Positions 1 to 64,000 of a DNA stretch of 64,000 nt are shown here, one piece after another. The first letter of the stretch is position 1; the number at the start of each line of letters is the position of its first letter. The position numbers and the translations under genes were made by a program. Source of the DNA: Fibrobacter succinogenes (GTDB taxonomy: Bacteria; Fibrobacterota; Fibrobacteria; Fibrobacterales; Fibrobacteraceae); assembly GCA_902756345.1 (NCBI GenBank), contig CACVQR010000003.1:1-64000 (forward strand), in the 5' to 3' direction. The notes under the pieces are model-generated. The model was not told the DNA's origin, did not search any database, and saw only the letters and a list, made by a program, of their open reading frames with translations.

Positions 1-54
1 GCCAAGCAGATAAAGGCTTGCGGACGATTTCAGGTACCCAAATGTCATATAATC

Positions 55-85
55 AAAAAGTACCTGTTTTCAGGTACCTTTTTGT
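55..85 (-). terminator. Bidirectional intrinsic terminator after the CotH lipoprotein gene
   Basis: The stem AGTACCTG/CAGGTACCT closes a TTTT loop and is flanked by A and T runs on both sides, so it can end transcription in either direction. Read on the minus strand it follows the stop codon at 110. The stem sits in two 21-nt direct repeats (31-51 and 71-91), each of the form CAGGTACC-N5-GTCATATA with small differences. Confidence 0.75.
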
Positions 86-109
86 CATATAGACCGAAAA
101 GAGAAATGC

Positions 110-2464
110 TTACTTGAACTGAGCCGTTATGTTCGTATTGCCGCTGATGTCAATCAGGCGCGGGTTGGCGGTGCTGCCATCGGACCATCCGCTAAATACG
201 CTGCCAGCCGAAGGAATGGCTTGGAGCTGCATCTGCATCCCGGTAAAGAACTTGCCTTGGTAATTGCTGCTCGGGAGCTTCATGCCTTCGACAAGAACGG
301 AGCCGTTTCCGCTTGCAGAAATGCTCACGGTTGCTTCGCCCTGGAGGCCGAAGTAGTTACCCAATTCCTGTCTAAAGGTTTGCGTGCGGTTTTGTGCGAA
401 TTTTAAGAGGTCGCTACCGCTGGGAGACCAGTTGAATGCCGACTGATTGCGCGGCCAGCGCTGTTCGTCACGTTGCTGTTCGGAACTCGGAATCATGGCG
501 GCCATCGCCTGCACGGTCTTCTGGACCTTTTCGTAAGTCAGGTAGTCGTTCAAGAGAATGCAACCCTGGTTGATGAACAAACGTTTGAAATCGGGATTGG
601 CCAAAAGTTTTTTGAGCATGTTTCCGATGGTGGTATTTGCGCCGCCCATGCCGAAGCCGCCACCCCAGCCGCCGCCCATGCCGGGCCATTGACCTTGTCC
701 GGGATCTTGTCCGCCCGGTTGCCCATTTCCCTGACCGTTATCCATGGTGGCGCTACCCAGTACCCACTGGAACATGTTGTGGCTTTCGGTATCGAATCCC
801 GTAATGCCAGGAGAGAATCCGTAGCCGTGGTCGACGTCGAAAATCATGAATTTGAACGGGATTCCTTTTTCGGGGCTGCCCCAAGCGCGGATGTTATTGT
901 TCGGCCAGTCGCCGTTATGAATATACATTTCGGCAATCATGTACTGGGCGAAACTGCTCACGTTCAATTTTTGCTTGACTTCTTCGTAAGACGGATTGTT
1001 TTCTCCAGCGAAGTTTCCGCTGGTGATCATGTTTGTTAGCTGGCTAAATTCTGCGCTCGAGGCTCCATTGGTGCCGCTGGGCGCCCATCCGTTGACGCAA
1101 CCCTGGTCGCCGTTGCTGCAGTTCTTGACCACGTTAATGGATTTAGAATCAATGCCATAGTTTGTTTCTACAAAGCTCCTGTTCAGGCGTTCGCGCAAGT
1201 CGTGAATGCCAAAATATTCACCGTTGTAGAATACCACCACTTGCAAGCTACGCTGGTAATCTACTTCGGTACCTTCCATAAGGCTTACAAGCATCGGGTC
1301 TCCAAAGTAGTCCGTCCAGAAACGGTTACCATTGTTGCGGAGGTTAAAGCTCTTCATCTTCTTTGCTTCGGGGCGAGTCTTGAAGAACGAATACTTGAGC
1401 ACCTTGTCGCCGTAATCGTCGTTATCCATCTTGATGGCGACACTCTTCTTGGGCTTGTAGCGGCTCCAGTTTCCGATAATCGAAATGCCTGCGTCGATTT
1501 CCCAAGTCTTTTCGGTGGTGGAGCTTCCTTTTTCGAAGTATTCCACGTGCACGGGGAGTTCGGTGTCTTTCCAGAAGTTTGCCTGTTGGCAGGGCTCGGT
1601 GCATTTCGGGTTGTTGTTGTCCGAAACATTGCCTCCGCCAAAGTTCATGCCGCCGGGCATGCCGCCTCCGTTCAAGTCACCAGTTGCGTAAAGACCCCTG
1701 GAAGAGTCGAACATGTCGGTGTGATTCACGGTCAAGGCCACCACAGGCATCGAAACCTTTTCGTTGATAAAGTATGTCTGCGTAGTCGTATCGGCCGCCT
1801 GACCGTTCACGAATTCAGAACAGCGGACAACGGTGTTTTGCGTAATCTGCTTGGCCTGAGTGATAGATTCAGAATTCTGGGTGGGGAAGGAACCGTCAAA
1901 AGTACACTTGATCTGGCCGCCCTTTTGCGGGGTGGGCGGTTCAATCGTCAAGTTGGAATAGAATCCAGCCTTCGGGAGGAACGTTTCCTTGGCCTTGTGA
2001 TTGTCTTCGTATTCCTTGAGTCCGCTCGAAGAAGAATACGGCATCGTTGCCGATGAAATTTGGATATTCTGGTTCGGATTGTTCGGGTCCGGATTCGGAG
2101 TACCGTTCGGATCTGCCGATGCGCTGGAATTAACAGGCTGCGAATTGCTCGACGGATTGTTTTGAACGGGGTCCGGAATCACGACGGGAACGGTCGCTGT
2201 GTCGCCCGTATTTGGGTCAATAACTTGGATTGCGGGGACGGTTTCGCCTGTTTCAGGGTTCACGTAAGGAACGGTCGGAATGGTGTCGCCCGTGGAGGGG
2301 TCGATGTAATCGCCCGTATTGGGGTCGATATAGGGAGTGGTGTAAGGATTTTCTCCTATAGACGGAGTCGGATCGGTTAGTGCGTTGATGTCTTTAGCAT
2401 CGTCAGAACAGCCGATTAGCATTGTTCCGGCAATAACTGGAAAAAGAATTAATTTTTTTTGCAT
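110..2464 (-). CDS. CotH-family surface lipoprotein with chitobiase-like and InlB-like domains
   Basis: 784 aa. The signal peptide has a lipobox ending L-I-G-C, so Cys19 should be lipidated. Residues about 45-100 are a proline/aspartate tether of 10-12-residue units (Y-I-D-P-N-T-G-D type). A chitobiase C-terminal-like domain follows (about 165-240), then the CotH core (about 235-690) with typical segments GISIIGNWSRYKPKKS, FGIHDLRERLNRSF and FDVDHGYGF. A Gly/Gln-rich insert lies near 585-620. The last 70 residues match an InlB B-repeat-type fold (SVFSGWSDGS...ITAQF). CotH proteins are atypical protein kinases in spore formers, but in Fibrobacter they are predicted cell-surface proteins; kinase activity here is inference. 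An AGGGGC ribosome site lies 7 nt before the ATG. Confidence 0.85.
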   Translation of the reverse strand: MQKKLILFPVIAGTMLIGCSDDAKDINALTDPTPSIGENPYTTPYIDPNTGDYIDPSTGDTIPTVPYVNPETGETVPAIQVIDPNTGDTATVPVVIPDPVQNNPSSNSQPVNSSASADPNGTPNPDPNNPNQNIQISSATMPYSSSSGLKEYEDNHKAKETFLPKAGFYSNLTIEPPTPQKGGQIKCTFDGSFPTQNSESITQAKQITQNTVVRCSEFVNGQAADTTTQTYFINEKVSMPVVALTVNHTDMFDSSRGLYATGDLNGGGMPGGMNFGGGNVSDNNNPKCTEPCQQANFWKDTELPVHVEYFEKGSSTTEKTWEIDAGISIIGNWSRYKPKKSVAIKMDNDDYGDKVLKYSFFKTRPEAKKMKSFNLRNNGNRFWTDYFGDPMLVSLMEGTEVDYQRSLQVVVFYNGEYFGIHDLRERLNRSFVETNYGIDSKSINVVKNCSNGDQGCVNGWAPSGTNGASSAEFSQLTNMITSGNFAGENNPSYEEVKQKLNVSSFAQYMIAEMYIHNGDWPNNNIRAWGSPEKGIPFKFMIFDVDHGYGFSPGITGFDTESHNMFQWVLGSATMDNGQGNGQPGGQDPGQGQWPGMGGGWGGGFGMGGANTTIGNMLKKLLANPDFKRLFINQGCILLNDYLTYEKVQKTVQAMAAMIPSSEQQRDEQRWPRNQSAFNWSPSGSDLLKFAQNRTQTFRQELGNYFGLQGEATVSISASGNGSVLVEGMKLPSSNYQGKFFTGMQMQLQAIPSAGSVFSGWSDGSTANPRLIDISGNTNITAQFK

Positions 2465-2660
2465 AGCAAGCCCCTAGCAATACAGCAATATCTCGCAACA
2501 CCATAGGCTAAAGTAACAAGATTTATTTCAAAAAGGGGTTTGTTAATGCATTCTTTACAGTTTTTTGTTGTTGTTTGATGTAAATCACAAACGTTTAAAA
2601 AATTCACGGGGTGAATTGTTCCGAAAAACGGATTTTTTGAAAAATTTCGTTAATTATGTG
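2465..2660. other. AT-rich spacer between divergently spaced minus-strand genes
   Basis: This 196-nt stretch should hold the promoter of the CotH lipoprotein gene. It is rich in T and A tracts, but I could not choose a single promoter with confidence. No RNA gene or reading frame with a ribosome site is visible. Confidence 0.4.
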
Positions 2661-2695
2661 TAAAAAATAAATGCCCGGACGGGGTGTCCGGACAT
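2661..2695 (-). terminator. Intrinsic terminator of the aquaporin gene
   Basis: On the minus strand TGTCCGGAC-ACCCC-GTCCGGGCA forms a 9-bp stem with one G-T pair, followed by TTTATTTTTT. It lies 30 nt after the aquaporin stop codon. Confidence 0.85.
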
Positions 2696-2725
2696 TCAAA
2701 ATCAGCTTAAAAAGAGGCCGAAAAA

Positions 2726-3457
2726 TTACTTCTTGCAGCACTTGCATTCGGCGATGCACTTATAAGCGATACCGCCGATTACGCCACCGAGAATCGGGGC
2801 GACCCAGAATAGCCAGAGCTGCTTGATGGCAGCACCGCCAACGAACACAGCCATTGCGGTAGAGCGGGCCGGGTTCACAGACGTGTTGGTCACCGGGATA
2901 GAGATGAGGTGGATGAGCGTGAGGCAGAGGCCGATCGCGATCGGGGCAAAGCCTGCAGGTGCGCGACCGTCGGTAGCGCCCATGATCACGAACAGGAAAA
3001 TAGCCGTGAGCACGGTTTCAATGAGGAATGCGGAGAGCATGCCGGAGGTCTTGCCGCCAAAGGCGTTCAGGCCGTCCTTGAGGGAATCGGACCAGCCGTT
3101 GGTAGCGAATGCACCGATACCTGCGTTGGTGAGGTCGGGGCATGCAATCACGTAGAGGAGCGCTGCTGCGATGATGCCGCCAATCACCTGGGCGACGATG
3201 TAGGCCGGAGCTTCCTTAGCGGGGAAGCGGCCGCCGGCAACCTGACCGAGCGTGACAGCCGGGTTCAGGTGGCAGCCCGAAATGTGGCCGATGGCGTATG
3301 CCATGGTGAGCACCGTAAGGCCAAACGCGAGCGACACGCCCACGTAACCGATACCGGTGGTCGGGACGCCGCATGCGAGCACAGCTGCACCGCAGCCGCC
3401 AAACACAAGCCAGAAGGTGCCGATTGCTTCGGCAATAGCGCGAGTAGAAAGTTTCAT
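2726..3457 (-). CDS. aqpZ: Aquaporin Z-type water channel (MIP family)
   Basis: 243 aa. Six-helix major intrinsic protein that conducts water across the inner membrane. Both signature loops are present: HLNPAVT in the first half and SVNPARS in the second. The protein begins [18 protein letters not shown], as in bacterial AqpZ. The start is set at 3457 because GGAG sits 8 nt upstream; a Met five codons earlier would place that ribosome site inside the gene. The C-terminus ends in a Cys/Lys cluster ([10 protein letters not shown]), which is not usual for AqpZ. Glycerol transport cannot be excluded by eye, but the sequence is closer to AqpZ than to GlpF. Confidence 0.93.
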
Positions 3458-3764
3458 TTGAATTTTCTCCATATATTGAGGGTTAAGAGTCGTGCCTTAA
3501 TTTAGCAAAAAGGCACTTTTGGAATTGCCCAAGGTTATGTGAAAAAATTTTTTTCGTGCGAAAACGCACACACAAGATTTTCAATCATACGTGTTTAGGG
3601 GTAAATTTTGAAAAAAAATGCGGGAGGGGCCCCAGCTCGGAGTTGCGAAGGCCGCACGGGCCCCTCCCTGCACCCTCCCCATCCTTGGCCGACGCTTTAT
3701 TTTCTAAACGACAACTATTATTTTAATTTGAATTGTTTCCTCGCTTGCACCAAAGAATAGAATG
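3458..3764. repeat. Non-coding spacer with a GC-rich 11-bp inverted repeat
   Basis: The 3' end of this spacer (3458-3600) is AT-rich and should hold the aquaporin promoter. At 3622-3668 the arms GGGAGGGGCCC and GGGCCCCTCCC are perfect complements around a 25-nt loop, in otherwise AT-rich DNA. It has no T tract, so it resembles a REP-type element more than a terminator. I see no gene. Confidence 0.6.
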
Positions 3765-3800
3765 CAAAAAAAGTTCCTCGATAATCCGAGGAACTTTTAA
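3765..3800 (-). terminator. Intrinsic terminator downstream of aspS
   Basis: On the minus strand AAGTTCCTCGG-ATTAT-CGAGGAACTT is followed by seven T residues. It lies about 100 nt past the aspS stop codon, after the palindromic module at 3821-3896, so that module is transcribed as part of the aspS mRNA. Confidence 0.9.
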
Positions 3801-3820
3801 TCTTTATTGAAAAGAATTCT

Positions 3821-3896
3821 TAGTTGCACTCTTCGAGTGCAATAATCTGCGCCTCGGTCATGGCGAAATGAATTTCGCCGCGACTCTCGGCTTACG
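3821..3896. repeat. Palindromic repeat module in the aspS 3' untranslated region
   Basis: Two hairpins (TTGCACT-CTTCG-AGTGCAA and GGCGAAAT-GA-ATTTCGCC) are joined by CGCCTCGGTCATG and followed by CGCGACTCTCGGCTTACG. The joining and trailing segments recur, with entirely different hairpin stems, at 50150-50285. A 13-codon frame (3820-3861, minus strand) runs through it but has no ribosome site. Confidence 0.6.
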
Positions 3897-3897
3897 A

Positions 3898-5691
3898 TTA
3901 TTTCTTGTCTGCACCCTTGGGCATCTGCACGGAGATGTGGATGTCCTGCAGCTGCTGGAGGTCGACTTCGCTCGGGCTCTGGTCCATCGGGCTAGAAGCG
4001 CTCGTGTTCTTCGGGAACGCGATGTAGTCACGGATAGATTCTTCACCTTCCATGGTAGCGACAACGCGGTCGAGACCGAAGGCGAGACCGCCGTGCGGAG
4101 GAGCGCCGTACTTGAAGGCGTCCACGAAGAAGCCGAACTTGGTCTTCACCTGTTCTTCGGAGAGACCCAACAGGCGGAACACCTTTTCCTGGACTTCCGG
4201 GTTGTGAATACGGATAGAACCACCGCCGATTTCCACACCATTAAGAACAAGGTCATAAGCTTCGGCGTTGCAATCCTTGAGGTTGCCGCTGAGCATCATG
4301 TCCAAATGTTCCGGAAGCGGGTTGGTGAACGGGTGGTGCATGGCCATGTAGCGGCCTTCGGTGTCGCTGTATTCGAACATCGGGAATTCGGTAATCCACA
4401 CAAATTCACGCTTCTTCGGATCGCGGAGACCCTTGATACGGGCAACTTCCAAGCGGAGCTGACCCATAGCGGTTGCAGCAACCTTTTCGGGACCTGCGAT
4501 GAAGAACATCATGTCGCCGCACTTGGCACCAACAGCGTCGCGGAGTTCATTCAACTGTTCAGTTGTAAAGAACTTGCCGACCTGAGTTTCCACTTCGTCA
4601 TTTTCCTTGACGCGCATCCACACGAGGCCCTTGGAACCGTACTTGCCCACGTAAGCGGTAAGTTCATCGATCTGCTTACGAGTAAAGTCAACGCAACCCT
4701 TAGCAGCGATACCGCGGATCTTGCCACCGGCGGCAACGCAGTTCTTGAACACGCCGAATTCGGACTTGGCGCCGATTTCAGACACGTCGTGGATTTCGAG
4801 GTCGAAGCGGAGGTCCGGCTTGTCGCTCCCGTACTTGAGCATGGCTTCGTGCCACTTCATGCGGCGGATGTGACGCGGCGGTTCAAAGTTCCAGACCTTG
4901 CCGAGAACTTCGGTCACGAACTTGTCAAACATTTCCATGACTTCGTCCTGGTTCACAAAGGACATTTCCACGTCGATCTGCGTGAATTCCGGCTGACGGT
5001 CGGCGCGGAGGTCTTCATCGCGGAAGCACTTGGCGATCTGGAAGTAGCGGTCCATGCCTGCAATCATCAAGAGCTGCTTGTACTGTTGCGGAGACTGCGG
5101 AAGGGCGTAGAACTTACCCGGGTTCACGCGGGACGGCACGAGGTAGTCGCGTGCGCCTTCCGGAGTGGACTTGCAAAGGCACGGAGTTTCGATGTTTTCA
5201 AAACCGTTGGCATAGAAGAAGTCGTACACGGCCTTGAGGAAGCGGCTCTTGAGGAGGAGCTTCTTCTGGATCCACGGACGGCGGAGGTCCAGGTAACGGT
5301 ACTGCAGGCGGAGGTCGTCGTTTTCCTTGCATTCTTCGTTCGGGTCGTTAATGGCGAGCGGAGAGGTGAGGGCGGCGTTCAAGATTTCGAGCTTGTCTGC
5401 CTTGACTTCGATTTCACCCGTGGCGAGCTTTTCGTTGGTGTTGCCTTCTTCGCGGGCGTAGACCTTACCAGTCACGTAAATAACGTATTCGTTACGGAGC
5501 TGTTCGGCGGTCTTCAACACGTCGGCGTTGTAGTCCGGGTTGAAAACGATCTGGGTCTTGCCATACTTGTCGCGGAGGTCAACGAAAATCACACCACCAT
5601 GGTCGCGGCGGCGATCCACCCAACCGGCGAGTGTTACGGTCTGGCCAACATCTTCCTTGCGAAGCTGGCCGCAGTTATGTGTACGTTTCAT
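3898..5691 (-). CDS. aspS: Aspartyl-tRNA synthetase
   Basis: 597 aa, the usual length for the bacterial-type enzyme, which charges tRNA with aspartate in the cytoplasm. Order: N-terminal OB-fold anticodon-binding domain (about 1-110), class II catalytic core with motif 2 (FRDEDLRADRQPEFTQID), the bacterial GAD insertion (about 290-430), and motif 3 near the C-terminus (GLAFGLDRVVATM). The start at 5691 gives MKRTHNCGQLR, as in homologues; the 26 codons upstream come from C-rich repeat DNA. Whether it also charges tRNA-Asn (non-discriminating type) cannot be told by eye. Confidence 0.96.
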   Translation of the reverse strand: MKRTHNCGQLRKEDVGQTVTLAGWVDRRRDHGGVIFVDLRDKYGKTQIVFNPDYNADVLKTAEQLRNEYVIYVTGKVYAREEGNTNEKLATGEIEVKADKLEILNAALTSPLAINDPNEECKENDDLRLQYRYLDLRRPWIQKKLLLKSRFLKAVYDFFYANGFENIETPCLCKSTPEGARDYLVPSRVNPGKFYALPQSPQQYKQLLMIAGMDRYFQIAKCFRDEDLRADRQPEFTQIDVEMSFVNQDEVMEMFDKFVTEVLGKVWNFEPPRHIRRMKWHEAMLKYGSDKPDLRFDLEIHDVSEIGAKSEFGVFKNCVAAGGKIRGIAAKGCVDFTRKQIDELTAYVGKYGSKGLVWMRVKENDEVETQVGKFFTTEQLNELRDAVGAKCGDMMFFIAGPEKVAATAMGQLRLEVARIKGLRDPKKREFVWITEFPMFEYSDTEGRYMAMHHPFTNPLPEHLDMMLSGNLKDCNAEAYDLVLNGVEIGGGSIRIHNPEVQEKVFRLLGLSEEQVKTKFGFFVDAFKYGAPPHGGLAFGLDRVVATMEGEESIRDYIAFPKNTSASSPMDQSPSEVDLQQLQDIHISVQMPKGADKK

Positions 5692-5744
5692 GGTTGTATC
5701 CTTGAAGATAATTTTTCGGGGCAAAATATAGAAACTTTTATACC

Positions 5745-5827
5745 AAGGGGGGAGGCATCCCCCTCGCAAAAGCCCCGTCTTTTGCTACCCCCTCGCCTAG
5801 GGGCTTAGCCCCTAAAACCCCAAAAGC
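5745..5827. repeat. C/G-rich dispersed repeat upstream of aspS
   Basis: The stretch contains GGGGGGAGGCATCCCCC and CCTAGGGGCTTAGCCCCTA, two short GC palindromes joined by AAAAGCCCCGTCTTTTGC. It resembles a dispersed repeat rather than a promoter, and it has no reading frame with a ribosome site. Confidence 0.45.
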
Positions 5828-5905
5828 CACACGGATTAGAAATGCCTAACGGCATTTTTTTTCGTCACACGAATTCGAAATCACTAACGTGATTTCTGTT
5901 TAATA
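5828..5905. repeat. Hairpin cassette with TAAC loops
   Basis: Two hairpins share the loop TAAC but have different stems: AAATGCC/GGCATTT (5840-5857) and GAAATCAC/GTGATTTC (5877-5896). Between them lies CGTCACACGAATTCG. The same boundary and loop occur at 14331-14362 and 28394-28479. Confidence 0.65.
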
Positions 5906-6072
5906 AGAGTCATTATTGCGAAGAGCGCTTCGTCTCTGCCTGCACCGCACGCTCACATGGATTCGGCCTTCGGCCTCTAATGTTCGCTCGCCGACTTACT
6001 TTCCTCCGCCTTTGGGCATGCCACTCTAGATGTCTTCCCGCACTCGGTGCGGGATCTCCTTTCCCTGCCGGA
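5906..6072. repeat. Repeat-rich non-coding spacer
   Basis: It contains a degenerate GTCATT-TTGCGA...CTTCGTCTCTGC segment, small hairpins (GGCC-TTC-GGCC near 5960), and CCCGCACTCGGTGCGGG followed by ATCTCCTTTCC, which resembles the GGGATCTCC end of the REP-like elements at 14402 and 61066. No gene is visible. Confidence 0.45.
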
Positions 6073-6080
6073 AAAAAGGA

Positions 6081-7127
6081 TTAGTAATCCTTTACGCAAC
6101 GAACATAATAAGGATTATGTTTACCACCATGAAACTGGTCACCAACCCACATATATTCGTCATTAACTATTACACGATAAGTTCCTATAGCACTCGATTC
6201 GTTAGGCAGAATAAAATCAGCAGATTTCCAACTCACCTCATAATCTCGCATCGAGAACAAAACAGACATTCCAGATGAATTTGCCCCAATCTTTTTCAAT
6301 TTCCAATTTGATTTTGAAGCAAGATCTAAACCAGCACTCGACGTATAGGTTCTCCATTCATAACCATTCATAATATGCCATCCATCCGGACATATTCCCT
6401 GATGGATTTGTCCGTCACCTTCAGATGCCGCTTTCCAAAGTAGCGTATCGTATTTCGCAGGCAAAGCCATCGCTTCACTCCAAGTATAAAGTCCGCCCCA
6501 CCCATTATTACAGAACCACTCATCATTCAGTTCACAATGTTTTTCTACCTTCGTATCATCAAGCATTCTTTCACTGGAATCAATCATCACACCATAATTC
6601 AAGTTTTGAGCAAAAACTTCTATTTTATCTTCTGAGCCATACGATTCAGATAAAATAACCGTTTTATACACTTGATGGTCTCGAGGATCTTCAAATTCAC
6701 TATAAACAGGTTCATAATCCGAAGCAAACAAGCTATCCATATTGGGGTAAACTTTTTCCTTAGGTTTGTAAACGATGGAATCAGTCTCCCAAAAGCCATC
6801 CTCACAATGAGCGTATACAGTACGATTCTCCTGATACAACGTGTCTAGAGAACCTTCATCACAGTATTTCAATACGAATTCGCTACTACTCGACTCAACC
6901 ACAGACGAGCTACTATTCTTGCCGCTTACGGAACTAGAAGAATTCTTTTCTGCAGCCGAGGAACTGGATTTTTTAGAATCTTTCTGGGAAGACGAGGATG
7001 CAGAACCGTTGTCATCATTGCTACTCGACGAGATTTCACCGATTGGATCGGGAGCGGAGCTACTCGATTCATCGCCGCAGGCAACAAATAAAACCGCAGA
7101 AAGCAACAACACAACAAAATATTTCAC
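6081..7127 (-). CDS. FISUMP-domain lipoprotein
   Basis: 348 aa. The signal peptide ends L-F-V-A-C, giving a predicted lipid-modified Cys17, followed by a long Ser/Asp/Glu-rich tether (about 18-85) with repeated S-S-S-S blocks. The C-terminal 200 residues are a 'Fibrobacter succinogenes major paralogous' (TIGR02145) domain: it has VFAQNLNYGVM, the ICPDGWHIMNGYEW segment and the closing YYVRCVKDY. The family is abundant in Fibrobacter, is predicted to lie on the cell surface, and has no assigned biochemical role. The start is GTG at 7127, chosen because AGGAGG lies 8 nt upstream. Confidence 0.85.
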   Translation of the reverse strand: MKYFVVLLLSAVLFVACGDESSSSAPDPIGEISSSSNDDNGSASSSSQKDSKKSSSSAAEKNSSSSVSGKNSSSSVVESSSSEFVLKYCDEGSLDTLYQENRTVYAHCEDGFWETDSIVYKPKEKVYPNMDSLFASDYEPVYSEFEDPRDHQVYKTVILSESYGSEDKIEVFAQNLNYGVMIDSSERMLDDTKVEKHCELNDEWFCNNGWGGLYTWSEAMALPAKYDTLLWKAASEGDGQIHQGICPDGWHIMNGYEWRTYTSSAGLDLASKSNWKLKKIGANSSGMSVLFSMRDYEVSWKSADFILPNESSAIGTYRVIVNDEYMWVGDQFHGGKHNPYYVRCVKDY

Positions 7128-7154
7128 AGAAGACCTCCTAGAACCTAAAAATAG

Positions 7155-7183
7155 TAAAAAGTTCCCAAAAGTGGGAACTTTAG
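7155..7183 (-). terminator. Intrinsic terminator after the Rpn remnant
   Basis: On the minus strand AAAGTTCCC-ACTT-TTGGGAACTTTTT forms a short stem followed by T5. It separates the remnant from the FISUMP lipoprotein gene. Confidence 0.7.
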
Positions 7184-7216
7184 GACATTTAGCAAGAAGC
7201 AGGAGCTTTTGAAAAG

Positions 7217-7881
7217 CTACAGTATTCCGTGTTCGCGAAGTATTTTCTCGTACTTGTCGGCACGAGCCTTTTCTTCGTCAGCACGAGCTTCCGCTGCATC
7301 AGCCTGCTTCTGGATTTCATCAGCGCGGTCCTTCGCCTCAAAAAAGCGCTTTTCAGCATCATCAGCGCGGTCCTTCGCCTCGAAATAGCGCCGTTCAGCA
7401 TCATTTGCGCGCTGGCGTTCAAGGTCTACGGCGATGTCGATTTCCTGTTGCCATGTCATATAGCGTTTCCTCGTTTCGTTGTCCGTCTGATACCACTTCA
7501 CCAAGCGATCGATATTTTCTGTTTCTGGAGAACTCGGCTTCCTTGTTGCGAAGTACTCCATGTACTCTCTAATCGATTTTTCAGCGATGTCTCGGTACTT
7601 GTTAAATATATAAAAGTTCTTGAAACAAAGGTCCCCCAATTCAATTTTCGGGTTGTTGACTTCGAGATTCTTGAACCTGTACACGGCGCGTCCCTGCCCG
7701 AATATATCTTCGGGACACAGGTATACAAGACTTAGCAACTTGTTGCTTAGTCGATGTTATCCCCTATGGGGAAACACGATGTAGAGTTCTTTCAAATTGT
7801 AATATACTTCACCCTTGTTCAGCGCCTCGCTATCGCACATCGCCTGGTAATAACGGGTTCGCTTGGGGATTTCCTTGGTGT
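7217..7881 (-). pseudogene. Truncated Rpn-family nuclease/transposase-like gene
   Basis: The intact part (7217-7738) encodes LCPEDIFGQGRAVYRF and KNFYIFNKYRDIAEKSIREYM, typical of the C-terminal half of Rpn (PD-(D/E)XK recombination-promoting nuclease) proteins, then a coiled coil of repeated EAKDRADDAEKR units. Upstream in the same frame, 7790-7881 encodes DTKEIPKRTRYYQAMCDSEA and NKGEVYYNLKELYIVF, also family sequence. The two parts are split by about 51 nt holding an in-frame TAA and two small palindromes (CCCCTATGGGG and CTTAGCAACTTGTTGCTTAG). The nuclease domain itself is missing beyond 7881. I read it as a 5'-truncated, interrupted gene; a short coiled-coil protein could still be made from a TTG at 7738, but no ribosome site supports this. 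Confidence 0.75.
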
Positions 7882-7977
7882 CTTACGCCACTTTTGAAAA
7901 TAGTGTCTGATTTTGCCCCTTTTTGATGAATAAGTTTTTTTGCTGTACGTATTTCGATTCTGCAATCGACTGAAATT

Positions 7978-8025
7978 ATTTACATAAAATGTAAAGTTGG
8001 TTTGTTAGACTTACAGAATTTGTAA
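7978..8025. promoter_or_regulatory. Candidate activator sites upstream of dapF
   Basis: Two palindromes of the same type lie about 30 nt apart: TTTACATAAAATGTAAA (7979-7995) and TTACAGAATTTGTAA (8011-8025). A looser third copy is near 8083 (TTAACAATTTTTGTAA). They sit roughly 80-150 nt upstream of the sigma-54 promoter, a normal distance for enhancer sites. That the sigma-54 activator encoded in this operon binds here is inference. Confidence 0.45.
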
Positions 8026-8100
8026 TATTTCAGAATTTTGTTTTTGCTGAAATTTAGGCAAAATTGGCGTTTTTAGCGTGGTTTAACAATTTTTGTAAAG

Positions 8101-8118
8101 TTGGCATATTTTTTGCAA
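8101..8118 (+). promoter_or_regulatory. Sigma-54 promoter of the dap operon
   Basis: TTGGCAT-N5-TTGCAA gives the invariant GG (8103-8104) and GC (8115-8116) separated by exactly 10 nt, with matches at nearly every consensus position of the -24/-12 element. The predicted transcription start near 8128 leaves a leader of about 25 nt before the dapF ATG. Confidence 0.75.
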
Positions 8119-8153
8119 ATAGGGGCGTGGAAAATTACAAAGAGAACTGAATT

Positions 8154-9041
8154 ATGCCAATTAATTTTTCAAAATGGACCGGGTTGGGCAACGATTTCGT
8201 GCTTTATGAACCGGGGCAGACGCCGGAATATGGCGCCGCTTTTACAGAAAGGGTAATTAAGCTTTGCGACCGTCGCTTCGGTATCGGTGCTGATGGCGTG
8301 GTGATTGTAACGCCGATGGATAAGGACGGTTGCCTGGTGCTCGGCGATTCGGGCGTCGGTGCCAGCGTGGGGCCTGCTGCGAAATCCGTGCCGAACGGTG
8401 TCGATTTCGAAATGCGCATCTTTAATGCCGATGGCTCCGAGGCGGCCATGTGCGGCAACGCCACTCGCTGTGTGGCAAAGTATATCCGCAGCCGCGGTCT
8501 TGCCAAAGACGATAGCACGAAGGTTTTTAATCTGCATACCAAGAGCGGCCTGGTGAAGCCCGCGCTTTTAGACGATGGTCGCGTGTGCGTGGACATGGGC
8601 CTTCCGAGAAACTTCTTGGGCTCGATCAAGCTCACTGCCGACAGCTTCGACTTTACCGCCGAGACGGTCTCGATGGGGAATCCGCATGCGGTGATTTTCG
8701 TGGATGACATCGAAAAGATTCAGCTGGAAAAGTGGGGGAGCATCTTGGAAGTCGATAGCCAGTTCCCTGATCGCTGCAACATTGAATTTGCCCAGGTGAT
8801 TCCCGCTGCGGGAGCGGCGCCCACCCAAATCCGCATGCGGGTTTGGGAACGGGGTTGCGGCGTCACGATGGCTTGCGGTACCGGCAGTTGCGCAACCCTC
8901 GTTGCGGCCCAGCGCACGGGCCGCGTGGGCGTCGAAGCCGACGTAATCCTCGACGGCGGCGTTCTCCACATCAAGCACGAAGAAGGTGGCCCCGTCCTGA
9001 TGACCGGCCCTGCACAGGAAGTATTTAGAGGAGTAATTTAA
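8154..9041 (+). CDS. dapF: Diaminopimelate epimerase
   Basis: 295 aa. Converts LL- to meso-diaminopimelate, the direct precursor of lysine and of the peptidoglycan cross-link. Both catalytic cysteines are present, in AAMCGNATRC and TMACGTGSC, and the protein begins with the typical F-S-K-W-T-G-L-G-N-D-F. It is slightly longer than usual because of an insert near residues 60-80 (around SGVGASVGPAAKSVPNG). It is the first gene of the dapF-dapL-activator-nadE run, with a sigma-54 promoter directly upstream. Confidence 0.96.
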   Translation: MPINFSKWTGLGNDFVLYEPGQTPEYGAAFTERVIKLCDRRFGIGADGVVIVTPMDKDGCLVLGDSGVGASVGPAAKSVPNGVDFEMRIFNADGSEAAMCGNATRCVAKYIRSRGLAKDDSTKVFNLHTKSGLVKPALLDDGRVCVDMGLPRNFLGSIKLTADSFDFTAETVSMGNPHAVIFVDDIEKIQLEKWGSILEVDSQFPDRCNIEFAQVIPAAGAAPTQIRMRVWERGCGVTMACGTGSCATLVAAQRTGRVGVEADVILDGGVLHIKHEEGGPVLMTGPAQEVFRGVI

Positions 9042-9104
9042 ATGTGTAATGTGAAATGACAAATGAATAATCCCACATCCCACATTCCACATCACACATC
9101 TAAA
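9040..9104. repeat. Type A inverted repeat array (dapF-dapL spacer)
   Basis: The left arm is made of AATGTG/AAATG units and the right arm of CACATTC/CACATC units, so the transcript could fold into a long imperfect hairpin. It starts at the dapF stop codon and ends just before dapL. Related arrays are at 10325, 31902, 39517, 39700, 44173 and 59222. Confidence 0.75.
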
Positions 9105-9113
9105 AACCAAATT

Positions 9114-10322
9114 ATGAATTCATCTATCCTCAACACTAACTACGACTTGCTGCCAGGCAGCTACCTTTTCTCGACTATCGCCCAGAAAATCAAGGAATAT
9201 CAGGCGAAAAAGCCCGATGCAGACATTATCCGCCTGGGCATTGGCGATGTGACCACGCCCTTGATCCCGGAAGTCATCAAGGCCATGCACAAGGCTGTGG
9301 ACGAAATGGCCGAAAAGGGAACTTTCCGCGGTTACGGCCCCGAACAGGGTTACGACTTTTTGCGGGAGGCAATCGTCCGTGGCGAATACACCGCCCGCGG
9401 CATCGAAATGGACCCGAACGACATCTTCGTGAGCGACGGTTCCAAGTGCGATGTGGCAAACATCCAGGAACTTTTTACAGAAAATGTAAAGGTTGCAATT
9501 CCGGACCCGGTTTACCCGGTCTATCTGGACTCCAATGTGATGGCTGGCCGTGCAGGCGTGTTGCAAAGTGACGGACATTTTTCTAAGGTGACTTACCTTG
9601 CTTCGACTGCCGAAAACAATTTCCAGCCGGATTTGCCCAAGGAACCGGTGCAGCTGATTTACCTTTGCAGCCCGAACAACCCCACGGGTACAGTCCTTAG
9701 CCGCGAAACACTGCAGAAGTTCGTCAACTACGCGAACGAAAACGGGGCATTGATTCTGTTCGACGGCGCTTACAACTGCTACATCCAGGACGAAACCCTG
9801 CCGCATTCCATTTTTGAAATCCCGGGTGCGCGCACTTGTGCCATTGAATTCCGCAGCTTCAGCAAGACGGCCGGCTTTACGGGCGTGCGCTGCGCCTATA
9901 CGGTGATTCCGCACGAACTTTCTAAACTCCGTGCCATGTGGAACCGCAGACAGTGCACCAAGTTCAACGGCGTAAGCTACGTGACCCAGCGTGCCGCCGA
10001 GGCAATCTATTCGCCAGTGGGCTGGTTACAGACAAAAGAAGTCATTGCGGGATACATGCGTACCGCAGGCGTAATTCGCAAGGAACTGACCGCTGCAGGT
10101 TACACGGTGTTCGGCGGCGAACATGCCCCGTACATCTGGTGGAAAATCGCAGACGGCGAAAAATCCTTCGATTTCTTTGACCGCCTGCTTGCCACCTGCG
10201 AAGTCGTGGGTACTCCGGGCAGCGGCTTTGGCCCCTGCGGCGAAGGATACTTCCGCCTGACCGCCTTCGGTGACTACGAACGCACCTGCGAAGCCCTTAG
10301 GAGAATCAGGGAAAAACTCTAA
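9114..10322 (+). CDS. dapL: LL-diaminopimelate aminotransferase
   Basis: 402 aa. PLP-dependent enzyme that makes LL-diaminopimelate directly from tetrahydrodipicolinate, bypassing the succinylase and acetylase routes; DapF then epimerises the product. Family marks include YDLLPGSYLF at the N-terminus, IPDPVYPVYLDSNVMAG, LCSPNNPTG, and the PLP-lysine segment SFSKTAGFTG. The start at 9114 gives the usual MN...NTNYDLLPGSYLF; a Met 17 codons upstream would add residues encoded by the spacer repeat. No clear ribosome site precedes the ATG, so translation may depend on coupling to dapF. Confidence 0.95.
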   Translation: MNSSILNTNYDLLPGSYLFSTIAQKIKEYQAKKPDADIIRLGIGDVTTPLIPEVIKAMHKAVDEMAEKGTFRGYGPEQGYDFLREAIVRGEYTARGIEMDPNDIFVSDGSKCDVANIQELFTENVKVAIPDPVYPVYLDSNVMAGRAGVLQSDGHFSKVTYLASTAENNFQPDLPKEPVQLIYLCSPNNPTGTVLSRETLQKFVNYANENGALILFDGAYNCYIQDETLPHSIFEIPGARTCAIEFRSFSKTAGFTGVRCAYTVIPHELSKLRAMWNRRQCTKFNGVSYVTQRAAEAIYSPVGWLQTKEVIAGYMRTAGVIRKELTAAGYTVFGGEHAPYIWWKIADGEKSFDFFDRLLATCEVVGTPGSGFGPCGEGYFRLTAFGDYERTCEALRRIREKL

Positions 10323-10324
10323 AC

Positions 10325-10405
10325 AATGTGTAATGTGGAATGTGTGATGAATAATTAAACATCTCACATATCTCATTTCACATCTGACATTTCACATCTC
10401 ACATC
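10325..10405. repeat. Type A inverted repeat array (after dapL)
   Basis: The left arm AATGTGTAATGTGGAATGTG is followed, after GATGAATAATTAAA, by seven CACAT/CATTTCA-type units in the opposite sense. It fills nearly the whole gap between dapL and the activator gene. Confidence 0.75.
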
Positions 10406-10411
10406 ATTTAC

Positions 10412-10417
10412 TATCTT
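10412..10417 (+). promoter_or_regulatory. -10-like element placed for leaderless transcription
   Basis: TATCTT ends 6 nt before the ATG at 10424, the same geometry seen at nadE, the 33-kb lipoprotein and the yejE-like gene. No convincing -33/-35 element can be told apart from the adjacent repeat array. Confidence 0.35.
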
Positions 10418-11944
10418 ATGTCCATGCCGTCCCCAATAGGTTCCGAAATTTCTGTCATCCAGAAGATTAGCGTCGCGATTATCCACGAACGCAATGTGGA
10501 AAAGTTGCTGGAAAACGTCCTTGGCATTCTGGAATCCGAACTTGGCATGTTGCGCGGAACGTTCGCGCTTCTGTTTGGTGATACTCTTAAGATTGAAGCA
10601 TCCCGCGGGCTCGATGAATCGGAAAAGCAAAAGGGCCTTTACCGTATGGGCGAAGGTATTACGGGGCACGTCGCCGAACGCGGTATTAGCCATGTGATTC
10701 CGGACCTGCGCAAGGATTCCCGTTTCTTGAACCGCACGGGGAGCCGCCATTATGATTCCCAGGTGGCGTTTATTTGCGTGCCCCTGATTCACGACGGCCA
10801 GGTTATCGGAACGCTTTCGATTGACCGCCCGGTAGACGGCTCTACGGACTTGGACCGCGACGTGGCGCTCCTCGAAATTATTGCAAACATTACGGGCGAT
10901 GCGGCCAACGAATGCATTGAATTGCACAACGAACACGAAGCCATGCTCGAAGAAAACCGCAAGCTTCGTGACATGCTTTCGAACAATCCCGGCGAACTGG
11001 TGGGTAACTGCCGCGAAATGCAGCAGATATACGAACAGGTGCGCCAGGTGGCCCCGAGCGATGCGACTGTCTTGATTCGCGGCGGTAGCGGTACGGGTAA
11101 GGAAATGATCGCCCGTGCGATTGTGAATTTGTCTGAAAGAAAGGACAAGCCTTTTATTACGCTGAACTGTGCGGCTCTCCCTGAAAACCTGGTGGAAAGC
11201 GAACTTTTTGGTCACGAGAAGGGTGCATTTACGGGTGCGGTGAATCGCCGTATCGGACGTGCCGAAGCCGCCGACGGGGGAACGCTCTTCCTCGATGAAA
11301 TTGGCGATCTTACCATGCAGACCCAGGTGAAGCTTTTGCGATTCTTGCAGGAACGTACCTTTAGCCGCGTGGGTAGCAACGAAGAACTTCATTCCGACGT
11401 GCGATTCCTGGCGGCCACGAGCCGTAACCTGGAAGAGCTGATTTCACAGGGTAAGTTCCGCGAAGACTTGTTCTACCGCCTGAACATTTTCCCGATTACC
11501 ATGCCCGACTTGGCAAAGCGTAAGTCCGACATTATCTTGCTGGCGGAGCATTTCATCGAAAAGATGAACTTGCGCTACAACAAGAAGGTGCTGCGCCTTT
11601 CGACGACGGCGATCAACTTGCTCATGAGCTACCACTGGCCGGGTAACGTGCGTGAACTGGAAAACTGCATGGAACGCGCCGTGCTTACCGCAAGCGACGA
11701 CTGCATTCACAGCTACAACTTGCCGCCTTCGCTGCAGACGAGCCTTAGCGTCGGTCCTTCCGGTGCCGTGGCTGCCAAGACCGCTCCGCTCGAAGTGATG
11801 ATGAACAATTACGAACGCGAAATCATTACCGAGGCAATTAAGCGCAACAACGGCAACCTTTCTGCCGCGGGCCGCGACTTGGGCGTGTCTCCGCGCATGA
11901 TGAATTACCGCATGAACAAGCTTGGAATCAAGTCCGGCCGTTGA
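10418..11944 (+). CDS. Sigma-54-dependent enhancer-binding protein with GAF domain
   Basis: 508 aa. Order: GAF sensor domain (about 20-170), AAA+ domain (about 190-420) with Walker A GGSGTGKE, the sigma-54 contact loop EKGAFTGAVNRR and Walker B GGTLFLDEIGD, then a Fis-type helix-turn-helix (about 460-508; GNLSAAGRDLGVSPRMM). The layout is that of NifA-like activators; the GAF ligand is unknown. It sits inside the dap operon, which itself has a sigma-54 promoter, so autoregulation is likely. ATG codons lie at 10418 and 10424; the second fits a leaderless start 6 nt after TATCTT. Confidence 0.93.
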   Translation: MSMPSPIGSEISVIQKISVAIIHERNVEKLLENVLGILESELGMLRGTFALLFGDTLKIEASRGLDESEKQKGLYRMGEGITGHVAERGISHVIPDLRKDSRFLNRTGSRHYDSQVAFICVPLIHDGQVIGTLSIDRPVDGSTDLDRDVALLEIIANITGDAANECIELHNEHEAMLEENRKLRDMLSNNPGELVGNCREMQQIYEQVRQVAPSDATVLIRGGSGTGKEMIARAIVNLSERKDKPFITLNCAALPENLVESELFGHEKGAFTGAVNRRIGRAEAADGGTLFLDEIGDLTMQTQVKLLRFLQERTFSRVGSNEELHSDVRFLAATSRNLEELISQGKFREDLFYRLNIFPITMPDLAKRKSDIILLAEHFIEKMNLRYNKKVLRLSTTAINLLMSYHWPGNVRELENCMERAVLTASDDCIHSYNLPPSLQTSLSVGPSGAVAAKTAPLEVMMNNYEREIITEAIKRNNGNLSAAGRDLGVSPRMMNYRMNKLGIKSGR

Positions 11945-11969
11945 CAGGGGCCAAACTAATCTATATTTA
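11941..11969 (+). promoter_or_regulatory. Promoter of nadE
   Basis: TTG (within TTGACA, overlapping the stop codon of the upstream gene) and TATATTTA (11962-11969) are 18 nt apart, close to the FCB-type TTTG-N19-21-TAnnTTTG pattern. The nadE ATG at 11974 falls where transcription should begin. Confidence 0.6.
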
Positions 11970-11973
11970 GGTT

Positions 11974-13929
11974 ATGTTTGGATTTTACCGATTCGCATCT
12001 GTTTGCCCGACGCTGAAAGTCGCCGATACCGCCTACAATACAGCTGAAATTATCCGCTGTGCCTCCGAGGCTATTGACGGGGGAGCCGCCTTCGTCGTGT
12101 TCCCGGAGCTTTGCATTACGGGCTATACCTGCAGCGACTTGTTCCATCAGGAACTGTTGCTCAAGAAAAGCGTGGAATCGCTTTCGAAGATTGCAGAGGC
12201 GTTTGCAGATAGCGATGCGGTGATTGCGGTGGGGCTTCCGCTTAGAATGTTTGGTTGCCTTTACAACTGCGCCGCATTCTTGCAGCGTGGCAAGCTTGTG
12301 GCGGTGACGCCCAAGATTCATTTGCCGAACCAGCGCGAATTCTATGAAAAACGTCACTTTTCGAGCGGTCGCGATTTGCTGCGCGAAAGAACGCTTTGCC
12401 CGGTAGAAGGCTTTGGCGATGTGCCGGTGACGAACTTCTTTACGGTGAGGGGCGGTGACACTGAAAATTCCGGTGCTGAAGTTCGCGTGGGCGTGGAACT
12501 TTGCGAAGACTTGTGGACCGCGGTGCCGCCGAGTGGCGAACTTGCCTTGGCCGGTGCGAACGTGATTGTGAACCTGTCGGCAAGCGATGCTTTGGTGGGC
12601 AAACGCGATTACCGCCGTAACTTGGTGATGAACCAGTCCGCTCGCTGCATGGCGGCCTACGTTTATTCGTCGGCGGGCGTGCATGAATCGACGACGGACA
12701 TGGTCTTTAGCGGGCACTTGATGATTGCCGAGAACGGCAGCATGATTGCCGAAAGCAAGCCGTTTAGCCGCGAATCTGAAATTATTTACGCAGACGTGGA
12801 CGTGGAACGCCTGAACATGCAGCGCTTGAGCGAAGGTTCGTTCCAGGATTTCGACAGCCGTAGCTTTTATGCGCGCGCGGCGAGTTTCGCTTGTCTGCGT
12901 TCGATTGATAGCCTCAAGTACCGCTTTGTGGCGCCGATGCCGTTTGTGCCGGGCAACATCGAAACTCGCGACAAGTCCTGCACCGAGATTTTCAATATCC
13001 AATGCGCAGGACTTGCGAAGCGACTCGAAGCGTCGCATTCCGCGCGCGCGGTGATTGGCCTTTCGGGCGGCTTGGATTCTACGCTTGCCTTACTCATTGT
13101 GGCCGAAACATTCAAGCTCCTGAAGCGCCCTGCTTCTGAAATCCTGGTGCTCACGATGCCTGGATTCGGTACGACCAAGCGCACCAAGAGCAATGCGGTG
13201 ACGCTTGCAGAGCTTTTGGGCACGGAACTGCGCACGGTCGATATCCAGAAGGCTTGCCTGCAGCATTTTGCCGACATCGGTCACGATCCCAAGAATCTGA
13301 GTGTGACTTACGAGAATGTTCAGGCCCGCGAACGCACGCAGATTCTGATGGACATTGCCAACAGTGTAGGCGGAATCGTCATCGGTACGGGCGACCTTTC
13401 TGAAATCGCACTCGGCTGGAGCACCTACAACGCTGACCACATGTCCATGTATGCGGTGAATTGCGATATTCCGAAGACGCTCGTGCGCCATGTGGTGGGC
13501 TGGTATGCCGACCATGCCGAAAGCTTTACCGCCGACAAGAAGACGGCAAAAGAACTTGCCGACGTGCTTCGCGATATCTTGGACACGCCCGTGTCGCCGG
13601 AACTTTTGCCTGCCGATTCTAACGGCCAGATTGCGCAGAAGACCGAAAGCATCTTGGGCGCCTACGAAATCCACGACTTCTATCTGTATCACTTCGCAAA
13701 GTACGGCGCCGCTCCGCAAAAGCTCCTGTTCCTCGCGAAGTTCGCCTTTGCCGGCAAGTTCAGCGACGAAGAACTGGAGAAGGCCTTAGCCGTATTCGTG
13801 CGCAGGTTCTTTACGCAACAGTTCAAGCGCAGCTGCATTCCTGACGGCCCGAAGGTCGGTACAATCTCCCTGTCGCCGCGAGCCGACTGGCGTATGCCCA
13901 GCGATTCAAGTTTCAGCGATTGGATGTAA
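11974..13929 (+). CDS. nadE: Glutamine-dependent NAD+ synthetase
   Basis: 651 aa, two-domain form. The N-terminal nitrilase-type glutaminase (about 1-290) frees ammonia from glutamine and has the expected Glu (VVFPELCITGY), Lys (TPKIHLPN) and Cys (GVELCEDLW). The C-terminal synthetase (about 340-650) carries the ATP-pyrophosphatase loop GLSGGLDST near residue 363 and amidates nicotinic acid adenine dinucleotide. The length fits the glutamine-dependent class. No ribosome site precedes the ATG, and the -10 element ends 6 nt away, so the mRNA is probably leaderless. Confidence 0.95.
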   Translation: MFGFYRFASVCPTLKVADTAYNTAEIIRCASEAIDGGAAFVVFPELCITGYTCSDLFHQELLLKKSVESLSKIAEAFADSDAVIAVGLPLRMFGCLYNCAAFLQRGKLVAVTPKIHLPNQREFYEKRHFSSGRDLLRERTLCPVEGFGDVPVTNFFTVRGGDTENSGAEVRVGVELCEDLWTAVPPSGELALAGANVIVNLSASDALVGKRDYRRNLVMNQSARCMAAYVYSSAGVHESTTDMVFSGHLMIAENGSMIAESKPFSRESEIIYADVDVERLNMQRLSEGSFQDFDSRSFYARAASFACLRSIDSLKYRFVAPMPFVPGNIETRDKSCTEIFNIQCAGLAKRLEASHSARAVIGLSGGLDSTLALLIVAETFKLLKRPASEILVLTMPGFGTTKRTKSNAVTLAELLGTELRTVDIQKACLQHFADIGHDPKNLSVTYENVQARERTQILMDIANSVGGIVIGTGDLSEIALGWSTYNADHMSMYAVNCDIPKTLVRHVVGWYADHAESFTADKKTAKELADVLRDILDTPVSPELLPADSNGQIAQKTESILGAYEIHDFYLYHFAKYGAAPQKLLFLAKFAFAGKFSDEELEKALAVFVRRFFTQQFKRSCIPDGPKVGTISLSPRADWRMPSDSSFSDWM

Positions 13930-13937
13930 TTGAACTA

Positions 13938-13970
13938 CGTCATTGCGACCCTGTAGGGGGAAGCAATCTA
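13938..13970. repeat. REP-like element supplying a stop codon
   Basis: GTCATTGCGA...GGGGGAAGCAATC resembles a short dispersed repeat of the GTCATTGCGAG...GCAATC type found in many bacterial genomes. Its end provides the TAG of the small membrane protein gene on the opposite strand. Confidence 0.5.
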
Positions 13971-14303
13971 TTGCTTGTTAGGCTTCTTGGCGATAAGCTC
14001 GTCGAACGTTTTTTCGCGTTCTTCGGGCTTCTTTAGACCTAATGCCTCGTCAAATATATCTGATGCGTCACGTGTATCTACAGGTTCATCGGAATAATAA
14101 TTGTCTACAAAAAAACAAGTACCTCTACCGGGAATGAACCCGAAAACTAAGCAGGTTATTCCTGAAAAAACAGCCCAAATGGTAAATAGAATGAGCGATA
14201 GATAAAAATCGCCGCCTAAACATAAAAGAAATAGAATGAAGATGAAGATGCCACCTGTAAAAACTAGCCACGTATATAGCCTATTTTTCGTCTTATCTGT
14301 CAT
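13968..14303 (-). CDS. Small two-helix membrane protein of unknown function
   Basis: 111 aa. Two hydrophobic helices (about 11-31 and 34-57) are followed by a soluble, charged tail that includes DEPVDTRDASDIFDEAL and EEREKTFDELIAKK. I do not recognise a family. The gene stands alone between nadE (convergent) and the repeat-rich spacer after the topoisomerase gene. Its last codons and stop overlap a REP-like element, so the C-terminus may have been altered by that insertion. Codon use looks ordinary but the A+T content is higher than in its neighbours. Confidence 0.6.
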   Translation of the reverse strand: MTDKTKNRLYTWLVFTGGIFIFILFLLCLGGDFYLSLILFTIWAVFSGITCLVFGFIPGRGTCFFVDNYYSDEPVDTRDASDIFDEALGLKKPEEREKTFDELIAKKPNKQ

Positions 14304-14330
14304 ACCTTAAATATAAATTAATGAAAAAAG

Positions 14331-14362
14331 AAATGCCGTTAGGCATTTAGTACTTTAGTACC
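14331..14362. repeat. Hairpin cassette with GTTA loop (reverse orientation)
   Basis: AAATGCC-GTTA-GGCATTT (14331-14348) is followed by GTAC-TTTA-GTAC and by ATTCGTGTGACG, the reverse complement of the CGTCACACGAAT boundary seen at 5863. This is the same cassette family read from the other strand, with the same stem as the copy at 5840. Confidence 0.65.
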
Positions 14363-14401
14363 ATTCGTGTGACGATTTATTTTTCTTTTTAGGGATTAAA
14401 A

Positions 14402-14484
14402 AGGAGATCCCGGCTTCCCCGTTCCGAGGACCATATCCACTAAGCAGCAAAGCTGCAAGTGGCTATTGGCAAGGCCGGGATGAC
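14402..14484. repeat. Long REP-like element
   Basis: The ends are GGAGATCCCGGC and GGCCGGGATGACA, matching the short element at 61066. The interior has nested complementary arms, CCACT...AGTGG around GCAGC-AAA-GCTGC. It lies directly after the topoisomerase stop codon and may serve as its 3' end structure. Confidence 0.6.
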
Positions 14485-14491
14485 ATCGGGC

Positions 14492-17038
14492 TTAGTCAAA
14501 CAGTTCCGGGTCGGATTCGTCGGAGCTTTCGTCTTCGCTAGAGCCGTCGTCGAATGAGTCGGGCGGGGTAATTCGGGTAGCGCGCTTCACCTTCTTGGCG
14601 GTGAACTTGCTGCCCAGAGCCTTGTAGCCCTTGACTTCAGCGACTTCGGTGAGGTCCAGTTCTTCCTTCTGGACTTCGCGGCCTACCTGGTATTCCATGA
14701 GTTCGCGGGCGTCTTCGGTCGCGAAGAATTCAATCATCTGCGTATCCTTGTGATCGGACACGAGGCTGAATTCCGTGGTCATGGGGCAGCCTTCCAAGTT
14801 GAAGCGTTTCACCATGTAGTTGAAGTTACCGCCTTCGAAGTAGAGAACCGTAAAGACCTGTTCCGGGTCGAACTTGTGGATGTACTTGATACCTGTACCC
14901 ACGAGAATCGGGTCGGCCATGTCGTGCACGCGGGCCGTACCGTTTTCCTTGACGATGAGGATCTTGTCCTTTTCGCCGAATTCGCCGATGCGGTCGCCCT
15001 TCTTCTGGGTGCTGATGATGCCGGCGAGGGCGTCAAAGTAGAGTACGCGTGCGCCCAAGGTGCTAACACCCTTGCGGACGCGCTTGATGCTCTTGACCGG
15101 GTACTTGGTCACAATGTTACCCATGGCGCCGCGGCCCTTCACGTCGATGGAGCTGAAATCCACCTCGAAATTGAGCTTGGTGCGCGGACGCGGTTTGAGT
15201 GTGACTTCCACGACTTCGGCTTCGCCGTTCAGGTTGCTGGACATGTACAGAATCTTGCTGCCCGGCTTGCCCTTACCCATAAAGTAATCCTTGTCGCGGG
15301 TAACGCCACCCACGTTGAATCGCTTGATGTAGTAGGCGCCGTCCTTGCCGTCCTGGTGAATCACGTTATAAATGTGGCGGTCGTCGTCCTTCTTGAACTT
15401 TTCGACGAGCAAGATGTTTTTGCCCACGAAGTCCTTGTCGCTGACCTTGACGACCTTGAAGCTGCCGTCGGCCTTGAACACAATCAGGTCGTCGTATTCG
15501 GACACGTCGAAGAGGTATTCTTCCTTCTTCATGCCGGTGCCGAGGAAGCCTTCCTTGCGGTTCACGTAGAGTTTCTGGTTGGCGAGAGCCACGTGCACGG
15601 CTTCCACCTTGCCGAATTCCGCAATCTGCGTGCGGCGTTCCTTGCCTTCGCCGTACTTCTTCAAGATGTTCTTGAAGTGCTCGATGGTGTATTCGGTAAT
15701 GTGTTCCTGGTTGTACTTGCAGGTGGCGATGCTTTCTTCCAGTTCCTTCAAAAGCTGGTCGGCCTTTTCGCGGTCGTAATGGCTGATGCGGCGGATCGGA
15801 ATTTCGATGAGCTTGCCGATTTCTTCGTCAGTGACTTCTTTGCGGTGTAGGCGCTTGAGGTAAGGAGTGAGTCCTTCGCGCACGAGGCTGATAATCTGTT
15901 CGCGGTCTTTTGCCTTCTTGATGACCTCGTAGACTTCCTTTTCGATGAATATCTTTTCGAGGGTGGTCATGTGCCACTTGTCTTCAAGGTGCTTGAGTTC
16001 GTTGACGAGTTCCCATTCCAAAAGCTTGACCGTGTGCTCCGTGTTCATGCGGAGAATATCGGAGACGCCGAGGAATTTCGGGTGCTTGTCGACGATCACG
16101 CAGGTGCAGGGCGAAATGGATTTTTCGCAGTCGGTAAAGGTGTAGAGGGCGTCGATGGCGACCTGCGGGTCGGTGCCCGGCTGCAGGTGCACGAGGATTT
16201 CGACTTCTTTACTGGTGTTGTCGTCCACGTGCTTGATCTTGATTTTACCCTTGTCGTTTGCCTTCACGATGCTTTCGATCAGGCTTACGGTGGTGGTGCC
16301 GTAGGGGATTTCGCGGATGGCGAGCGTCTTGTTGTCGACCTTTTCAATCTTCGCGCGCACGCGGACCTTGCCACCGCGCTGGCCGTCGTTGTAGTCGCTC
16401 ACATCGATGATGCCGCCCGTGAAGAAATCCGGGTACAGCGTAAACTTCTTGCCCTTCAGAATCGCGATGCTTGCTTCGCAGAGTTCGCGGAAGTTGTGGG
16501 GGAGGATCGAGGTGGAAAGACCTACGGCAATGCCGTCCACACCTTGTGCCAGGAGCAGCGGGAACTTGACCGGGAGTGTCACCGGTTCCTGGCTGCGGCC
16601 GTCGTAGCTCGGAATCCATTCGGTGGTTTCGGGGTTGAACACGACGTCGATTGCGAACGGCGTGAGGCGGCCTTCAATATAACGCGGTGCTGCGGCGCGG
16701 TCGCCCGTGAAGGGGTTACCCCAGTTACCCTGGGTGTCAATCAGCAAATTCTTTTGACCGAGGCCCACGAGAGCATCGCCAATGGAGGCGTCGCCGTGCG
16801 GGTGGTAGGCCATGGTTCGACCGACGATGGTGGCCACCTTCTGGTAGCGGCCGTCGTGGTTTTCGAAAAGGGAATGCAGAATGCGGCGCTGCACCGGCTT
16901 AAGTCCGTCCTCGTAGTACGGAACGGCGCGGTCCAAAATCACGTAGCTCGCGTAGTCCAGGAACCACCCGTCGTAGAGTTTTTCAAGGTGGTTCACGTTC
17001 GAAAGTCCAAGGGTCGAATCTTTAATTTCTTCGCTCAT
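14492..17038 (-). CDS. parC: DNA topoisomerase IV subunit A (ParC-like)
   Basis: 848 aa. Type IIA topoisomerase DNA-cleaving subunit. The catalytic tyrosine lies in RAAAPRYIEGRLT, and the quinolone-region segment GRTMAYHPHGDASI precedes it. The C-terminal half (about 500-800) has repeated VKxV/GKG-type blades expected of the DNA-wrapping domain, and the last 20 residues are strongly acidic. I see no canonical GyrA box, which favours ParC over GyrA; the length also fits. The partner parE is not in the window. The start at 17038 (ATG) is preferred to a TTG two codons earlier. Confidence 0.88.
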   Translation of the reverse strand: MSEEIKDSTLGLSNVNHLEKLYDGWFLDYASYVILDRAVPYYEDGLKPVQRRILHSLFENHDGRYQKVATIVGRTMAYHPHGDASIGDALVGLGQKNLLIDTQGNWGNPFTGDRAAAPRYIEGRLTPFAIDVVFNPETTEWIPSYDGRSQEPVTLPVKFPLLLAQGVDGIAVGLSTSILPHNFRELCEASIAILKGKKFTLYPDFFTGGIIDVSDYNDGQRGGKVRVRAKIEKVDNKTLAIREIPYGTTTVSLIESIVKANDKGKIKIKHVDDNTSKEVEILVHLQPGTDPQVAIDALYTFTDCEKSISPCTCVIVDKHPKFLGVSDILRMNTEHTVKLLEWELVNELKHLEDKWHMTTLEKIFIEKEVYEVIKKAKDREQIISLVREGLTPYLKRLHRKEVTDEEIGKLIEIPIRRISHYDREKADQLLKELEESIATCKYNQEHITEYTIEHFKNILKKYGEGKERRTQIAEFGKVEAVHVALANQKLYVNRKEGFLGTGMKKEEYLFDVSEYDDLIVFKADGSFKVVKVSDKDFVGKNILLVEKFKKDDDRHIYNVIHQDGKDGAYYIKRFNVGGVTRDKDYFMGKGKPGSKILYMSSNLNGEAEVVEVTLKPRPRTKLNFEVDFSSIDVKGRGAMGNIVTKYPVKSIKRVRKGVSTLGARVLYFDALAGIISTQKKGDRIGEFGEKDKILIVKENGTARVHDMADPILVGTGIKYIHKFDPEQVFTVLYFEGGNFNYMVKRFNLEGCPMTTEFSLVSDHKDTQMIEFFATEDARELMEYQVGREVQKEELDLTEVAEVKGYKALGSKFTAKKVKRATRITPPDSFDDGSSEDESSDESDPELFD

Positions 17039-17087
17039 ATTCAAAAAATGCGTTTAAAGGCTTAAATTTCAACGTACGGACACAATA

Positions 17088-17121
17088 TAAAAAAAAGTAG
17101 TGTCAAAAAAATGACACTACT
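17088..17121 (-). terminator. Intrinsic terminator of the outer-membrane barrel gene
   Basis: On the minus strand GTAGTGTCA-TTTTTT-TGACACTAC is followed by seven or more T residues. This strong stem lies between the barrel gene and topoisomerase IV, so the latter should have its own promoter within 17039-17087. Confidence 0.9.
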
Positions 17122-17146
17122 GCACAAAGGGGCAAAAGAACGCCTG

Positions 17147-18688
17147 TTAGAAGCTGAAGATGGCTTCGACACCGAACTTGAGGTTCACGTCTTCGCCGTA
17201 GTCAATCGTAGAAACGGCTGCCTGATGGCCGTCCTTTTCCCAGTCGTCACCCATGGGGAGAATCGCCATGAGGAAGCCGGTAACGTCAAGACCGTCAACC
17301 GGGGTGAAGTAAGAACGCAAACCGAAGTTCAAAGAACCGAGGTCGGTATCGTCATCAAGAGAGTTCGAGTGCAGTTCGCCAACGGCACCGAGGGCGAATG
17401 CGTCGTTGAACTTGATGATGCCTTCGCCGTAGGCAAACATGTATTCCGGAATTTCAGTGTCATGAATCGTTGCCTTTTCCAGATTGTCGTCCAGCAGGGC
17501 ATAGAAGAAACCGCCCTTGACAGTTACGTTGGCAACCTTGAAGGTGGGTTCTGCCAAGAAGGCATGAGTGAATTTCGGATTGGACTTGGTAATGTTGTCT
17601 TTATGCAACCCGTAGACGGCGTGAATAGCGAAGGGACCGAATTCGAGGGCGGCGTCCAAACCGGCGTGGAATTCGCTTTCGTCTTCAATCTGCCAGTTCT
17701 GGTAATGAACGAACGGGCGGAGTGCCTGGCCGGCCAGGTCAAACTGGTACGCGGCGTGCACGTCGTAGCTCTTGCAGGCCTTATCTGCTGGAATCGGGTT
17801 GCCGTTTGCATCGTAGTACTGGTTGCTGCAGGTGTAGTCAGCGCCGCTTCGGGTAAGGCCAAAGGCGAGCTGCAGGCCGTAGAGATCGAGTTCGATACCA
17901 CGGACATCGTGTTCCTTCATTCCGACGGCGTAGTCAGCAGGATCATTATAGTCGTAGTAGTCGAATGCGCCTTCGGAATAGGTCATGTCGCCAAACTTGA
18001 TGGCGAAGTTTTCGTTCCTCTGGTATTGAACGAAAGCGCCGTTATAGTGAACTGCCGGCGAGGTCCCTTCGCCATCGGCTTCGATTTCAACCTGAGCTGA
18101 CCACTTGTCGTTAAACTTTACCTGGAAATCGACGTCGACGGTAGACCAGAAATCATGATAGAAGTCTCGTTCGTTGTCATTTCGCCAGTTGACGTAGGTG
18201 TCAAATTCTGCCTGGCCGGAGACCTTGAATTCCATGGCCTTCTTGCCTTCGGGGGCGGGGTCAGCCTTGGTGATGTTCAGACGTTCTATGAAAGAGGCGC
18301 CTTCCTTAGCATCTTCTTTCTTTTCTTCGGCTTTGGGCTCTTCAGCCTTGGCAACTTCTTCTTTCTTTTCTTCAATTTTAGGTTCTTCTGCCTTGGCGGC
18401 TTCATCCTTTTTCGGTTCTTCAGCAACCTTGGCTTCTTCGGCCTTCGGGGCTACTGCTGCGGTGTCGGCAGCCGGAGCTGCGGCTTGTTGAGTAGCGGGC
18501 TGGGCTGTTTCAGCCTTCGGGGCTTCGGCAGCGGGTTGTGCTGCAGGAGCGGCGGCCGGTTGTGCGGCAGGCTGGGTAGCGGGTGCTGCGGCCGGGGTGG
18601 CGGCAGGGGCAGCAGCCGGGGCGGCTTGAGCAAAAGCGCTTGCGGCGGCGAGGCCGAGCACGATTGCAGAAAGTTTCATGGTTTTCAT
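17147..18688 (-). CDS. Outer-membrane beta-barrel (porin-like) protein with Ala/Pro and Lys/Glu linker
   Basis: 513 aa. Signal peptide (about 1-21, cleavage near AFAQA), then about 60 residues of Ala/Pro/Gln-rich sequence and about 60 of Lys/Glu/Ala-rich repeats (EEPKKDEAAKAEEPK type). From about residue 145 to the final F-S-F the sequence alternates hydrophobic and polar residues, with aromatic-bounded strands, and ends in Phe, as outer-membrane barrels do. The linker could span the periplasm or bind peptidoglycan; the substrate is unknown. Start at 18688 from AAGGAG upstream. It follows the Mla set after a terminator, so it is probably a separate unit. Confidence 0.75.
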   Translation of the reverse strand: MKTMKLSAIVLGLAAASAFAQAAPAAAPAATPAAAPATQPAAQPAAAPAAQPAAEAPKAETAQPATQQAAAPAADTAAVAPKAEEAKVAEEPKKDEAAKAEEPKIEEKKEEVAKAEEPKAEEKKEDAKEGASFIERLNITKADPAPEGKKAMEFKVSGQAEFDTYVNWRNDNERDFYHDFWSTVDVDFQVKFNDKWSAQVEIEADGEGTSPAVHYNGAFVQYQRNENFAIKFGDMTYSEGAFDYYDYNDPADYAVGMKEHDVRGIELDLYGLQLAFGLTRSGADYTCSNQYYDANGNPIPADKACKSYDVHAAYQFDLAGQALRPFVHYQNWQIEDESEFHAGLDAALEFGPFAIHAVYGLHKDNITKSNPKFTHAFLAEPTFKVANVTVKGGFFYALLDDNLEKATIHDTEIPEYMFAYGEGIIKFNDAFALGAVGELHSNSLDDDTDLGSLNFGLRSYFTPVDGLDVTGFLMAILPMGDDWEKDGHQAAVSTIDYGEDVNLKFGVEAIFSF

Positions 18689-18756
18689 TAGGTGCTCCTT
18701 ATGGATGTTAATCTTAACGAAATTTAACAATGTAAACGGATTTTGACGAAACGAAC

Positions 18757-18787
18757 GAAAAAAAAGTGCCTTTGGGGAGGTACTTTT
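18757..18787 (-). terminator. Intrinsic terminator of the Mla-type operon
   Basis: On the minus strand AAGTACC-TCCCCAAA-GGCACTT forms a stem with one mismatch and is followed by eight T residues, just past the lipoprotein stop codon. Confidence 0.8.
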
Positions 18788-18810
18788 CTGGATGTTGCGC
18801 AGATTTATTA

Positions 18811-19416
18811 CTAGTTCTGGGACGAAATTTCGCTGAGAGCCTCTTCCATGTACTTGCCAAAGAGCTTGGAAATGGTTTCGGCCGTGGTTCTCGGTTCGCG
18901 GTTGTCCATGCTTAGCTTTTCGTCAAAACTTTTTTCCCAGATGGCTTGGTCGCTTTCGGTTTTGCGGAAGGTCAGCTGCATTGCGAGACGTGCATACTGC
19001 GAAGAACCTTCATCAACTTCTTCGATAGCGACGATGTTTCCCAAGAATTCAAAATCGGGCTTGCCTGTCGGTTTGGTTTCTACAGTCTTGAAAAGTCCGC
19101 TCTTGGCGATGTATTCGCTTGCTACTTGGGCCATCATGTGTTCTGGGCGGCTGGCCCACAAGTCCAGATCGTAGAACATGAAGTCGTAGGCGGATTCGCG
19201 GTAGACGATGTTTGCTCGCTGGTAGGCGGGTTCGATGGTGAACTTGCGCACTTGCAGGCGTTTGTCGGCGTATGCGCTAGATGTGGGGGCCTGGATGTTT
19301 TCGACCGCAATCGTATAATACTTTGTCGGTTCGCTGGAACCGCCGCCCAGGCAGGCGGTGAGCGAGAATGCTAATAAGGCCGCAAATGCAATAAGGATGA
19401 TTTTCTTTTTGATCAT
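18811..19416 (-). CDS. ABC-type transport auxiliary lipoprotein (PqiC/MlaB-context type)
   Basis: 201 aa. Signal peptide with lipobox L-T-A-C (Cys22). The mature part begins with the YYTIAVENIQAP strand and contains RLQVRKFTIEPAYQRANIVYRES, the pattern of the auxiliary lipoproteins that accompany MCE-type ABC transporters. It is predicted to sit in the outer membrane and receive or hand over lipid. It starts 2 nt after the mlaD-like stop codon, confirming the operon. PqiC is the closest well-known analogue. Confidence 0.82.
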   Translation of the reverse strand: MIKKKIILIAFAALLAFSLTACLGGGSSEPTKYYTIAVENIQAPTSSAYADKRLQVRKFTIEPAYQRANIVYRESAYDFMFYDLDLWASRPEHMMAQVASEYIAKSGLFKTVETKPTGKPDFEFLGNIVAIEEVDEGSSQYARLAMQLTFRKTESDQAIWEKSFDEKLSMDNREPRTTAETISKLFGKYMEEALSEISSQN

Positions 19417-19417
19417 A

Positions 19418-20344
19418 TTATTTTCTCCGGCTCTTGTTTTCGGCGTGAATCAGTACCGACGGGTTGTTCTTGATTTTCTGCGTAAATTCTTCGAGGTTCT
19501 CGAGAACTGCGTTGAGTTCCACGACGGCGTCACCGACCTGGTCCTGGTTCTTGTACACCACCTGGTCAAGCCGCTGCGTGAGCTGCCTGATAGATTCCAT
19601 CGCTTGCGTCAGGTTCTCGTTCATCGCCTTGGTATCGATGGCTTCGAGCTTTTCCTTGACCAGGTCCATGTTTTCGCTGGTCTTTGCCGCGATTTTAGCA
19701 TCTTCGATTTCAGTAAGGACGTTCTTCATCGAGTTCGCCGCATTCGAGATGTTGTTGATGGGCGCGTTCAGGTTCTGCGTCAGCCGGTTCAGGTTTTGCG
19801 TAGCACTTTCGAAATTCTTGAGCGAATTGCTGATGCTTTGCGTATTTTCTTCGGAGAAGAGGCTGTTGATGTTGGTCATCAGCGAGTCGACATGAGCGAT
19901 GATATCGGTCGTCTTGTTGGCGATTGCATCGAATGCCGTCTTTTCGGCAGGGACATAACCACCTTCGGCGACGTCGGGTTCGTCAAAGCGGCCTCCCGAA
20001 AGCACAATTTGCTTTTCGCCGGTGAGTGATATGCCGTGAGTCATGCCCGCGCGGGTGCCTAGCTTGATGGGTGTACCCTTGTTCACGCGGAAACGGACGA
20101 CCACCTGGTTCAGGTTCGAGGAATCGATCGCAATTTCGGTCACGTTACCGACGTCGATACCGTTCAGCTTGACCTGCGCATCCTTGTAAAGGCCGATGAC
20201 AGATTCGTTGAATATGGTATAATAGTTGTCGAATTCCTTGTTCAAGAATCGCGAAAGTACATAGCCCAGGAACACGCAAATCATGATTCCGCAGAGGAGC
20301 ATGAAGGCGCCAATCTTGATTCTTTCGGCACGTGTGGTTTCCAT
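19418..20344 (-). CDS. mlaD: MlaD-type MCE domain protein
   Basis: 308 aa. One N-terminal membrane helix (about 9-30), one MCE domain (about 38-118; VKLNGIDVGNVTEIAID) and a long helical, coiled-coil tail (about 135-295; many N-L-x-x-L-T-Q-N repeats). MCE proteins form hexameric rings that carry phospholipids through the periplasm. The tail is longer than in E. coli MlaD and could form a needle as in PqiB-type proteins. It lies 12 nt downstream of the ATPase gene. Confidence 0.9.
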   Translation of the reverse strand: METTRAERIKIGAFMLLCGIMICVFLGYVLSRFLNKEFDNYYTIFNESVIGLYKDAQVKLNGIDVGNVTEIAIDSSNLNQVVVRFRVNKGTPIKLGTRAGMTHGISLTGEKQIVLSGGRFDEPDVAEGGYVPAEKTAFDAIANKTTDIIAHVDSLMTNINSLFSEENTQSISNSLKNFESATQNLNRLTQNLNAPINNISNAANSMKNVLTEIEDAKIAAKTSENMDLVKEKLEAIDTKAMNENLTQAMESIRQLTQRLDQVVYKNQDQVGDAVVELNAVLENLEEFTQKIKNNPSVLIHAENKSRRK

Positions 20345-20356
20345 GGTTACTCCAAA

Positions 20357-21142
20357 TCAGTCAATAAAGTTAAAATGGTAATATTCATTGTGGTCTTCTT
20401 CCTTGGGACATTGCCTGTTGAAGAAATGCCGCAGGATGGGGTCGTCGCTGTCGAGCCCTTGCTGCAAGGTGCCGTCCATGAGCACATAGCCGTCTTTCAG
20501 ATAAATAAAGCGGTCGCAGATGATTTTAATACTTTCTAGTTCGTGACTCACGATGACCATCGATACCCCGAGCGTGTCGCGGAGCTCCAGCAGCAGTTCA
20601 TCGAGGGAGCGTGCGGTCACCGGATCGAGGCCGGTCGAGGGCTCATCGCAAAAGAGCAGCTCTGGCTTTAGCGCGATGGCGCGGGCAAGGGCCGCGCGGC
20701 GCTTCATGCCGCCCGAAAGTTCGGAAGGATACTTGTGGAATGCATGCAGCAGGTGCACTTTTTCAAGGCGGTCGGCCACAATCGCTTCCATCTGTTTTTT
20801 GGGCATGTAGGGCATGCTGCGAATCAGCGGGAGCATGGCGTTTTCGGCCACGGTCAAATCCGAAAGGAGCGCTCCGTTCTGGAACAGTACCCCCGTACGC
20901 AGGCGAGTCTCGAAATCGAGCCCTTCCTTGGCTCCGAACGTCTTGCCGAAATAGGTGATGGTTCCGCTTTCGGACTTGTAGAGCTTGAGGATGTTGTTCA
21001 TGAGCGTCGACTTGCCACATCCGGAACTTCCGAGAATCATGCGGATTTCGCCCTTCTTGACATCGAACGAAATATCGTTCAAAACGGTCTTTCCGTCGTA
21101 ACCGGCTTTCAGGTGATCTACTTTGAGTGTAATGTCGTCCAT
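20357..21142 (-). CDS. mlaF: MlaF-type ABC transporter ATPase
   Basis: 261 aa. Walker A GSSGCGKST, Q-loop, signature LSGGMKRR, and Walker B ELLFCDEP are all present. It powers the MCE lipid transporter with the permease MlaE. The start at 21142 gives MDDITLKVDHLKAGYDGK and has AGGGGC just upstream; a longer frame upstream overlaps the permease gene and is not supported. The signature Gly-Met-Lys is typical of MlaF. Confidence 0.94.
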   Translation of the reverse strand: MDDITLKVDHLKAGYDGKTVLNDISFDVKKGEIRMILGSSGCGKSTLMNNILKLYKSESGTITYFGKTFGAKEGLDFETRLRTGVLFQNGALLSDLTVAENAMLPLIRSMPYMPKKQMEAIVADRLEKVHLLHAFHKYPSELSGGMKRRAALARAIALKPELLFCDEPSTGLDPVTARSLDELLLELRDTLGVSMVIVSHELESIKIICDRFIYLKDGYVLMDGTLQQGLDSDDPILRHFFNRQCPKEEDHNEYYHFNFID

Positions 21143-21150
21143 TGTTGCCC

Positions 21151-22215
21151 CTAGTAGAATATAAAGCTGAACGCGCAGTCTGCGACGATGATGGCAGAAA
21201 TCGAAACCACGACGCTCGATGTCGTTGCGAGGCCCACCGCTTCGGCACCGCCTTCGGCGTTTAAGCCCTTGTTGCAAGAAATCAGCGTGACTAGCCAACC
21301 GAATGCGATGGATTTGACCGTGCTCTTTAAGAAAAGAATCGGCGGAATCCCATCGCGAATAGACTGGAAGTAGTTCGCAAACGAAATATCAAAGAAAAAG
21401 TAACCGATCAGGAAGCCGGCGAGGCAGCCCGCGATACCTGCGCAGAAGGCAAGAATCGGCGTGCAGATGGTCATCGCGATAAAGCGGGGGACCACCAGGT
21501 ACTGCACCGGCGAAATTGCCATGGTTTTGATGGCCTTGATTTCTTCGCAGACGGACATGTTTGCAATTTCTGCCGCGATGGAGCTGCCGGAACGCCCCGC
21601 CAAGATAATCGTCGTGAGTAGCGGGCTGATTTCTGCAAAAATCAGGTAGCCAAGCCCCGAGGCGAGGTAGGAACCGCCGCCCACGGCCTTGAGCATGAAC
21701 GAACTCTGGAGCGCCATGGTGAAGCAGATGAGGGCGACCATCAGAAAGCAGATGCCCGTGGCTTCGGTGCCGAGCATAAAGACCTGCTTGGCGGTGCCGC
21801 CGAACTTGCTGCGCCCTTTGTCGAAAGGACCGCAGATCATCCAGTAGATGCACATGTTCAAGAGAATGAACACCTCGGCAACTTCCTTGGCGATGATTGC
21901 GGTCTTTGCGCCGATGGCTTCGAGGAAGTTGCTGTAGCCGGTCTTGACTTTTTCGGGAATTTTTTCTTTCTTGAGCGCCCTGAGCTGCGCCTTGATTTCT
22001 TCGCTAAAGTGGGCGAGCGTGAGCTTGTTGCCGGTCTTTTCGCTTAAGTCGGCAAGGAGCGCAAAGAATGCGTCGCCGCTGTAGTCCATGCGCGTGAGGG
22101 AAGAACCGTCGAGGTTGAGCGGCTCCTTGTAGAGCGTGCGCCTGCACTCCCGCAACAATTCTTTGCTGTTTGCGGCCGTAAGGGTGGCGGGGAGTGTAAT
22201 CGTTCTTCCTTCCAT
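21151..22215 (-). CDS. mlaE: MlaE-type ABC permease with N-terminal STAS-like domain
   Basis: 354 aa. Residues about 1-85 look like a STAS/MlaB-type domain (LNLDGSSLTRMDYSGDAFFALLADL), fused to the permease (about 105-354), which has five or six hydrophobic helices and the family segments FAEISPLLTTIILAGRSGSS and MSVCEEIKAIKTM. In E. coli MlaB is a separate protein; fusion with MlaE is common outside Proteobacteria. The start is the ATG at 22215; a TTG three codons earlier has no better support. Confidence 0.92.
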   Translation of the reverse strand: MEGRTITLPATLTAANSKELLRECRRTLYKEPLNLDGSSLTRMDYSGDAFFALLADLSEKTGNKLTLAHFSEEIKAQLRALKKEKIPEKVKTGYSNFLEAIGAKTAIIAKEVAEVFILLNMCIYWMICGPFDKGRSKFGGTAKQVFMLGTEATGICFLMVALICFTMALQSSFMLKAVGGGSYLASGLGYLIFAEISPLLTTIILAGRSGSSIAAEIANMSVCEEIKAIKTMAISPVQYLVVPRFIAMTICTPILAFCAGIAGCLAGFLIGYFFFDISFANYFQSIRDGIPPILFLKSTVKSIAFGWLVTLISCNKGLNAEGGAEAVGLATTSSVVVSISAIIVADCAFSFIFY

Positions 22216-22308
22216 TAAGGCCAAATCTAGAAAATCGGTAAAATTTGTGTTACTTTTTTTGCTTTTTTACGACGAAAAGCCTTATAATGAAGATAATTCG
22301 CTGTTCGT

Positions 22309-23478
22309 TTACTCTTTCCAGGGAGCTTCGGCGCGTTCCTTTTCCTTTTGTTCGTGGGCTTCGCGTTTTTTATGCCAGGCGGCGAGCTGATCCTTGAAGG
22401 TTTCCTTGAGACGTTCCATGCCGATGTTTTCGCGGGCGCTCACCTGGATTGCCTCGGGGTAATTCTCGCGGAGTTCCGTACGGCGTGCCTCGTCGCAGAT
22501 TTCGGCCTTGTTGAATACGCGGATTCTCGGTGTTTCGGGGCTGATAATGCCTTCGAGCGTTCGGTGCGTGACTTCGAGGTGCTCGCGGTAATCGGGCGCA
22601 GAACCGTCAACGACTTCCAAAATGCAGTCTGCATGGGCGGCCACGCCGAGCGTACTCTTGAAGGTCTCGATTAAGTTGTGCGGAAGTTTGCGGATAAAAC
22701 CGACTGTGTCTGACAAAATGATGTTTTCGCCGTCCAAATAGAGTTTTCGTGTGGTACTGTCGAGGGTGGCGAACAGCTTGTCTTCTACGTACACGTCGGC
22801 GCCGGTCAGGCGGTTGGTCAGCGTAGACTTGCCCGCGTTCGTGTAGCCCACGATCCCGATGTGGAAAATATCGTTTCGATTTTCGGCCTGGCTTTCGCGG
22901 GCGTCCTCGATTTTTTCAAGCTTCTTTTTAAGTTCCTGGATGCGTTTACGGATCATGCGGCGATCCGTTTCAAGCTGGGTTTCGCCAGGGCCCTTGGTGC
23001 CGATACCTCCGTTGTGTTGGCGGCAAAGGTGAGTCCATGCGCCAGTGAGGCGTGGCATCATGTACTGTAACTGCGCCACTTCGACCATCAAGCGGCTTTC
23101 GGCGGTAATGGCATGCTTTGCAAAAATGTCGAGAATAAGACCGGTTCTGTCGAGAACCTTGATTCCGGGGAGTCTCTGCTCCAGGTTACGAACTTGCGAG
23201 CCCGAAAGATCGTCATCGAAAACGACCATCTTGGCGTCTTGTTCTTCGAGGGCGCGCTTGACTTCGTTTACCTTGCCTTCGCCAATGAGCGTTGCCGGAC
23301 TGAAATTCTGCACTCGTTGTAAAAAACTCTGCACGACTTCGGCACCTGCAGTTTCAGCAAGTCTTCCAAGTTCTGCAAGCTGTTCGGTAGCAAGCCAAGG
23401 ACGCACTTTGGGTGTAGAAATCCCGACAAGAATGCAGCGTTCTTTTTGTGGCTTGTGTTCAATGGTCAAATCCTTCAT
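22309..23478 (-). CDS. hflX: GTPase HflX
   Basis: 389 aa. N-terminal nucleotide-binding-like domain and helical linker (about 1-190) with GTKGPGETQLETDRR, then the G domain with G1 GYTNAGKSTLTNRL, G3 DTVGFI and G4 FNKAE. HflX binds the 50S subunit and splits stalled ribosomes under stress. It is followed by the Mla-type genes after 93 nt, which may be one transcript, and is divergent from the histidine kinase gene. Confidence 0.95.
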   Translation of the reverse strand: MKDLTIEHKPQKERCILVGISTPKVRPWLATEQLAELGRLAETAGAEVVQSFLQRVQNFSPATLIGEGKVNEVKRALEEQDAKMVVFDDDLSGSQVRNLEQRLPGIKVLDRTGLILDIFAKHAITAESRLMVEVAQLQYMMPRLTGAWTHLCRQHNGGIGTKGPGETQLETDRRMIRKRIQELKKKLEKIEDARESQAENRNDIFHIGIVGYTNAGKSTLTNRLTGADVYVEDKLFATLDSTTRKLYLDGENIILSDTVGFIRKLPHNLIETFKSTLGVAAHADCILEVVDGSAPDYREHLEVTHRTLEGIISPETPRIRVFNKAEICDEARRTELRENYPEAIQVSARENIGMERLKETFKDQLAAWHKKREAHEQKEKERAEAPWKE

Positions 23479-23508
23479 ATGAGCTACATATTAGAAAAAA
23501 CTTTTTGT

Positions 23509-23514
23509 TATAAT
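23509..23514 (+). promoter_or_regulatory. -10 element of the hybrid kinase gene
   Basis: A perfect TATAAT lies 24 nt before the ATG in the 59-nt gap shared with the divergent hflX. The -35 region (ACATAT at 17 nt) is weak. Confidence 0.4.
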
Positions 23515-23537
23515 TGCTGTATACAATTTGATTTGCC

Positions 23538-26114
23538 ATGAAAAAGTTAAAGTTAAAACGTTGGATGCCTTTAAGCCCTGCCATTATCGCGGTTGCGATT
23601 GCGGTGGTTATTCTTGTTGTTGTTTATGCCTTGATTGCTCGCGAAACCTATTTTAAGCAGGTCGAAGAATCGATTGTGCAAGATACGCGTCGCATGTCTT
23701 CGGAACTGACTGAAAAACTGAAATACGCAAAAAGCAGTATTAAGCTAGTTTCTCATTCCGTGTCCAAGAAAATGGATGGCCCGGAACTTCGTCGTCCGGA
23801 ATCGGCGTTCTTGTCGATGATGGACGAGGTCCCTTTTTCAAGGATTGAGTATATTCGTAAAGACGGCCTAAAGCTTTCTTACGACGAGGAACCGATAGAT
23901 GTTTCTGAAAGTGATTTTTTCCGTCAGGGAATCATGGGGAGGTCTGGTGTTTGGATCGATTACAAAGCCAAAACCTTCAGTGAATCTAAAATCAACGTAT
24001 ATACCCCTCTTTATTACAACAATTCCGTGATTGGCGTAATTTCCGGAATCTTGGGTGGCCAAAAAGACCTTTTGCCCTTGCTCAAGAATACGGTGAATGG
24101 GGAATCTACGGTGGCGCTTGTATGTGACGGCGAACTGCACATAATCACGTCAAACATTGTCGAGAACGATTACGGAAAATCTTTTGAAGAGCGTGCCCAG
24201 GATTTTTTCACGGCGGATATTTTTGACATGTTCAAAAAGAATGCCGTTCTCAAGGAACCGAAGGCTTTCAGGTTTACTACGGAATATGGTACGTCGATTG
24301 CATGCGTTATGCCGGCAAACGAACTGGGGTGGTTCGTGGTACAAATGGTGCCTTACCATGTGCTGACTAGTGTAACCAAGATTATTATTCTAAAGTCTTT
24401 CTTTGCGCTCTTCTTTGTCCTGCTCTTCTTTATCATCTATATCCATTCGGTTTACCGTACCAATCGTCGCTTGCGTAGCGAATTAGAAGGTAAGCACCTG
24501 AACGTCATCAATGCGCTTACGGATTCATATGGGAGTGCCTTCGTCATTGATTCCAAGACCGGTCAAAGCGAAAGCTATTGCATTAACGAGAATGTATCGC
24601 GCTATATGCAAGACGCTTTCGACAAGTCTCCGCATTATGACCAACTGACGTCTCTATACGTTAATCGCATGGTGCTGCTTGAAGATCGCCCGCTTTTTGA
24701 CCGCGTTATCAACTTGGAACGCCTAAATCACGAATTTCTGAAGCATAACCGTTTTGAGTTCATTTACCGTATTTCCAGAGGCGGTGTTATCCATTACATG
24801 CAGGTTCACTATGTCAAGCCCTCCAAGGATCGCCCGGAATTTGTCATGGGTATCAAGCTTGTCGATGAATCCATGAATGCCGAACTTGAAAAACGCAAGG
24901 AACTGAACGAACAGCGCGTGGCGCTTGTGAAGGCGCTCGACCGCGCACAACGTGCCGACAAGGCGAAATCGAACTTCTTGTTCAATATTAGCCATGACAT
25001 TCGAACTCCGATGAATGCGATTCTTGGCTATGGAATTCTTGCCCAAAAGTATTTGCTGAACTTGAACTTGCCCGAAGCTCAATCTTCGATGCTGAATTAC
25101 TACATGAGGGGGATTCAGTCGGCAGGCACGCTTTTGCTCGATATGATCAATTCGGTCTTGAACCTTACGACAATCGAATCGGGCTACGAAAAACTTGAAG
25201 AACATCCGGTATTGACCGCTACGCTAAGCGAAGACCTGATAACGACTTTTGAACAGACTGCTAGGCAAAAGAGTGTCATGCTGCAGGTTTCTCGCAATAT
25301 CAAGTCCCGCTGCGTGTATGTGGATAAGGTCAAGTTCCACCAGATTCTCTTGAATATCGTGAGCAACGCCATCAAGTACACCCGCGCGGGCGGACTTGTC
25401 CGTATTTCGCTACGCGACTTGCCGCACGAAACTCCGGGAATGTGCTACATCGAAATGATTGTCGAAGATACGGGCGTGGGCATTTCGGAAGAATTCCTGC
25501 CGAAGGTCTTTGAACTTTTTGAACGTGAGCAGAGTGCGCTTACCCGCGGTATCGATGGCACCGGCCTTGGACTGAGTATCGTTAAAAAGCTAGTCGACTT
25601 GATGCGCGGAACAGTGAAGATTACAAGTCGAGTGGGCGAGGGTACCCGAGTCGTGGTAGTAACTCCGCACCAGATTGCCGATGACCAGATAGAAGAAACT
25701 CCTGTCGAGGAATCTCCGTTTAAGAAATCCCTTGCAGGAAAGCGAATCCTGGTGGCCGATGATGACCCGCAAACGATTGAAATCGTTTCGAGCATGCTTG
25801 AAACAGTCAATGCCGATGTCGTCAGTGTCAATACCGGTAACGATTGCTATCGAAAAATCGATATGTCTCCGGCAGGTTCGTTCGATGTCGTGCTGATGGA
25901 TGTAAAGATGCCTAAGGGCGATGGCCTAGAAACGACTGCTCGAATTCGTAAAATGGAGGATCGCCGCAAGTCGAGGTTGCCTATTATCGCCTTGTCGGCA
26001 AGTGCATTTGAAGAAGAAAAACAGACTGCTTTTGATGCCGGCGTCAATGGATACGTGACAAAACCGATCGATTTCGCGCAATTATTCGCGTTGATTATGC
26101 GGTTGTTGAAGTAA
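23538..26114 (+). CDS. Hybrid sensor histidine kinase/response regulator
   Basis: 858 aa. Two membrane helices (about 13-35 and 279-304) bracket a periplasmic sensor of about 240 residues with a Cache-like pattern (FFRQGIMGRSGVWIDYK). A PAS-like region (about 320-455) precedes the HisKA domain with the H-box FLFNISHDIRTPMN near 483, the ATPase domain (N-box QILLNIVSNAIKYT, G-box GTGLGLSIVKKL near 674), and a C-terminal receiver domain (about 735-855) whose phospho-acceptor Asp lies in VVLMDVKMPKGDG. There is no output domain in the protein, and no response regulator gene nearby. The signal is unknown. Confidence 0.92.
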   Translation: MKKLKLKRWMPLSPAIIAVAIAVVILVVVYALIARETYFKQVEESIVQDTRRMSSELTEKLKYAKSSIKLVSHSVSKKMDGPELRRPESAFLSMMDEVPFSRIEYIRKDGLKLSYDEEPIDVSESDFFRQGIMGRSGVWIDYKAKTFSESKINVYTPLYYNNSVIGVISGILGGQKDLLPLLKNTVNGESTVALVCDGELHIITSNIVENDYGKSFEERAQDFFTADIFDMFKKNAVLKEPKAFRFTTEYGTSIACVMPANELGWFVVQMVPYHVLTSVTKIIILKSFFALFFVLLFFIIYIHSVYRTNRRLRSELEGKHLNVINALTDSYGSAFVIDSKTGQSESYCINENVSRYMQDAFDKSPHYDQLTSLYVNRMVLLEDRPLFDRVINLERLNHEFLKHNRFEFIYRISRGGVIHYMQVHYVKPSKDRPEFVMGIKLVDESMNAELEKRKELNEQRVALVKALDRAQRADKAKSNFLFNISHDIRTPMNAILGYGILAQKYLLNLNLPEAQSSMLNYYMRGIQSAGTLLLDMINSVLNLTTIESGYEKLEEHPVLTATLSEDLITTFEQTARQKSVMLQVSRNIKSRCVYVDKVKFHQILLNIVSNAIKYTRAGGLVRISLRDLPHETPGMCYIEMIVEDTGVGISEEFLPKVFELFEREQSALTRGIDGTGLGLSIVKKLVDLMRGTVKITSRVGEGTRVVVVTPHQIADDQIEETPVEESPFKKSLAGKRILVADDDPQTIEIVSSMLETVNADVVSVNTGNDCYRKIDMSPAGSFDVVLMDVKMPKGDGLETTARIRKMEDRRKSRLPIIALSASAFEEEKQTAFDAGVNGYVTKPIDFAQLFALIMRLLK

Positions 26115-26130
26115 TGGAATTGCCTTTTAA

Positions 26131-26138
26131 TAAATTTG
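26131..26138 (+). promoter_or_regulatory. -10/-7-type element placed for leaderless transcription of the permease
   Basis: TAAATTTG matches the FCB TAnnTTTG element, and the TAAATT hexamer ends 6 nt before the ATG at 26143. It lies in the 28-nt gap after the kinase gene. Confidence 0.4.
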
Positions 26139-26142
26139 TTGC

Positions 26143-27222
26143 ATGAAAATTCGCTTGACACAAGAAACCTTGAATCGCCTGAAGCGTTTCCGCAAGAACA
26201 AGCGGGCTTTCTGGTCGCTTGTGGTGCTTGTGGTGGCGTACCTGTTGTCGCTCACGAGCCCTTGGACCGTTAACGACGAACCGCTTCTGATGCGCTACCA
26301 GGGAAAGACGTATTTTCCGGCGTTTGTCCGCTATAGTGATGCGGATTTTGGTGGAGAATACCAGACTGAAGCCGATTACGGCAAGTTGTTTGCCGCGGTG
26401 CGAGAATGCGAGGACGATGCCGCCGAGGGCTTTACGCGTGCCGGAGGCTGCCCCGAAATCTGGACGATTATGCCCCCGATTGCGCACGACCCGCTAAAGG
26501 CGGACTTGAGCGAAGACGGAACGCCGCCCTTTGCTCCCAGTGCAAGACATTGGCTTGGAACCGACAGCAATGGCCGCGATGTGCTGGCTCGTCTGATTCA
26601 TGGGTTCCGCATTTGCATTAGCTTTAGCCTGCTTTTGACGGTGCTGGGAACCTTCCTGGGCATTGTGATTGGCGGTATTCAAGGTTATCTTGGCAAGTTC
26701 TGGGACACGGGTATGCAGCGCTTTATCGAAATCTGGTCGTCGCTCCCGATGCTTTACGTGGTGATTTTGATCGGCAGCATTTATGGCCGTAGCTTCTGGC
26801 TTTTGATTTTGATTATGGCCGCCTTCAACTGGATTTCGCTGAGTTACTACATGCGTGCGGAATTCTTGAAGTTGCGCGGTATGACTTACGTGCAATCGGC
26901 CAAGGTCTTGGGCATGGGGCATCGCCATATATTCTTCAAGGAAATCTTGCCGAATGCAATGACGCCTGTGGTCACGCTGTTCCCGTTTACGCTGATTGGC
27001 GGAATCGGTAGCCTGACTTCGTTGGATTTTTTGGGCTTTGGCCTGCAACCGCCTACACCTAGCTGGGGTGAACTCATGAGTCAGGGGCTCAACAACCTTT
27101 ATGCGCCGTGGATTTCTGTAAGCACGGTGGCTGCTTTGTTCATCACGCTGCTCCTCACTACGTTCGTAGGCGAAGGCGTGCGAGATGCAATGGATCCGAA
27201 GTCGGGAGACCGATATGTTTAG
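26143..27222 (+). CDS. yejE: YejE-like peptide ABC transporter permease
   Basis: 359 aa. The N-terminal FRKNKRAFWSLVVL helix, the periplasmic loop with SDADFGG, and HWLGTDSNGRDVLARLIHG are characteristic of YejE, the OppC-type subunit of the YejABEF oligopeptide/microcin C importer. Further helices and the EAA-type loop (YVQSAKVLGMGHRHIFFKEILPNA) follow. The partner YejB and binding protein YejA are not adjacent: the kinase gene lies upstream. The C-terminal peptide DPKSGDRYV is repeated in the short frame downstream. Confidence 0.88.
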   Translation: MKIRLTQETLNRLKRFRKNKRAFWSLVVLVVAYLLSLTSPWTVNDEPLLMRYQGKTYFPAFVRYSDADFGGEYQTEADYGKLFAAVRECEDDAAEGFTRAGGCPEIWTIMPPIAHDPLKADLSEDGTPPFAPSARHWLGTDSNGRDVLARLIHGFRICISFSLLLTVLGTFLGIVIGGIQGYLGKFWDTGMQRFIEIWSSLPMLYVVILIGSIYGRSFWLLILIMAAFNWISLSYYMRAEFLKLRGMTYVQSAKVLGMGHRHIFFKEILPNAMTPVVTLFPFTLIGGIGSLTSLDFLGFGLQPPTPSWGELMSQGLNNLYAPWISVSTVAALFITLLLTTFVGEGVRDAMDPKSGDRYV

Positions 27223-27373
27223 TATGATTCGACTGAAGGATCCATGCCAAGCGAGAACGACTCGTATTGACGAGTCGTGGAAGCGCGGAGCAATTGACGC
27301 TGTATTCTCAAATATGCATAAGTCAATTGCGGAGTCTTGTGTAGATCCTAAATCAGGGGATCGATATGTCTAA
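27215..27373 (+). CDS. Short frame linking permease and ATPase; duplicated gene junction
   Basis: 52 codons. Its ATG overlaps the permease stop codon by 8 nt, and its stop codon overlaps the ATPase start by exactly 8 nt. Its last nine residues repeat the permease C-terminus (DPKSGDRYV), but the two copies differ only at third codon positions (CCG/CCT, AAG/AAA, TCG/TCA, GGA/GGG, GAC/GAT, GTT/GTC, TAG/TAA). The centre holds two perfect inverted repeats, ACGACTCGT-ATTG-ACGAGTCGT and GCAATTGAC...GTCAATTGC. It may be a translated coupling peptide, or a scar of recombination between diverged alleles. Confidence 0.45.
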   Translation: MFSMIRLKDPCQARTTRIDESWKRGAIDAVFSNMHKSIAESCVDPKSGDRYV

Positions 27374-28382
27374 TTCTTTGCCGGTTTTGCAGGTGCGCGA
27401 TCTCTCGGTGGCTTTCGGTTTCGACAAGAAGGGCAAACCCCGCGAAGGCGTTAAGCCGTTGCAGGTGACAGACAAGGTCTCGTTCAAAATCAGTCAGGGC
27501 GAATTCTTTGCGCTGGTGGGCGAGTCCGGTTGCGGAAAGAGTGTGACGGCCATGAGCATTCTGCGCTTGTTGCCGCAACCGAGCGCGCAAATTGTCGAAG
27601 GCTCGGTGTTGTATCGCGCAGACGAAAATGCATCGCCGGTAGATCTCGCGAAGTTGCCGCTTGCAGACTTGCAAAAAGTCCGCGGCTCCGAAATCGCATG
27701 CATCTTTCAGGAACCCATGCAGGCCTTGAATCCTGTACTGACCATCAAGAAGCAACTGCTGGAGGTTTTCAAGTTCTGCGGCATCAAGGGCGATAGTCTT
27801 GCAACTATCCGCGAAATGCTTGCATCGGCAGGCTTCAAGGATATCGACCGTGTGTTGAATTCGTATCCGCATGAACTTTCGGGCGGCATGTTGCAACGTG
27901 TATGCATTGTGATGGCTCTGCTTTCTAAACCCAAGCTCATTATCGCCGACGAACCGACGACGGCTCTCGACGTTACGGTGCAGGCACAGGTGCTTGCAGT
28001 ACTCAAGGATATGGCGAACCGTACAGGGACTGCAGTGCTCTTGATTACGCACAATATGGGAATCGTGTCGCAATATGCAGACCGCGTCGCGGTCATGTAC
28101 GCCGGGCGTATTGTTGAAACAGGTGCCGTTCGCGACGTGATTGATTCTCCGATGCACCCGTACACGCAAGGGTTGCTGGCTGCCATTCCCGAGAACCACA
28201 GCGATATGCGAACAATGAAGTCTATTCCAGGTTCGGTGCCGCATCCGCGTGATTTTGCAAAGGGATGCCGCTTTGCGGACCGCTGTGAAAAATGCACCGA
28301 ACAATGCCGCAGCGAAGTTGTTCCGCCAAAACAAAAAGCTCCGGGCTCATCGAACCACGAAGCAAATTGTTTTATGATTTGA
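27366..28382 (+). CDS. Oligopeptide ABC transporter ATPase (OppD/YejF-like)
   Basis: 338 aa. Walker A GESGCGKS, signature ELSGGMLQRVCI, Walker B KLIIADEPTTALD and the switch His (LLITHNMGI) are present. The C-terminal CRFADRCEKCTEQC motif is the Cys cluster of OppD/DppD-type ATPases. It probably energises the YejE-like permease; YejF proper has two ATPase halves, whereas this has one. A GGGG ribosome site lies 7 nt before the start, inside the duplicated junction. Confidence 0.92.
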   Translation: MSNSLPVLQVRDLSVAFGFDKKGKPREGVKPLQVTDKVSFKISQGEFFALVGESGCGKSVTAMSILRLLPQPSAQIVEGSVLYRADENASPVDLAKLPLADLQKVRGSEIACIFQEPMQALNPVLTIKKQLLEVFKFCGIKGDSLATIREMLASAGFKDIDRVLNSYPHELSGGMLQRVCIVMALLSKPKLIIADEPTTALDVTVQAQVLAVLKDMANRTGTAVLLITHNMGIVSQYADRVAVMYAGRIVETGAVRDVIDSPMHPYTQGLLAAIPENHSDMRTMKSIPGSVPHPRDFAKGCRFADRCEKCTEQCRSEVVPPKQKAPGSSNHEANCFMI

Positions 28383-28393
28383 TTGAATTTTTT

Positions 28394-28479
28394 GTCACAC
28401 GAATTCGAAAAAAGCTAACGCTTTTTCAAAAAAAATCTTAAATAGATTTTACGTTAGTAAAATCCCAATCGTGTGGCTC
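28394..28479. repeat. Complete hairpin cassette bounded by CACACGA/TCGTGTG
   Basis: The ends GTCACACGAATTCG and CCAATCGTGTGGC are complementary. Inside are GAAAAAGC-type/TAAC/GCTTTTTC (28407-28427), AAAATCT/AGATTTT, and GATTTTAC-GTTA-GTAAAATC. It fills the convergent gap between the ATPase and the sirtuin gene and may serve as a transcription end for both. Confidence 0.7.
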
Positions 28480-28501
28480 CAAAAGAATCTTGTTTCTGGG
28501 A

Positions 28502-29203
28502 TTACTTGAATTCCTTGCACCACTTTGGCACAATTTCTGTCGCCTTGCCTTCCACAAAAACATCGGTGTACGGGTCGCTTGTCGGAACTTCCAAGTTCAA
28601 ACAAGTCACCTTTGCTCCAAAACTTTTCGCAAAACTCTTGAAACCGGCGGCGGGGTAGACCACGCTACTCGTGCCAATGTACACGAATTCCTTGCAATGC
28701 CTTAGGGCGTCCTGGATTTCTTCCATGTAAAGAGGCTGCTCGCCAAAGAAAACGATATCCGGGCGGCTCATGCCACCACAGAACGGACAGCGCGTATCCA
28801 GCGTTTCTTCGCCCTCGAAAATGAATTCATGCTTCGGATTTTTTTCGCAAGTAAGACGCATCAAGTCGCCGTGCATGTGCAATACGCGCTTGGAGCCCGC
28901 GCGCTCATGCAAGTTGTCTACGTTCTGGGTCACGAGCAAAAAGTCCTCGCCCAAGCGTTCTTCAAGTTCTGCAAGCGCAAAGTGGGCGGCGTTCGGTTCG
29001 TGCTCCTTCAGTCCCTTGCGTAAGAAGTTGTAGAAATCCTTCACACGCTTCTTGTCGCGGTAGTAGCCTTCGGGCGTGCACACGTCGTCAATGTTTTCGT
29101 GCTCCCACATGCCGTCGTTGCCGCGGAAGGTGCGCAGTCCTGATTCAGCGCTGATGCCTGCACCAGTTAAAACGACAAGTCTTGGAAATTTGGTAGAACT
29201 CAT
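28502..29203 (-). CDS. cobB: Sirtuin-type NAD-dependent protein deacylase
   Basis: 233 aa. NAD-binding TGAGISAESGLRTFRG and the catalytic TQNVDNLHERAG are typical of class III (CobB/SIRT5-like) enzymes, which remove acyl groups from lysines. Only part of the usual four-Cys zinc site is visible: one Cys in LTCEKNPKH and two in CPFCGG. The start at 29203 gives MSSTKFPRLVVLTGAG. It overlaps the upstream M20 peptidase stop by 4 nt (ATGA), so the two are translationally coupled. Confidence 0.92.
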   Translation of the reverse strand: MSSTKFPRLVVLTGAGISAESGLRTFRGNDGMWEHENIDDVCTPEGYYRDKKRVKDFYNFLRKGLKEHEPNAAHFALAELEERLGEDFLLVTQNVDNLHERAGSKRVLHMHGDLMRLTCEKNPKHEFIFEGEETLDTRCPFCGGMSRPDIVFFGEQPLYMEEIQDALRHCKEFVYIGTSSVVYPAAGFKSFAKSFGAKVTCLNLEVPTSDPYTDVFVEGKATEIVPKWCKEFK

Positions 29204-30588
29204 TCGCAGATTCCTCCAAAGAAAAGGGTTTCGGCAACAATACCGTGCTCGAAGTCGGGCAGGTAAAGGCTTTCGTTTTCGCCGTGGGCGTTGCATTCGG
29301 GGTCTTCAAGCCCAGTCAGCAAAATAGGAATGTCTCCGAAGGTATTGCGGAACAGTTCTGCGCCCGGAATGCTTGCTCCGCAACCAATAAACTTGGTCTC
29401 GGCACCGTAGGCATTCGCCATCGATTCGCTCATCTTTTTGAAGAAGGGGTGGGCGGTATCGGTCACGAACGGGTTCGCACCATCTTCGGTCACAATGCTG
29501 CATTGCAGCCCGTAAGGCACTTGAGCCTGCAAGAATTCCACCAGTTGCTGGGTCGCTACGTCGGCATTCATGCCCGGGGCGAGTCGAATACCAATGCGTG
29601 CGTAAGCGCTGTTCTGCAAAACGTTTCCGGCGTTCGTGCGGTTGCCGACTTCGATTGCGGTCACCACAATCGAGGGCCTGCGCCACAGCGACAAGAGAAT
29701 TTCGTCTTCGGGCACTTTCAGTTTGACGCTTTCCAGAATGCCGCCGTCGTTTCTGAAAATCTTTTCGGTCATGCCGAGGCTCTTGTAAGAGGCTAGTTCT
29801 GCTTCGGTCGGCGGCACCAGGGTGTCTTCGAAATTCGGAATCAAGATGTTGCCCTTGCCGTCGGTAAGGTTTGCAATCATGCGGCAAAGTACTTGACCGG
29901 GGTCAGGAATCGGACCCGACCAGCTTCCGGAATGGAGCGGAGCCTTGGTTGCCTTGAGTTCCACGTTCACCGCACTCATGCCGCGGAGCGTCGTCGTAAT
30001 CGAGGGCGTTCCCTTGGCGAAGTTTCCGAGGTCTGCTACAATCACGGCGTCGCATTTCAGGAGTTCGGCGTTCTTCTTCAAAATGACTTCAAATCCGGCA
30101 CTTCCGGATTCTTCTTCGCCTTCAATCAAAAACTTGAGATTCGGACCGTCGTTCTTTTTCCAGGCGCGAACCTGTTCAAGGGCGGCCAGATGCGTCACGA
30201 TGCCCGCTTTGTCGTCGGCGGTGCCGCGGCCATAGAGTCGGTCGCCCTGGTGGCTTGCTTCAAAGGGCTTGGTGCTCCAAAGAGCTTCGCGCATGGGGGG
30301 CTGTACGTCGTGGTGAGCGTACAAAAGCACTGTCGGCTTGTCGGGGCTGGTCAAGCTTTCGCCGTATACAGACGGGCGACCGCTTGGCGGCAGCAAAAAT
30401 TGCACGTTGGTTAGTCCTGCGTCCAAAAAAAGCTGCTTCACGGCTTCTGCGGATTCTAGCACGTATTTTTGGTCAAAATTGTCAAAACTAATGGAGGGAA
30501 TACTCACCAGATCGCTTAAGGTCTTGATGTATTCCGGCATTTTCGTGTGTATTGCCGAGACAATAGAATCAATCATTTTCTGTTCCAT
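29200..30588 (-). CDS. M20-family dipeptidase/peptidase
   Basis: 462 aa. Two-zinc aminoacylase/carboxypeptidase fold: metal ligands in LLYAHHDVQPP and GRGTADDKAGI, the catalytic Glu in EGEEESGSAGF, and a dimerisation lid domain (about 190-330). The family cleaves dipeptides or acyl-amino acids; the length and RPSVYG/PDKPTVLLYAHHD pattern are closer to the CNDP-type dipeptidases than to DapE or ArgE. Start 30588 from GAGGGC upstream; a longer frame upstream lacks support. First gene of a two-gene unit with the sirtuin. Confidence 0.9.
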   Translation of the reverse strand: MEQKMIDSIVSAIHTKMPEYIKTLSDLVSIPSISFDNFDQKYVLESAEAVKQLFLDAGLTNVQFLLPPSGRPSVYGESLTSPDKPTVLLYAHHDVQPPMREALWSTKPFEASHQGDRLYGRGTADDKAGIVTHLAALEQVRAWKKNDGPNLKFLIEGEEESGSAGFEVILKKNAELLKCDAVIVADLGNFAKGTPSITTTLRGMSAVNVELKATKAPLHSGSWSGPIPDPGQVLCRMIANLTDGKGNILIPNFEDTLVPPTEAELASYKSLGMTEKIFRNDGGILESVKLKVPEDEILLSLWRRPSIVVTAIEVGNRTNAGNVLQNSAYARIGIRLAPGMNADVATQQLVEFLQAQVPYGLQCSIVTEDGANPFVTDTAHPFFKKMSESMANAYGAETKFIGCGASIPGAELFRNTFGDIPILLTGLEDPECNAHGENESLYLPDFEHGIVAETLFFGGICE

Positions 30589-30695
30589 TTTTAGCCCTCT
30601 TTCGCCTAAACAAAATAGAAAACGAATTCCCAAATGGTCGCCCAAGGGTGATATTTTCTATTTTTTTGATATAAGTTTCGGCAAAAGGAATTCCC

Positions 30696-31883
30696 ATGTC
30701 TTTCAACTGCGTGAATCACGAATATTACCTGAACTTTGGCGACCGTGTTTTGGCGCTCATTCGCCGCATTTTTCACAAATATCCCGAATTCCGCCACGAT
30801 TCTTTGAAACATGCAGCCCGGTTTGCCCCCTACATTCCTTTTATGGGTGGTCGCCCCGACTTGAGCAAGACTCTCAAGCGCGTTATCTCATTCCCGGACC
30901 ACAGCAATTCCCTGTACCTCGGTTGCCCCATCATTTTGGCGGCCGGAGCCAACAAGACTGCCAAGCGCATTTGCGATTATGCGAATATGGGCTTTGGTGG
31001 CATTACGGTTGGGACTGCGACCCGCAGGTTCCGTGAGGGCAATACGCACCGTCCGCGTATCGGTTTCTTGGAAAACGATCGCGCCATCCACAACAGTATG
31101 GGTCTCAACAACGAAGGCGTCGAAGTCATCGCTCGTCGTGCCGACGAACAGCTGACCAAGGCCCACAAGGTAGGGCTTTGCGTAGGCGTGTCCGTGGCTG
31201 AAACTCCGGGCCTCACCGATGACGAAGAAAAGCTGAAGGACTTGCTCGAAAGTTTCGCCATCGCCTACAAGGCCGGCGACTTTATCGAAATCAATTTGAG
31301 CTGCCCCAATACCGGCGAATCCCGTGTGGACATGGACTTGTCGCTGACCGAACGTATTTTCGGTGAAATCATGAAGTACCGTAATGCGCAGGCCATCCGT
31401 AAGGCCGTGTATGCCAAGATTAGCCCGGACCTGTCGGAACGTCACCTGGTAAACGTGATGGACATGATTGTTCGTACGGGCGTGAACGGCGTGGTGGTGG
31501 GCAATACTTACCCGACCAAGAAGATTAGCGAACTCCCGGTTGAAACCAAGTTCGAAAACTTGACTCCGCTCCGTGCCGATGGCGATTGCGGTGGCATGTC
31601 GGGCAGGCCGCTCTACGAAAACATGATGTGGAATGTAACCTACATCCGCAAGCATTACCCCCAGATTAGCGTGATTGCCTGTGGTGGCATTGACCACGGA
31701 TTCAAGATTTTTGACTTGATCAAGTTGGGTGTCGATGCTGTGGAATGCTATTCGGTGGTGGCCTTCCGCTGGATGGCGGCACATGCCATGCGTAAGGAAC
31801 TTGAAGCGGCCCTATTTGAAACGGGCTACAAGACGCTTGCGGACTACGACGACCACAACCCCAAGCAAACCAAAGCCGTTTAG
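30696..31883 (+). CDS. pyrD: Dihydroorotate dehydrogenase homologue (class 2-like)
   Basis: 395 aa, FMN-binding TIM barrel. Characteristic segments: GCPIILAAGANKTAKRICDYANMGFGGITVGTATRRFREGNTHRPR split across the flavin site, NSMGLNNEGVE, EINLSCPNTGES, and the phosphate-binding IACGGIDHG near the end. Class 2 enzymes oxidise dihydroorotate at the membrane with quinone; the N-terminal extension (about 1-60) would be the membrane-contact part. It is longer than usual, so a related FMN oxidoreductase role is possible. The AAGG site precedes the ATG. A sequence of more than 20 residues was not quoted in one piece; the three parts above are read separately. Confidence 0.82.
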   Translation: MSFNCVNHEYYLNFGDRVLALIRRIFHKYPEFRHDSLKHAARFAPYIPFMGGRPDLSKTLKRVISFPDHSNSLYLGCPIILAAGANKTAKRICDYANMGFGGITVGTATRRFREGNTHRPRIGFLENDRAIHNSMGLNNEGVEVIARRADEQLTKAHKVGLCVGVSVAETPGLTDDEEKLKDLLESFAIAYKAGDFIEINLSCPNTGESRVDMDLSLTERIFGEIMKYRNAQAIRKAVYAKISPDLSERHLVNVMDMIVRTGVNGVVVGNTYPTKKISELPVETKFENLTPLRADGDCGGMSGRPLYENMMWNVTYIRKHYPQISVIACGGIDHGFKIFDLIKLGVDAVECYSVVAFRWMAAHAMRKELEAALFETGYKTLADYDDHNPKQTKAV

Positions 31884-31901
31884 ATCACTCAGAACACTAG
31901 A

Positions 31902-31967
31902 GCAATGTGAAATGTGTAATGTGTAATTGATTTCCTCATTTCACATTTCTCATCTCACATCTCTCAT
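31902..31967. repeat. Type A inverted repeat array
   Basis: The left arm has AATGTGAAATGTGTAATGTG and the right arm CATTTCACATTTCTCATC and similar units. It fills the gap between the dihydroorotate dehydrogenase and thioredoxin-like genes and ends 3 nt before the next ATG, leaving no room for a ribosome site. Confidence 0.75.
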
Positions 31968-31970
31968 AAA

Positions 31971-32744
31971 ATGAAACCATTACTTCTTTTTCATAAAACC
32001 TTATTTTTCTTGCTTCTTGCAACAGGAATCTCCTTTGCAGTCCCCTGGCTGGGAGTTACCTTTAAAAAGGCGAGTTTCGAAAATCACCTCGCCTTGAACG
32101 TTATCGGCGTGCATCCGGAATCGGGCTGCTTTACGGCGGGCATGGTTGCCGGCGACCAGATTATTGGCGTCGAAGGTCAAACGCTTACCGCTATGGCTCA
32201 GATCCAGTCGGCGGTTGCGAACCATAAGGCGGGACAAAAGGTCAAAATCGAAATCGTGCGCGAAGGTAAAAAGAAAACGCTGACGGTCGCCCTCACAGAA
32301 CGCCCCGATGACATCAGCAGTCTCACGGGCTCCGCCATCGGCAGTAAAATCGCCAAGTTTGGCGAAAACTTCTACAAGAACGGTGAAAAGCGTAAGGCAA
32401 AACCGAAGGCTACCTTGCTCGACTTTTGGGCTACCTGGTGCGGCCCTTGCCGCAAGACTCTCCCGGTGCTGGCAAACATCTATAAAAAGTACAGCGACAA
32501 GGGGGTCGAAATCATCGGTATTGCAGACGAATCTGTAGACGTGCTGAATGATTTCTACGCTCACCAGCATGCGTCGCCGTATCCGCTTTATCGTGACGCC
32601 AAAAAAGAAATGTGGATGCGCTATGGCATTCACGCTGTTCCGACACTCATGCTGTTAGATAAAGATGGTTACATCAAGCGGGTCTGGAGCGGAGCTCCGA
32701 CCGAATACATGATTGAACAAATCCTGAAGGACGTTCTGGATTAA
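31971..32744 (+). CDS. Secreted PDZ-thioredoxin (TlpA-like) protein
   Basis: 257 aa. Signal peptide (about 1-24), a PDZ domain (about 28-105; HPESGCFTAGMVAGDQIIGVEG), and a thioredoxin/TlpA-type domain (about 125-257) with active site WATWCGPCRKT and the cis-Pro segment IHAVPTL. It probably reduces or isomerises disulfides of exported proteins; the PDZ part may select the partner. It follows the pyrD homologue in the same direction and ends exactly where the convergent lipoprotein gene ends. Confidence 0.87.
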   Translation: MKPLLLFHKTLFFLLLATGISFAVPWLGVTFKKASFENHLALNVIGVHPESGCFTAGMVAGDQIIGVEGQTLTAMAQIQSAVANHKAGQKVKIEIVREGKKKTLTVALTERPDDISSLTGSAIGSKIAKFGENFYKNGEKRKAKPKATLLDFWATWCGPCRKTLPVLANIYKKYSDKGVEIIGIADESVDVLNDFYAHQHASPYPLYRDAKKEMWMRYGIHAVPTLMLLDKDGYIKRVWSGAPTEYMIEQILKDVLD

Positions 32745-33098
32745 TTATTCAATAGCCGCTTTTTTCTGAGAAGCGAAGATATCTTCGTATTCTTCTTTGC
32801 TGATGCGGGCGTAACCCGTGGTAATGCCGCCGAATTCATAGTAAGCGGAGTCACCCTTCACGCTCATGCAGTATGGCATGTCAAGTGTATTCTTGCCGCA
32901 AAGCTTGCCTTCTTGAATGGTGGCGGAGAGGTCCCCGTTTACGTTGCGAATCGTAAAGTCCTGGTTGTTTTCACTCAAGACTTCAAAAATCATATTGGCT
33001 TCGCCCTTCCAGCAGCCAGTATAGTTGGCGTTGTCGCCGCAGCCGAAAAGGAACATCGAGGAAATGAGAGATGCGGAAATAAGAATAACTTTCTTCAT
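32745..33098 (-). CDS. Small lipoprotein of unknown function
   Basis: 117 aa from the start at 33098. Signal peptide with lipobox L-F-G-C. The mature part is short and mostly beta (YTGCWKGEANMIFEVLSE, DFTIRNVNGDLSATI), like a small lipocalin-type or heat-stable inhibitor fold. I do not recognise the family. TATTTT ends 6 nt before this ATG, which suggests a leaderless mRNA; a second ATG two codons upstream lies too close to that element. Its stop codon abuts the convergent thioredoxin gene. Confidence 0.7.
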   Translation of the reverse strand: MKKVILISASLISSMFLFGCGDNANYTGCWKGEANMIFEVLSENNQDFTIRNVNGDLSATIQEGKLCGKNTLDMPYCMSVKGDSAYYEFGGITTGYARISKEEYEDIFASQKKAAIE

Positions 33099-33130
33099 GC
33101 CCATAAAATAGTATTTTTGAAAGCACTGAA

Positions 33131-33664
33131 ATGCAATTTTTTGTTAAACATTTGTATTTGCTTGCTCCAATATTGGCGATTCTAGCCTTATTTGGGGTAT
33201 ATCGACTCATTAAGGCCAATGATCGACCGATTCCGCATTACGAGCCCAAACAGGTCGAAGACACTTGGTCTGCCGAAGAATACATGCGCCATTTGAACCT
33301 GAAACCCTTCAACCAGCGCGAAGTCCATCGCTTGTTGCTCAAACGTACTCGCCAGAAAGAAGGAGTTTATCTGGAAAGCTTGCTTCCGGTCATGGATACT
33401 GCTGGCCTAGAAATCATTCGCTGCTACCATAAAGTGATGGGTGATGATTACGTGCCTGTGATTACTAGCGGAAACGATTACCCTTACCACAAGAAAAATT
33501 CAAAGCATTACAAGAATGCGGCGATGGATTTCCGTATAGTCGATATGCCTATGGACAAGCGCCGTCAGGTTGTAGAAATGGCCCAAGATAAACTCGGGCC
33601 GCGATTCAAGGTGCTCTGGGAAAAAGGTGAAATGGAGCACCTGCATGTGGAGATGACGGAATAA
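33131..33664 (+). CDS. Membrane-anchored M15-like peptidase
   Basis: 177 aa. One N-terminal membrane helix (about 6-25). The C-terminal 80 residues carry the metal pattern of M15/VanY-type DD-peptidases: TSGNDYPYHKKNSKHYKNAA with the first His, Asp in MDFRIVD, and the last His in MEHLHVEM. It could cleave peptidoglycan stem peptides in the periplasm. The gene is divergent from the small lipoprotein gene, with 32 nt between starts. No ribosome site is evident. Confidence 0.72.
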   Translation: MQFFVKHLYLLAPILAILALFGVYRLIKANDRPIPHYEPKQVEDTWSAEEYMRHLNLKPFNQREVHRLLLKRTRQKEGVYLESLLPVMDTAGLEIIRCYHKVMGDDYVPVITSGNDYPYHKKNSKHYKNAAMDFRIVDMPMDKRRQVVEMAQDKLGPRFKVLWEKGEMEHLHVEMTE

Positions 33665-33696
33665 TTCCGAACTCCGAATTCTGAAATCCGAATTTA
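33664..33696. repeat. Type B TCCGAATT repeat array
   Basis: Units TCCGAACTCCGAATTCTGAA and ATCCGAATT follow each other directly after the M15-like stop codon. Similar arrays are at 44677 and 52716 (the latter in reverse). Confidence 0.65.
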
Positions 33697-34938
33697 CTTA
33701 CAGCACCTGAACCCTACGTTCGGGTACTGGTTCTGCGGGTAGAAACTGAACTTGTTGTCGGTGCACTTGCTTTCGTTGTTGGTGTTCCAGGCACCGCCAG
33801 CGACTAGGTACATGTTCGGGTGATCCTTGCTCGTAGTCGAAGTCCATTCCCAAAGGTTCCCGTTCATGTCGTACATGCCGTACCAGCTGCGGCATTGCTC
33901 CTTACGGCCGCTGCGCTTGGCGGCTTTGGTGTTGGTGTTGCACTTGTTCTGCTTGTAGCTGTCGCCGTAGCTGTAGCGCGTGTTGTCCTTGCTCTTGCAA
34001 GCGGCCTGCCATTCGGCGAGGCTGCAGAGGTGCTTGCCTTCTTGCTGGCACAAACTTGCGGCCTGTTCCTGGCTCACCATGTCGCGGGGGAGTTCGTCGG
34101 CCTTGTTCGGGTATTCGTAGGCGTCTACGCAAACGGTCTTGCCTCCGAGCGGAACGGGGTAGGCGTTCTTGCCGCAAATGTTGTCGCTGGCCATGTCGTA
34201 CTTGGCTTCTTCCCAAGCGGAGCGGTTCCCCACGGAGTCTACGGCGTAGAAGAATACGCTTCCGGTCTTGTTGTATTCAATGGCCTTGCCCGCTTCTTGG
34301 GCGTGGAGCGTATCGCCAATGGAGAGGAATGTCTTGCACTTGATTTCTTCGCACTTGACCTTGAGCTTGATGGGGTCGTAGTAGCGGCCTGCGGGCGGTG
34401 CGATTTCAGCGACGGGCGGCACCTGGTCGGCAGCACGGATGCTGTCTTGAATGCGCTTCTTTTCGAGAGAGTCGGCTTTGGCTTTTTCGATGACGGCCAA
34501 GGAATCGGCGATGCGCTGCAGACTATCCTGGCGAGCCTTTTCGATGGCGGCGAGACTGTCCTTGATGTGATTCAGGCTGTCGCGCACGTGACGGATGCTG
34601 TCGCGGTTCACATTGTTCTGGAGTGCGGCCAGAGAATCAGCAATGCGCAGGCTATCGGCGATGCGTGCGCTGTCTGCGCTGAGTCTTGCCAGGGAGTCCG
34701 CCATGCGGATGCTGTCGGCGCGGGCCTGTTCCAAGGCGCGCAAGCTATCAAGCGTGTGGCGGCGCTGCATTTCAAGAGCGGTTTCCTGTTCCTTGGCCAG
34801 GGCGTCTTGCTTGATCTGGTCCAGGTGACACTGCACAATAAAAAGGGTCACCAGCAAGAGGAACATCAACACGAGAATGGCGATGTTCTTCTTTTTGCGG
34901 CGAGATTTTACCTGATCTTCTGTTTCGTTATTATTCAT
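33694..34938 (-). CDS. Membrane protein with coiled coil and FGE-sulfatase-like domain
   Basis: 414 aa. A membrane helix (about 17-36) is followed by a heptad-like coiled coil (about 40-165) built from A-D-S-L/I-A-D-S-L units, a chitobiase C-terminal-like domain (about 165-240; PPAGRYYDPIKLKVKCEEI), and an FGE-sulfatase (SUMF1-like) domain (about 250-414; LCSLAEWQAAC, GMYDMNGNLWEWTS, the closing VGFRCCK). Such domains make formylglycine in sulfatases, but most bacterial members have other or unknown roles. The paired Cys near the end do not prove catalysis. AAGGAT lies before the ATG. It lies 102 nt after cdaA, separated by a type C repeat array. Confidence 0.82.
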   Translation of the reverse strand: MNNNETEDQVKSRRKKKNIAILVLMFLLLVTLFIVQCHLDQIKQDALAKEQETALEMQRRHTLDSLRALEQARADSIRMADSLARLSADSARIADSLRIADSLAALQNNVNRDSIRHVRDSLNHIKDSLAAIEKARQDSLQRIADSLAVIEKAKADSLEKKRIQDSIRAADQVPPVAEIAPPAGRYYDPIKLKVKCEEIKCKTFLSIGDTLHAQEAGKAIEYNKTGSVFFYAVDSVGNRSAWEEAKYDMASDNICGKNAYPVPLGGKTVCVDAYEYPNKADELPRDMVSQEQAASLCQQEGKHLCSLAEWQAACKSKDNTRYSYGDSYKQNKCNTNTKAAKRSGRKEQCRSWYGMYDMNGNLWEWTSTTSKDHPNMYLVAGGAWNTNNESKCTDNKFSFYPQNQYPNVGFRCCK

Positions 34939-34954
34939 AAAAATCCTTTAAACC

Positions 34955-35043
34955 AATTACCTACAACCAACTTCCTACAGTCTTCCGTCAACCGTCTACT
35001 GTCTACTTCCTACTTCCTACTTCCTACTTCCTACTTCCTACTA
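34955..35043. repeat. Type C CTACTTC repeat array
   Basis: At least five exact TACTTCC units end the array, after degenerate CTACAGTCTTCCGTC-type units. The last unit supplies the stop codon of cdaA on the opposite strand. A related array lies at 50097-50345. Confidence 0.75.
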
Positions 35044-35880
35044 CCCTGCCTTTTCTTCTGCAATTTCGGCCTTAGCCGACTCACGCACGTCGTTAAAGAG
35101 TTCGCCCCAGTGGCGGATAATTTCTTGCTTGAGTTCAGCAACGCTGATGTTTCGGCGCAGCGTGTTACGGTAGGCGATAGAGATATAGCCCGTTTCTTCG
35201 GACACCACGATCACGAGGGCGTCGCATTCGGCAGCCAATGCCTTGGCGGCGCGGTGACGCATGCCGTAACCCGCTTCTTTTTCGGCGTTACCCGTGGGCA
35301 TGGGCAAAATACAGCCGGCGGCAATAATGCGCTTGGTGTTCATGATGACTGCACCATCGTGCAAAGCGGAATTCGGGAAGAAGAGGGCGCGCAAAAGTCT
35401 AGAACTGATTCGGGCGTCCAAGATTTCACCGGTGTCGGCGTAGTTACGCAGGCCCACGCGCTTTTCAAGCACAATCAGGGCTCCCGTGTGCGTTTTTGCC
35501 AAGTCCTGGCAGGCGCTAGCGATTGTCTTGGTGATTTCGTCGAGACCGCTGGAATGGAAAAATAGGTTGTGAAAGTCGAGCTTACTGGCGGCCTGACCGA
35601 TACGGGTGAGGGCGCTTCGAATTTCGGGCTGGAAAAGAATCACAAGCGCGATAATACCGAGGGTTGCAAGGTTACTGATAAGCCATACGACGGTATGGAG
35701 TTCCCACCATTGCGCAATAATCCAGGCAAGAATCAGCAACAGGCCGCCGAAAATCATCTGGGCAGCGCGGGTGCCGCGGAACAGCAAGAAGATGTAGTAA
35801 ATGATAATCGAAATCAGGAGCACGTCCAGAATATCTGCCGGACGCACATCGATAATCCCGAATAGCTTAAACAGAATCAT
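35041..35880 (-). CDS. cdaA: Membrane diadenylate cyclase CdaA
   Basis: 279 aa. Three N-terminal membrane helices (about 13-80), then the DAC domain with the catalytic N-S-A-L-H-D-G-A and R-H-R-A-A motifs. It makes cyclic di-AMP from ATP, a messenger for potassium, osmotic and cell-wall control. It overlaps folP by 4 nt (ATGA). No CdaR or GlmM partner is adjacent. The coupling of cdaA to folP in one operon is seen in FCB-group bacteria. Confidence 0.94.
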   Translation of the reverse strand: MILFKLFGIIDVRPADILDVLLISIIIYYIFLLFRGTRAAQMIFGGLLLILAWIIAQWWELHTVVWLISNLATLGIIALVILFQPEIRSALTRIGQAASKLDFHNLFFHSSGLDEITKTIASACQDLAKTHTGALIVLEKRVGLRNYADTGEILDARISSRLLRALFFPNSALHDGAVIMNTKRIIAAGCILPMPTGNAEKEAGYGMRHRAAKALAAECDALVIVVSEETGYISIAYRNTLRRNISVAELKQEIIRHWGELFNDVRESAKAEIAEEKAG

Positions 35881-36749
35881 GTTCTCAGAGCCTCCAAATA
35901 AAGCAGAGATTCCTTGGCCTCTTTCACGTCATGCACGCGAATGCAGCTGGCGCCACCGAGTACGGCAACGATTCCCGCCGTAACGGTCGGAATCAGGCGG
36001 TCGCTATTTTCGAGGCCGGGCATTTTACCAATATAGGACTTGCGCGAGGTCCCGATGAGAACGGGGTAGCCGTCTTTCAAGAATTCTTCGGTGGATTTCA
36101 TCAAATCGATGTTGTCCTGCGCGGTTTTCCCGAATCCAATGCCCGGGTCGATGCAAATTTTTTCGCGCTCGACGCCTAGGTCCAAAAGCTTTTTCACCTG
36201 CGACAAGAGTTCTTCGCGGACTTCCTGTACCACGTTCGTGTACGGTTTGAAGTCCTGCTGCATGGTGCCGAAGTTTCCGCGGATGTGGTTGAGTACCACG
36301 GCGGCCTTGGTGTCAGCGACGGTCTGGAGCATGTTCGGGTCCATGGCGCAGGCGCTGATGTCGTTGATGATGTGCGCGCCGAGCTTCATAGTCTCTGCTG
36401 CAACCTTCGCTTTGACCGTATCGACCGAGATGTAGAATTCGCGTTCCTTGGCGAGTTTGGCGAGGCGTTCCACCACGGGGCACACGCGGTCCAGTTCCTC
36501 TTGCAGGCTGACTGGTGCGCTTCCCGGGCGGCTGCTTTCGCCACCGATGTCCAAGATTTCAGCGCCTTGCTCCAGGAGCATCAGGGCGTGTTCGTAAGCG
36601 GCGTCGGGCTTGTTGTGCTTGCCGCCGTCAAAAAAGCTGTCCGGAGTCACATTCACAATACCCATGATCAGCGGGGGCTTGCAAGGCAGAACCTTGTTCC
36701 CGATTTTCCAGGGGAGTGCGCGACTATGATCCAGAACTTCTTTGAACAT
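35877..36749 (-). CDS. folP: Dihydropteroate synthase
   Basis: 290 aa. Joins p-aminobenzoate to the pterin pyrophosphate in folate synthesis; target of sulfonamides. Family marks: MGIVNVTPDSFFDGG, GGESSRPGSAPV, CIDPGIGFGKT, GTSRKSYIG. Its start shares one base with the ftsH stop codon (TAATG), and it overlaps cdaA, so the three are translated as a block. Confidence 0.95.
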   Translation of the reverse strand: MFKEVLDHSRALPWKIGNKVLPCKPPLIMGIVNVTPDSFFDGGKHNKPDAAYEHALMLLEQGAEILDIGGESSRPGSAPVSLQEELDRVCPVVERLAKLAKEREFYISVDTVKAKVAAETMKLGAHIINDISACAMDPNMLQTVADTKAAVVLNHIRGNFGTMQQDFKPYTNVVQEVREELLSQVKKLLDLGVEREKICIDPGIGFGKTAQDNIDLMKSTEEFLKDGYPVLIGTSRKSYIGKMPGLENSDRLIPTVTAGIVAVLGGASCIRVHDVKEAKESLLYLEALRT

Positions 36750-38890
36750 TATGAGTTTTCCTGTTTTGCTTCTTCAGAAGATTTCAGCGTTTCGGTATGG
36801 GCGTCATCGCTTGCCGGAGTCGTTCCGGCGGCGGGCGCGGGCTTGATTTCGGCTACGGGTGCATCAGTGACCGGTGCTACCGGCGGCTGTTTGCCCGGGT
36901 CAGGAGGCGGCGTATTTTCGCGCTTCTTCTTTTCTTCCATTTCTTCGAGCGCCTTGTACTGGCGACTCTTCTTGGTGCCGGTCAGTTTCTCTCCAGCCAT
37001 TACGCGGTCAATTTCTTCGCGGTCGAGCACTTCGAATTCAAACAGCGCTTCGGCGAGGTCGATGAGTTTGTCCTTGTTCTCTTCGATGAGTTTCTTGGCG
37101 GCCTGGTTCAGACGCTTGATGAGGTTGTTCACCGCATTGTCGATCTTTTCGGCCATCATTTCGGACATTTCCTTCGGCTTGCTAATTTCGCGGCCGAGGA
37201 ACACTTCGCCGTCGGTGCGGCTGTAGCAGACCGGTCCGATTTCGTCGTCGAAACCCCATTCGGTCACCATCTTGCGGGCAAGTTCGGTAGCGCGCTGAAT
37301 GTCGTTGCTGGCTCCCGTGCTCTGGTGGTTGAAGAAGATGAGCTCGGCGAGTCGGCCCGACATCATGATCATAATGCGTTCTTCGGCGTATTCGCGGCTG
37401 TAGCTCACCTGGTCGCGTTCGGGCAGACTCATTGTCACGCCGAGGGCGCGTCCGCGTGGAATGATCGTAATCTTGTGGAGCGGGTCAGAATGCTTGCACA
37501 AGAGCGTCATCAAAGCGTGGCCTGCTTCGTGGTAAGCGGTGTGGCGTTTTTCTTCGTCGGTCATTAAGAGCGTGCGGCGCTCGGCACCCATGCTGAGCTT
37601 GTCGCGGGCTTCTTCAAAGTCGAGCATCGTGACTTTCTTGTTGTTGAAGCGTGCGGCAAGGAGGGCTGCTTCGTTCACCAGGTTTTCGAGGTCTGCGCCT
37701 GCAAGACCAGGAGTTCCCTTTGCGACAGCCTTCACGTCCACGTCGTCGGCCAGCGGCACTTTGCGCTTTTTCAGGTGCACCTTCAAGATTTCTTCGCGGC
37801 CCTTCAGGTCGGGGAGTCCCACCACAATCTGGCGGTCAAAGCGACCCGGGCGCAGCAATGCCTTGTCGAGCACGTCGGGGCGGTTCGTTGCGGCTATCAA
37901 AATCACGCCTTCGTTGGCGGTAAAGCCGTCCATTTCCACAAGCAACTGGTTCAAGGTCTGTTCGCGTTCGTCATGACCGCCACCGAGACCAGCACCACGC
38001 TGGCGACCGACGGCGTCGATTTCGTCGATGAACAGAATGCACGGGGCGTTCTTCTTGCCGGTTTCAAAGAGGTCGCGCACGCGGCTTGCGCCCACGCCCA
38101 CGAACATTTCCACAAAGTCCGAACCGGACATGCTAAAGAACGGTACTCCTGCTTCGCCTGCAACTGCACGGGCCAAAAGCGTCTTACCGGTACCCGGAGG
38201 GCCAACCAGCAAAGCGCCCTTCGGAATGCGTCCGCCGAGGGCATCAAACTTTTTCGGGTCCTTCAGGAATTCCACGAGTTCCTGCAAGTCCTGCTTGGCT
38301 TCGTCGCAGCCGGCCACGTCGTTAAAGGTGGTCTTCTGCTTGCCGTTCAACTGTTTTGCCTGGCTCTTGCCAAAGCTAAACGGACCCTTGCCGCCGCCAC
38401 CCATCTGGCGGTTCATCATCAGGTAGAAGAATACAATCAGGAGAATCGCGGGCAGGAACGCGACAATCGTATCGAGCCAGGTGCTGGATTCGTGAATGAC
38501 CTTGACTTTGACGCCTTTGTACATTTCCCAGGCGGTAATTTGGTCGTTGCTGACTTCCAGCATGTGGCTGCGGAAAGATTTCGTATTGCCGTTGTCGGCC
38601 GATTTGGTGAAACGGGCGAGCGCGCTCTGTCTCTTTTTCGCTTCAGCCTTTTCTTCGGCACTCATTTCGCGTTTACCTTCGATAATCACGCCATCGGGGG
38701 TCTTTTGCAGGGTGAGTTCGGTAATCACCTTGGTGGAGTCACCCATCATGGCCAAAAATTCGGTGCGCGTAATGTCCGATTCGCCATCTTTCCCGGCGAG
38801 CGGGAACATGACGAACAACAAAAGAATCATCACCAGTAAAATGATAAAGTTCTTGCTACGGTAGGGGGGAGTAGGTTTTCCTTGACTCAT
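36749..38890 (-). CDS. ftsH: ATP-dependent membrane zinc protease FtsH
   Basis: 713 aa. N-terminal membrane helix (about 13-30), periplasmic domain, second helix (about 135-155), AAA+ domain with Walker A GPPGTGKT near 230 and the SRH arginines, and the M41 protease domain with the zinc motif HEAGH near 453. The C-terminal tail (about 640-713) is Lys/Glu then Pro/Ala-rich and longer than in E. coli. It degrades misassembled membrane proteins and regulators. It is downstream of tilS, the classical pairing. Confidence 0.97.
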
Positions 38891-38907
38891 AAAATCCTTT
38901 TATACGT

Positions 38908-40152
38908 TCACTTGCAAGATACAAATTTTAGGGCTGCCTCAACGCTTTCAAATTCGCAAATCAAGACGGTAGAGCCCTTTTTGACGATAGAACGCTTGCG
39001 GTAAGCGGCGCGTACGGGAATTTTAACATGGGCGGGCTCCGTTTGGCTGTAAAAGAAGCCAATCGGAAAGCGGAATCCCTGCTCAGAAAGCCATAAACGG
39101 AACATTTCGGAAAGGTCTGCGTCCGCGTGGGAGAGCAGAATCTTGCGGAGATCCTTCTTGTTCAAAGCGATGATGGTATGAGGTGTGAGGTCGGTCGCTT
39201 CGCTCCCTTTGAGGTGTGAGAATGGAGCCGTGTCACCCTGACCCTGAACTTGTTTCAGGGGAAGGGTCTCTTGAAACATCGCGTCGCATTCTTCAATTAC
39301 TTTCGCATACGCCTTGTCTGCCAACTGGGTAATTCTGCATAATTGCATCGAGGCGCCGGGGCATTCTTTTTCTAGCTGCGGAAGGAATTCGTGTCGCACC
39401 TTGTTCCGTGCAAATTTTACGTCAGTGTTGCTTTCGTCTTCGCACCAGGTGAGATTGTTTTCGCGAGCATACGCAAGAAGCTCCGCCCGAGTCGTGTTTA
39501 GCAAAGGACGGTAGATAAAATGTGTAATGTGTGGTGCGTAATGTGTAGTGATCTCTTTTTCATTCCACATTTCACACTCCACATCGAACAATTCTCTTGT
39601 TTCTTGGATTCCTCTGAGTCCCGCAAGGGTCGTGCCGCGGCGGAGTCGCATGTACATGGTTTCTGCTTGGTCGCCTGCATGATGCGCCGTGACGATAGCG
39701 ATAGAGGTATGTGGTATGGGGTCGGTCGCTTCGCTCCCTTTGAGGTATGGGGTGTGAGGTGTGGGGTGTGAGGTGTGTGGCGTGTCATCCTGGAGCCTCG
39801 CAGAGGCGATAGGATCCAAGGCAATCTCGACCAGTGCTTTGTACCTTGCATCACGTGCGTTTTCTTCGAGCGAACCTTCGGCACTTTTTAACGCTTCGCC
39901 ATCCAACTTTTTTAAGAAAAAAGGAACGTTATACTTGTGCGCGAAAGCCTCCACAAATGCAGCATCCCTGTCGGCAGTGCCGACCCGCAGCCCGTGATGC
40001 ACATGCGCGATGCCCAGCCATTCAATTCCAAGTGCATCGCGGTTCTCGATAAAATAATGAGCCAAGCAAATAGAATCCAAACCGCCCGAAACTGCAAGCA
40101 GCAGGCGCTTGAAACCATGACGGCGAATTCTATCTGCGATATCTAAAGACAA
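38908..40152 (-). CDS. tilS: tRNA(Ile) lysidine synthetase carrying in-frame repeat insertions
   Basis: 414 aa. Converts C34 of the AUA-reading tRNA-Ile to lysidine. The PP-loop AVSGGLDSICLAHYF opens the protein; later family segments are VTAHHAGDQAETMYMRLRRGT and RPLLNTTRAELLAYA. Three stretches of low-complexity, His/Thr/Pro-rich protein interrupt the fold and are encoded by dispersed repeats at 39168-39275, 39517-39590 and 39700-39820, all in frame. The start is TTG at 40152, with AGGGA about 10 nt upstream. The C-terminal domain is short. The gene is essential in most bacteria, so it is presumably functional despite the insertions. Confidence 0.88.
   Translation of the reverse strand: MSLDIADRIRRHGFKRLLLAVSGGLDSICLAHYFIENRDALGIEWLGIAHVHHGLRVGTADRDAAFVEAFAHKYNVPFFLKKLDGEALKSAEGSLEENARDARYKALVEIALDPIASARLQDDTPHTSHPTPHTPYLKGSEATDPIPHTSIAIVTAHHAGDQAETMYMRLRRGTTLAGLRGIQETRELFDVECEMWNEKEITTHYAPHITHFIYRPLLNTTRAELLAYARENNLTWCEDESNTDVKFARNKVRHEFLPQLEKECPGASMQLCRITQLADKAYAKVIEECDAMFQETLPLKQVQGQGDTAPFSHLKGSEATDLTPHTIIALNKKDLRKILLSHADADLSEMFRLWLSEQGFRFPIGFFYSQTEPAHVKIPVRAAYRKRSIVKKGSTVLICEFESVEAALKFVSCK
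39168..39275. repeat. Repeat insertion 1 in tilS
   Basis: It combines a GGTGTGAGGT-type unit, the segment TCGGTCGCTTCGCTCCCTTT, and CCCTGAACTTGTTTCAGGGG, a palindrome of a type found in many bacterial genomes. On the coding strand it gives LKQVQGQGDT and HLKGSEATDLTPHT. Confidence 0.75.
39517..39590. repeat. Repeat insertion 2 in tilS (type A inverted array)
   Basis: The left arm AATGTGTAATGTGTGGTG and the right arm CATTCCACATTTCACACTCC form the same structure as the intergenic type A arrays. The encoded peptide is about ECEMWNEKEITTHYAPHITH. Confidence 0.75.
39700..39820. repeat. Repeat insertion 3 in tilS
   Basis: It shares GGTCGGTCGCTTCGCTCCCT with insertion 1, then has five GTGTGAGGT-type units, then GTCATCCTG...GGATCC, the ends of another widespread short repeat. 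It encodes a second LKGSEATD followed by PIPHTS, and DTPHTSHPTPHTPY. Confidence 0.75.
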
Positions 40153-40227
40153 AAGAAAAATCCCTATACGCCGGAAAGATAATAACTTATGGCGCTAGGG
40201 ATTTTTTAACTTTTTAATTAATAGGCT

Positions 40228-41583
40228 TTATTCTGCACTTGGTACTGTAATGACTTCAAACTCATTATTGCACAGGTTATTCTGTTCACTCAAGATTGTT
40301 TCAAACGGTATGCCGGAGATGTTCTTTACAGCGCATCCTATAGCCAAGCTCAATTGTGTTACTTCTCTGTGATAGTAGTAGTAAGATCCAGCCGTGGCTT
40401 CACATTCTGCCTTGAATGAATTAACCACCTTTTCCACGATGTTGTTATCTACAATGGCAGATACCAAGTAGACTATTGCGGAATCTTGGACTTGAAGAAT
40501 CGTTGATTGAATGTAGTCAATGCCACCATGATTCGGGCTTGATATTTCAATAACACGCTTTAGTCCGAGCTCAGCTCGATATGCCTCGATGTTGCAACGT
40601 TTTGAACTCGATCCAGTAAAAAATTCTTCTTTTTCTGTCGTGAAATTGTATTCGGCATCGAAATTGTAGAAGTGGGTCACCTCTTCCATGGGGTCAAAAT
40701 TCGATATTTTTTGAGGGAATGCGCTAGCAAGGCTGTCTAGGAGCTTGCGCTCGCTTTCAGAAACAGTCAAGGTTTCAATATGGGGTTTTAAGATAAAGGA
40801 ACGACTAGAGTTGGTGTCGACTCCATTGGAAGTGCTAGAAGGTAATTCATTCTGTCCCGGTTTTACATCGTCATTCAAAGCAATTGTTCCGCAAATAACA
40901 TCGGATTCCATTGTTAAATTGTTGATGTTTGTTTCAAAGTCAACTATGGAATCATTGACGTTTGTAACATAGCAGAGAGCCTTTAATGTCCCGCGCTCGT
41001 TGCAGGCTGCATCTGAGGCGACTGATATTACACCTGATGGACATGAATTCTTGAAAGCTTCAAAAATAATATTACAATCGCTGCCGAAATTCTGCAGGAA
41101 AATGTTTTTTTCTATAGACTTGTTTTCACCAATACTGAATCTTGTCATATAAGATTTGTTGCCTATAGAGCATGTTGCTTCGGCCCCGTTTTCTTCTCCG
41201 TAGACAGAAATTCCACCTTGTGGGAGAGATATTTGCTTTGTTGGCTTGGAAGAAAAGATTATCGAATGTTCAATTTCGGTCGCGTTACTGATTAGCATCG
41301 TTTCCGATGAACTACTGTTTTGATTTGCCGCACTGCTTGAATTGACTTTGGTGTCCGCTGTGCTAGAGCTTGATTGTTCCGCAATTGTCGAACCGCCGTT
41401 CTGCTCCACAGAGTTGCTTGAACTGCTGAAGTTTTCTGGCAAATTTGATAATTCCTCGTTTGCCGAATTATTGTTTTGGGCCGTGCTGTTTGGCTCAATA
41501 GCTGCTCCGGTTACCTTGTCATCGGAGCATGCGGCGAACATGAGCAGGCTTGCTGCCATTGATAATTTGAGTATGCGAGTCAT
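40228..41583 (-). CDS. Ser/Asn-rich lipoprotein paired with a TIGR02147 regulator
   Basis: 451 aa. Signal peptide with lipobox F-A-A-C, then a Ser/Asn/Gln/Glu-rich tether of about 80 residues (SSSSNSVEQNGG, SSAANQNSSSS). The rest (about 105-451) has regularly spaced Cys residues and is probably extracellular, but I do not recognise a domain. It starts 8 nt after the regulator gene, so the two are co-transcribed. Such regulator-lipoprotein pairs recur in Fibrobacter genomes; the function is unknown. Confidence 0.78.
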   Translation of the reverse strand: MTRILKLSMAASLLMFAACSDDKVTGAAIEPNSTAQNNNSANEELSNLPENFSSSSNSVEQNGGSTIAEQSSSSTADTKVNSSSAANQNSSSSETMLISNATEIEHSIIFSSKPTKQISLPQGGISVYGEENGAEATCSIGNKSYMTRFSIGENKSIEKNIFLQNFGSDCNIIFEAFKNSCPSGVISVASDAACNERGTLKALCYVTNVNDSIVDFETNINNLTMESDVICGTIALNDDVKPGQNELPSSTSNGVDTNSSRSFILKPHIETLTVSESERKLLDSLASAFPQKISNFDPMEEVTHFYNFDAEYNFTTEKEEFFTGSSSKRCNIEAYRAELGLKRVIEISSPNHGGIDYIQSTILQVQDSAIVYLVSAIVDNNIVEKVVNSFKAECEATAGSYYYYHREVTQLSLAIGCAVKNISGIPFETILSEQNNLCNNEFEVITVPSAE

Positions 41584-41591
41584 ATTTTCAC

Positions 41592-42407
41592 CTAGACCTT
41601 TTTGGTTAAAGGGAACAACTGAAGATTCAGTCGGTAAACTTGATTGATGCTTTCGTATTCGGCAGCTATACTCGCTGCTTTTCGGACGAATGAATCAAAC
41701 TCTTGGGAGATTCGGGCGTATGCTTCTTCGCAAAGACCCAATGTTGCCCCGGTAAAGTTTCGTTCTTCTACCGAATATTTCTCGATTGCCTTTTCTGCAA
41801 GTACTGCCATTTCTTTATGCATGGTACGGATGGCTATAGGAATGGATTCCTTGGATCCGATGACGGTCTTTTCTGTCTGTACGAACGTGTCTTCGGATTC
41901 GCGCTTAAGAAAGCCAGTCTTTGTCAAGAAGGCAAGAGCCTCGCGAACTTCTTCCGCTGTGATTGCTTGGTTACACGCTTTCGCCATTTCAAGAGGCTTT
42001 GCTCCAGGCATCATCGGTGCGAGCTCGCGGATAGTTGGATTCTTCCATGAGTCGTAGAAACGAAAGGCGTCTGCGTCGACGGAACGCACTTTATGTTCGC
42101 ATGCGATTCGCTGCATTTCTAGAAGAGCTTTCTTCTTTAAAGCATCCTTCGTTGCGTTCCCGAACTTTACCATCTCTTTGAAGTAAGAAATTTCGTAACC
42201 TGCAAGATCCATAGCGAGTGCGGCCTGTTCCATTTTGACTAAGCTTAAACTGCTTTTGTTTTCGCAAACGAGCTTTAAGTAGTTGGGGGATTTGAATCCC
42301 GCTCGCTTTGCGAATTCTCGCCACGAAAAGGCTCCGGTTCTTTTACGTTCTTCGTAAAAGTCTTGCATGTAATTCCGGTAATCCTTGTATTCTAAAATCG
42401 ACTTCAT
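41592..42407 (-). CDS. TIGR02147-family putative transcriptional regulator
   Basis: 271 aa. Starts ILEYKDYRNYMQDFYEERKR and continues with SWREFAKRAGFKSPNYLKLV, a helix-turn-helix-like segment, as in the TIGR02147 family, which was defined from Fibrobacter succinogenes paralogues. The middle and C-terminal parts (about 90-271) are helical. DNA binding is likely but unproven. The gene is divergent from the ArfA-like gene, and a 12-bp inverted repeat lies between them. Confidence 0.85.
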   Translation of the reverse strand: MKSILEYKDYRNYMQDFYEERKRTGAFSWREFAKRAGFKSPNYLKLVCENKSSLSLVKMEQAALAMDLAGYEISYFKEMVKFGNATKDALKKKALLEMQRIACEHKVRSVDADAFRFYDSWKNPTIRELAPMMPGAKPLEMAKACNQAITAEEVREALAFLTKTGFLKRESEDTFVQTEKTVIGSKESIPIAIRTMHKEMAVLAEKAIEKYSVEERNFTGATLGLCEEAYARISQEFDSFVRKAASIAAEYESINQVYRLNLQLFPLTKKV

Positions 42408-42470
42408 GCTTCTTTTTCCAGTGTTATTTGCGCGGATGGATATAAAGCTTTTTTAAAAAGATAATATCTG

Positions 42471-42562
42471 AATGATACAAAATCAAGTAATTTTTGTTGA
42501 TTTAAGTAATTTTGTTATAAATTTACAAAAATCAAATTCTAAATAATACGTTTTGTATCATT
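42471..42562. promoter_or_regulatory. Paired operator-like inverted repeat between divergent genes
   Basis: AATGATACAAAA (42471-42482) and TTTTGTATCATT (42551-42562) are perfect complements whose starts lie 80 nt apart. Between them are two AAGTAATTTTTGTT-type direct repeats (42484 and 42505). The right copy overlaps the -33 element of the small plus-strand gene. Binding by the TIGR02147 regulator is inference. Confidence 0.5.
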
Positions 42563-42583
42563 TGGAGGAAAAAGCTATATTTG
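42552..42583 (+). promoter_or_regulatory. FCB-type promoter of the ArfA-like gene
   Basis: TTTG (42552-42555), a 20-nt spacer and TATATTTG (42576-42583) match the TTTG-N19-21-TAnnTTTG pattern known from Bacteroidetes. It also reads as TTGTAT-17-TATATT in sigma-70 terms. The start of transcription should fall near 42590. Confidence 0.7.
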
Positions 42584-42601
42584 CCCTTCAAGGAGGCCCC
42601 T

Positions 42602-42841
42602 ATGGCTAAACATAACAGTAAGGCGGCTGGCAAATTGGCCGAAACCGCCAAGGAGAGCGTGATGTTGCGCATGCTACGCATAGGCGGCTCCCAGAACGGA
42701 GCCACGTTACGGACAAGGGTTGTCCGCGACAAGACAAAGTACAATAGGAATATCAAACACAAGAAATCCCTCGCCGATGCGGGGGATTTCCCTTTTATAC
42801 AGGCAGTCGCAGGTTATTTGCCCGTTGCAATCTTGCCGTAA
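42602..42841 (+). CDS. arfA: Small basic protein, candidate ArfA-type ribosome rescue factor
   Basis: 79 codons. A strong AAGGAGG lies 5 nt before the ATG and a good promoter upstream, so the gene is real. The first 55 residues are basic; ATLRTRVV followed by a K/R-rich segment with K-Y-N-R-N-I-K-H-K resembles the E. coli ArfA core (PLFRQRV...SYMRKGKH). A perfect terminator hairpin starts at codon 54 with no stop codon before it. The remaining 24 codons encode a hydrophobic tail (DFPFIQAVAGYLPVAILP), as the E. coli ArfA tail that triggers degradation. The frame ends 27 nt inside the 3' end of the convergent phosphatase gene. By eye the similarity is weak, so the family call is tentative; that the gene is expressed is more certain. 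Confidence 0.6.
   Translation: MAKHNSKAAGKLAETAKESVMLRMLRIGGSQNGATLRTRVVRDKTKYNRNIKHKKSLADAGDFPFIQAVAGYLPVAILP
42763..42797 (+). terminator. Terminator hairpin inside the ArfA-like frame (also serves the minus strand)
   Basis: GAAATCCCTCGC-CGAT-GCGGGGGATTTC is a 12-bp stem with one G-T pair and a 4-nt loop, followed by CCTTTTAT. It lies within codons 54-66 of the small gene. On the minus strand it is 24 nt past the phosphatase stop codon and can end that transcript too, though with a poorer T tract. Confidence 0.8.
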
Positions 42842-44154
42842 AATTCCTTGACGTCTTCCCAGCGGTAATACGGGGCGGCGGGGCAGTTCTTTACTGTTGC
42901 TGTATCGCATGTCACGGGCAGCTTCTGCTCGGTTTCGTTGAGCATCACCTTCACGAGGATGGGGGCGCCCTTCTTGCTGGACTTGTAGAACACTATCTGC
43001 ACGTTTGCTGCCATAGGGCTGATTTCGTAATCGCGCCAGGCCTTGTGCAGGTTTTCCATGTCGGCGGTCTCGATGCCGGTGTTCTGCGTGCCGTTCTCCA
43101 ATTGCAGCAGTACGGCGAACGGGAAGATGACGGTATCGTGCCCAAAGCGGAGCGTTGCGGTGGTCTTTTTCGCGTGCTTTGCAGCTGTCTTTGCGGTTGC
43201 TGAGCTTGTCGAAGCGTCTGCTTTGGCGGTGTCTGCGGCGATTACTTTGTCTGCTTCGTCAAGAACATTTTTTAAGAGCGGGCGAGCGTTGTCGAGCCCC
43301 TGCTTCTTGGCGAATGGATTGTTGCCGAGAACGCTGTACCACCAGGCGTTCTGTGCATGCCAGCGAGCGGCAAGGTCTTCTTCGGTCCACAGGTCGTCAA
43401 AGCTGAATTCGATTTCGGGGCTGCCTTGCAGGCTATTTCCGATTTCATAAATCTTGCTTAAAAGATCGCCTCCGTCTACATTTTTCTTGATGTAGTTGGA
43501 ATCGTTGAAAATGGCGCGCATCATGCGAGTCGGATTTACATGGCTGTACAGCTTTTCGTTTTCCTTTTGCCATGCGAGAGTGTTCGATTCGTTGATAATC
43601 TTGCCAAAATCAAGCGGGCTGATAAAACTCATCAAGTATTTGCCCGATTCTTGGTGAATCTCGACCTTGGGCTTTTGTGCATGCAGTTCTTCGAGGAATG
43701 CGGCCATGCTCACGACGCAGCGCACGCTGGTGCTGGCGTAGGCTTCTACGTAGGCGTCATTCTTGAACACTTCGGGAAAGTTCTTGACCATGCGTTTTGC
43801 AATTCCCTGGTGCTGGGCTACGCCGAGCTGGGTCAAGTCGCCTGCGCGCGGGGCGGCGTATTCGTCTAAGTACTTGGCGCGTTCAAGCAGGCTTTTGCCC
43901 AAATCGGTGAGCTTACCTAAAGAATCGGCCTTGGCAAGCGTGCTGTACAGAGCGTGGTAATGGTCGGCAGGCTGATGAAAACGGCTGCCGTGTCTGCCAT
44001 AATGACTCAGGTAGAATGGCTTGTAGCCTGCGGGAGCCTTGGTGTACTTGGCATTCGGGGTGGGGTAGGCGTAGTAGTTGCTACCCATCTGGTAACGGTC
44101 CTGGGCGATTCCTGAAATCGCCATTGTGAGCAACAGCGCGAGAATTTTTTTCAT
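42814..44154 (-). CDS. Secreted histidine acid phosphatase (phytase/MINPP-like)
   Basis: 446 aa. Signal peptide (about 1-17). The catalytic motif HYGRHGSRF is the RHGxR of branch-2 histidine phosphatases, and GHDTVIFPFA supplies the proton-donor HD near residue 330. The length and spacing fit bacterial multiple inositol-polyphosphate phosphatases, which release phosphate from phytate. Just before the HD motif is a Ala/Lys/Thr-rich insert (ADASTSSATAKTAAKHAKK) that overlaps a dispersed-repeat sequence. Start 44154; four codons upstream give a second Met. Confidence 0.87.
   Translation of the reverse strand: MKKILALLLTMAISGIAQDRYQMGSNYYAYPTPNAKYTKAPAGYKPFYLSHYGRHGSRFHQPADHYHALYSTLAKADSLGKLTDLGKSLLERAKYLDEYAAPRAGDLTQLGVAQHQGIAKRMVKNFPEVFKNDAYVEAYASTSVRCVVSMAAFLEELHAQKPKVEIHQESGKYLMSFISPLDFGKIINESNTLAWQKENEKLYSHVNPTRMMRAIFNDSNYIKKNVDGGDLLSKIYEIGNSLQGSPEIEFSFDDLWTEEDLAARWHAQNAWWYSVLGNNPFAKKQGLDNARPLLKNVLDEADKVIAADTAKADASTSSATAKTAAKHAKKTTATLRFGHDTVIFPFAVLLQLENGTQNTGIETADMENLHKAWRDYEISPMAANVQIVFYKSSKKGAPILVKVMLNETEQKLPVTCDTATVKNCPAAPYYRWEDVKEFYGKIATGK
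43199..43215. repeat. Widespread short repeat inside the phosphatase gene
   Basis: GCTGAGCTTGTCGAAGC matches a short motif (CTTCGACAAGCTCAG) that is common in dispersed repeats of many genomes. Here it encodes ASTSSA in the low-complexity insert just upstream of the HD motif. Confidence 0.45.
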
Positions 44155-44172
44155 ACTGCTAACCACCTGTTA

Positions 44173-44252
44173 TTGGTGTGGAATGTGAAGGTTCCCAACA
44201 CACATCGCACACTACACGTTACACATTGCGGCAAAGCCGCTTACATTTCACC
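44173..44252. repeat. Type A array with GCGGC hairpin
   Basis: GTGTGGAATGTGAAGG is followed by about six CACAC/TACAC units and by GCGGC-AAA-GCCGC. It fills the gap between hisI and the phosphatase gene. The same GCGGC...GCCGC hairpin ends the array at 59222. Confidence 0.7.
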
Positions 44253-44260
44253 TGATTGTC

Positions 44261-44611
44261 TTACTTTTCGCACGTCTTGAAGAAGCAGCTGCGGGCGCCC
44301 GTGTGGCAAGCGACTTGCGGGCCCTGCATGCGGACCTTGAAGAGTAATGCGTCCGAATCGCAGTCGGCGGCCCATTCCACCACCGTCATCACGTTTCCGC
44401 TGGTGTCGCCCTTGTGCCAGTATTCCTTGCGGCTGCGGCTCCAGAACACCATTTCGCCGCATTCGTGCGTGCGGTGGAGGGCTTCCTCGTTCATCCAGGC
44501 CATCATGAGTACGTCGCCCTTGTCGGCGTCCTGCACAATTGCCGGCGCAAGTGCAACACCGTCCACGACCACTTCAAACTTAATTTCTTTGATTAAATCT
44601 TCAAATTTCAT
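44261..44611 (-). CDS. hisI: Phosphoribosyl-AMP cyclohydrolase
   Basis: 116 aa. Single-domain enzyme that opens the purine ring of phosphoribosyl-AMP in histidine synthesis. Marks: [14 protein letters not shown], the metal-binding [14 protein letters not shown] and [10 protein letters not shown]. There is no fused HisE domain, so a separate hisE must exist elsewhere. No other his genes are adjacent. It probably follows proA on the same strand, with REP-like and type B repeats in the 97-nt gap. Confidence 0.95.
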
Positions 44612-44638
44612 AACTAGTTAGCAGTTCTTGTTTATTAA

Positions 44639-44667
44639 AGGAGATTCCCGCCTTCGCGGAAATGACA
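44639..44667. repeat. Short REP-like palindrome
   Basis: GGAGATTCCCGC-CTT-CGCGGAAATGACA is an imperfect palindrome with the GGAGAT...ATGACA ends of the family at 14402 and 61066. It lies between proA and hisI. Confidence 0.6.
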
Positions 44668-44676
44668 TTTTATTTC

Positions 44677-44714
44677 CAAAATCCGAACTCTGAAATCCGA
44701 ATTCCGAATTATCC
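44677..44714. repeat. Type B TCCGAATT repeat array
   Basis: AATCCGAACTCTGAAATCCG and AATTCCGAATT follow each other and end at the proA stop codon. Confidence 0.65.
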
Positions 44715-45989
44715 TCTCACCTGCCCATTCCCGCGCAAGACCCACTTGTAGGTGCAAAGGCTTTCCACGCCCATGGGGCCGCGGGCATGCAACTTGTCGG
44801 TAGAAATTCCCACTTCGGCACCGAGGCCGTATTCGCCACCGTCGGCGAAGCGGGTGCTCGCGTTCACCATCACGCTGCTGCTGTCCACGTTCGCAACAAA
44901 GTAGTCTTGAACAGAGGCGTCTTCGGCGACTACCGCTTCAGTGTGACGGCTGCTGTTCTTTTCGATGTGGTCGCAGGCTTCGGCCACGTTATCGACAAAT
45001 TTGACGCTTGCCTTGAGGGCCAAGTATTCGTGGTGGTAATTGCTGTCGTCGCCAATGTCCTTGATACGGCTGTCGTGGCTCTGGGCGTCCTTATTGCCGA
45101 AGAGTTCCACGCCGCGGTCAGCGAGGCAATCAATGAGTTTCTTGACGGTTGCCGCGTCAATGTGACGGTCGATAATCACGCATTCCATAGCGTTACACAC
45201 GCCGGTGCGCTGCGTCTTGGCGTTAATCAGAATGTTCACCGCCTTGTCCATATCGGCGGACTTGTCCACATACACGTGGCAAATGCCGTTGAAGTGCTTG
45301 ATTACGGGAATCTTGCTCTGTTCCACCACGGCGCGAATCAGGCGTTCGCCACCGCGGGGAATCACCAGATCGATACAGTCGTTACGCTGTAAAAGCATGC
45401 CCACCAAGTCGTGGCTCGTTTCGGTCACGAGCTGCACGGCGTCTTGGTCGATGCCTTCTTCGGCGAGCGCTTCGTGGAAAATGCCGGCGAGGCACTTGGC
45501 GGAATTCAGCGATTCCTTGCCGCCGCGCAAAATTACGGCGTTGCCCGCCTTAAAACAAAGGCATGCGCCGTCAATCGTCACATTCGGGCGGCTTTCGAAA
45601 ATGAAGAATACGGAACCGATAGGTACTGCCACACGGCTTATCTTGATGCCGTTCTTGAGTTCGCGACTTTCGAGCACGCGGTTCAGCGGGTCGGTAAAGG
45701 CGGCGATTTCTTCGGCGCCCTTGGCCATCGCTTCGATGCGGGCGTCGTTCAAAGTCAGACGGTCCATCTTGGCGTCGTCGAGCTTTCCGGCAGCGGCTTC
45801 GAGGTCTAGCTTGTTTGCAGCAAGGATTTCCGGCTTACGGTCGCGCAGAATCTGGGCGACGCGGTTCAGCACGGCGCTACGCTTTTCACCCGGCAGGGTA
45901 CGGAGCGTCTTGCTTGCCTTCTGGGCATTTTTGGCCAAAAGGTCGGAGTATTCTTCCAAGTTGGAATATTTCAAATTGGAGCAAGTCAT
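44709..45989 (-). CDS. proA: Gamma-glutamyl phosphate reductase
   Basis: 426 aa. Reduces gamma-glutamyl phosphate to the semialdehyde, the second step of proline synthesis from glutamate. Marks: SVFFIFESRPNVTIDGACLC, the catalytic Cys in KTQRTGVCNAME, and the C-terminal STRFADGGEYGLGAEVGIST. The usual partner proB is not adjacent. AAGGA lies about 12 nt before the ATG, and the palindrome TTTTACATTGTAAAA lies about 55 nt upstream. Confidence 0.96.
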   Translation of the reverse strand: MTCSNLKYSNLEEYSDLLAKNAQKASKTLRTLPGEKRSAVLNRVAQILRDRKPEILAANKLDLEAAAGKLDDAKMDRLTLNDARIEAMAKGAEEIAAFTDPLNRVLESRELKNGIKISRVAVPIGSVFFIFESRPNVTIDGACLCFKAGNAVILRGGKESLNSAKCLAGIFHEALAEEGIDQDAVQLVTETSHDLVGMLLQRNDCIDLVIPRGGERLIRAVVEQSKIPVIKHFNGICHVYVDKSADMDKAVNILINAKTQRTGVCNAMECVIIDRHIDAATVKKLIDCLADRGVELFGNKDAQSHDSRIKDIGDDSNYHHEYLALKASVKFVDNVAEACDHIEKNSSRHTEAVVAEDASVQDYFVANVDSSSVMVNASTRFADGGEYGLGAEVGISTDKLHARGPMGVESLCTYKWVLRGNGQVRG

Positions 45990-46088
45990 AAGCCGTTTTT
46001 ATCCTTTTTTGTGCAATCCATGTGGATGTATAAATTGTTTTACATTGTAAAACTTGATTTTCATCACATTGGAGTATAAGTTAGTATC

Positions 46089-46200
46089 GTACAGGTTTGT
46101 TTTTACCCGCGACGAGGGTTTATAGTCGCAAGGTATCGGACTTGGGTGTTTAGACTCGGTGCAATCCTTCTCTCTCGGGGAGCACCGAGTCCTTTTTTTT
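46089..46200 (+). ncRNA. Candidate small RNA between proA and the GH2 gene
   Basis: A promoter-like pair (CTTG, 20 nt, TAAGTTAG at 46077-46084) precedes about 110 nt that end in a strong terminator: GACTCGGTGC...GCACCGAGTC plus T8 (46153-46200). Inside is a GCGAC...GTCGC hairpin near 46108-46130. No reading frame with a ribosome site is present, and both neighbours lie on the other strand. I could not match it to 6S, SRP or other known RNAs. Confidence 0.5.
46153..46200 (+). terminator. Terminator of the candidate small RNA
   Basis: A 10-bp GC-rich stem (GACTCGGTGC/GCACCGAGTC) with a 19-nt loop is followed by CC and eight T residues on the plus strand. The minus strand has no T tract, so it does not serve the GH2 or proA genes well. 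Confidence 0.85.
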
Positions 46201-46211
46201 GTTCGAATCTT

Positions 46212-49061
46212 TTACAGCAAATTCACGATAGTCGCGAACAGCTTGTCGGCGAGCACGTTCGTTTCCAGGCCTTCGAATACGTTGAACTGGTTGAACATGA
46301 TCTTGCCGTTACCGAACGGGTAGAGCTGCAGGTCCGAACCGGTCTTCACTTCGCCATCCTTTAGCGTGACAGAACGTGCGAACACCTTGGCGCCCGGCAG
46401 TTCGTTCAGCGAAATGCTCGGCATCACGGCGGCTGCATTGCTGTCGAGAACAGATGCTTCACCGAATACCGGTGCAAGTTCAGAACCCTTGGGCAAGTAG
46501 TGCAGGCTGAGTTCGTTTGCGCCCGTGCTCCAGTGAGATTCGATGTTGCAGTCGAACTGGTGGCTCTGGTTCATGTAGTCGATATCTTCTTGCGTGAGGT
46601 CAGACAGCAAGAGCGTCTTGCCGCCGTTCTTCACCACGTCTACAATCTTGTCCAGAATTTCATCGGGCCAGGAGCTCAGGTTTGCAGTAAAGATGACCTG
46701 TTCCGGACCCGTGAGGGCAGCGAGGGCGTCGCTCGATTCTTCGCTGTTGTCCAAGAAGCAAACCTTCCTCATGGCGCCCTTCACGTCGGCTTCGGCGATC
46801 ACGATCAAGTCTTCTTCGGTCGTGTGAATCTTGTTGCCGTCGTTGATGAGGGTGACCTGCAGCTTGTACTTGCCTTCGGCGCGCGGAGCCATCATGGTGC
46901 AAATGCCCATCTGCGTAAGGCTTGTCTTGCCGGCAGGTTCTTCAGGGGAAATCTTGTCGGTGGCGAGTTCCTTGCCGTTGTCGTCAACGAGCTTGACTTC
47001 GACAGAAACGTCTTCGTAACGGCTGTTGTTCAATAGCGTCACCTGGAAACTGATTTCGCTCTGCGGGGCGACCACGTGTTCCAGTTCGCTCACGAGGGCG
47101 CGGCTCGGAGTCGTGATTTCCTTCGAGAAATCTTCGAAACCCTTGCTTACGCGGTTTTCGTCACACAGGCCGTCAAATTCGGTACCGCAGTCTGCCCACT
47201 GGTCCAAGAAGAAACCTGCAATCTGCGGGTTGCTCTGGAGGGCGGTAATCTGGTCGAGCTTACTCTTGATGGCGATGCGGTTTGCATCGGCCACAAAGCT
47301 CTTGTAGTCCTTCCAAATGGACATGTCGCTTTCCACGAAGGTTTCTACGGCCTTGATGGCGTTTTTGATGGCCTTCTGGTTCTTGGCGCTACGCGGTCCC
47401 TTGATGTTGGTGGCCGTTTCCGGGAGGAGAGTGTGGTTCTTGAGCGTCACCAGCATCTTGTTGTTGATGTCGCTCACTACATTTTCTTCTTCGTCCTGGA
47501 AGTGGCTGTCGCCAAGGCCAGTGTCGGGCACGGAAATTTCTTCGGCGTCGCGGTCAAAGCTGTGTGCCAAGAAGTGCGTGTAAGCGGCGTTCGGCGTCAT
47601 GCGCGGGTTCATGCGCAGAGTGGCGTAAGTCGAAATCTTGTCGACCGTAACCGGCAAGAGTTTGCCAGTATCCTTGCGGAAGTTTCCTTCGTTGTCGATA
47701 TAGATACTGTTCAGGTTGCTGATTACCGGGCGAGTCATGTCGACCGGGCTAATGGCGTTCAAAAGCTTGTTGCCGTTCTGTAGCAGCAGAGTTCCGTTTT
47801 CGGCACCCATGACCCATGCGCCAATGCAGGGGTGGTGGTGCTGTTCAGCCACGATGTCGTTGATCAGTTTCTTGACGATTTCAAGACCCTGGGCGGTAGA
47901 CCTCATGGTGTGGATCGGGAATTCCTGGAACACGATAAGACCGAGCTTGTCGCAAATGTCGAGTGCCTGGGTAGAAAGCGGAGCGCCGCAGCTACGAATG
48001 GCGTTATAACCGGCAGCCTTCACGGCCTGCAGGTCTTTTTCGAGCTTCGGGTTGTCGAACGTCCAGAGGCCGCCTTCGCTCCACTGCTGGTTGTAGGTGA
48101 TGCCCTGGATCTTCAAAATCTGGTCGTTCAGGTAGTAGTCGCCCTTGAGGCAGTCGAACTTGCGGAAACCGAAGGTACGCACCACGGGGAACGCGTATTC
48201 GGCGCGCTTGATTTCCTTGCCGTCCTTTTCCTTGCCGGCCTTGATTTCCATCTGGAATTCAATGGCGTAAACGTTCGGGTGTTCGGGGCTCCACTGGAAC
48301 TTGTGGCGCTGCTGTTCCTTGACTTCGAAAACAAAACGCTGGGTCATGTTTTCCTTGTCGAGCTTCAGGTTGTTCACGAACTGCTCGTAAACGTCGCCAT
48401 CGGGGTTACGCATGAGCACGCGGAGCCTGGTCTGGAAACCGCGGGGGTTGTTGAAGCTGATTTCGCAGGCGATACGCTGGGTGTCGGCATCGGGTTCGAG
48501 CTTCACGTCAGAAATGAAGGCTGCGGTACCCAAAATCAGGTCCACGTGGCCAAAAATACCGCCAAACGGGTACTGGGTCCAGGGGAGGCCGACAGGCAGT
48601 TCGCCCGGGTGAACAAAGCGGTCATCGGCGCCGTCGGCGCTTTCGCGGCCAAAGTCGATACGGCTGTTCAGGGCACCCATGTTGGCGACACGCACGCAAA
48701 GCACGTTTTCTTCGCCGAGCTTCAAGGCCTTCTGCAGTTCAATAATAAAAGGGGTGTAGGCACCGAAGTGCGTGCCCAAAAGTTTGCCGTTCAGCCAAAC
48801 GGTGGCGTGGCTTGCAATGCGTTCAAAACGCAAGAAAATGCGCTTGGCAACCTGTTTTTCGTCGTCGATGGTGAAACGCTTGAAGTAGAAGGCGCAGTCG
48901 TGCGACATCAAAAGCTTGTCAAATGCCCTTTCCCAGATGTGGGGAACTTGCACTGTCTGCGTGTCTTTGGGGTAAGTAGCGTACCAACGATTAGAAATAC
49001 CGGCATCTTCGGTGTCCCAAATCATCTGCCAGTCGCCATCAAGGCTCAAAATCTTGCTCAT
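46212..49061 (-). CDS. Glycoside hydrolase family 2-type protein
   Basis: 949 aa, no signal peptide, so probably cytoplasmic. Order: sugar-binding jelly roll (about 1-165; VQVPHIWERAF, FERIASHATVWLNG), Ig-like domain (about 170-300), TIM barrel (about 310-560; GITYNQQWSEGG, GYNAIRSCGAP), and a long C-terminal region (about 600-949) with further beta domains. The acid/base segment reads WVMGAENG where GH2 enzymes usually have GNE, and I cannot find the standard nucleophile motif. It may act on a plant oligosaccharide or be a diverged, non-standard member. Confidence 0.78.
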   Translation of the reverse strand: MSKILSLDGDWQMIWDTEDAGISNRWYATYPKDTQTVQVPHIWERAFDKLLMSHDCAFYFKRFTIDDEKQVAKRIFLRFERIASHATVWLNGKLLGTHFGAYTPFIIELQKALKLGEENVLCVRVANMGALNSRIDFGRESADGADDRFVHPGELPVGLPWTQYPFGGIFGHVDLILGTAAFISDVKLEPDADTQRIACEISFNNPRGFQTRLRVLMRNPDGDVYEQFVNNLKLDKENMTQRFVFEVKEQQRHKFQWSPEHPNVYAIEFQMEIKAGKEKDGKEIKRAEYAFPVVRTFGFRKFDCLKGDYYLNDQILKIQGITYNQQWSEGGLWTFDNPKLEKDLQAVKAAGYNAIRSCGAPLSTQALDICDKLGLIVFQEFPIHTMRSTAQGLEIVKKLINDIVAEQHHHPCIGAWVMGAENGTLLLQNGNKLLNAISPVDMTRPVISNLNSIYIDNEGNFRKDTGKLLPVTVDKISTYATLRMNPRMTPNAAYTHFLAHSFDRDAEEISVPDTGLGDSHFQDEEENVVSDINNKMLVTLKNHTLLPETATNIKGPRSAKNQKAIKNAIKAVETFVESDMSIWKDYKSFVADANRIAIKSKLDQITALQSNPQIAGFFLDQWADCGTEFDGLCDENRVSKGFEDFSKEITTPSRALVSELEHVVAPQSEISFQVTLLNNSRYEDVSVEVKLVDDNGKELATDKISPEEPAGKTSLTQMGICTMMAPRAEGKYKLQVTLINDGNKIHTTEEDLIVIAEADVKGAMRKVCFLDNSEESSDALAALTGPEQVIFTANLSSWPDEILDKIVDVVKNGGKTLLLSDLTQEDIDYMNQSHQFDCNIESHWSTGANELSLHYLPKGSELAPVFGEASVLDSNAAAVMPSISLNELPGAKVFARSVTLKDGEVKTGSDLQLYPFGNGKIMFNQFNVFEGLETNVLADKLFATIVNLL

Positions 49062-49214
49062 TCGAGTTTCCTTTATGAAATTTTGGGTGAAAAGATAGAA
49101 AATTAGAGCTTAGAACTTAGAGTTTAGAACTTAGAAAAGCTTGTTTTTGGTGCTTGCCAAAGGGCCAACAAAGTTCTATCAACTAAGTTCTACCAACTAT
49201 TTTTCCACAATCCC
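49062..49214. repeat. Type D inverted repeat array
   Basis: The left arm has GAGCTTAGAACTTAGAGTTT and AGAACTTAG units (49105-49135); the right arm has AAGTTCTATCAACTAAGTTC and TACCAACT units (49170-49198), the reverse sense. It fills the divergent gap between the GH2 gene and rplU. Confidence 0.7.
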
Positions 49215-49244
49215 TTTACACCGAGTGGATTTTTTCTATATTTG
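49215..49244 (+). promoter_or_regulatory. Promoter of rplU-rpmA
   Basis: TTTACA, 16 nt, TATATT (or TATATTTG at 49237-49244 in the FCB pattern) lies 35 nt before the rplU start. A leader of about 27 nt includes AAAAGGA. Confidence 0.7.
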
Positions 49245-49278
49245 GGGTCCCAATAGCAACCAAAAAAGGATTACAAAA

Positions 49279-49764
49279 ATGTATTCTATTGTTGAAACAG
49301 GTGGTTTCCAGTATAAAGTTGAGCTGGGCAAGGCTTACAAGGTCCCCACGCTCGATGCCGCTGTTGGTTCCGAACTGGAGCTCAAGTCCGTTCTTCTTTT
49401 CGCAGGAAAAGAAGTGCAAATCGGCACCCCTGTCCTGAATGACGCCTCCGTGAAGGTCGAAATTCTTGCCCACGGCAAGTATGACACCGTCATCGTTTAC
49501 AAGAAGAAGCGTCGTACTCGTTACGAACGTCGTAACGGTCATCGTCAGGGCTATACCGAGGTGCTGGTTACGGAACTTCGCTCCGGCGCAGAATCCGCAA
49601 AGGTCGACTCCAAGGTTATCGATCGCAACCGCGCTCGCGTGGCTGCCCTCGCCAAGCAGAAGGTGCAGAATGTGCCTCTGACTCGCAAGGAAAAGATTGC
49701 CCAGGGTCTCCCGAAGCCCGCCAAGGTTAAGAAGAACTCTCTGCGTAAGGCTAAGGAGGTATAA
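49279..49764 (+). CDS. rplU: 50S ribosomal protein L21 with long C-terminal extension
   Basis: 161 aa, against about 103 in most bacteria. Residues 1-100 are the usual L21 (YSIVETGGFQYKVELG, the RRTRYERRNGHRQGYTEV tail). The extra 58 residues are Lys/Arg/Ala-rich (RNRARVAALAKQKVQNV, PKPAKVKKNSLRKAKE) and probably reach further into rRNA. The start at 49279 is set by the family N-terminus and AAAAGGA upstream. The next gene starts 3 nt after the stop codon. Confidence 0.95.
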   Translation: MYSIVETGGFQYKVELGKAYKVPTLDAAVGSELELKSVLLFAGKEVQIGTPVLNDASVKVEILAHGKYDTVIVYKKKRRTRYERRNGHRQGYTEVLVTELRSGAESAKVDSKVIDRNRARVAALAKQKVQNVPLTRKEKIAQGLPKPAKVKKNSLRKAKEV

Positions 49765-49767
49765 TCC

Positions 49768-50028
49768 ATGGCTCATAAGAAAGGTCAAGGTTCAGTACGT
49801 AACGGCCGCGACAGTAACGCCAAATATCTTGGTGTGAAGAAGTATGCGGGCGAAGTCGTCAAGGCTGGCAACATCATCGTTCGTCAGCGCGGTTCTCACT
49901 TCCACAAGGGCACCAACGTTGGTATGGGCAGAGACTTTACTCTGTTCTCTCTCGTTGATGGCAAGGTGAAGTTCGAACGCCTCGATGCAAAGCGTCAGAA
50001 AGTTTCTGTCTACCCGGAAGAAAACTAA
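49768..50028 (+). CDS. rpmA: 50S ribosomal protein L27
   Basis: 86 aa, normal length. Starts [19 protein letters not shown] with no cleavable extension of the Firmicutes type, and has the [20 protein letters not shown] segment near the peptidyl-transferase end. AAGGAGG for this gene lies inside the last codons of rplU. Confidence 0.98.
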
Positions 50029-50048
50029 TCGGTTTTGAATCGTTTAGA

Positions 50049-50085
50049 GCCGACGGTACCACAAGTACCGCCGGTTTTTTGTTTT
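50049..50085 (+). terminator. Terminator of rplU-rpmA
   Basis: CCGACGGTAC-CACA-AGTACCGCCGG is followed by six T residues, 20 nt past the rpmA stop codon. Confidence 0.92.
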
Positions 50086-50096
50086 ATCGCGCCGAT

Positions 50097-50345
50097 TCTA
50101 CAGTTCGCCGTCTACAGTCTACTTGTACTTTCGCTTTGCTCAAGTACCAAAAGTGTGCAAGGTTATGACGCAGCTGAATACTTGTATTCAGATATGGCAT
50201 AACCGCAGCCACGAACGCCAATGGCGTTAAATGCTCGGCTCAGCCATGTTCAAGTAAACTTGACCGCGGCTCTCGCCTTACGCATTTGTCCTACTTCCTA
50301 CTGTCTACTGCCTACTTCCTACTGTCTACTGCCTACTTCCTACTA
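50097..50345. repeat. Type C arrays flanking a multi-hairpin repeat module
   Basis: CTACAGT/CTACTTG units (50097-50125) and CCTACTTCCTACTGTCTACT units (50290-50345) bracket a chain of hairpins: GTACTT...AAGTAC, GGTTATG...CATAACC enclosing CTGAATAC-TT-GTATTCAG, GAACGCC-AAT-GGCGTT and TCAAG-TAAA-CTTGA. The trailing CCGCGGCTCTCGCCTTACG and the CTCGGCTCAGCCATG linker match the module after aspS (3821-3896). No gene is visible. Confidence 0.7.
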
Positions 50346-50368
50346 TGTTTTTTGCTATTTTATGAATA

Positions 50369-52717
50369 ATGTCTAGGTTTATGACGATTCGTTATCTGTT
50401 TGTTGCCGTCCTTTTTTCGATGGCGGCTGTTTTTTGGGCTTGTTCTGACGACGATAGCTCTGTTGAATTTAGGGTAGAACGCGAAGTTTCGGATATTTCG
50501 ACCTTGTTGCAGTGCGCCAAGGGTGCCGATAGCGGCGCCTACTGCTTTATGGTCCGTTTCCGTTATCCGGACGATACGGAGAGTCTGGACAGCATTTACC
50601 TGTGGGTCGGCGACGATGTGCTGGACGATACTTCAAAGACTGTTGGTGACAAGGAAAAGTCGAAGGCGACCGATCGCTTTGCATTCCCCAAAAAGACCGA
50701 AGAACTTTTCGACACGATTGACGTGACTCCGTATATCCAGGATTACGTGGAGGAACGCGAAAGCCTGATGGTGGCGCTCTATTGCGACTATTCGGGTGGA
50801 CGTCCGGGAACGGTTCAAAGAATTTATTTGTATTTTGGCGACAAGATTGCGCCGTCCGATATCAATATCTCTGATTCTACATGGACTACCGGAGCGCTTC
50901 TGGAATGGACACGTCCGACAGACCAGACAAACCACTACAAGCCGAATGAACTTTCGGGACCGATTCTTGGTTACAATATCAGAATCTATAGCGAAAACAA
51001 GAACGAGGACTTGCGCAAGCTGAAGATCCGGCTTGAATCACCGGACGGAATCGATTCTACCGGCGAAACGCTTTACTTGCGCCACAAGGGCTACCATTCC
51101 AACGTGGATTCCGTGTTCCTGCAATCTAAAGAACATGGCGACAGCCGCAAGAACGAGTTGTTCCTGGCCATTCCAGACGGCAAGGGCTACAACAACGACA
51201 GCCCCGATTCCAATATTTTCCGTTTGACGATTGAAGGCCTCAAGGCTGAGGCCGAATACAAGATTGGTTATTCGACTTGGGATACTTGTGGCAACTATAC
51301 GGGTGTAGACCGTTTGGACATGCGCGCATGGCTTACCATCAATACGACGGATTCTGTCGCTCCCTTGATGCCCACCAAGATATTTACGATGAAGGATACT
51401 TTGTACCCCGAAATGGCAAGGCTTGACAGCAATAACCGCCTGCTCATTTTCTGGAGCCAAAGCGTAGACCCGTACAAGCGCGAACACGACATCGAGGTCG
51501 ATACTGTTCTGACGATTCCGGATACATGCCTTGTCAACTTGTGCTACGAAAAGGTGATAAAGTACAGGGTTGAATATTGGGACCGTTACACCGAACAGTG
51601 GGTGATTAGCAGCGATGTAGATACCCTGGACCGCTACACCAAATTTTACAAGCCTTCGGGCGATACCATGAAGGTTTCCGCTACGGGCAAGTTCATTTCT
51701 GACACGATCCGTTATGTCGCCCCGGGCGATACGCTTGTGCTTCGGATTATTGCAATCGATGAATCCGGTTACTGGTCTGTACCGCTGGTCGACACGATTG
51801 CGGTTTCTCCGGGAGCGATCGCAAACGAAATAGAATGCCCTGAAGGCTTTGTCGCGGTCAAGGCTTCCGATACCAATTACTTCTGCATGGAACGCATGGA
51901 ACACCAGAATGATTCGGGCGAATTCATGACGAATGTTTTGCATTCCGAAGCTCTTGCAACTTGCGAAGCGATTTCGGCAAGCGGTTTCAAGGTGAGTCTG
52001 TGTAACGAACGCGACTGGGAACTCGTTTGCCTTTCGGGCGGAACGCTTGCCTATGGCGTGGTTCAGGACGATACTGTTGAGACGGCTGAATTCTTGTTCA
52101 AGTACTGCAATGTGGCGACTAACGATTCTGCATCGGCGGCCAATCCTGTCAAGCGCAGTTCCCGTTGCATGAACCCGATGGGCATTCGCGATTTGCCGGG
52201 CCAGTACCAGGAATGGGTGAGGGGCCGCTCCGAAGATACGATTGCTGTGGTCAAGGGTGGTTCTTACCGCGTGATGGGCGGGCTTGAAAGTGGCGAGTTT
52301 GGCCGTGAAACGCAGGCTCTTTGCACGAACCGCTATTTCCCGTATTTTACCCGTTTGGCCTATACGACTGATTCCGTATTCCTGTATCGTGAGGGCACCA
52401 GGGTCGATACCGTTTATACCGCCGATACTTCGAGAACCTTGTACAAGGTGCTCACCAAGAAAGATTTCAAGGATACCTTGCAGTTCTTTGATATTCAGGA
52501 TTCTAGCGGAAATTCCGTGGGCACGGACTATGTGCCTTATGCAGAATACAAGCAGGGCGGCGATGAATGGCTTGAATCCATTTCCAACGGCATGAAATAT
52601 GTGCCGGACCATATCGAGGTCGTGTTCCTAACGGGCGAGCGTGTCGCTTACCGCGGGGCGTCGAACTACTACAGGTCTACAAGCATCGGGTTCAGGTGCT
52701 GCGCATACAAGGAATAA
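50369..52717 (+). CDS. Large lipoprotein with fibronectin-like and FGE-like domains
   Basis: 782 aa. Signal peptide with lipobox F-W-A-C, then S-D-D-D-S-S. Two or three beta-sandwich, fibronectin-III-like domains occupy about 130-500 (PSDINISDSTWTTGALLEWT, ILGYNIRIYSEN). The last 280 residues have FGE-sulfatase-like features: ECPEGFVAVKA, SLCNERDWELVCLSGG, LPGQYQEWVRG, and an end SIGFRCCAYKE much like the protein at 33694. The TATTTT element ends 7 nt before the ATG, suggesting a leaderless mRNA. Function unknown; it is predicted to be outside the cell. Confidence 0.8.
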   Translation: MSRFMTIRYLFVAVLFSMAAVFWACSDDDSSVEFRVEREVSDISTLLQCAKGADSGAYCFMVRFRYPDDTESLDSIYLWVGDDVLDDTSKTVGDKEKSKATDRFAFPKKTEELFDTIDVTPYIQDYVEERESLMVALYCDYSGGRPGTVQRIYLYFGDKIAPSDINISDSTWTTGALLEWTRPTDQTNHYKPNELSGPILGYNIRIYSENKNEDLRKLKIRLESPDGIDSTGETLYLRHKGYHSNVDSVFLQSKEHGDSRKNELFLAIPDGKGYNNDSPDSNIFRLTIEGLKAEAEYKIGYSTWDTCGNYTGVDRLDMRAWLTINTTDSVAPLMPTKIFTMKDTLYPEMARLDSNNRLLIFWSQSVDPYKREHDIEVDTVLTIPDTCLVNLCYEKVIKYRVEYWDRYTEQWVISSDVDTLDRYTKFYKPSGDTMKVSATGKFISDTIRYVAPGDTLVLRIIAIDESGYWSVPLVDTIAVSPGAIANEIECPEGFVAVKASDTNYFCMERMEHQNDSGEFMTNVLHSEALATCEAISASGFKVSLCNERDWELVCLSGGTLAYGVVQDDTVETAEFLFKYCNVATNDSASAANPVKRSSRCMNPMGIRDLPGQYQEWVRGRSEDTIAVVKGGSYRVMGGLESGEFGRETQALCTNRYFPYFTRLAYTTDSVFLYREGTRVDTVYTADTSRTLYKVLTKKDFKDTLQFFDIQDSSGNSVGTDYVPYAEYKQGGDEWLESISNGMKYVPDHIEVVFLTGERVAYRGASNYYRSTSIGFRCCAYKE

Positions 52718-52748
52718 TTCGGATTTCGGATTTCGGAATTCGGAGTTG
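52716..52748. repeat. Type B array (reverse) providing a ribosome site
   Basis: AATTCGGATTTCGGATTTCG and GAATTCGGAG follow the upstream stop codon. The final CGGAG sits 8 nt before the suhB ATG and is the likely ribosome site of that gene. Confidence 0.6.
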
Positions 52749-52755
52749 ATTACAA

Positions 52756-53541
52756 ATGGAAAATCAAGATTATTTAAAAGTTGCAGCGGCGCTTGCTAAG
52801 GAAGCGGGGGCTCTTTGTCTTGAAATACAGCAGAACTTGGGCGGTGTCAAGTACAAGTCCAAGAAAGATGTGGTGACCCGTGCAGACATAGCAAGCGAGA
52901 AGCTGATTGTCGAAGGACTCCGCAAGGCGTTTCCGGAACATTCCATTCGCACCGAAGAAGCTGGCGTTATCGAGGGGGTAGATCCGCGTTACCGCTGGAT
53001 TATCGATCCGGTCGATGGTACCGTGAACTTTAGCCGCGGAATTCCGTTTTGGGGAATTTCGATTGCGCTTCACTTTGAAGGCAAGCCCCTGGTTGCGGTC
53101 GTGAATCTGCCGCGTCTGGGTGAACTCTATACCGCGATAAAGGGCGAGGGCGCCTTCATGAACGGCAAGCCTATCCATGTGAGCGACGAGTCGGACCCGG
53201 TACACGCGATTGTATCTAACGGCGACTTTAACGTGGGTGACGTGGCCAAAATCAACGCCCAGAATTCCAAGAATTTCGCTCGCGAGGCAGAAACTTTCGA
53301 ACGTGTCAAGTGCTTTGGTTCGGCGGTGATCGAAGGTTGCTTTACGGCCTGCGGGCGCCTGGACTGCTTTGTGATGACCATGAGTTACCCGTGGGATATT
53401 GCGGCCATTGCCTTGCTTGTTGAAGAGGCCGGTGGCAAGTCGACCCATATTGACGGCTCTCCCATGCAGTTCGTGGATGCCGAACAAGTTGTTTTTAGTA
53501 ATGGTATTTTACATAAAACGTTGATAGATACTATCTTGTAA
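52756..53541 (+). CDS. suhB: Inositol monophosphatase-family protein
   Basis: 261 aa. Metal-dependent sugar phosphatase fold with all three motifs: RTEEAG (Glu ligand), WIIDPVDGTVNFSRGIPFWG, and SYPWDIAAIALLVEEAGG. It probably hydrolyses inositol phosphate or a related sugar phosphate; SuhB proteins also act in rRNA transcription in some bacteria. The substrate cannot be told by eye. It stands between the FGE-like lipoprotein and the GH9 gene. Confidence 0.92.
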   Translation: MENQDYLKVAAALAKEAGALCLEIQQNLGGVKYKSKKDVVTRADIASEKLIVEGLRKAFPEHSIRTEEAGVIEGVDPRYRWIIDPVDGTVNFSRGIPFWGISIALHFEGKPLVAVVNLPRLGELYTAIKGEGAFMNGKPIHVSDESDPVHAIVSNGDFNVGDVAKINAQNSKNFAREAETFERVKCFGSAVIEGCFTACGRLDCFVMTMSYPWDIAAIALLVEEAGGKSTHIDGSPMQFVDAEQVVFSNGILHKTLIDTIL

Positions 53542-53576
53542 ACTTTCTTTTCGTGTGAAAAATCTTCAAAATATGC

Positions 53577-53600
53577 TATATTGGCTTTGGGTTTGCGGTG
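53577..53600 (+). promoter_or_regulatory. Promoter region of the GH9 gene
   Basis: TATATT (53577-53582) is a likely -10/-7 element. Directly after it TTGGCTTTGGGTTTGC has GG and GC exactly 10 nt apart, so it could also be a sigma-54 site. Either would give a short leader before GGAG and the ATG at 53622. Confidence 0.4.
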
Positions 53601-53621
53601 TGGTCAATTTTGGAGAAAGTC

Positions 53622-55448
53622 ATGAATTGTAAAAAATACCTTTTTTCGGGTCTGGCCTTTTTGGGCTTGGCCACGACAACGGCTTTTGCAGCGCTCAGCA
53701 CAGATGATTATGTAGAAGCAGCTTGGATGACCACCCGCTTTTTCGGGGCGCAGCGTTCAGGTGAAGGCCCCAACTGGATTCTGGATGGCACCAATCACCC
53801 AACCAGTTTTACAAAGGATAGCTACAACGGCAAGAATGTGAGCGGCGGCTGGTTTGACTGCGGCGACCACGTGATGTATGGTCAGTCCCAGGGCTTCGCC
53901 TCTTACGTGCTCGCTTTGGCTTACGCTGAATTTACCGAAGGTTTCTACGACCTTTATACGGGCGACTATTCCGACTACAAGGCCAGTAAGGACTATTCCA
54001 TGAAGGGCGGCAAGCCTAACAAGGAACGTGACTTGCTCGAAGAACTCCGTTATGAAGCGGACTTCTGGGTCAAGGCCGCAATCGATGGCAATAACTTTGT
54101 GACCGTGAAGGGTGATGGCAATGCCGACCACCAGAAATGGGTCACCGCCGGCATGATGAGTACGCTGGGTTCCGGCGAAGGTGGCGAACCTCGCTCGATT
54201 ACCGGTAATGCAAACGATTCTTACACGCCGGGTATGGCTGCCGCTATGCTTGCCGTGATGGCCCGTATGGATCCCGAAGAATCGAACCAGAAGAAGTACC
54301 TTGATGCAGCAAAGGTTGCATACGGTTATTCCAAAAACCATAAGGGCGTGACGACTTCGGGTGGTTTCTATGAATCTACCTGGTGGGATGGCCGTACACA
54401 GGACGGCGTGTTCCTTGCCGCCTTGGAACTTTACCGTACGACAAAGGACGAATCCTACAAGAAAGACGCTGAAAAGTATTTCAATGATCTTCAATTCTTG
54501 AAGGGTATGTATACCCGATTCTCTTACAGTAACGCAGTTCCGCTTTCCGTGGTGATGGGTGCCGGTGCCCTTGGTCTTGAACCCGGTGGACAGTACAGAG
54601 ATGTGGAACGTTTCCTGGAAAAGCTTTACCAGGAAAATATGTCCAATGACGTGTTCAAGGGTGAAACCAGCAATAGCGACCATTTCCATGTGCGTACCCC
54701 CTCTGGCGGCGCCTTCCTCTATGCTCTTTATTCCAAGCTGTTCGACGATGATTCCTACGATAGCATGATTGAAAAGAACGTCGCTTACTTGCTCGGCGAC
54801 AACAGCAACAAAAAGTCTTATGTGGTGGGCTTTACCAAGAATGGTGCCAATGCTCCTAAGCGTCCGCATCATCGTGGCTACTATGGCAACGAAGATCCGG
54901 GTCGTGAAGTTGGCGGCATGGGCGATGCTCCTGAAAAGAACAAGTATCTGGGCGGCATGATTGCTGGAAACTTTAACGACGGCAACCACAGTGGCGATGT
55001 GTCGAACTGGCAGCTTAATGAAGTCTGCGTCGACATGAATGCTCCGATGGTGGGTGCTCTCGGCTACATCTTGAGTAAGAAGGCTCCGAAGACCGACGAA
55101 GAACTTGGTGTCAAGTCTGTTGCCAAAAAGGACACCGTCAAGAAAGATACCGTTAGCAAGGATACAGTCAAGAAGGACACCACCAAGAAAGATACCAGCG
55201 ATGCAATCATCCCGCGTCTTTCTTTGACCAAGAATTTCAATTTGGTCTCGAGCGGTTCCATGGTGAGCGTTTCTCAGGTCTTGAATATGCCTTTCAGGGT
55301 GCAGGTCTTTGACCTGACCGGTAAGCTTTTGCAGGAAATCAAGGGCGAAGGTCACAACCTTCAGTTCAAGATTCAGGGTAAGGGTGTGTTCCGAGTGCGA
55401 GTTATCTCGGCTCGAGCGAGCGAAATGTTCACGGTCAAGGCTTACTAG
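53622..55448 (+). CDS. Secreted GH9 endoglucanase with type-IX-like sorting tail
   Basis: 608 aa. Signal peptide (about 1-23, FAALS). The GH9 catalytic domain (about 25-480) has SGGWFDCGDHVMYGQSQG (DCGDH where DAGDH is usual), HHRGYYGNEDPGREVGG, and the C-terminal DMNAPMVGALGYIL with expected acidic residues. A linker of K-D-T-V-K-K-D-T repeats (about 495-525) leads to an 80-residue domain ending VFRVRVISARASEMFTVKAY, with the G-x-F/V-x-V-R-V pattern of type IX secretion signals. It cleaves cellulose. Start 53622 from GGAGAAAGTC upstream. Confidence 0.92.
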   Translation: MNCKKYLFSGLAFLGLATTTAFAALSTDDYVEAAWMTTRFFGAQRSGEGPNWILDGTNHPTSFTKDSYNGKNVSGGWFDCGDHVMYGQSQGFASYVLALAYAEFTEGFYDLYTGDYSDYKASKDYSMKGGKPNKERDLLEELRYEADFWVKAAIDGNNFVTVKGDGNADHQKWVTAGMMSTLGSGEGGEPRSITGNANDSYTPGMAAAMLAVMARMDPEESNQKKYLDAAKVAYGYSKNHKGVTTSGGFYESTWWDGRTQDGVFLAALELYRTTKDESYKKDAEKYFNDLQFLKGMYTRFSYSNAVPLSVVMGAGALGLEPGGQYRDVERFLEKLYQENMSNDVFKGETSNSDHFHVRTPSGGAFLYALYSKLFDDDSYDSMIEKNVAYLLGDNSNKKSYVVGFTKNGANAPKRPHHRGYYGNEDPGREVGGMGDAPEKNKYLGGMIAGNFNDGNHSGDVSNWQLNEVCVDMNAPMVGALGYILSKKAPKTDEELGVKSVAKKDTVKKDTVSKDTVKKDTTKKDTSDAIIPRLSLTKNFNLVSSGSMVSVSQVLNMPFRVQVFDLTGKLLQEIKGEGHNLQFKIQGKGVFRVRVISARASEMFTVKAY

Positions 55449-55479
55449 CCGTCGCGAATTGGCAAAAAAATTTGTGTAG

Positions 55480-55507
55480 AAACCCGCCTCTTGAGGGCGG
55501 GTTTTTC
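55480..55507 (+). terminator. Terminator of the GH9 gene
   Basis: AACCCGCC-TCTTGA-GGGCGGGTT is followed by a T tract, 33 nt past the stop codon. Confidence 0.92.
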
Positions 55508-55573
55508 CATAATGTGAAATCCAATTTTCACTAAACGTTGTAAAACTTTATTTACATTCTCTTTAAAAAATGC

Positions 55574-55680
55574 TAAACTTACAAAAATGTAGGTTTTATA
55601 CTTTTTGTGCCTTTAAATTTAACGAAAAAAGGCGATTTGTGAAACTGATAAAAAAATAACTTACAAAAATGTAAGTTTTT
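55574..55680. promoter_or_regulatory. Twin 20-nt operator-like palindromes upstream of gdhA
   Basis: AACTTACAAAAATGTAAGTT (55658-55677) is a perfect 20-nt palindrome. A near copy, AACTTACAAAAATGTAGGTT, lies 82 nt upstream (55576-55595), about eight helical turns away. An everted pair of the same half-sites, TGTAAAACTTTATTTACA, lies further upstream at about 55538. They probably bind one regulator, and its identity is unknown. Confidence 0.6.
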
Positions 55681-55682
55681 GA

Positions 55683-57128
<1,446 letters not shown>

Positions 57129-57130
57129 TA

Positions 57131-57203
57131 GTTCTGAGTAATCAGTTCTCAGTTGTGAGTAACAACTCAAAGGCCTCCGGTTCAAAGCCGGGGGCTTTTT
57201 ATT
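57131..57203 (+). terminator. Type E repeat and gdhA terminator
   Basis: TTCTGAGTAATCAGTTCTCA and GTTGTGAGTAACAACTC (57131-57168) form a small repeat array, then GGCCTCCGG-TTCAAAG-CCGGGGGC plus T5 (57172-57200) ends transcription. Confidence 0.8.
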
Positions 57204-57276
57204 TAGAATAAAAAAGTTTACGCTTATTTGTCCTTTAGGCTTTTTTGAGTATATATTGCTTGGTAAGAGGGCGAAA

Positions 57277-59208
57277 ATGAAGATACAGGCGTTTTTATTG
57301 GTGATGTTGTTGGGCGGAGCGGGACTTGCGAGTGCGCATGTCCTGAAAATGCCCGATTTCAAGGACAAGCGCGACGGACGCGTGTATAAGACGGTGCAGA
57401 TCGGAAACCAACGCTGGTTTGCCGAGAATTTGCGCTTTAACGTGAAGGGGAGCTGGTGCTACGACAGTCGCGACTATAATTGCGAAACGTATGGCAGGTT
57501 GTACAATTGGGCGATGGCGATGCGCCTGGTGGATTTTTACAACAACCATTCCATTGCGAACATTGATTTTACCCAAAAGGACTGGAAAACGTATCATGAT
57601 GCCTGCCCTGCGGGGTGGCGCTTGCCGGCCAACAAGGACTGGGTGACTTTAAAGCGTTATGTGGGGCGAATCGGTAAGAGTGATGGCGTCGGTTTGAGCC
57701 TTAAGTCTCCTGAATTGTGGGAAAAGGAACTGCGCGTGCCTGCGGGTTCCGACGAATTCGGCTTTAATGCCTTGCCGGCGGGTGTGCGTAACGAGTATAC
57801 CGGCTTTATGGACTTGAAGTCTTCGGCGCAGTTCTGGTCTTCGTCCGAAATTGACAACGTGGGTGCGATTTACTGGGGGTTGCTGTACGATTCTAGGTCC
57901 TTCGATAAAATTTACGCTTCCAAAGACGATGGCGCCTCTATCCGCTGTATCGAAAACAAGGTGTACCCCTTTAGGGAACCGCCTCCGCCGCCACGCCCGA
58001 AGGTGATTCCGCAGGTGGTCAATGTGCAGAACAAGGCCGTGCTTACGATTCATATTGGCGATCAGGTGTGGATGGTCAATAACTTGAACGTGAAGGTGCC
58101 GGGTAGCTACTGCTATGACGACAGGGAAGAAAACTGCGAACGTTTTGGACGCCTTTACACGTGGGAGGCCGCTACCAATATTACGAAAGCGGCGAAGATG
58201 AAGGACGTCTGCCCCAACGGTTGGCATGTGCCGACATCGCTTGATTTTTACAGGCTCAATATTTACCTGAAGGATATTGACGATGCGGTGGGCGTGGGTA
58301 CGAACTTGCGTGCCCGAGAAACCTGGATGGAAAGCGATCTTGCTCTCATGGGTGAAAACGGTTTCGGGTTTACGGCGCTGGCCTCCGGTGTGCGCGATTC
58401 CGCTGATACTGTTTCGGCATATTCTGGAATTGGAACCTTTACAGGGTTCTGGACGGTGAATGAACTTGATTCGTCGCGGGCAATCGTCTGGACGCTTCCG
58501 AATAACAACGATGACTTCGTGATGGATTCGAGTCTGAAGAATAAGGCGTATCCGGTGCGTTGCCTGATGAATCCGCCGGACATTGATGAAATTTATGACA
58601 GTACCTCGATTTACGACAAGCGAGACGATAACCGCTACAAGACTCTAGCTGTGGGCGAAGATGTCTGGATGGCGGAAAACCTGCGCTTTGCCGCACCGGG
58701 GAGCTTCTGCTACGAGGATAAGGATATTCGTTGCCGCAATTACGGAAGGCTTTACCCGTGGCATGTAGCGATGAGACTCCCCGAAGACTTTATCGAGAAT
58801 TCGCTGGATAGCGTGTCGCAGGGGGCCGTTGTCGAAGAACATCAGGGAATTTGCCCCGACGGTTGGCATATTCCGCGGCAAGAGGAATGGATGCGACTTG
58901 GACAGTTTGCAATTAACAAACGCAAGGGCTTGGCTGCGGCCCTCAAGAGCCGCGAAGGCTGGGCTCAGGGTGACATGACCAAGAACAACAATGCGAGCGG
59001 CTTTAACGCTTTGCCGGCGGGGATTCGTTTCCGCAACGACGGCGAATACACGGAACTCGGGACGAGTGCGTATTTCTGGGCGGCCGAAGGCGGTGGTGGC
59101 TCAGGAGCCGCTTACTGGTATGTCGTGAACAGTAAAGATGATTTCAAGAACGAAGAAGATTTCGACGGGAATGCTTATTCGCTCAGGTGCGTGAAGAACA
59201 AGAAATAG
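57277..59208 (+). CDS. Secreted protein with three FISUMP domains
   Basis: 643 aa. Signal peptide (about 1-20). Three copies of the FISUMP (TIGR02145) domain follow: about 25-225, 245-430 and 450-643. Each has a NQRWFAENLRF / DQVWMVNNLNV / EDVWMAENLRF strand, a CYDxREENCExxGRLYxW-type loop with paired Cys, an A/CPxGWRLP/HVP turn, and a closing R-C-(I/L/V). No lipobox is present, unlike the 6081 protein. Function unknown; surface location is inferred. Start 57277 from AAGAGGG upstream. Confidence 0.86.
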   Translation: MKIQAFLLVMLLGGAGLASAHVLKMPDFKDKRDGRVYKTVQIGNQRWFAENLRFNVKGSWCYDSRDYNCETYGRLYNWAMAMRLVDFYNNHSIANIDFTQKDWKTYHDACPAGWRLPANKDWVTLKRYVGRIGKSDGVGLSLKSPELWEKELRVPAGSDEFGFNALPAGVRNEYTGFMDLKSSAQFWSSSEIDNVGAIYWGLLYDSRSFDKIYASKDDGASIRCIENKVYPFREPPPPPRPKVIPQVVNVQNKAVLTIHIGDQVWMVNNLNVKVPGSYCYDDREENCERFGRLYTWEAATNITKAAKMKDVCPNGWHVPTSLDFYRLNIYLKDIDDAVGVGTNLRARETWMESDLALMGENGFGFTALASGVRDSADTVSAYSGIGTFTGFWTVNELDSSRAIVWTLPNNNDDFVMDSSLKNKAYPVRCLMNPPDIDEIYDSTSIYDKRDDNRYKTLAVGEDVWMAENLRFAAPGSFCYEDKDIRCRNYGRLYPWHVAMRLPEDFIENSLDSVSQGAVVEEHQGICPDGWHIPRQEEWMRLGQFAINKRKGLAAALKSREGWAQGDMTKNNNASGFNALPAGIRFRNDGEYTELGTSAYFWAAEGGGGSGAAYWYVVNSKDDFKNEEDFDGNAYSLRCVKNKK

Positions 59209-59221
59209 GGCATGGAATTTT

Positions 59222-59318
59222 AATGTGGGATGTGGAATGTGTGATGTGAAATTACTCATCTCACATTACACACTTCACATTGCGCCGTAGACGCTAACAT
59301 TACACATTGCGGCTTTGC
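59222..59318. repeat. Type A array with GCGGC hairpin
   Basis: AATGTGGGATGTGGAATGTG and its reverse units (CATCTCACATTACACACTTC) are followed by two CATTGCG segments, the second forming GCGGC-TTT-GCCGC. It fills the convergent gap between the FISUMP gene and thiC and ends at the thiC stop codon. Confidence 0.72.
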
Positions 59319-59320
59319 CG

Positions 59321-61095
<1,775 letters not shown>

Positions 61096-61098
61096 TTC

Positions 61099-62958
61099 TT
61101 ACTTTACTCCAATCAGAGACAAATCGCGCACGGCACCCTTATCTGCGCTTGAGGCCATTGCCGCATAAGCCTGCAATGCCTTGCTAACAACGCGGTCGCG
61201 GTGTTCCGGCTGCCATGCCTTGGCGCCACGGGCTTCCATTTCCTTGCGGCGGGCGGCGAGTTCGTCGTCGGTGAGCTGCACGTTGATGCTGCGGTTCGGG
61301 ATGTCGATTTCGATGACGTCGCCCGTGTGCACGAGGCCGATGTTACCCTTGTTGGCGGCTTCCGGAGAAGCGTGACCGATAGAGAGACCGCTCGTACCGC
61401 CGGAGAAGCGTCCGTCGGTGAGGAGGGCGCAGGACTTGCCGAGGTGACGGCTCTTGAGGTAAGAGGTCGGGTAGAGCATTTCCTGCATGCCGGGGCCACC
61501 CTTCGGGCCTTCGTAGCGGATAACGACCACGTCGCCAGCCTTCACCACCTTCGGGTCGAGAATGCCCTTCACGGCATCTTCCTGGCTTTCGAACACCACG
61601 GCGGGGCCGGTAAACTTGAAGATGGATTCGTCAACGCCGGCCGTTTTCACAATGCAGCCATCGACAGCGAGGTTACCGTACAGAACTGCGAGGCCGCCGT
61701 CCTTGGTGTAGGCGTGTTCGCCATCGCGGATAGCGCCGTTAGCGCGGTCGAGGTCGTGGTCCGGGTACATGAAGTTCTGCGAGAAGGCGACCAGGTTGTA
61801 CTTGCGGCCGGGGCCTGCGAGGTAGCGCTGCTTGGCTTCGGCGCTCGGGTTACGCTTGAGGTCGTTCACTTCGAGAGCTTCACCCATGGTGGCGGCGTGA
61901 ACGGTCTTTGCATTCTTGTGGATGAGGCCCATGCGGTCGAGTTCACCGAGGATACCCATGATACCACCGGCGCGGTTCACGTTTTCCACATGGATGTTGT
62001 GAACGGTCGGGGCGACCTTGCAGATGCACGGCGTGTTGCGGGAAAGGCGGTCGATGTCCTTCATGGTGAAGTCGACCCCGGCTTCCTGAGCCACAGCGAG
62101 CAAGTGGAGCACGGTGTTGGAGGAACCGCCCATGGCGATGTCGAGGCGCATGGCGTTTTCGAAGGCGTCCTTCGTGGCGATGCTGCGCGGGAGGATGCTT
62201 TCGTCGTTCAAATCGTAATACTGGTGGCAGAGTTCCACGATGCGCTTACCGGCGGCTTCGAAGAGCTTCTTACGTTCGGCGTGCGTTGCAACGATGGTGC
62301 CGTTACCCGGGAGGCTAAGGCCCAAAGCTTCGGTAAGGGAGTTCATGGAGTTTGCGGTGAACATGCCGGAGCAGGAACCGCAAGTCGGGCAAGCGTTCGC
62401 TTCGATGGCCGCCACTTCTTCGTCGCTGATGGTGTTGTCGGCGGAATCGATCATGGCGTCGATCAAGTCAAGAGCGCGGTCCTTGCCGTCCTTCGTGGTG
62501 ACGTGGCCAGCTTCCATCGGGCCGCCAGAAACGAAGATTGCCGGAATGTTGAGACGCATGGCAGCCATGAGCATACCCGGAGTCACCTTGTCGCAGTTAG
62601 AGATGCAAACGAGGGCATCGGCGCGGTGGGCGTTTGCCATGTATTCAGTAGAGTCTGCGATGAGGTCGCGAGAGGGCAAGCTGTAGAGCATGCCGTCGTG
62701 GCCCATAGCGATACCGTCATCAACGGCGATGGTGTTCATTTCCTTCGCGACACCGCCGGCGGCTTCAATCGCGCGGGCGACCACCTGGCCCAAGTCCTTC
62801 AGGTGAACGTGGCCCGGAACAAACTGGGTGTAGCTGTTCACCACGCAAATCACCGGCTTGCCAAAGTCTTCCACCTTGGTTCCAGTTGCGTGCCACAGGG
62901 CGCGTGCACCGGCCATTTCGCGGCCTTCCATAGTCTTGAGCGAACGAAGTTTCGGCAT
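61099..62958 (-). CDS. ilvD: Dihydroxy-acid dehydratase
   Basis: 619 aa. Iron-sulfur dehydratase that makes the 2-oxo acids of valine, leucine and isoleucine. Cluster cysteines are in FVSGGP-region [10 protein letters not shown] and in [18 protein letters not shown]; the latter also fits the long [4Fe-4S] type. The C-terminus has [18 protein letters not shown]. Start 62958 with AGAGGAT upstream. The following thiC is probably co-transcribed. Confidence 0.96.
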
Positions 62959-63316
62959 AATAATCCTCTTTTTGTGTCTTTAAATTCTGCGGCGTTACTC
63001 GTAAAAAATTGCGGGTTTAAAAACGCCAAATTTCGGGCTAAAATGTAGAAAAATTGCGTGTTGACGCGCAAAATGGCGCCGAAATAGGGGTAAATCTGCA
63101 AAAATGACCCCAAAATTGACGTTTTTGAGCTAAAAACGCAAGCTTACAAATGTAGTATCTTTCTTACGGAGTTCTTAAAATAATGTTATAAATGGCGATT
63201 TTGGGCGAATTTCGCGGTTGTTGTATTTTGGTCAAACGGGGTGTGATGTAAATCCCTTTGAATTTTGTGGGGATAAGTCTATATTATGCGCGTCAATAAA
63301 AACGAGGTTGGTTTTG
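62959..63316. promoter_or_regulatory. Divergent spacer with a possible sigma-54 site for ilvD
   Basis: On the minus strand TGGGGTCATTTTTGCA (63097-63112) has GG and GC exactly 10 nt apart and could be a sigma-54 promoter, with a TTACA...TGTAG half-palindrome at about 63145. The -24 half matches the consensus poorly. On the plus strand TATATT (about 63280) precedes the last gene. No gene is visible. Confidence 0.35.
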
Positions 63317-64000
63317 ATGGACAAGAATATTCTCACGAATAGATTTTGTGGTGTACTTGTATGCACCATTATGTTGTTTGTAGCACAGGCTTTCGCTGCC
63401 GCCTGGGACGGATCTGCGACTCAACAGGCTACGAAAGAAGGTGATTACTACATCATCGATACCGAAGCAAAGCTTGCTTGGTATGCTAAGAACTATAATA
63501 GTGGCAACGCGAAGTTGACTGCCGATATTGATTTGGGCGGGCATCTTTGGATTCCGATTGCGCCTGGAGATGGTAATGCGAAATACAGTAAAACTTTTGA
63601 TGGTAATGGTCATGTGATCAAGAACATGTACATCAACGGATCGGAACTTGCTCAAATAGACAAAAAGTACGCTCAAAATCTTGGTTTTATCGCTGTGCTT
63701 GGAGGCGGAACAGTCAAGAATTTAATTCTCGAGAACGTTGATATTCAGGCTGCGACTAATGCTGGCGATATTTTGGGAAGGGAAGATAGCCAGATTTCTG
63801 TGGGACCTTTTGTCGGCTGGATGAATGAAAATGGAGCCAATAAAATTCTGGATTGTGTAGCGGCTTCAGGAACCATCAGGACAACAGGTAAAGGTCAAGG
63901 TGTTGGCGGTATAGTAGGTAATGCCAAAAATGGTACGATATCCAACTGCCTGAGCCTCGTGGAAATTCATACAAGTGGTGCAGATGCCTATATTGGGGGG
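63317..64000 (+). CDS. Secreted GLUG-like repeat surface protein (3' end outside window)
   Basis: At least 228 residues, open to the window edge. Signal peptide (about 1-30, AQAFAAA). Then a beta-helix-like stretch with FDGNGHVIKNMYING, GGTVKNLILENVDI and NGTISNCLSLVEIHTSG, a pattern typical of GLUG-motif repeats in surface adhesins and fibre-binding proteins. Start set by GAGG upstream of the ATG. Function and length unknown because the gene is cut off. Confidence 0.72.
   Translation, partial: MDKNILTNRFCGVLVCTIMLFVAQAFAAAWDGSATQQATKEGDYYIIDTEAKLAWYAKNYNSGNAKLTADIDLGGHLWIPIAPGDGNAKYSKTFDGNGHVIKNMYINGSELAQIDKKYAQNLGFIAVLGGGTVKNLILENVDIQAATNAGDILGREDSQISVGPFVGWMNENGANKILDCVAASGTIRTTGKGQGVGGIVGNAKNGTISNCLSLVEIHTSGADAYIGG

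Follow-up and report, generated by a model that had tools for sequence, protein, structure and literature searches.

A reading frame that is open through a terminator-like hairpin

This locus raises the question of why a short reading frame continues without a stop codon through a perfect hairpin and a T-run, and whether its product could be a ribosome-rescue factor of the ArfA type. The window, i.e. the whole stretch of DNA analyzed here, comprises 64,000 nucleotides from Fibrobacter succinogenes. A sequence-only reading had described a 79-codon frame with a strong ribosome site, a promoter and a hairpin within the frame, and had interpreted it as a candidate ArfA-type gene that was apparently undescribed in Fibrobacterota. 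The features of the locus are summarized in Table 1.

Table 1 Features of the candidate rescue locus and its downstream neighbor in the window.
Feature	Position	Strand	Basis
Promoter-like element, TTTTG-N20-TATATTTG (Bacteroidota-type −33/−7)	42551..42583	+	Sequence; type inferred
Shine-Dalgarno sequence, AAGGAGG	42590..42596	+	Sequence; AAGGAG(G/A) in nearly all orthologs
Candidate rescue-factor ORF, 79 codons including the nominal stop	42602..42841	+	ORF list, orthologs
ArfA-like core, LRTRVVRDKTKYNRNIKHK, residues 36–54	42707..42763	+	Common to phage relatives and phage ArfA
Lys-His motif K52-H53, Y-x-R-x-x-K-H spacing as in ArfA	42755..42760	+	Invariant in alignments A1 and A2
Perfect 12-bp hairpin (terminator stem), codons 54–63	42763..42790	+	Sequence, folding, conservation
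T-run CCTTTTATA, where the non-stop mRNA is expected to end (inferred from sequence)	42791..42799	+	Sequence; conservation extends to roughly +8 of the stem
Nominal stop and tail without conservation; transcription probably rare	42800..42841	+	Identity, stop statistics, neighbors
Convergent downstream gene, 450 codons, not part of the system	42814..44166	−	ORF list, neighbor comparison

The frame and the ribosome site were found as described, with the start codon ATG at 42602 and the nominal stop codon TAA at 42839–42841 on the plus strand. The encoded protein is short and basic, and is probably disordered. A promoter was also present; however, its type had to be corrected, as we take the element to be a Bacteroidota-type promoter and not an E. 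coli sigma-70 promoter. The sequence TAnnTTTG was located between −24 and −26 relative to the ATG in 30 of 47 orthologs, and in most relatives the Fibrobacter gene is preceded by a promoter of its own and by a divergent neighbor. From the promoter position we infer that the transcript would carry a 5' UTR of approximately 18 nt and contain this gene alone.

The hairpin, GAAATCCCTCGC-CGAT-GCGGGGGATTTC, consists of 12 pairs and is followed by CCTTTTATA, in which the T-run is short (TTTT after CC). No in-frame stop codon precedes it in the window ORF from 42602 on. Its folding energy was −20.1 kcal/mol; compared with dinucleotide-shuffled sequences, z-scores ranged from −3.2 to −4.4. When both strands of the entire window (64 kb) were scanned, only three hairpins combined 9 or more perfect pairs with a T-run, and the present one ranked among the two strongest. 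When the same peptide was recoded synonymously with the gene's own codon usage, the same stability was reached in 0.55% of the recodings.

Distribution and joint conservation of the frame and hairpin

Orthologs were identified in 49 of the 101 relatives searched and, within the genus Fibrobacter, in 66 of 80 genomes, including that of the cultured F. intestinalis ATCC 43854. A count of 67 genus genomes includes the truncated copy of genome G050, which is excluded from the 66. A full copy was absent from 14 of the 80 genus genomes, some of which are complete; therefore, the gene is not essential everywhere. The truncated copy in G050 (L110) is without the core and hairpin, and the 13 further genus genomes have no copy at all. 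Weak matches at five other loci (L106–L109 and L111) were judged to be chance matches, as they were in the wrong frame, contained internal stops or fell in unrelated genes.

In all orthologs, the protein was retained up to the end of the stem (...KHKKSLADAGDFPF or ...DAGDFPF) and diverged afterwards. Of 50 loci, 49 had the hairpin in frame; the exception was L032, which breaks off near a contig end. The first in-frame stop codon was located at least 9 nt past the stem in these 49 loci, and one ahead of the hairpin was never seen among the loci with an intact hairpin. In L033, a 27-nt insertion just ahead of the hairpin is itself in frame. Pairwise DNA identity was 0.88 within the stem but fell to 0.29 between +8 and +30 and to 0.27 further on; after the T-run, it was at the chance level. 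The mean distance to the stop codon was 19.8 codons beyond CCT-TTT compared with 22.4 expected by chance (P 0.23), although the loci are not fully independent in this test. Because the stop positions appear random and identity is lost beyond the stem, the alignments indicate that the frame up to the terminator is selected, whereas the stop codon and tail are under no visible selection. Comparison with relatives supported the proposal of a terminator within the gene: frame and hairpin were conserved together in Fibrobacter, and conservation was lost past the hairpin.

A Fibrobacter-type copy with the hairpin was also present on a 3.9-kb contig binned as Bacteroidales from horse faeces (L114), which may reflect a binning error or a transfer.

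Selection on the stem RNA

We examined codon choice in the stem. The codon for Ser56 was TCC in 51 of 51 sequences, while all six Ser codons are used in the same genes. Gly61 was almost always encoded by GGG; at other positions of these genes, 8 of 135 Gly codons are GGG. Asp62 was encoded by GAC only if its partner Lys55 ended in G or was replaced by Glu, and the wobble bases of these two codons co-varied (AAA/AAG against GAT/GAC, Fisher P 0.006). Amino acid replacements were likewise paired with preservation of the stem: Leu to Phe with Gly to Glu in L101 and L114, and Leu to Ile with Gly to Met in the paralog L050. Across 28 distinct stems, 97.3% of cells were paired, compared with 43–63% in slid-partner controls.

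Hairpins of unrelated sequence were located directly after the Y-R-K core in other genera (L103 in G165 and L105 in G162), and another unrelated hairpin occupied the same place in a different family of the phylum (L214 in G097). In these three loci, the frame was again open through the T-run. Their z-scores against shuffles were −3.9 (L103), −3.0 (L214) and −1.3 (L105), the last being only weakly better than shuffled sequence. Covariation was modest, as two pairs changed on both sides and shuffles equalled that in 209 of 500 cases. The case for RNA selection is therefore made by codon choice, the slid-structure controls and the unrelated hairpins at the same site; covariation alone would be insufficient. 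Judged by these comparisons, the hairpin arrangement is under selection, and we infer that constraint on the RNA accounts for the conservation of DAGDFPF in Fibrobacter.

Relation of the encoded protein to ArfA

The ArfA HMM did not recognize the protein. PF03889 (membership threshold, 25.5 bits) did not match the window protein even at E 10, and in 63 genomes it gave no hit over the cut-off and none at this locus. BLASTP between the window protein and E. coli ArfA gave no alignment, a search of viral contigs with E. coli ArfA found none, and the window protein reached no Pfam or NCBIfam cut-off. As direct searches for ArfA were negative, viral intermediates were needed to examine distant homology.

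Two phage sequences, L155 (TPLFRQRIVSDKTKYSRKGK) and L147 (EDPMFRQRIVPDHKKYTRKEKHG), served as bridges. When L147 was compared with the PDB, only ArfA was matched, weakly (E 0.15). The ArfA of Pseudoalteromonas phage J2-1 (L163, locus 383–538) passed both PF03889 (41.3 bits) and DUF7230 (28.6 bits), aligned with E. coli ArfA over 45 residues and was identical to residues 36–54 of the window protein at 14 of 19 positions (74%). Profile A5, built from 13 sequences of phages and Fibrobacter and containing no ArfA, matched six PDB chains, all of them ArfA (E 0.0038–0.012), and hhalign of A5 with eight ArfA sequences gave E 8e-6 and a probability of 84%. A Fibrobacter-only profile matched ArfA weakly (E 0.0015, probability 17%). 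Thus, the loose likeness to the ArfA core that had been pointed out stands as distant homology, supported by the profiles and the J2-1 protein; it does not extend to a PF03889 match, and the link is partly transitive, via phage sequences.

The residues shared with ArfA fall in motifs of known role. Y47, R49, K52 and H53 were invariant in 15 rows of alignment A1 and lost only in the divergent L103. In ArfA, the [LFM]RxRV segment forms the RF2-binding strand (PMC8012679), and the KH of Y-x-R-x-x-K-H contacts the mRNA channel in both ArfA and BrfA (PMC8012679, PMC6881298). ArfA of E. coli and other Gammaproteobacteria (PF03889) is also a small basic protein with [LF]RxRV and Y-x-R-x-x-K-H at spacing identical to that of the Fibrobacter protein, and its gene also has an in-frame stem-loop before the stop codon, which results in non-stop mRNA (PMC3989581). 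As a control, the in-frame stem-loops of E. coli arfA (L159) and Proteus arfA were recovered by the same pipeline. The Fibrobacter protein, from another phylum, differs from ArfA in that the KGKGS motif is missing and its loop is three residues shorter, reading DKTK; in that the ArfA N-terminal motif is missing and the N-terminus reads AKES...RIDGSQNGA; and in the absence of a conserved hydrophobic tail.

Phage relatives and families without a described function

Relatives such as MANKKKKNSAKENERMRKERIAGSDNGRTMRTRVVKDKKKYTRKTKHKKNEKSGDC are encoded by large rumen viral contigs of up to 416 kb (L093–L099, L132 and L142–L144). These relatives are hairpin-free and have an ordinary stop codon soon after KHK, with the next gene close by, from which we conclude that the conserved protein proper ends at the KH motif. 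They are candidate phage ribosome-rescue factors, as far as their sequences suggest. With the Fibrobacter protein and two of its phage relatives as queries, tblastn detected nothing in named phages; hence, the viral relatives are known from metagenome contigs only.

DUF7230 (PF23876) was matched by 9 of 15 core members (best E 3e-5); the window protein missed its cut-off (21.2 vs 27 bits), and none of 168 genomes of the phylum exceeded it. The window protein matched PHROG 2701 with E 1.4e-6. DUF7230 and PHROGs 2701, 18092 and 6310 have the core RxRV..DK.KY.RK.KHK in common with the Fibrobacter protein; neither a function nor a non-stop design has been described for them. Since the J2-1 protein passes both PF03889 and PF23876, these families appear to belong, as yet unnamed, to the ArfA superfamily. 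The J2-1 bridge also supports a putative role of DUF7230 and several phage families as rescue factors, the rescue activity itself being inferred.

A broader proposal remains tentative, and we regard it as a possibility that falls somewhat short of an even case. It holds that DUF7230 and PHROG 2701 are ArfA-superfamily rescue factors, that their chromosomal versions in Fibrobacterota gained unrelated in-frame terminators several times, that non-stop feedback thus evolved repeatedly on one scaffold, and that the unregulated phage copies would keep ribosomes free during infection.

ArfA-like short frames were also observed in named phages (L160–L162 and L164–L168), several of them annotated as hypothetical or not annotated. 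The hosts of these phages are Brevundimonas, Erythrobacter, Pseudomonas, Caulobacter, Roseobacter, Microcystis and Citromicrobium.

Proposed mechanism and the release factor

The locus very probably encodes, on the chromosome, an ArfA-superfamily ribosome-rescue factor that is translated from an mRNA ending inside the reading frame, the function being inferred. The comparisons indicate that the frame and its in-frame terminator are co-selected and that the core R-x-R-V ... Y-x-R-x-x-K-H ends just before the hairpin. The product is most likely a backup to tmRNA, a role that is again inferred. The original interpretation as an ArfA-type gene of non-stop design was therefore upheld by the co-conservation of frame and hairpin, the loss of conservation after the hairpin and the viral bridges to ArfA, with function remaining an inference.

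RNA polymerase would stop at approximately 42797, within the T-run, and RNase III may also cut the stem. The resulting mRNA would end without a stop codon, and ribosomes would reach its 3' end without being released by one. By inference from ArfA and BrfA, the product of approximately 65 residues would be tagged and destroyed while tmRNA-SmpB is working; upon failure of tmRNA, it would accumulate and recruit a release factor. The phage relatives, having an ordinary stop codon and no hairpin, would escape this tmRNA control.

Which release factor is recruited is a separate point. A variant compatible with the proposed mechanism is that rescue depends on RF1, or on RF1 and RF2, as for ArfT, instead of RF2 alone. 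The position of ArfA F25 (PMC8012679) is occupied by Leu in Fibrobacter and by Met or Leu in phages, and the genome has both RF1 and RF2, both of which would be compatible with this variant. We consider it unlikely, as RxRV, the beta-strand-like segment by which ArfA binds RF2, is retained and the phage bridges L155 and L147 carry Phe at the F25 position.

It could also be argued that this small protein binds ribosomes or RNA but has no rescue activity, and that its terminator overlaps the coding end by chance; the protein is short and basic, remains below every Pfam and NCBIfam cut-off, and has only an inferred function. However, a stop codon ahead of the hairpin, which could readily evolve, was absent from every locus with an intact hairpin, and the stop position after the hairpin is random. 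In addition, the sole PDB match of the family profile is ArfA, and the phage relatives that lack the hairpin terminate immediately after KH. These results make a protein without rescue activity improbable.

The tail and the downstream gene

The tail of the window protein beyond the hairpin is hydrophobic, as had been reported, with a GRAVY of 1.57. As a conserved feature, however, it could not be maintained: the in-frame tails of the orthologs had a mean GRAVY of 0.46, compared with 0.23 and 0.48 in the two unused frames. From 42814 on, the tail overlaps the 3' end of the downstream gene in antisense orientation; by eye only, we assume this gene to be histidine-phosphatase-like. The tails that are alike in L001–L007 coincide with the 3' end of the downstream gene in antisense (shown for L001–L004), and L027 has the same tail DNA in another frame after the loss of one T. 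The hydrophobic tail of the window protein is therefore incidental.

A role of the hairpin solely as a terminator shared with the convergent gene downstream, with an incidental frame overlap, is barely tenable: the next gene is convergent and ends near the hairpin in the window and many relatives, but the downstream gene varies between genomes and lies on either strand (the same strand in L009, L011, L014, L019, L026 and L028) while frame and hairpin persist, and the T-run is on the plus side and strongest there. The hairpin as the convergent gene's own element was rejected, as this neighbor changes among genomes.

Other rescue systems and significance

The genome encodes tmRNA (tag ADENYALAA), SmpB, RF1 and RF2 with SPF; NFACT/RqcH was not found in it. 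A short GGQ-domain protein that is neither RF1 nor RF2 and has no evident ArfB-type basic tail was located at L184 (G000:C10, near 6838–7014).

Among known systems, BrfA of Bacillus subtilis also has a rho-independent terminator inside the coding region, a product of approximately 62 residues and a Lys-His motif (PMC6881298). It differs in that it is narrowly distributed in Bacillaceae and has no sequence match to the Fibrobacter family, and PDB searches with profiles A1 and A5 returned no BrfA chain. ArfT of Francisella is also a short rescue factor with a basic C-terminal stretch, but according to its authors it is not produced from ArfA-type non-stop mRNA (PMC6299226). ArfB (YaeJ) has a similar backup role and its own GGQ hydrolase domain, whereas the GGQ motif is absent from the 79 residues of the window protein.

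To our knowledge, release factor-dependent rescue factors were previously limited to some Proteobacteria and Bacillus. The locus most likely provides an ArfA-superfamily backup factor in a phylum group without a known one, with the rescue function inferred. The claim that the system is undescribed in Fibrobacterota fits a survey of 15,000 genomes, in which arfA was found in 0 of 1,956 FCB-group genomes (PMC11633108). Unidentified rescue systems were predicted by the authors of BrfA (PMC6881298), and a review stated that finding them might need genetic screens (PMC8012679). Here, a frame without a stop codon before a conserved terminator identified a rescue candidate without a screen, which suggests a general search rule, and a testable function is offered for DUF7230 and several unnamed phage families.

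In the complete genome G159, nearly the whole N-terminal region of the protein is missing (MVKQNSNNGTTLRTR...) and the hairpin is retained (L102); this shortened form is a natural test of the role of the N-terminus.
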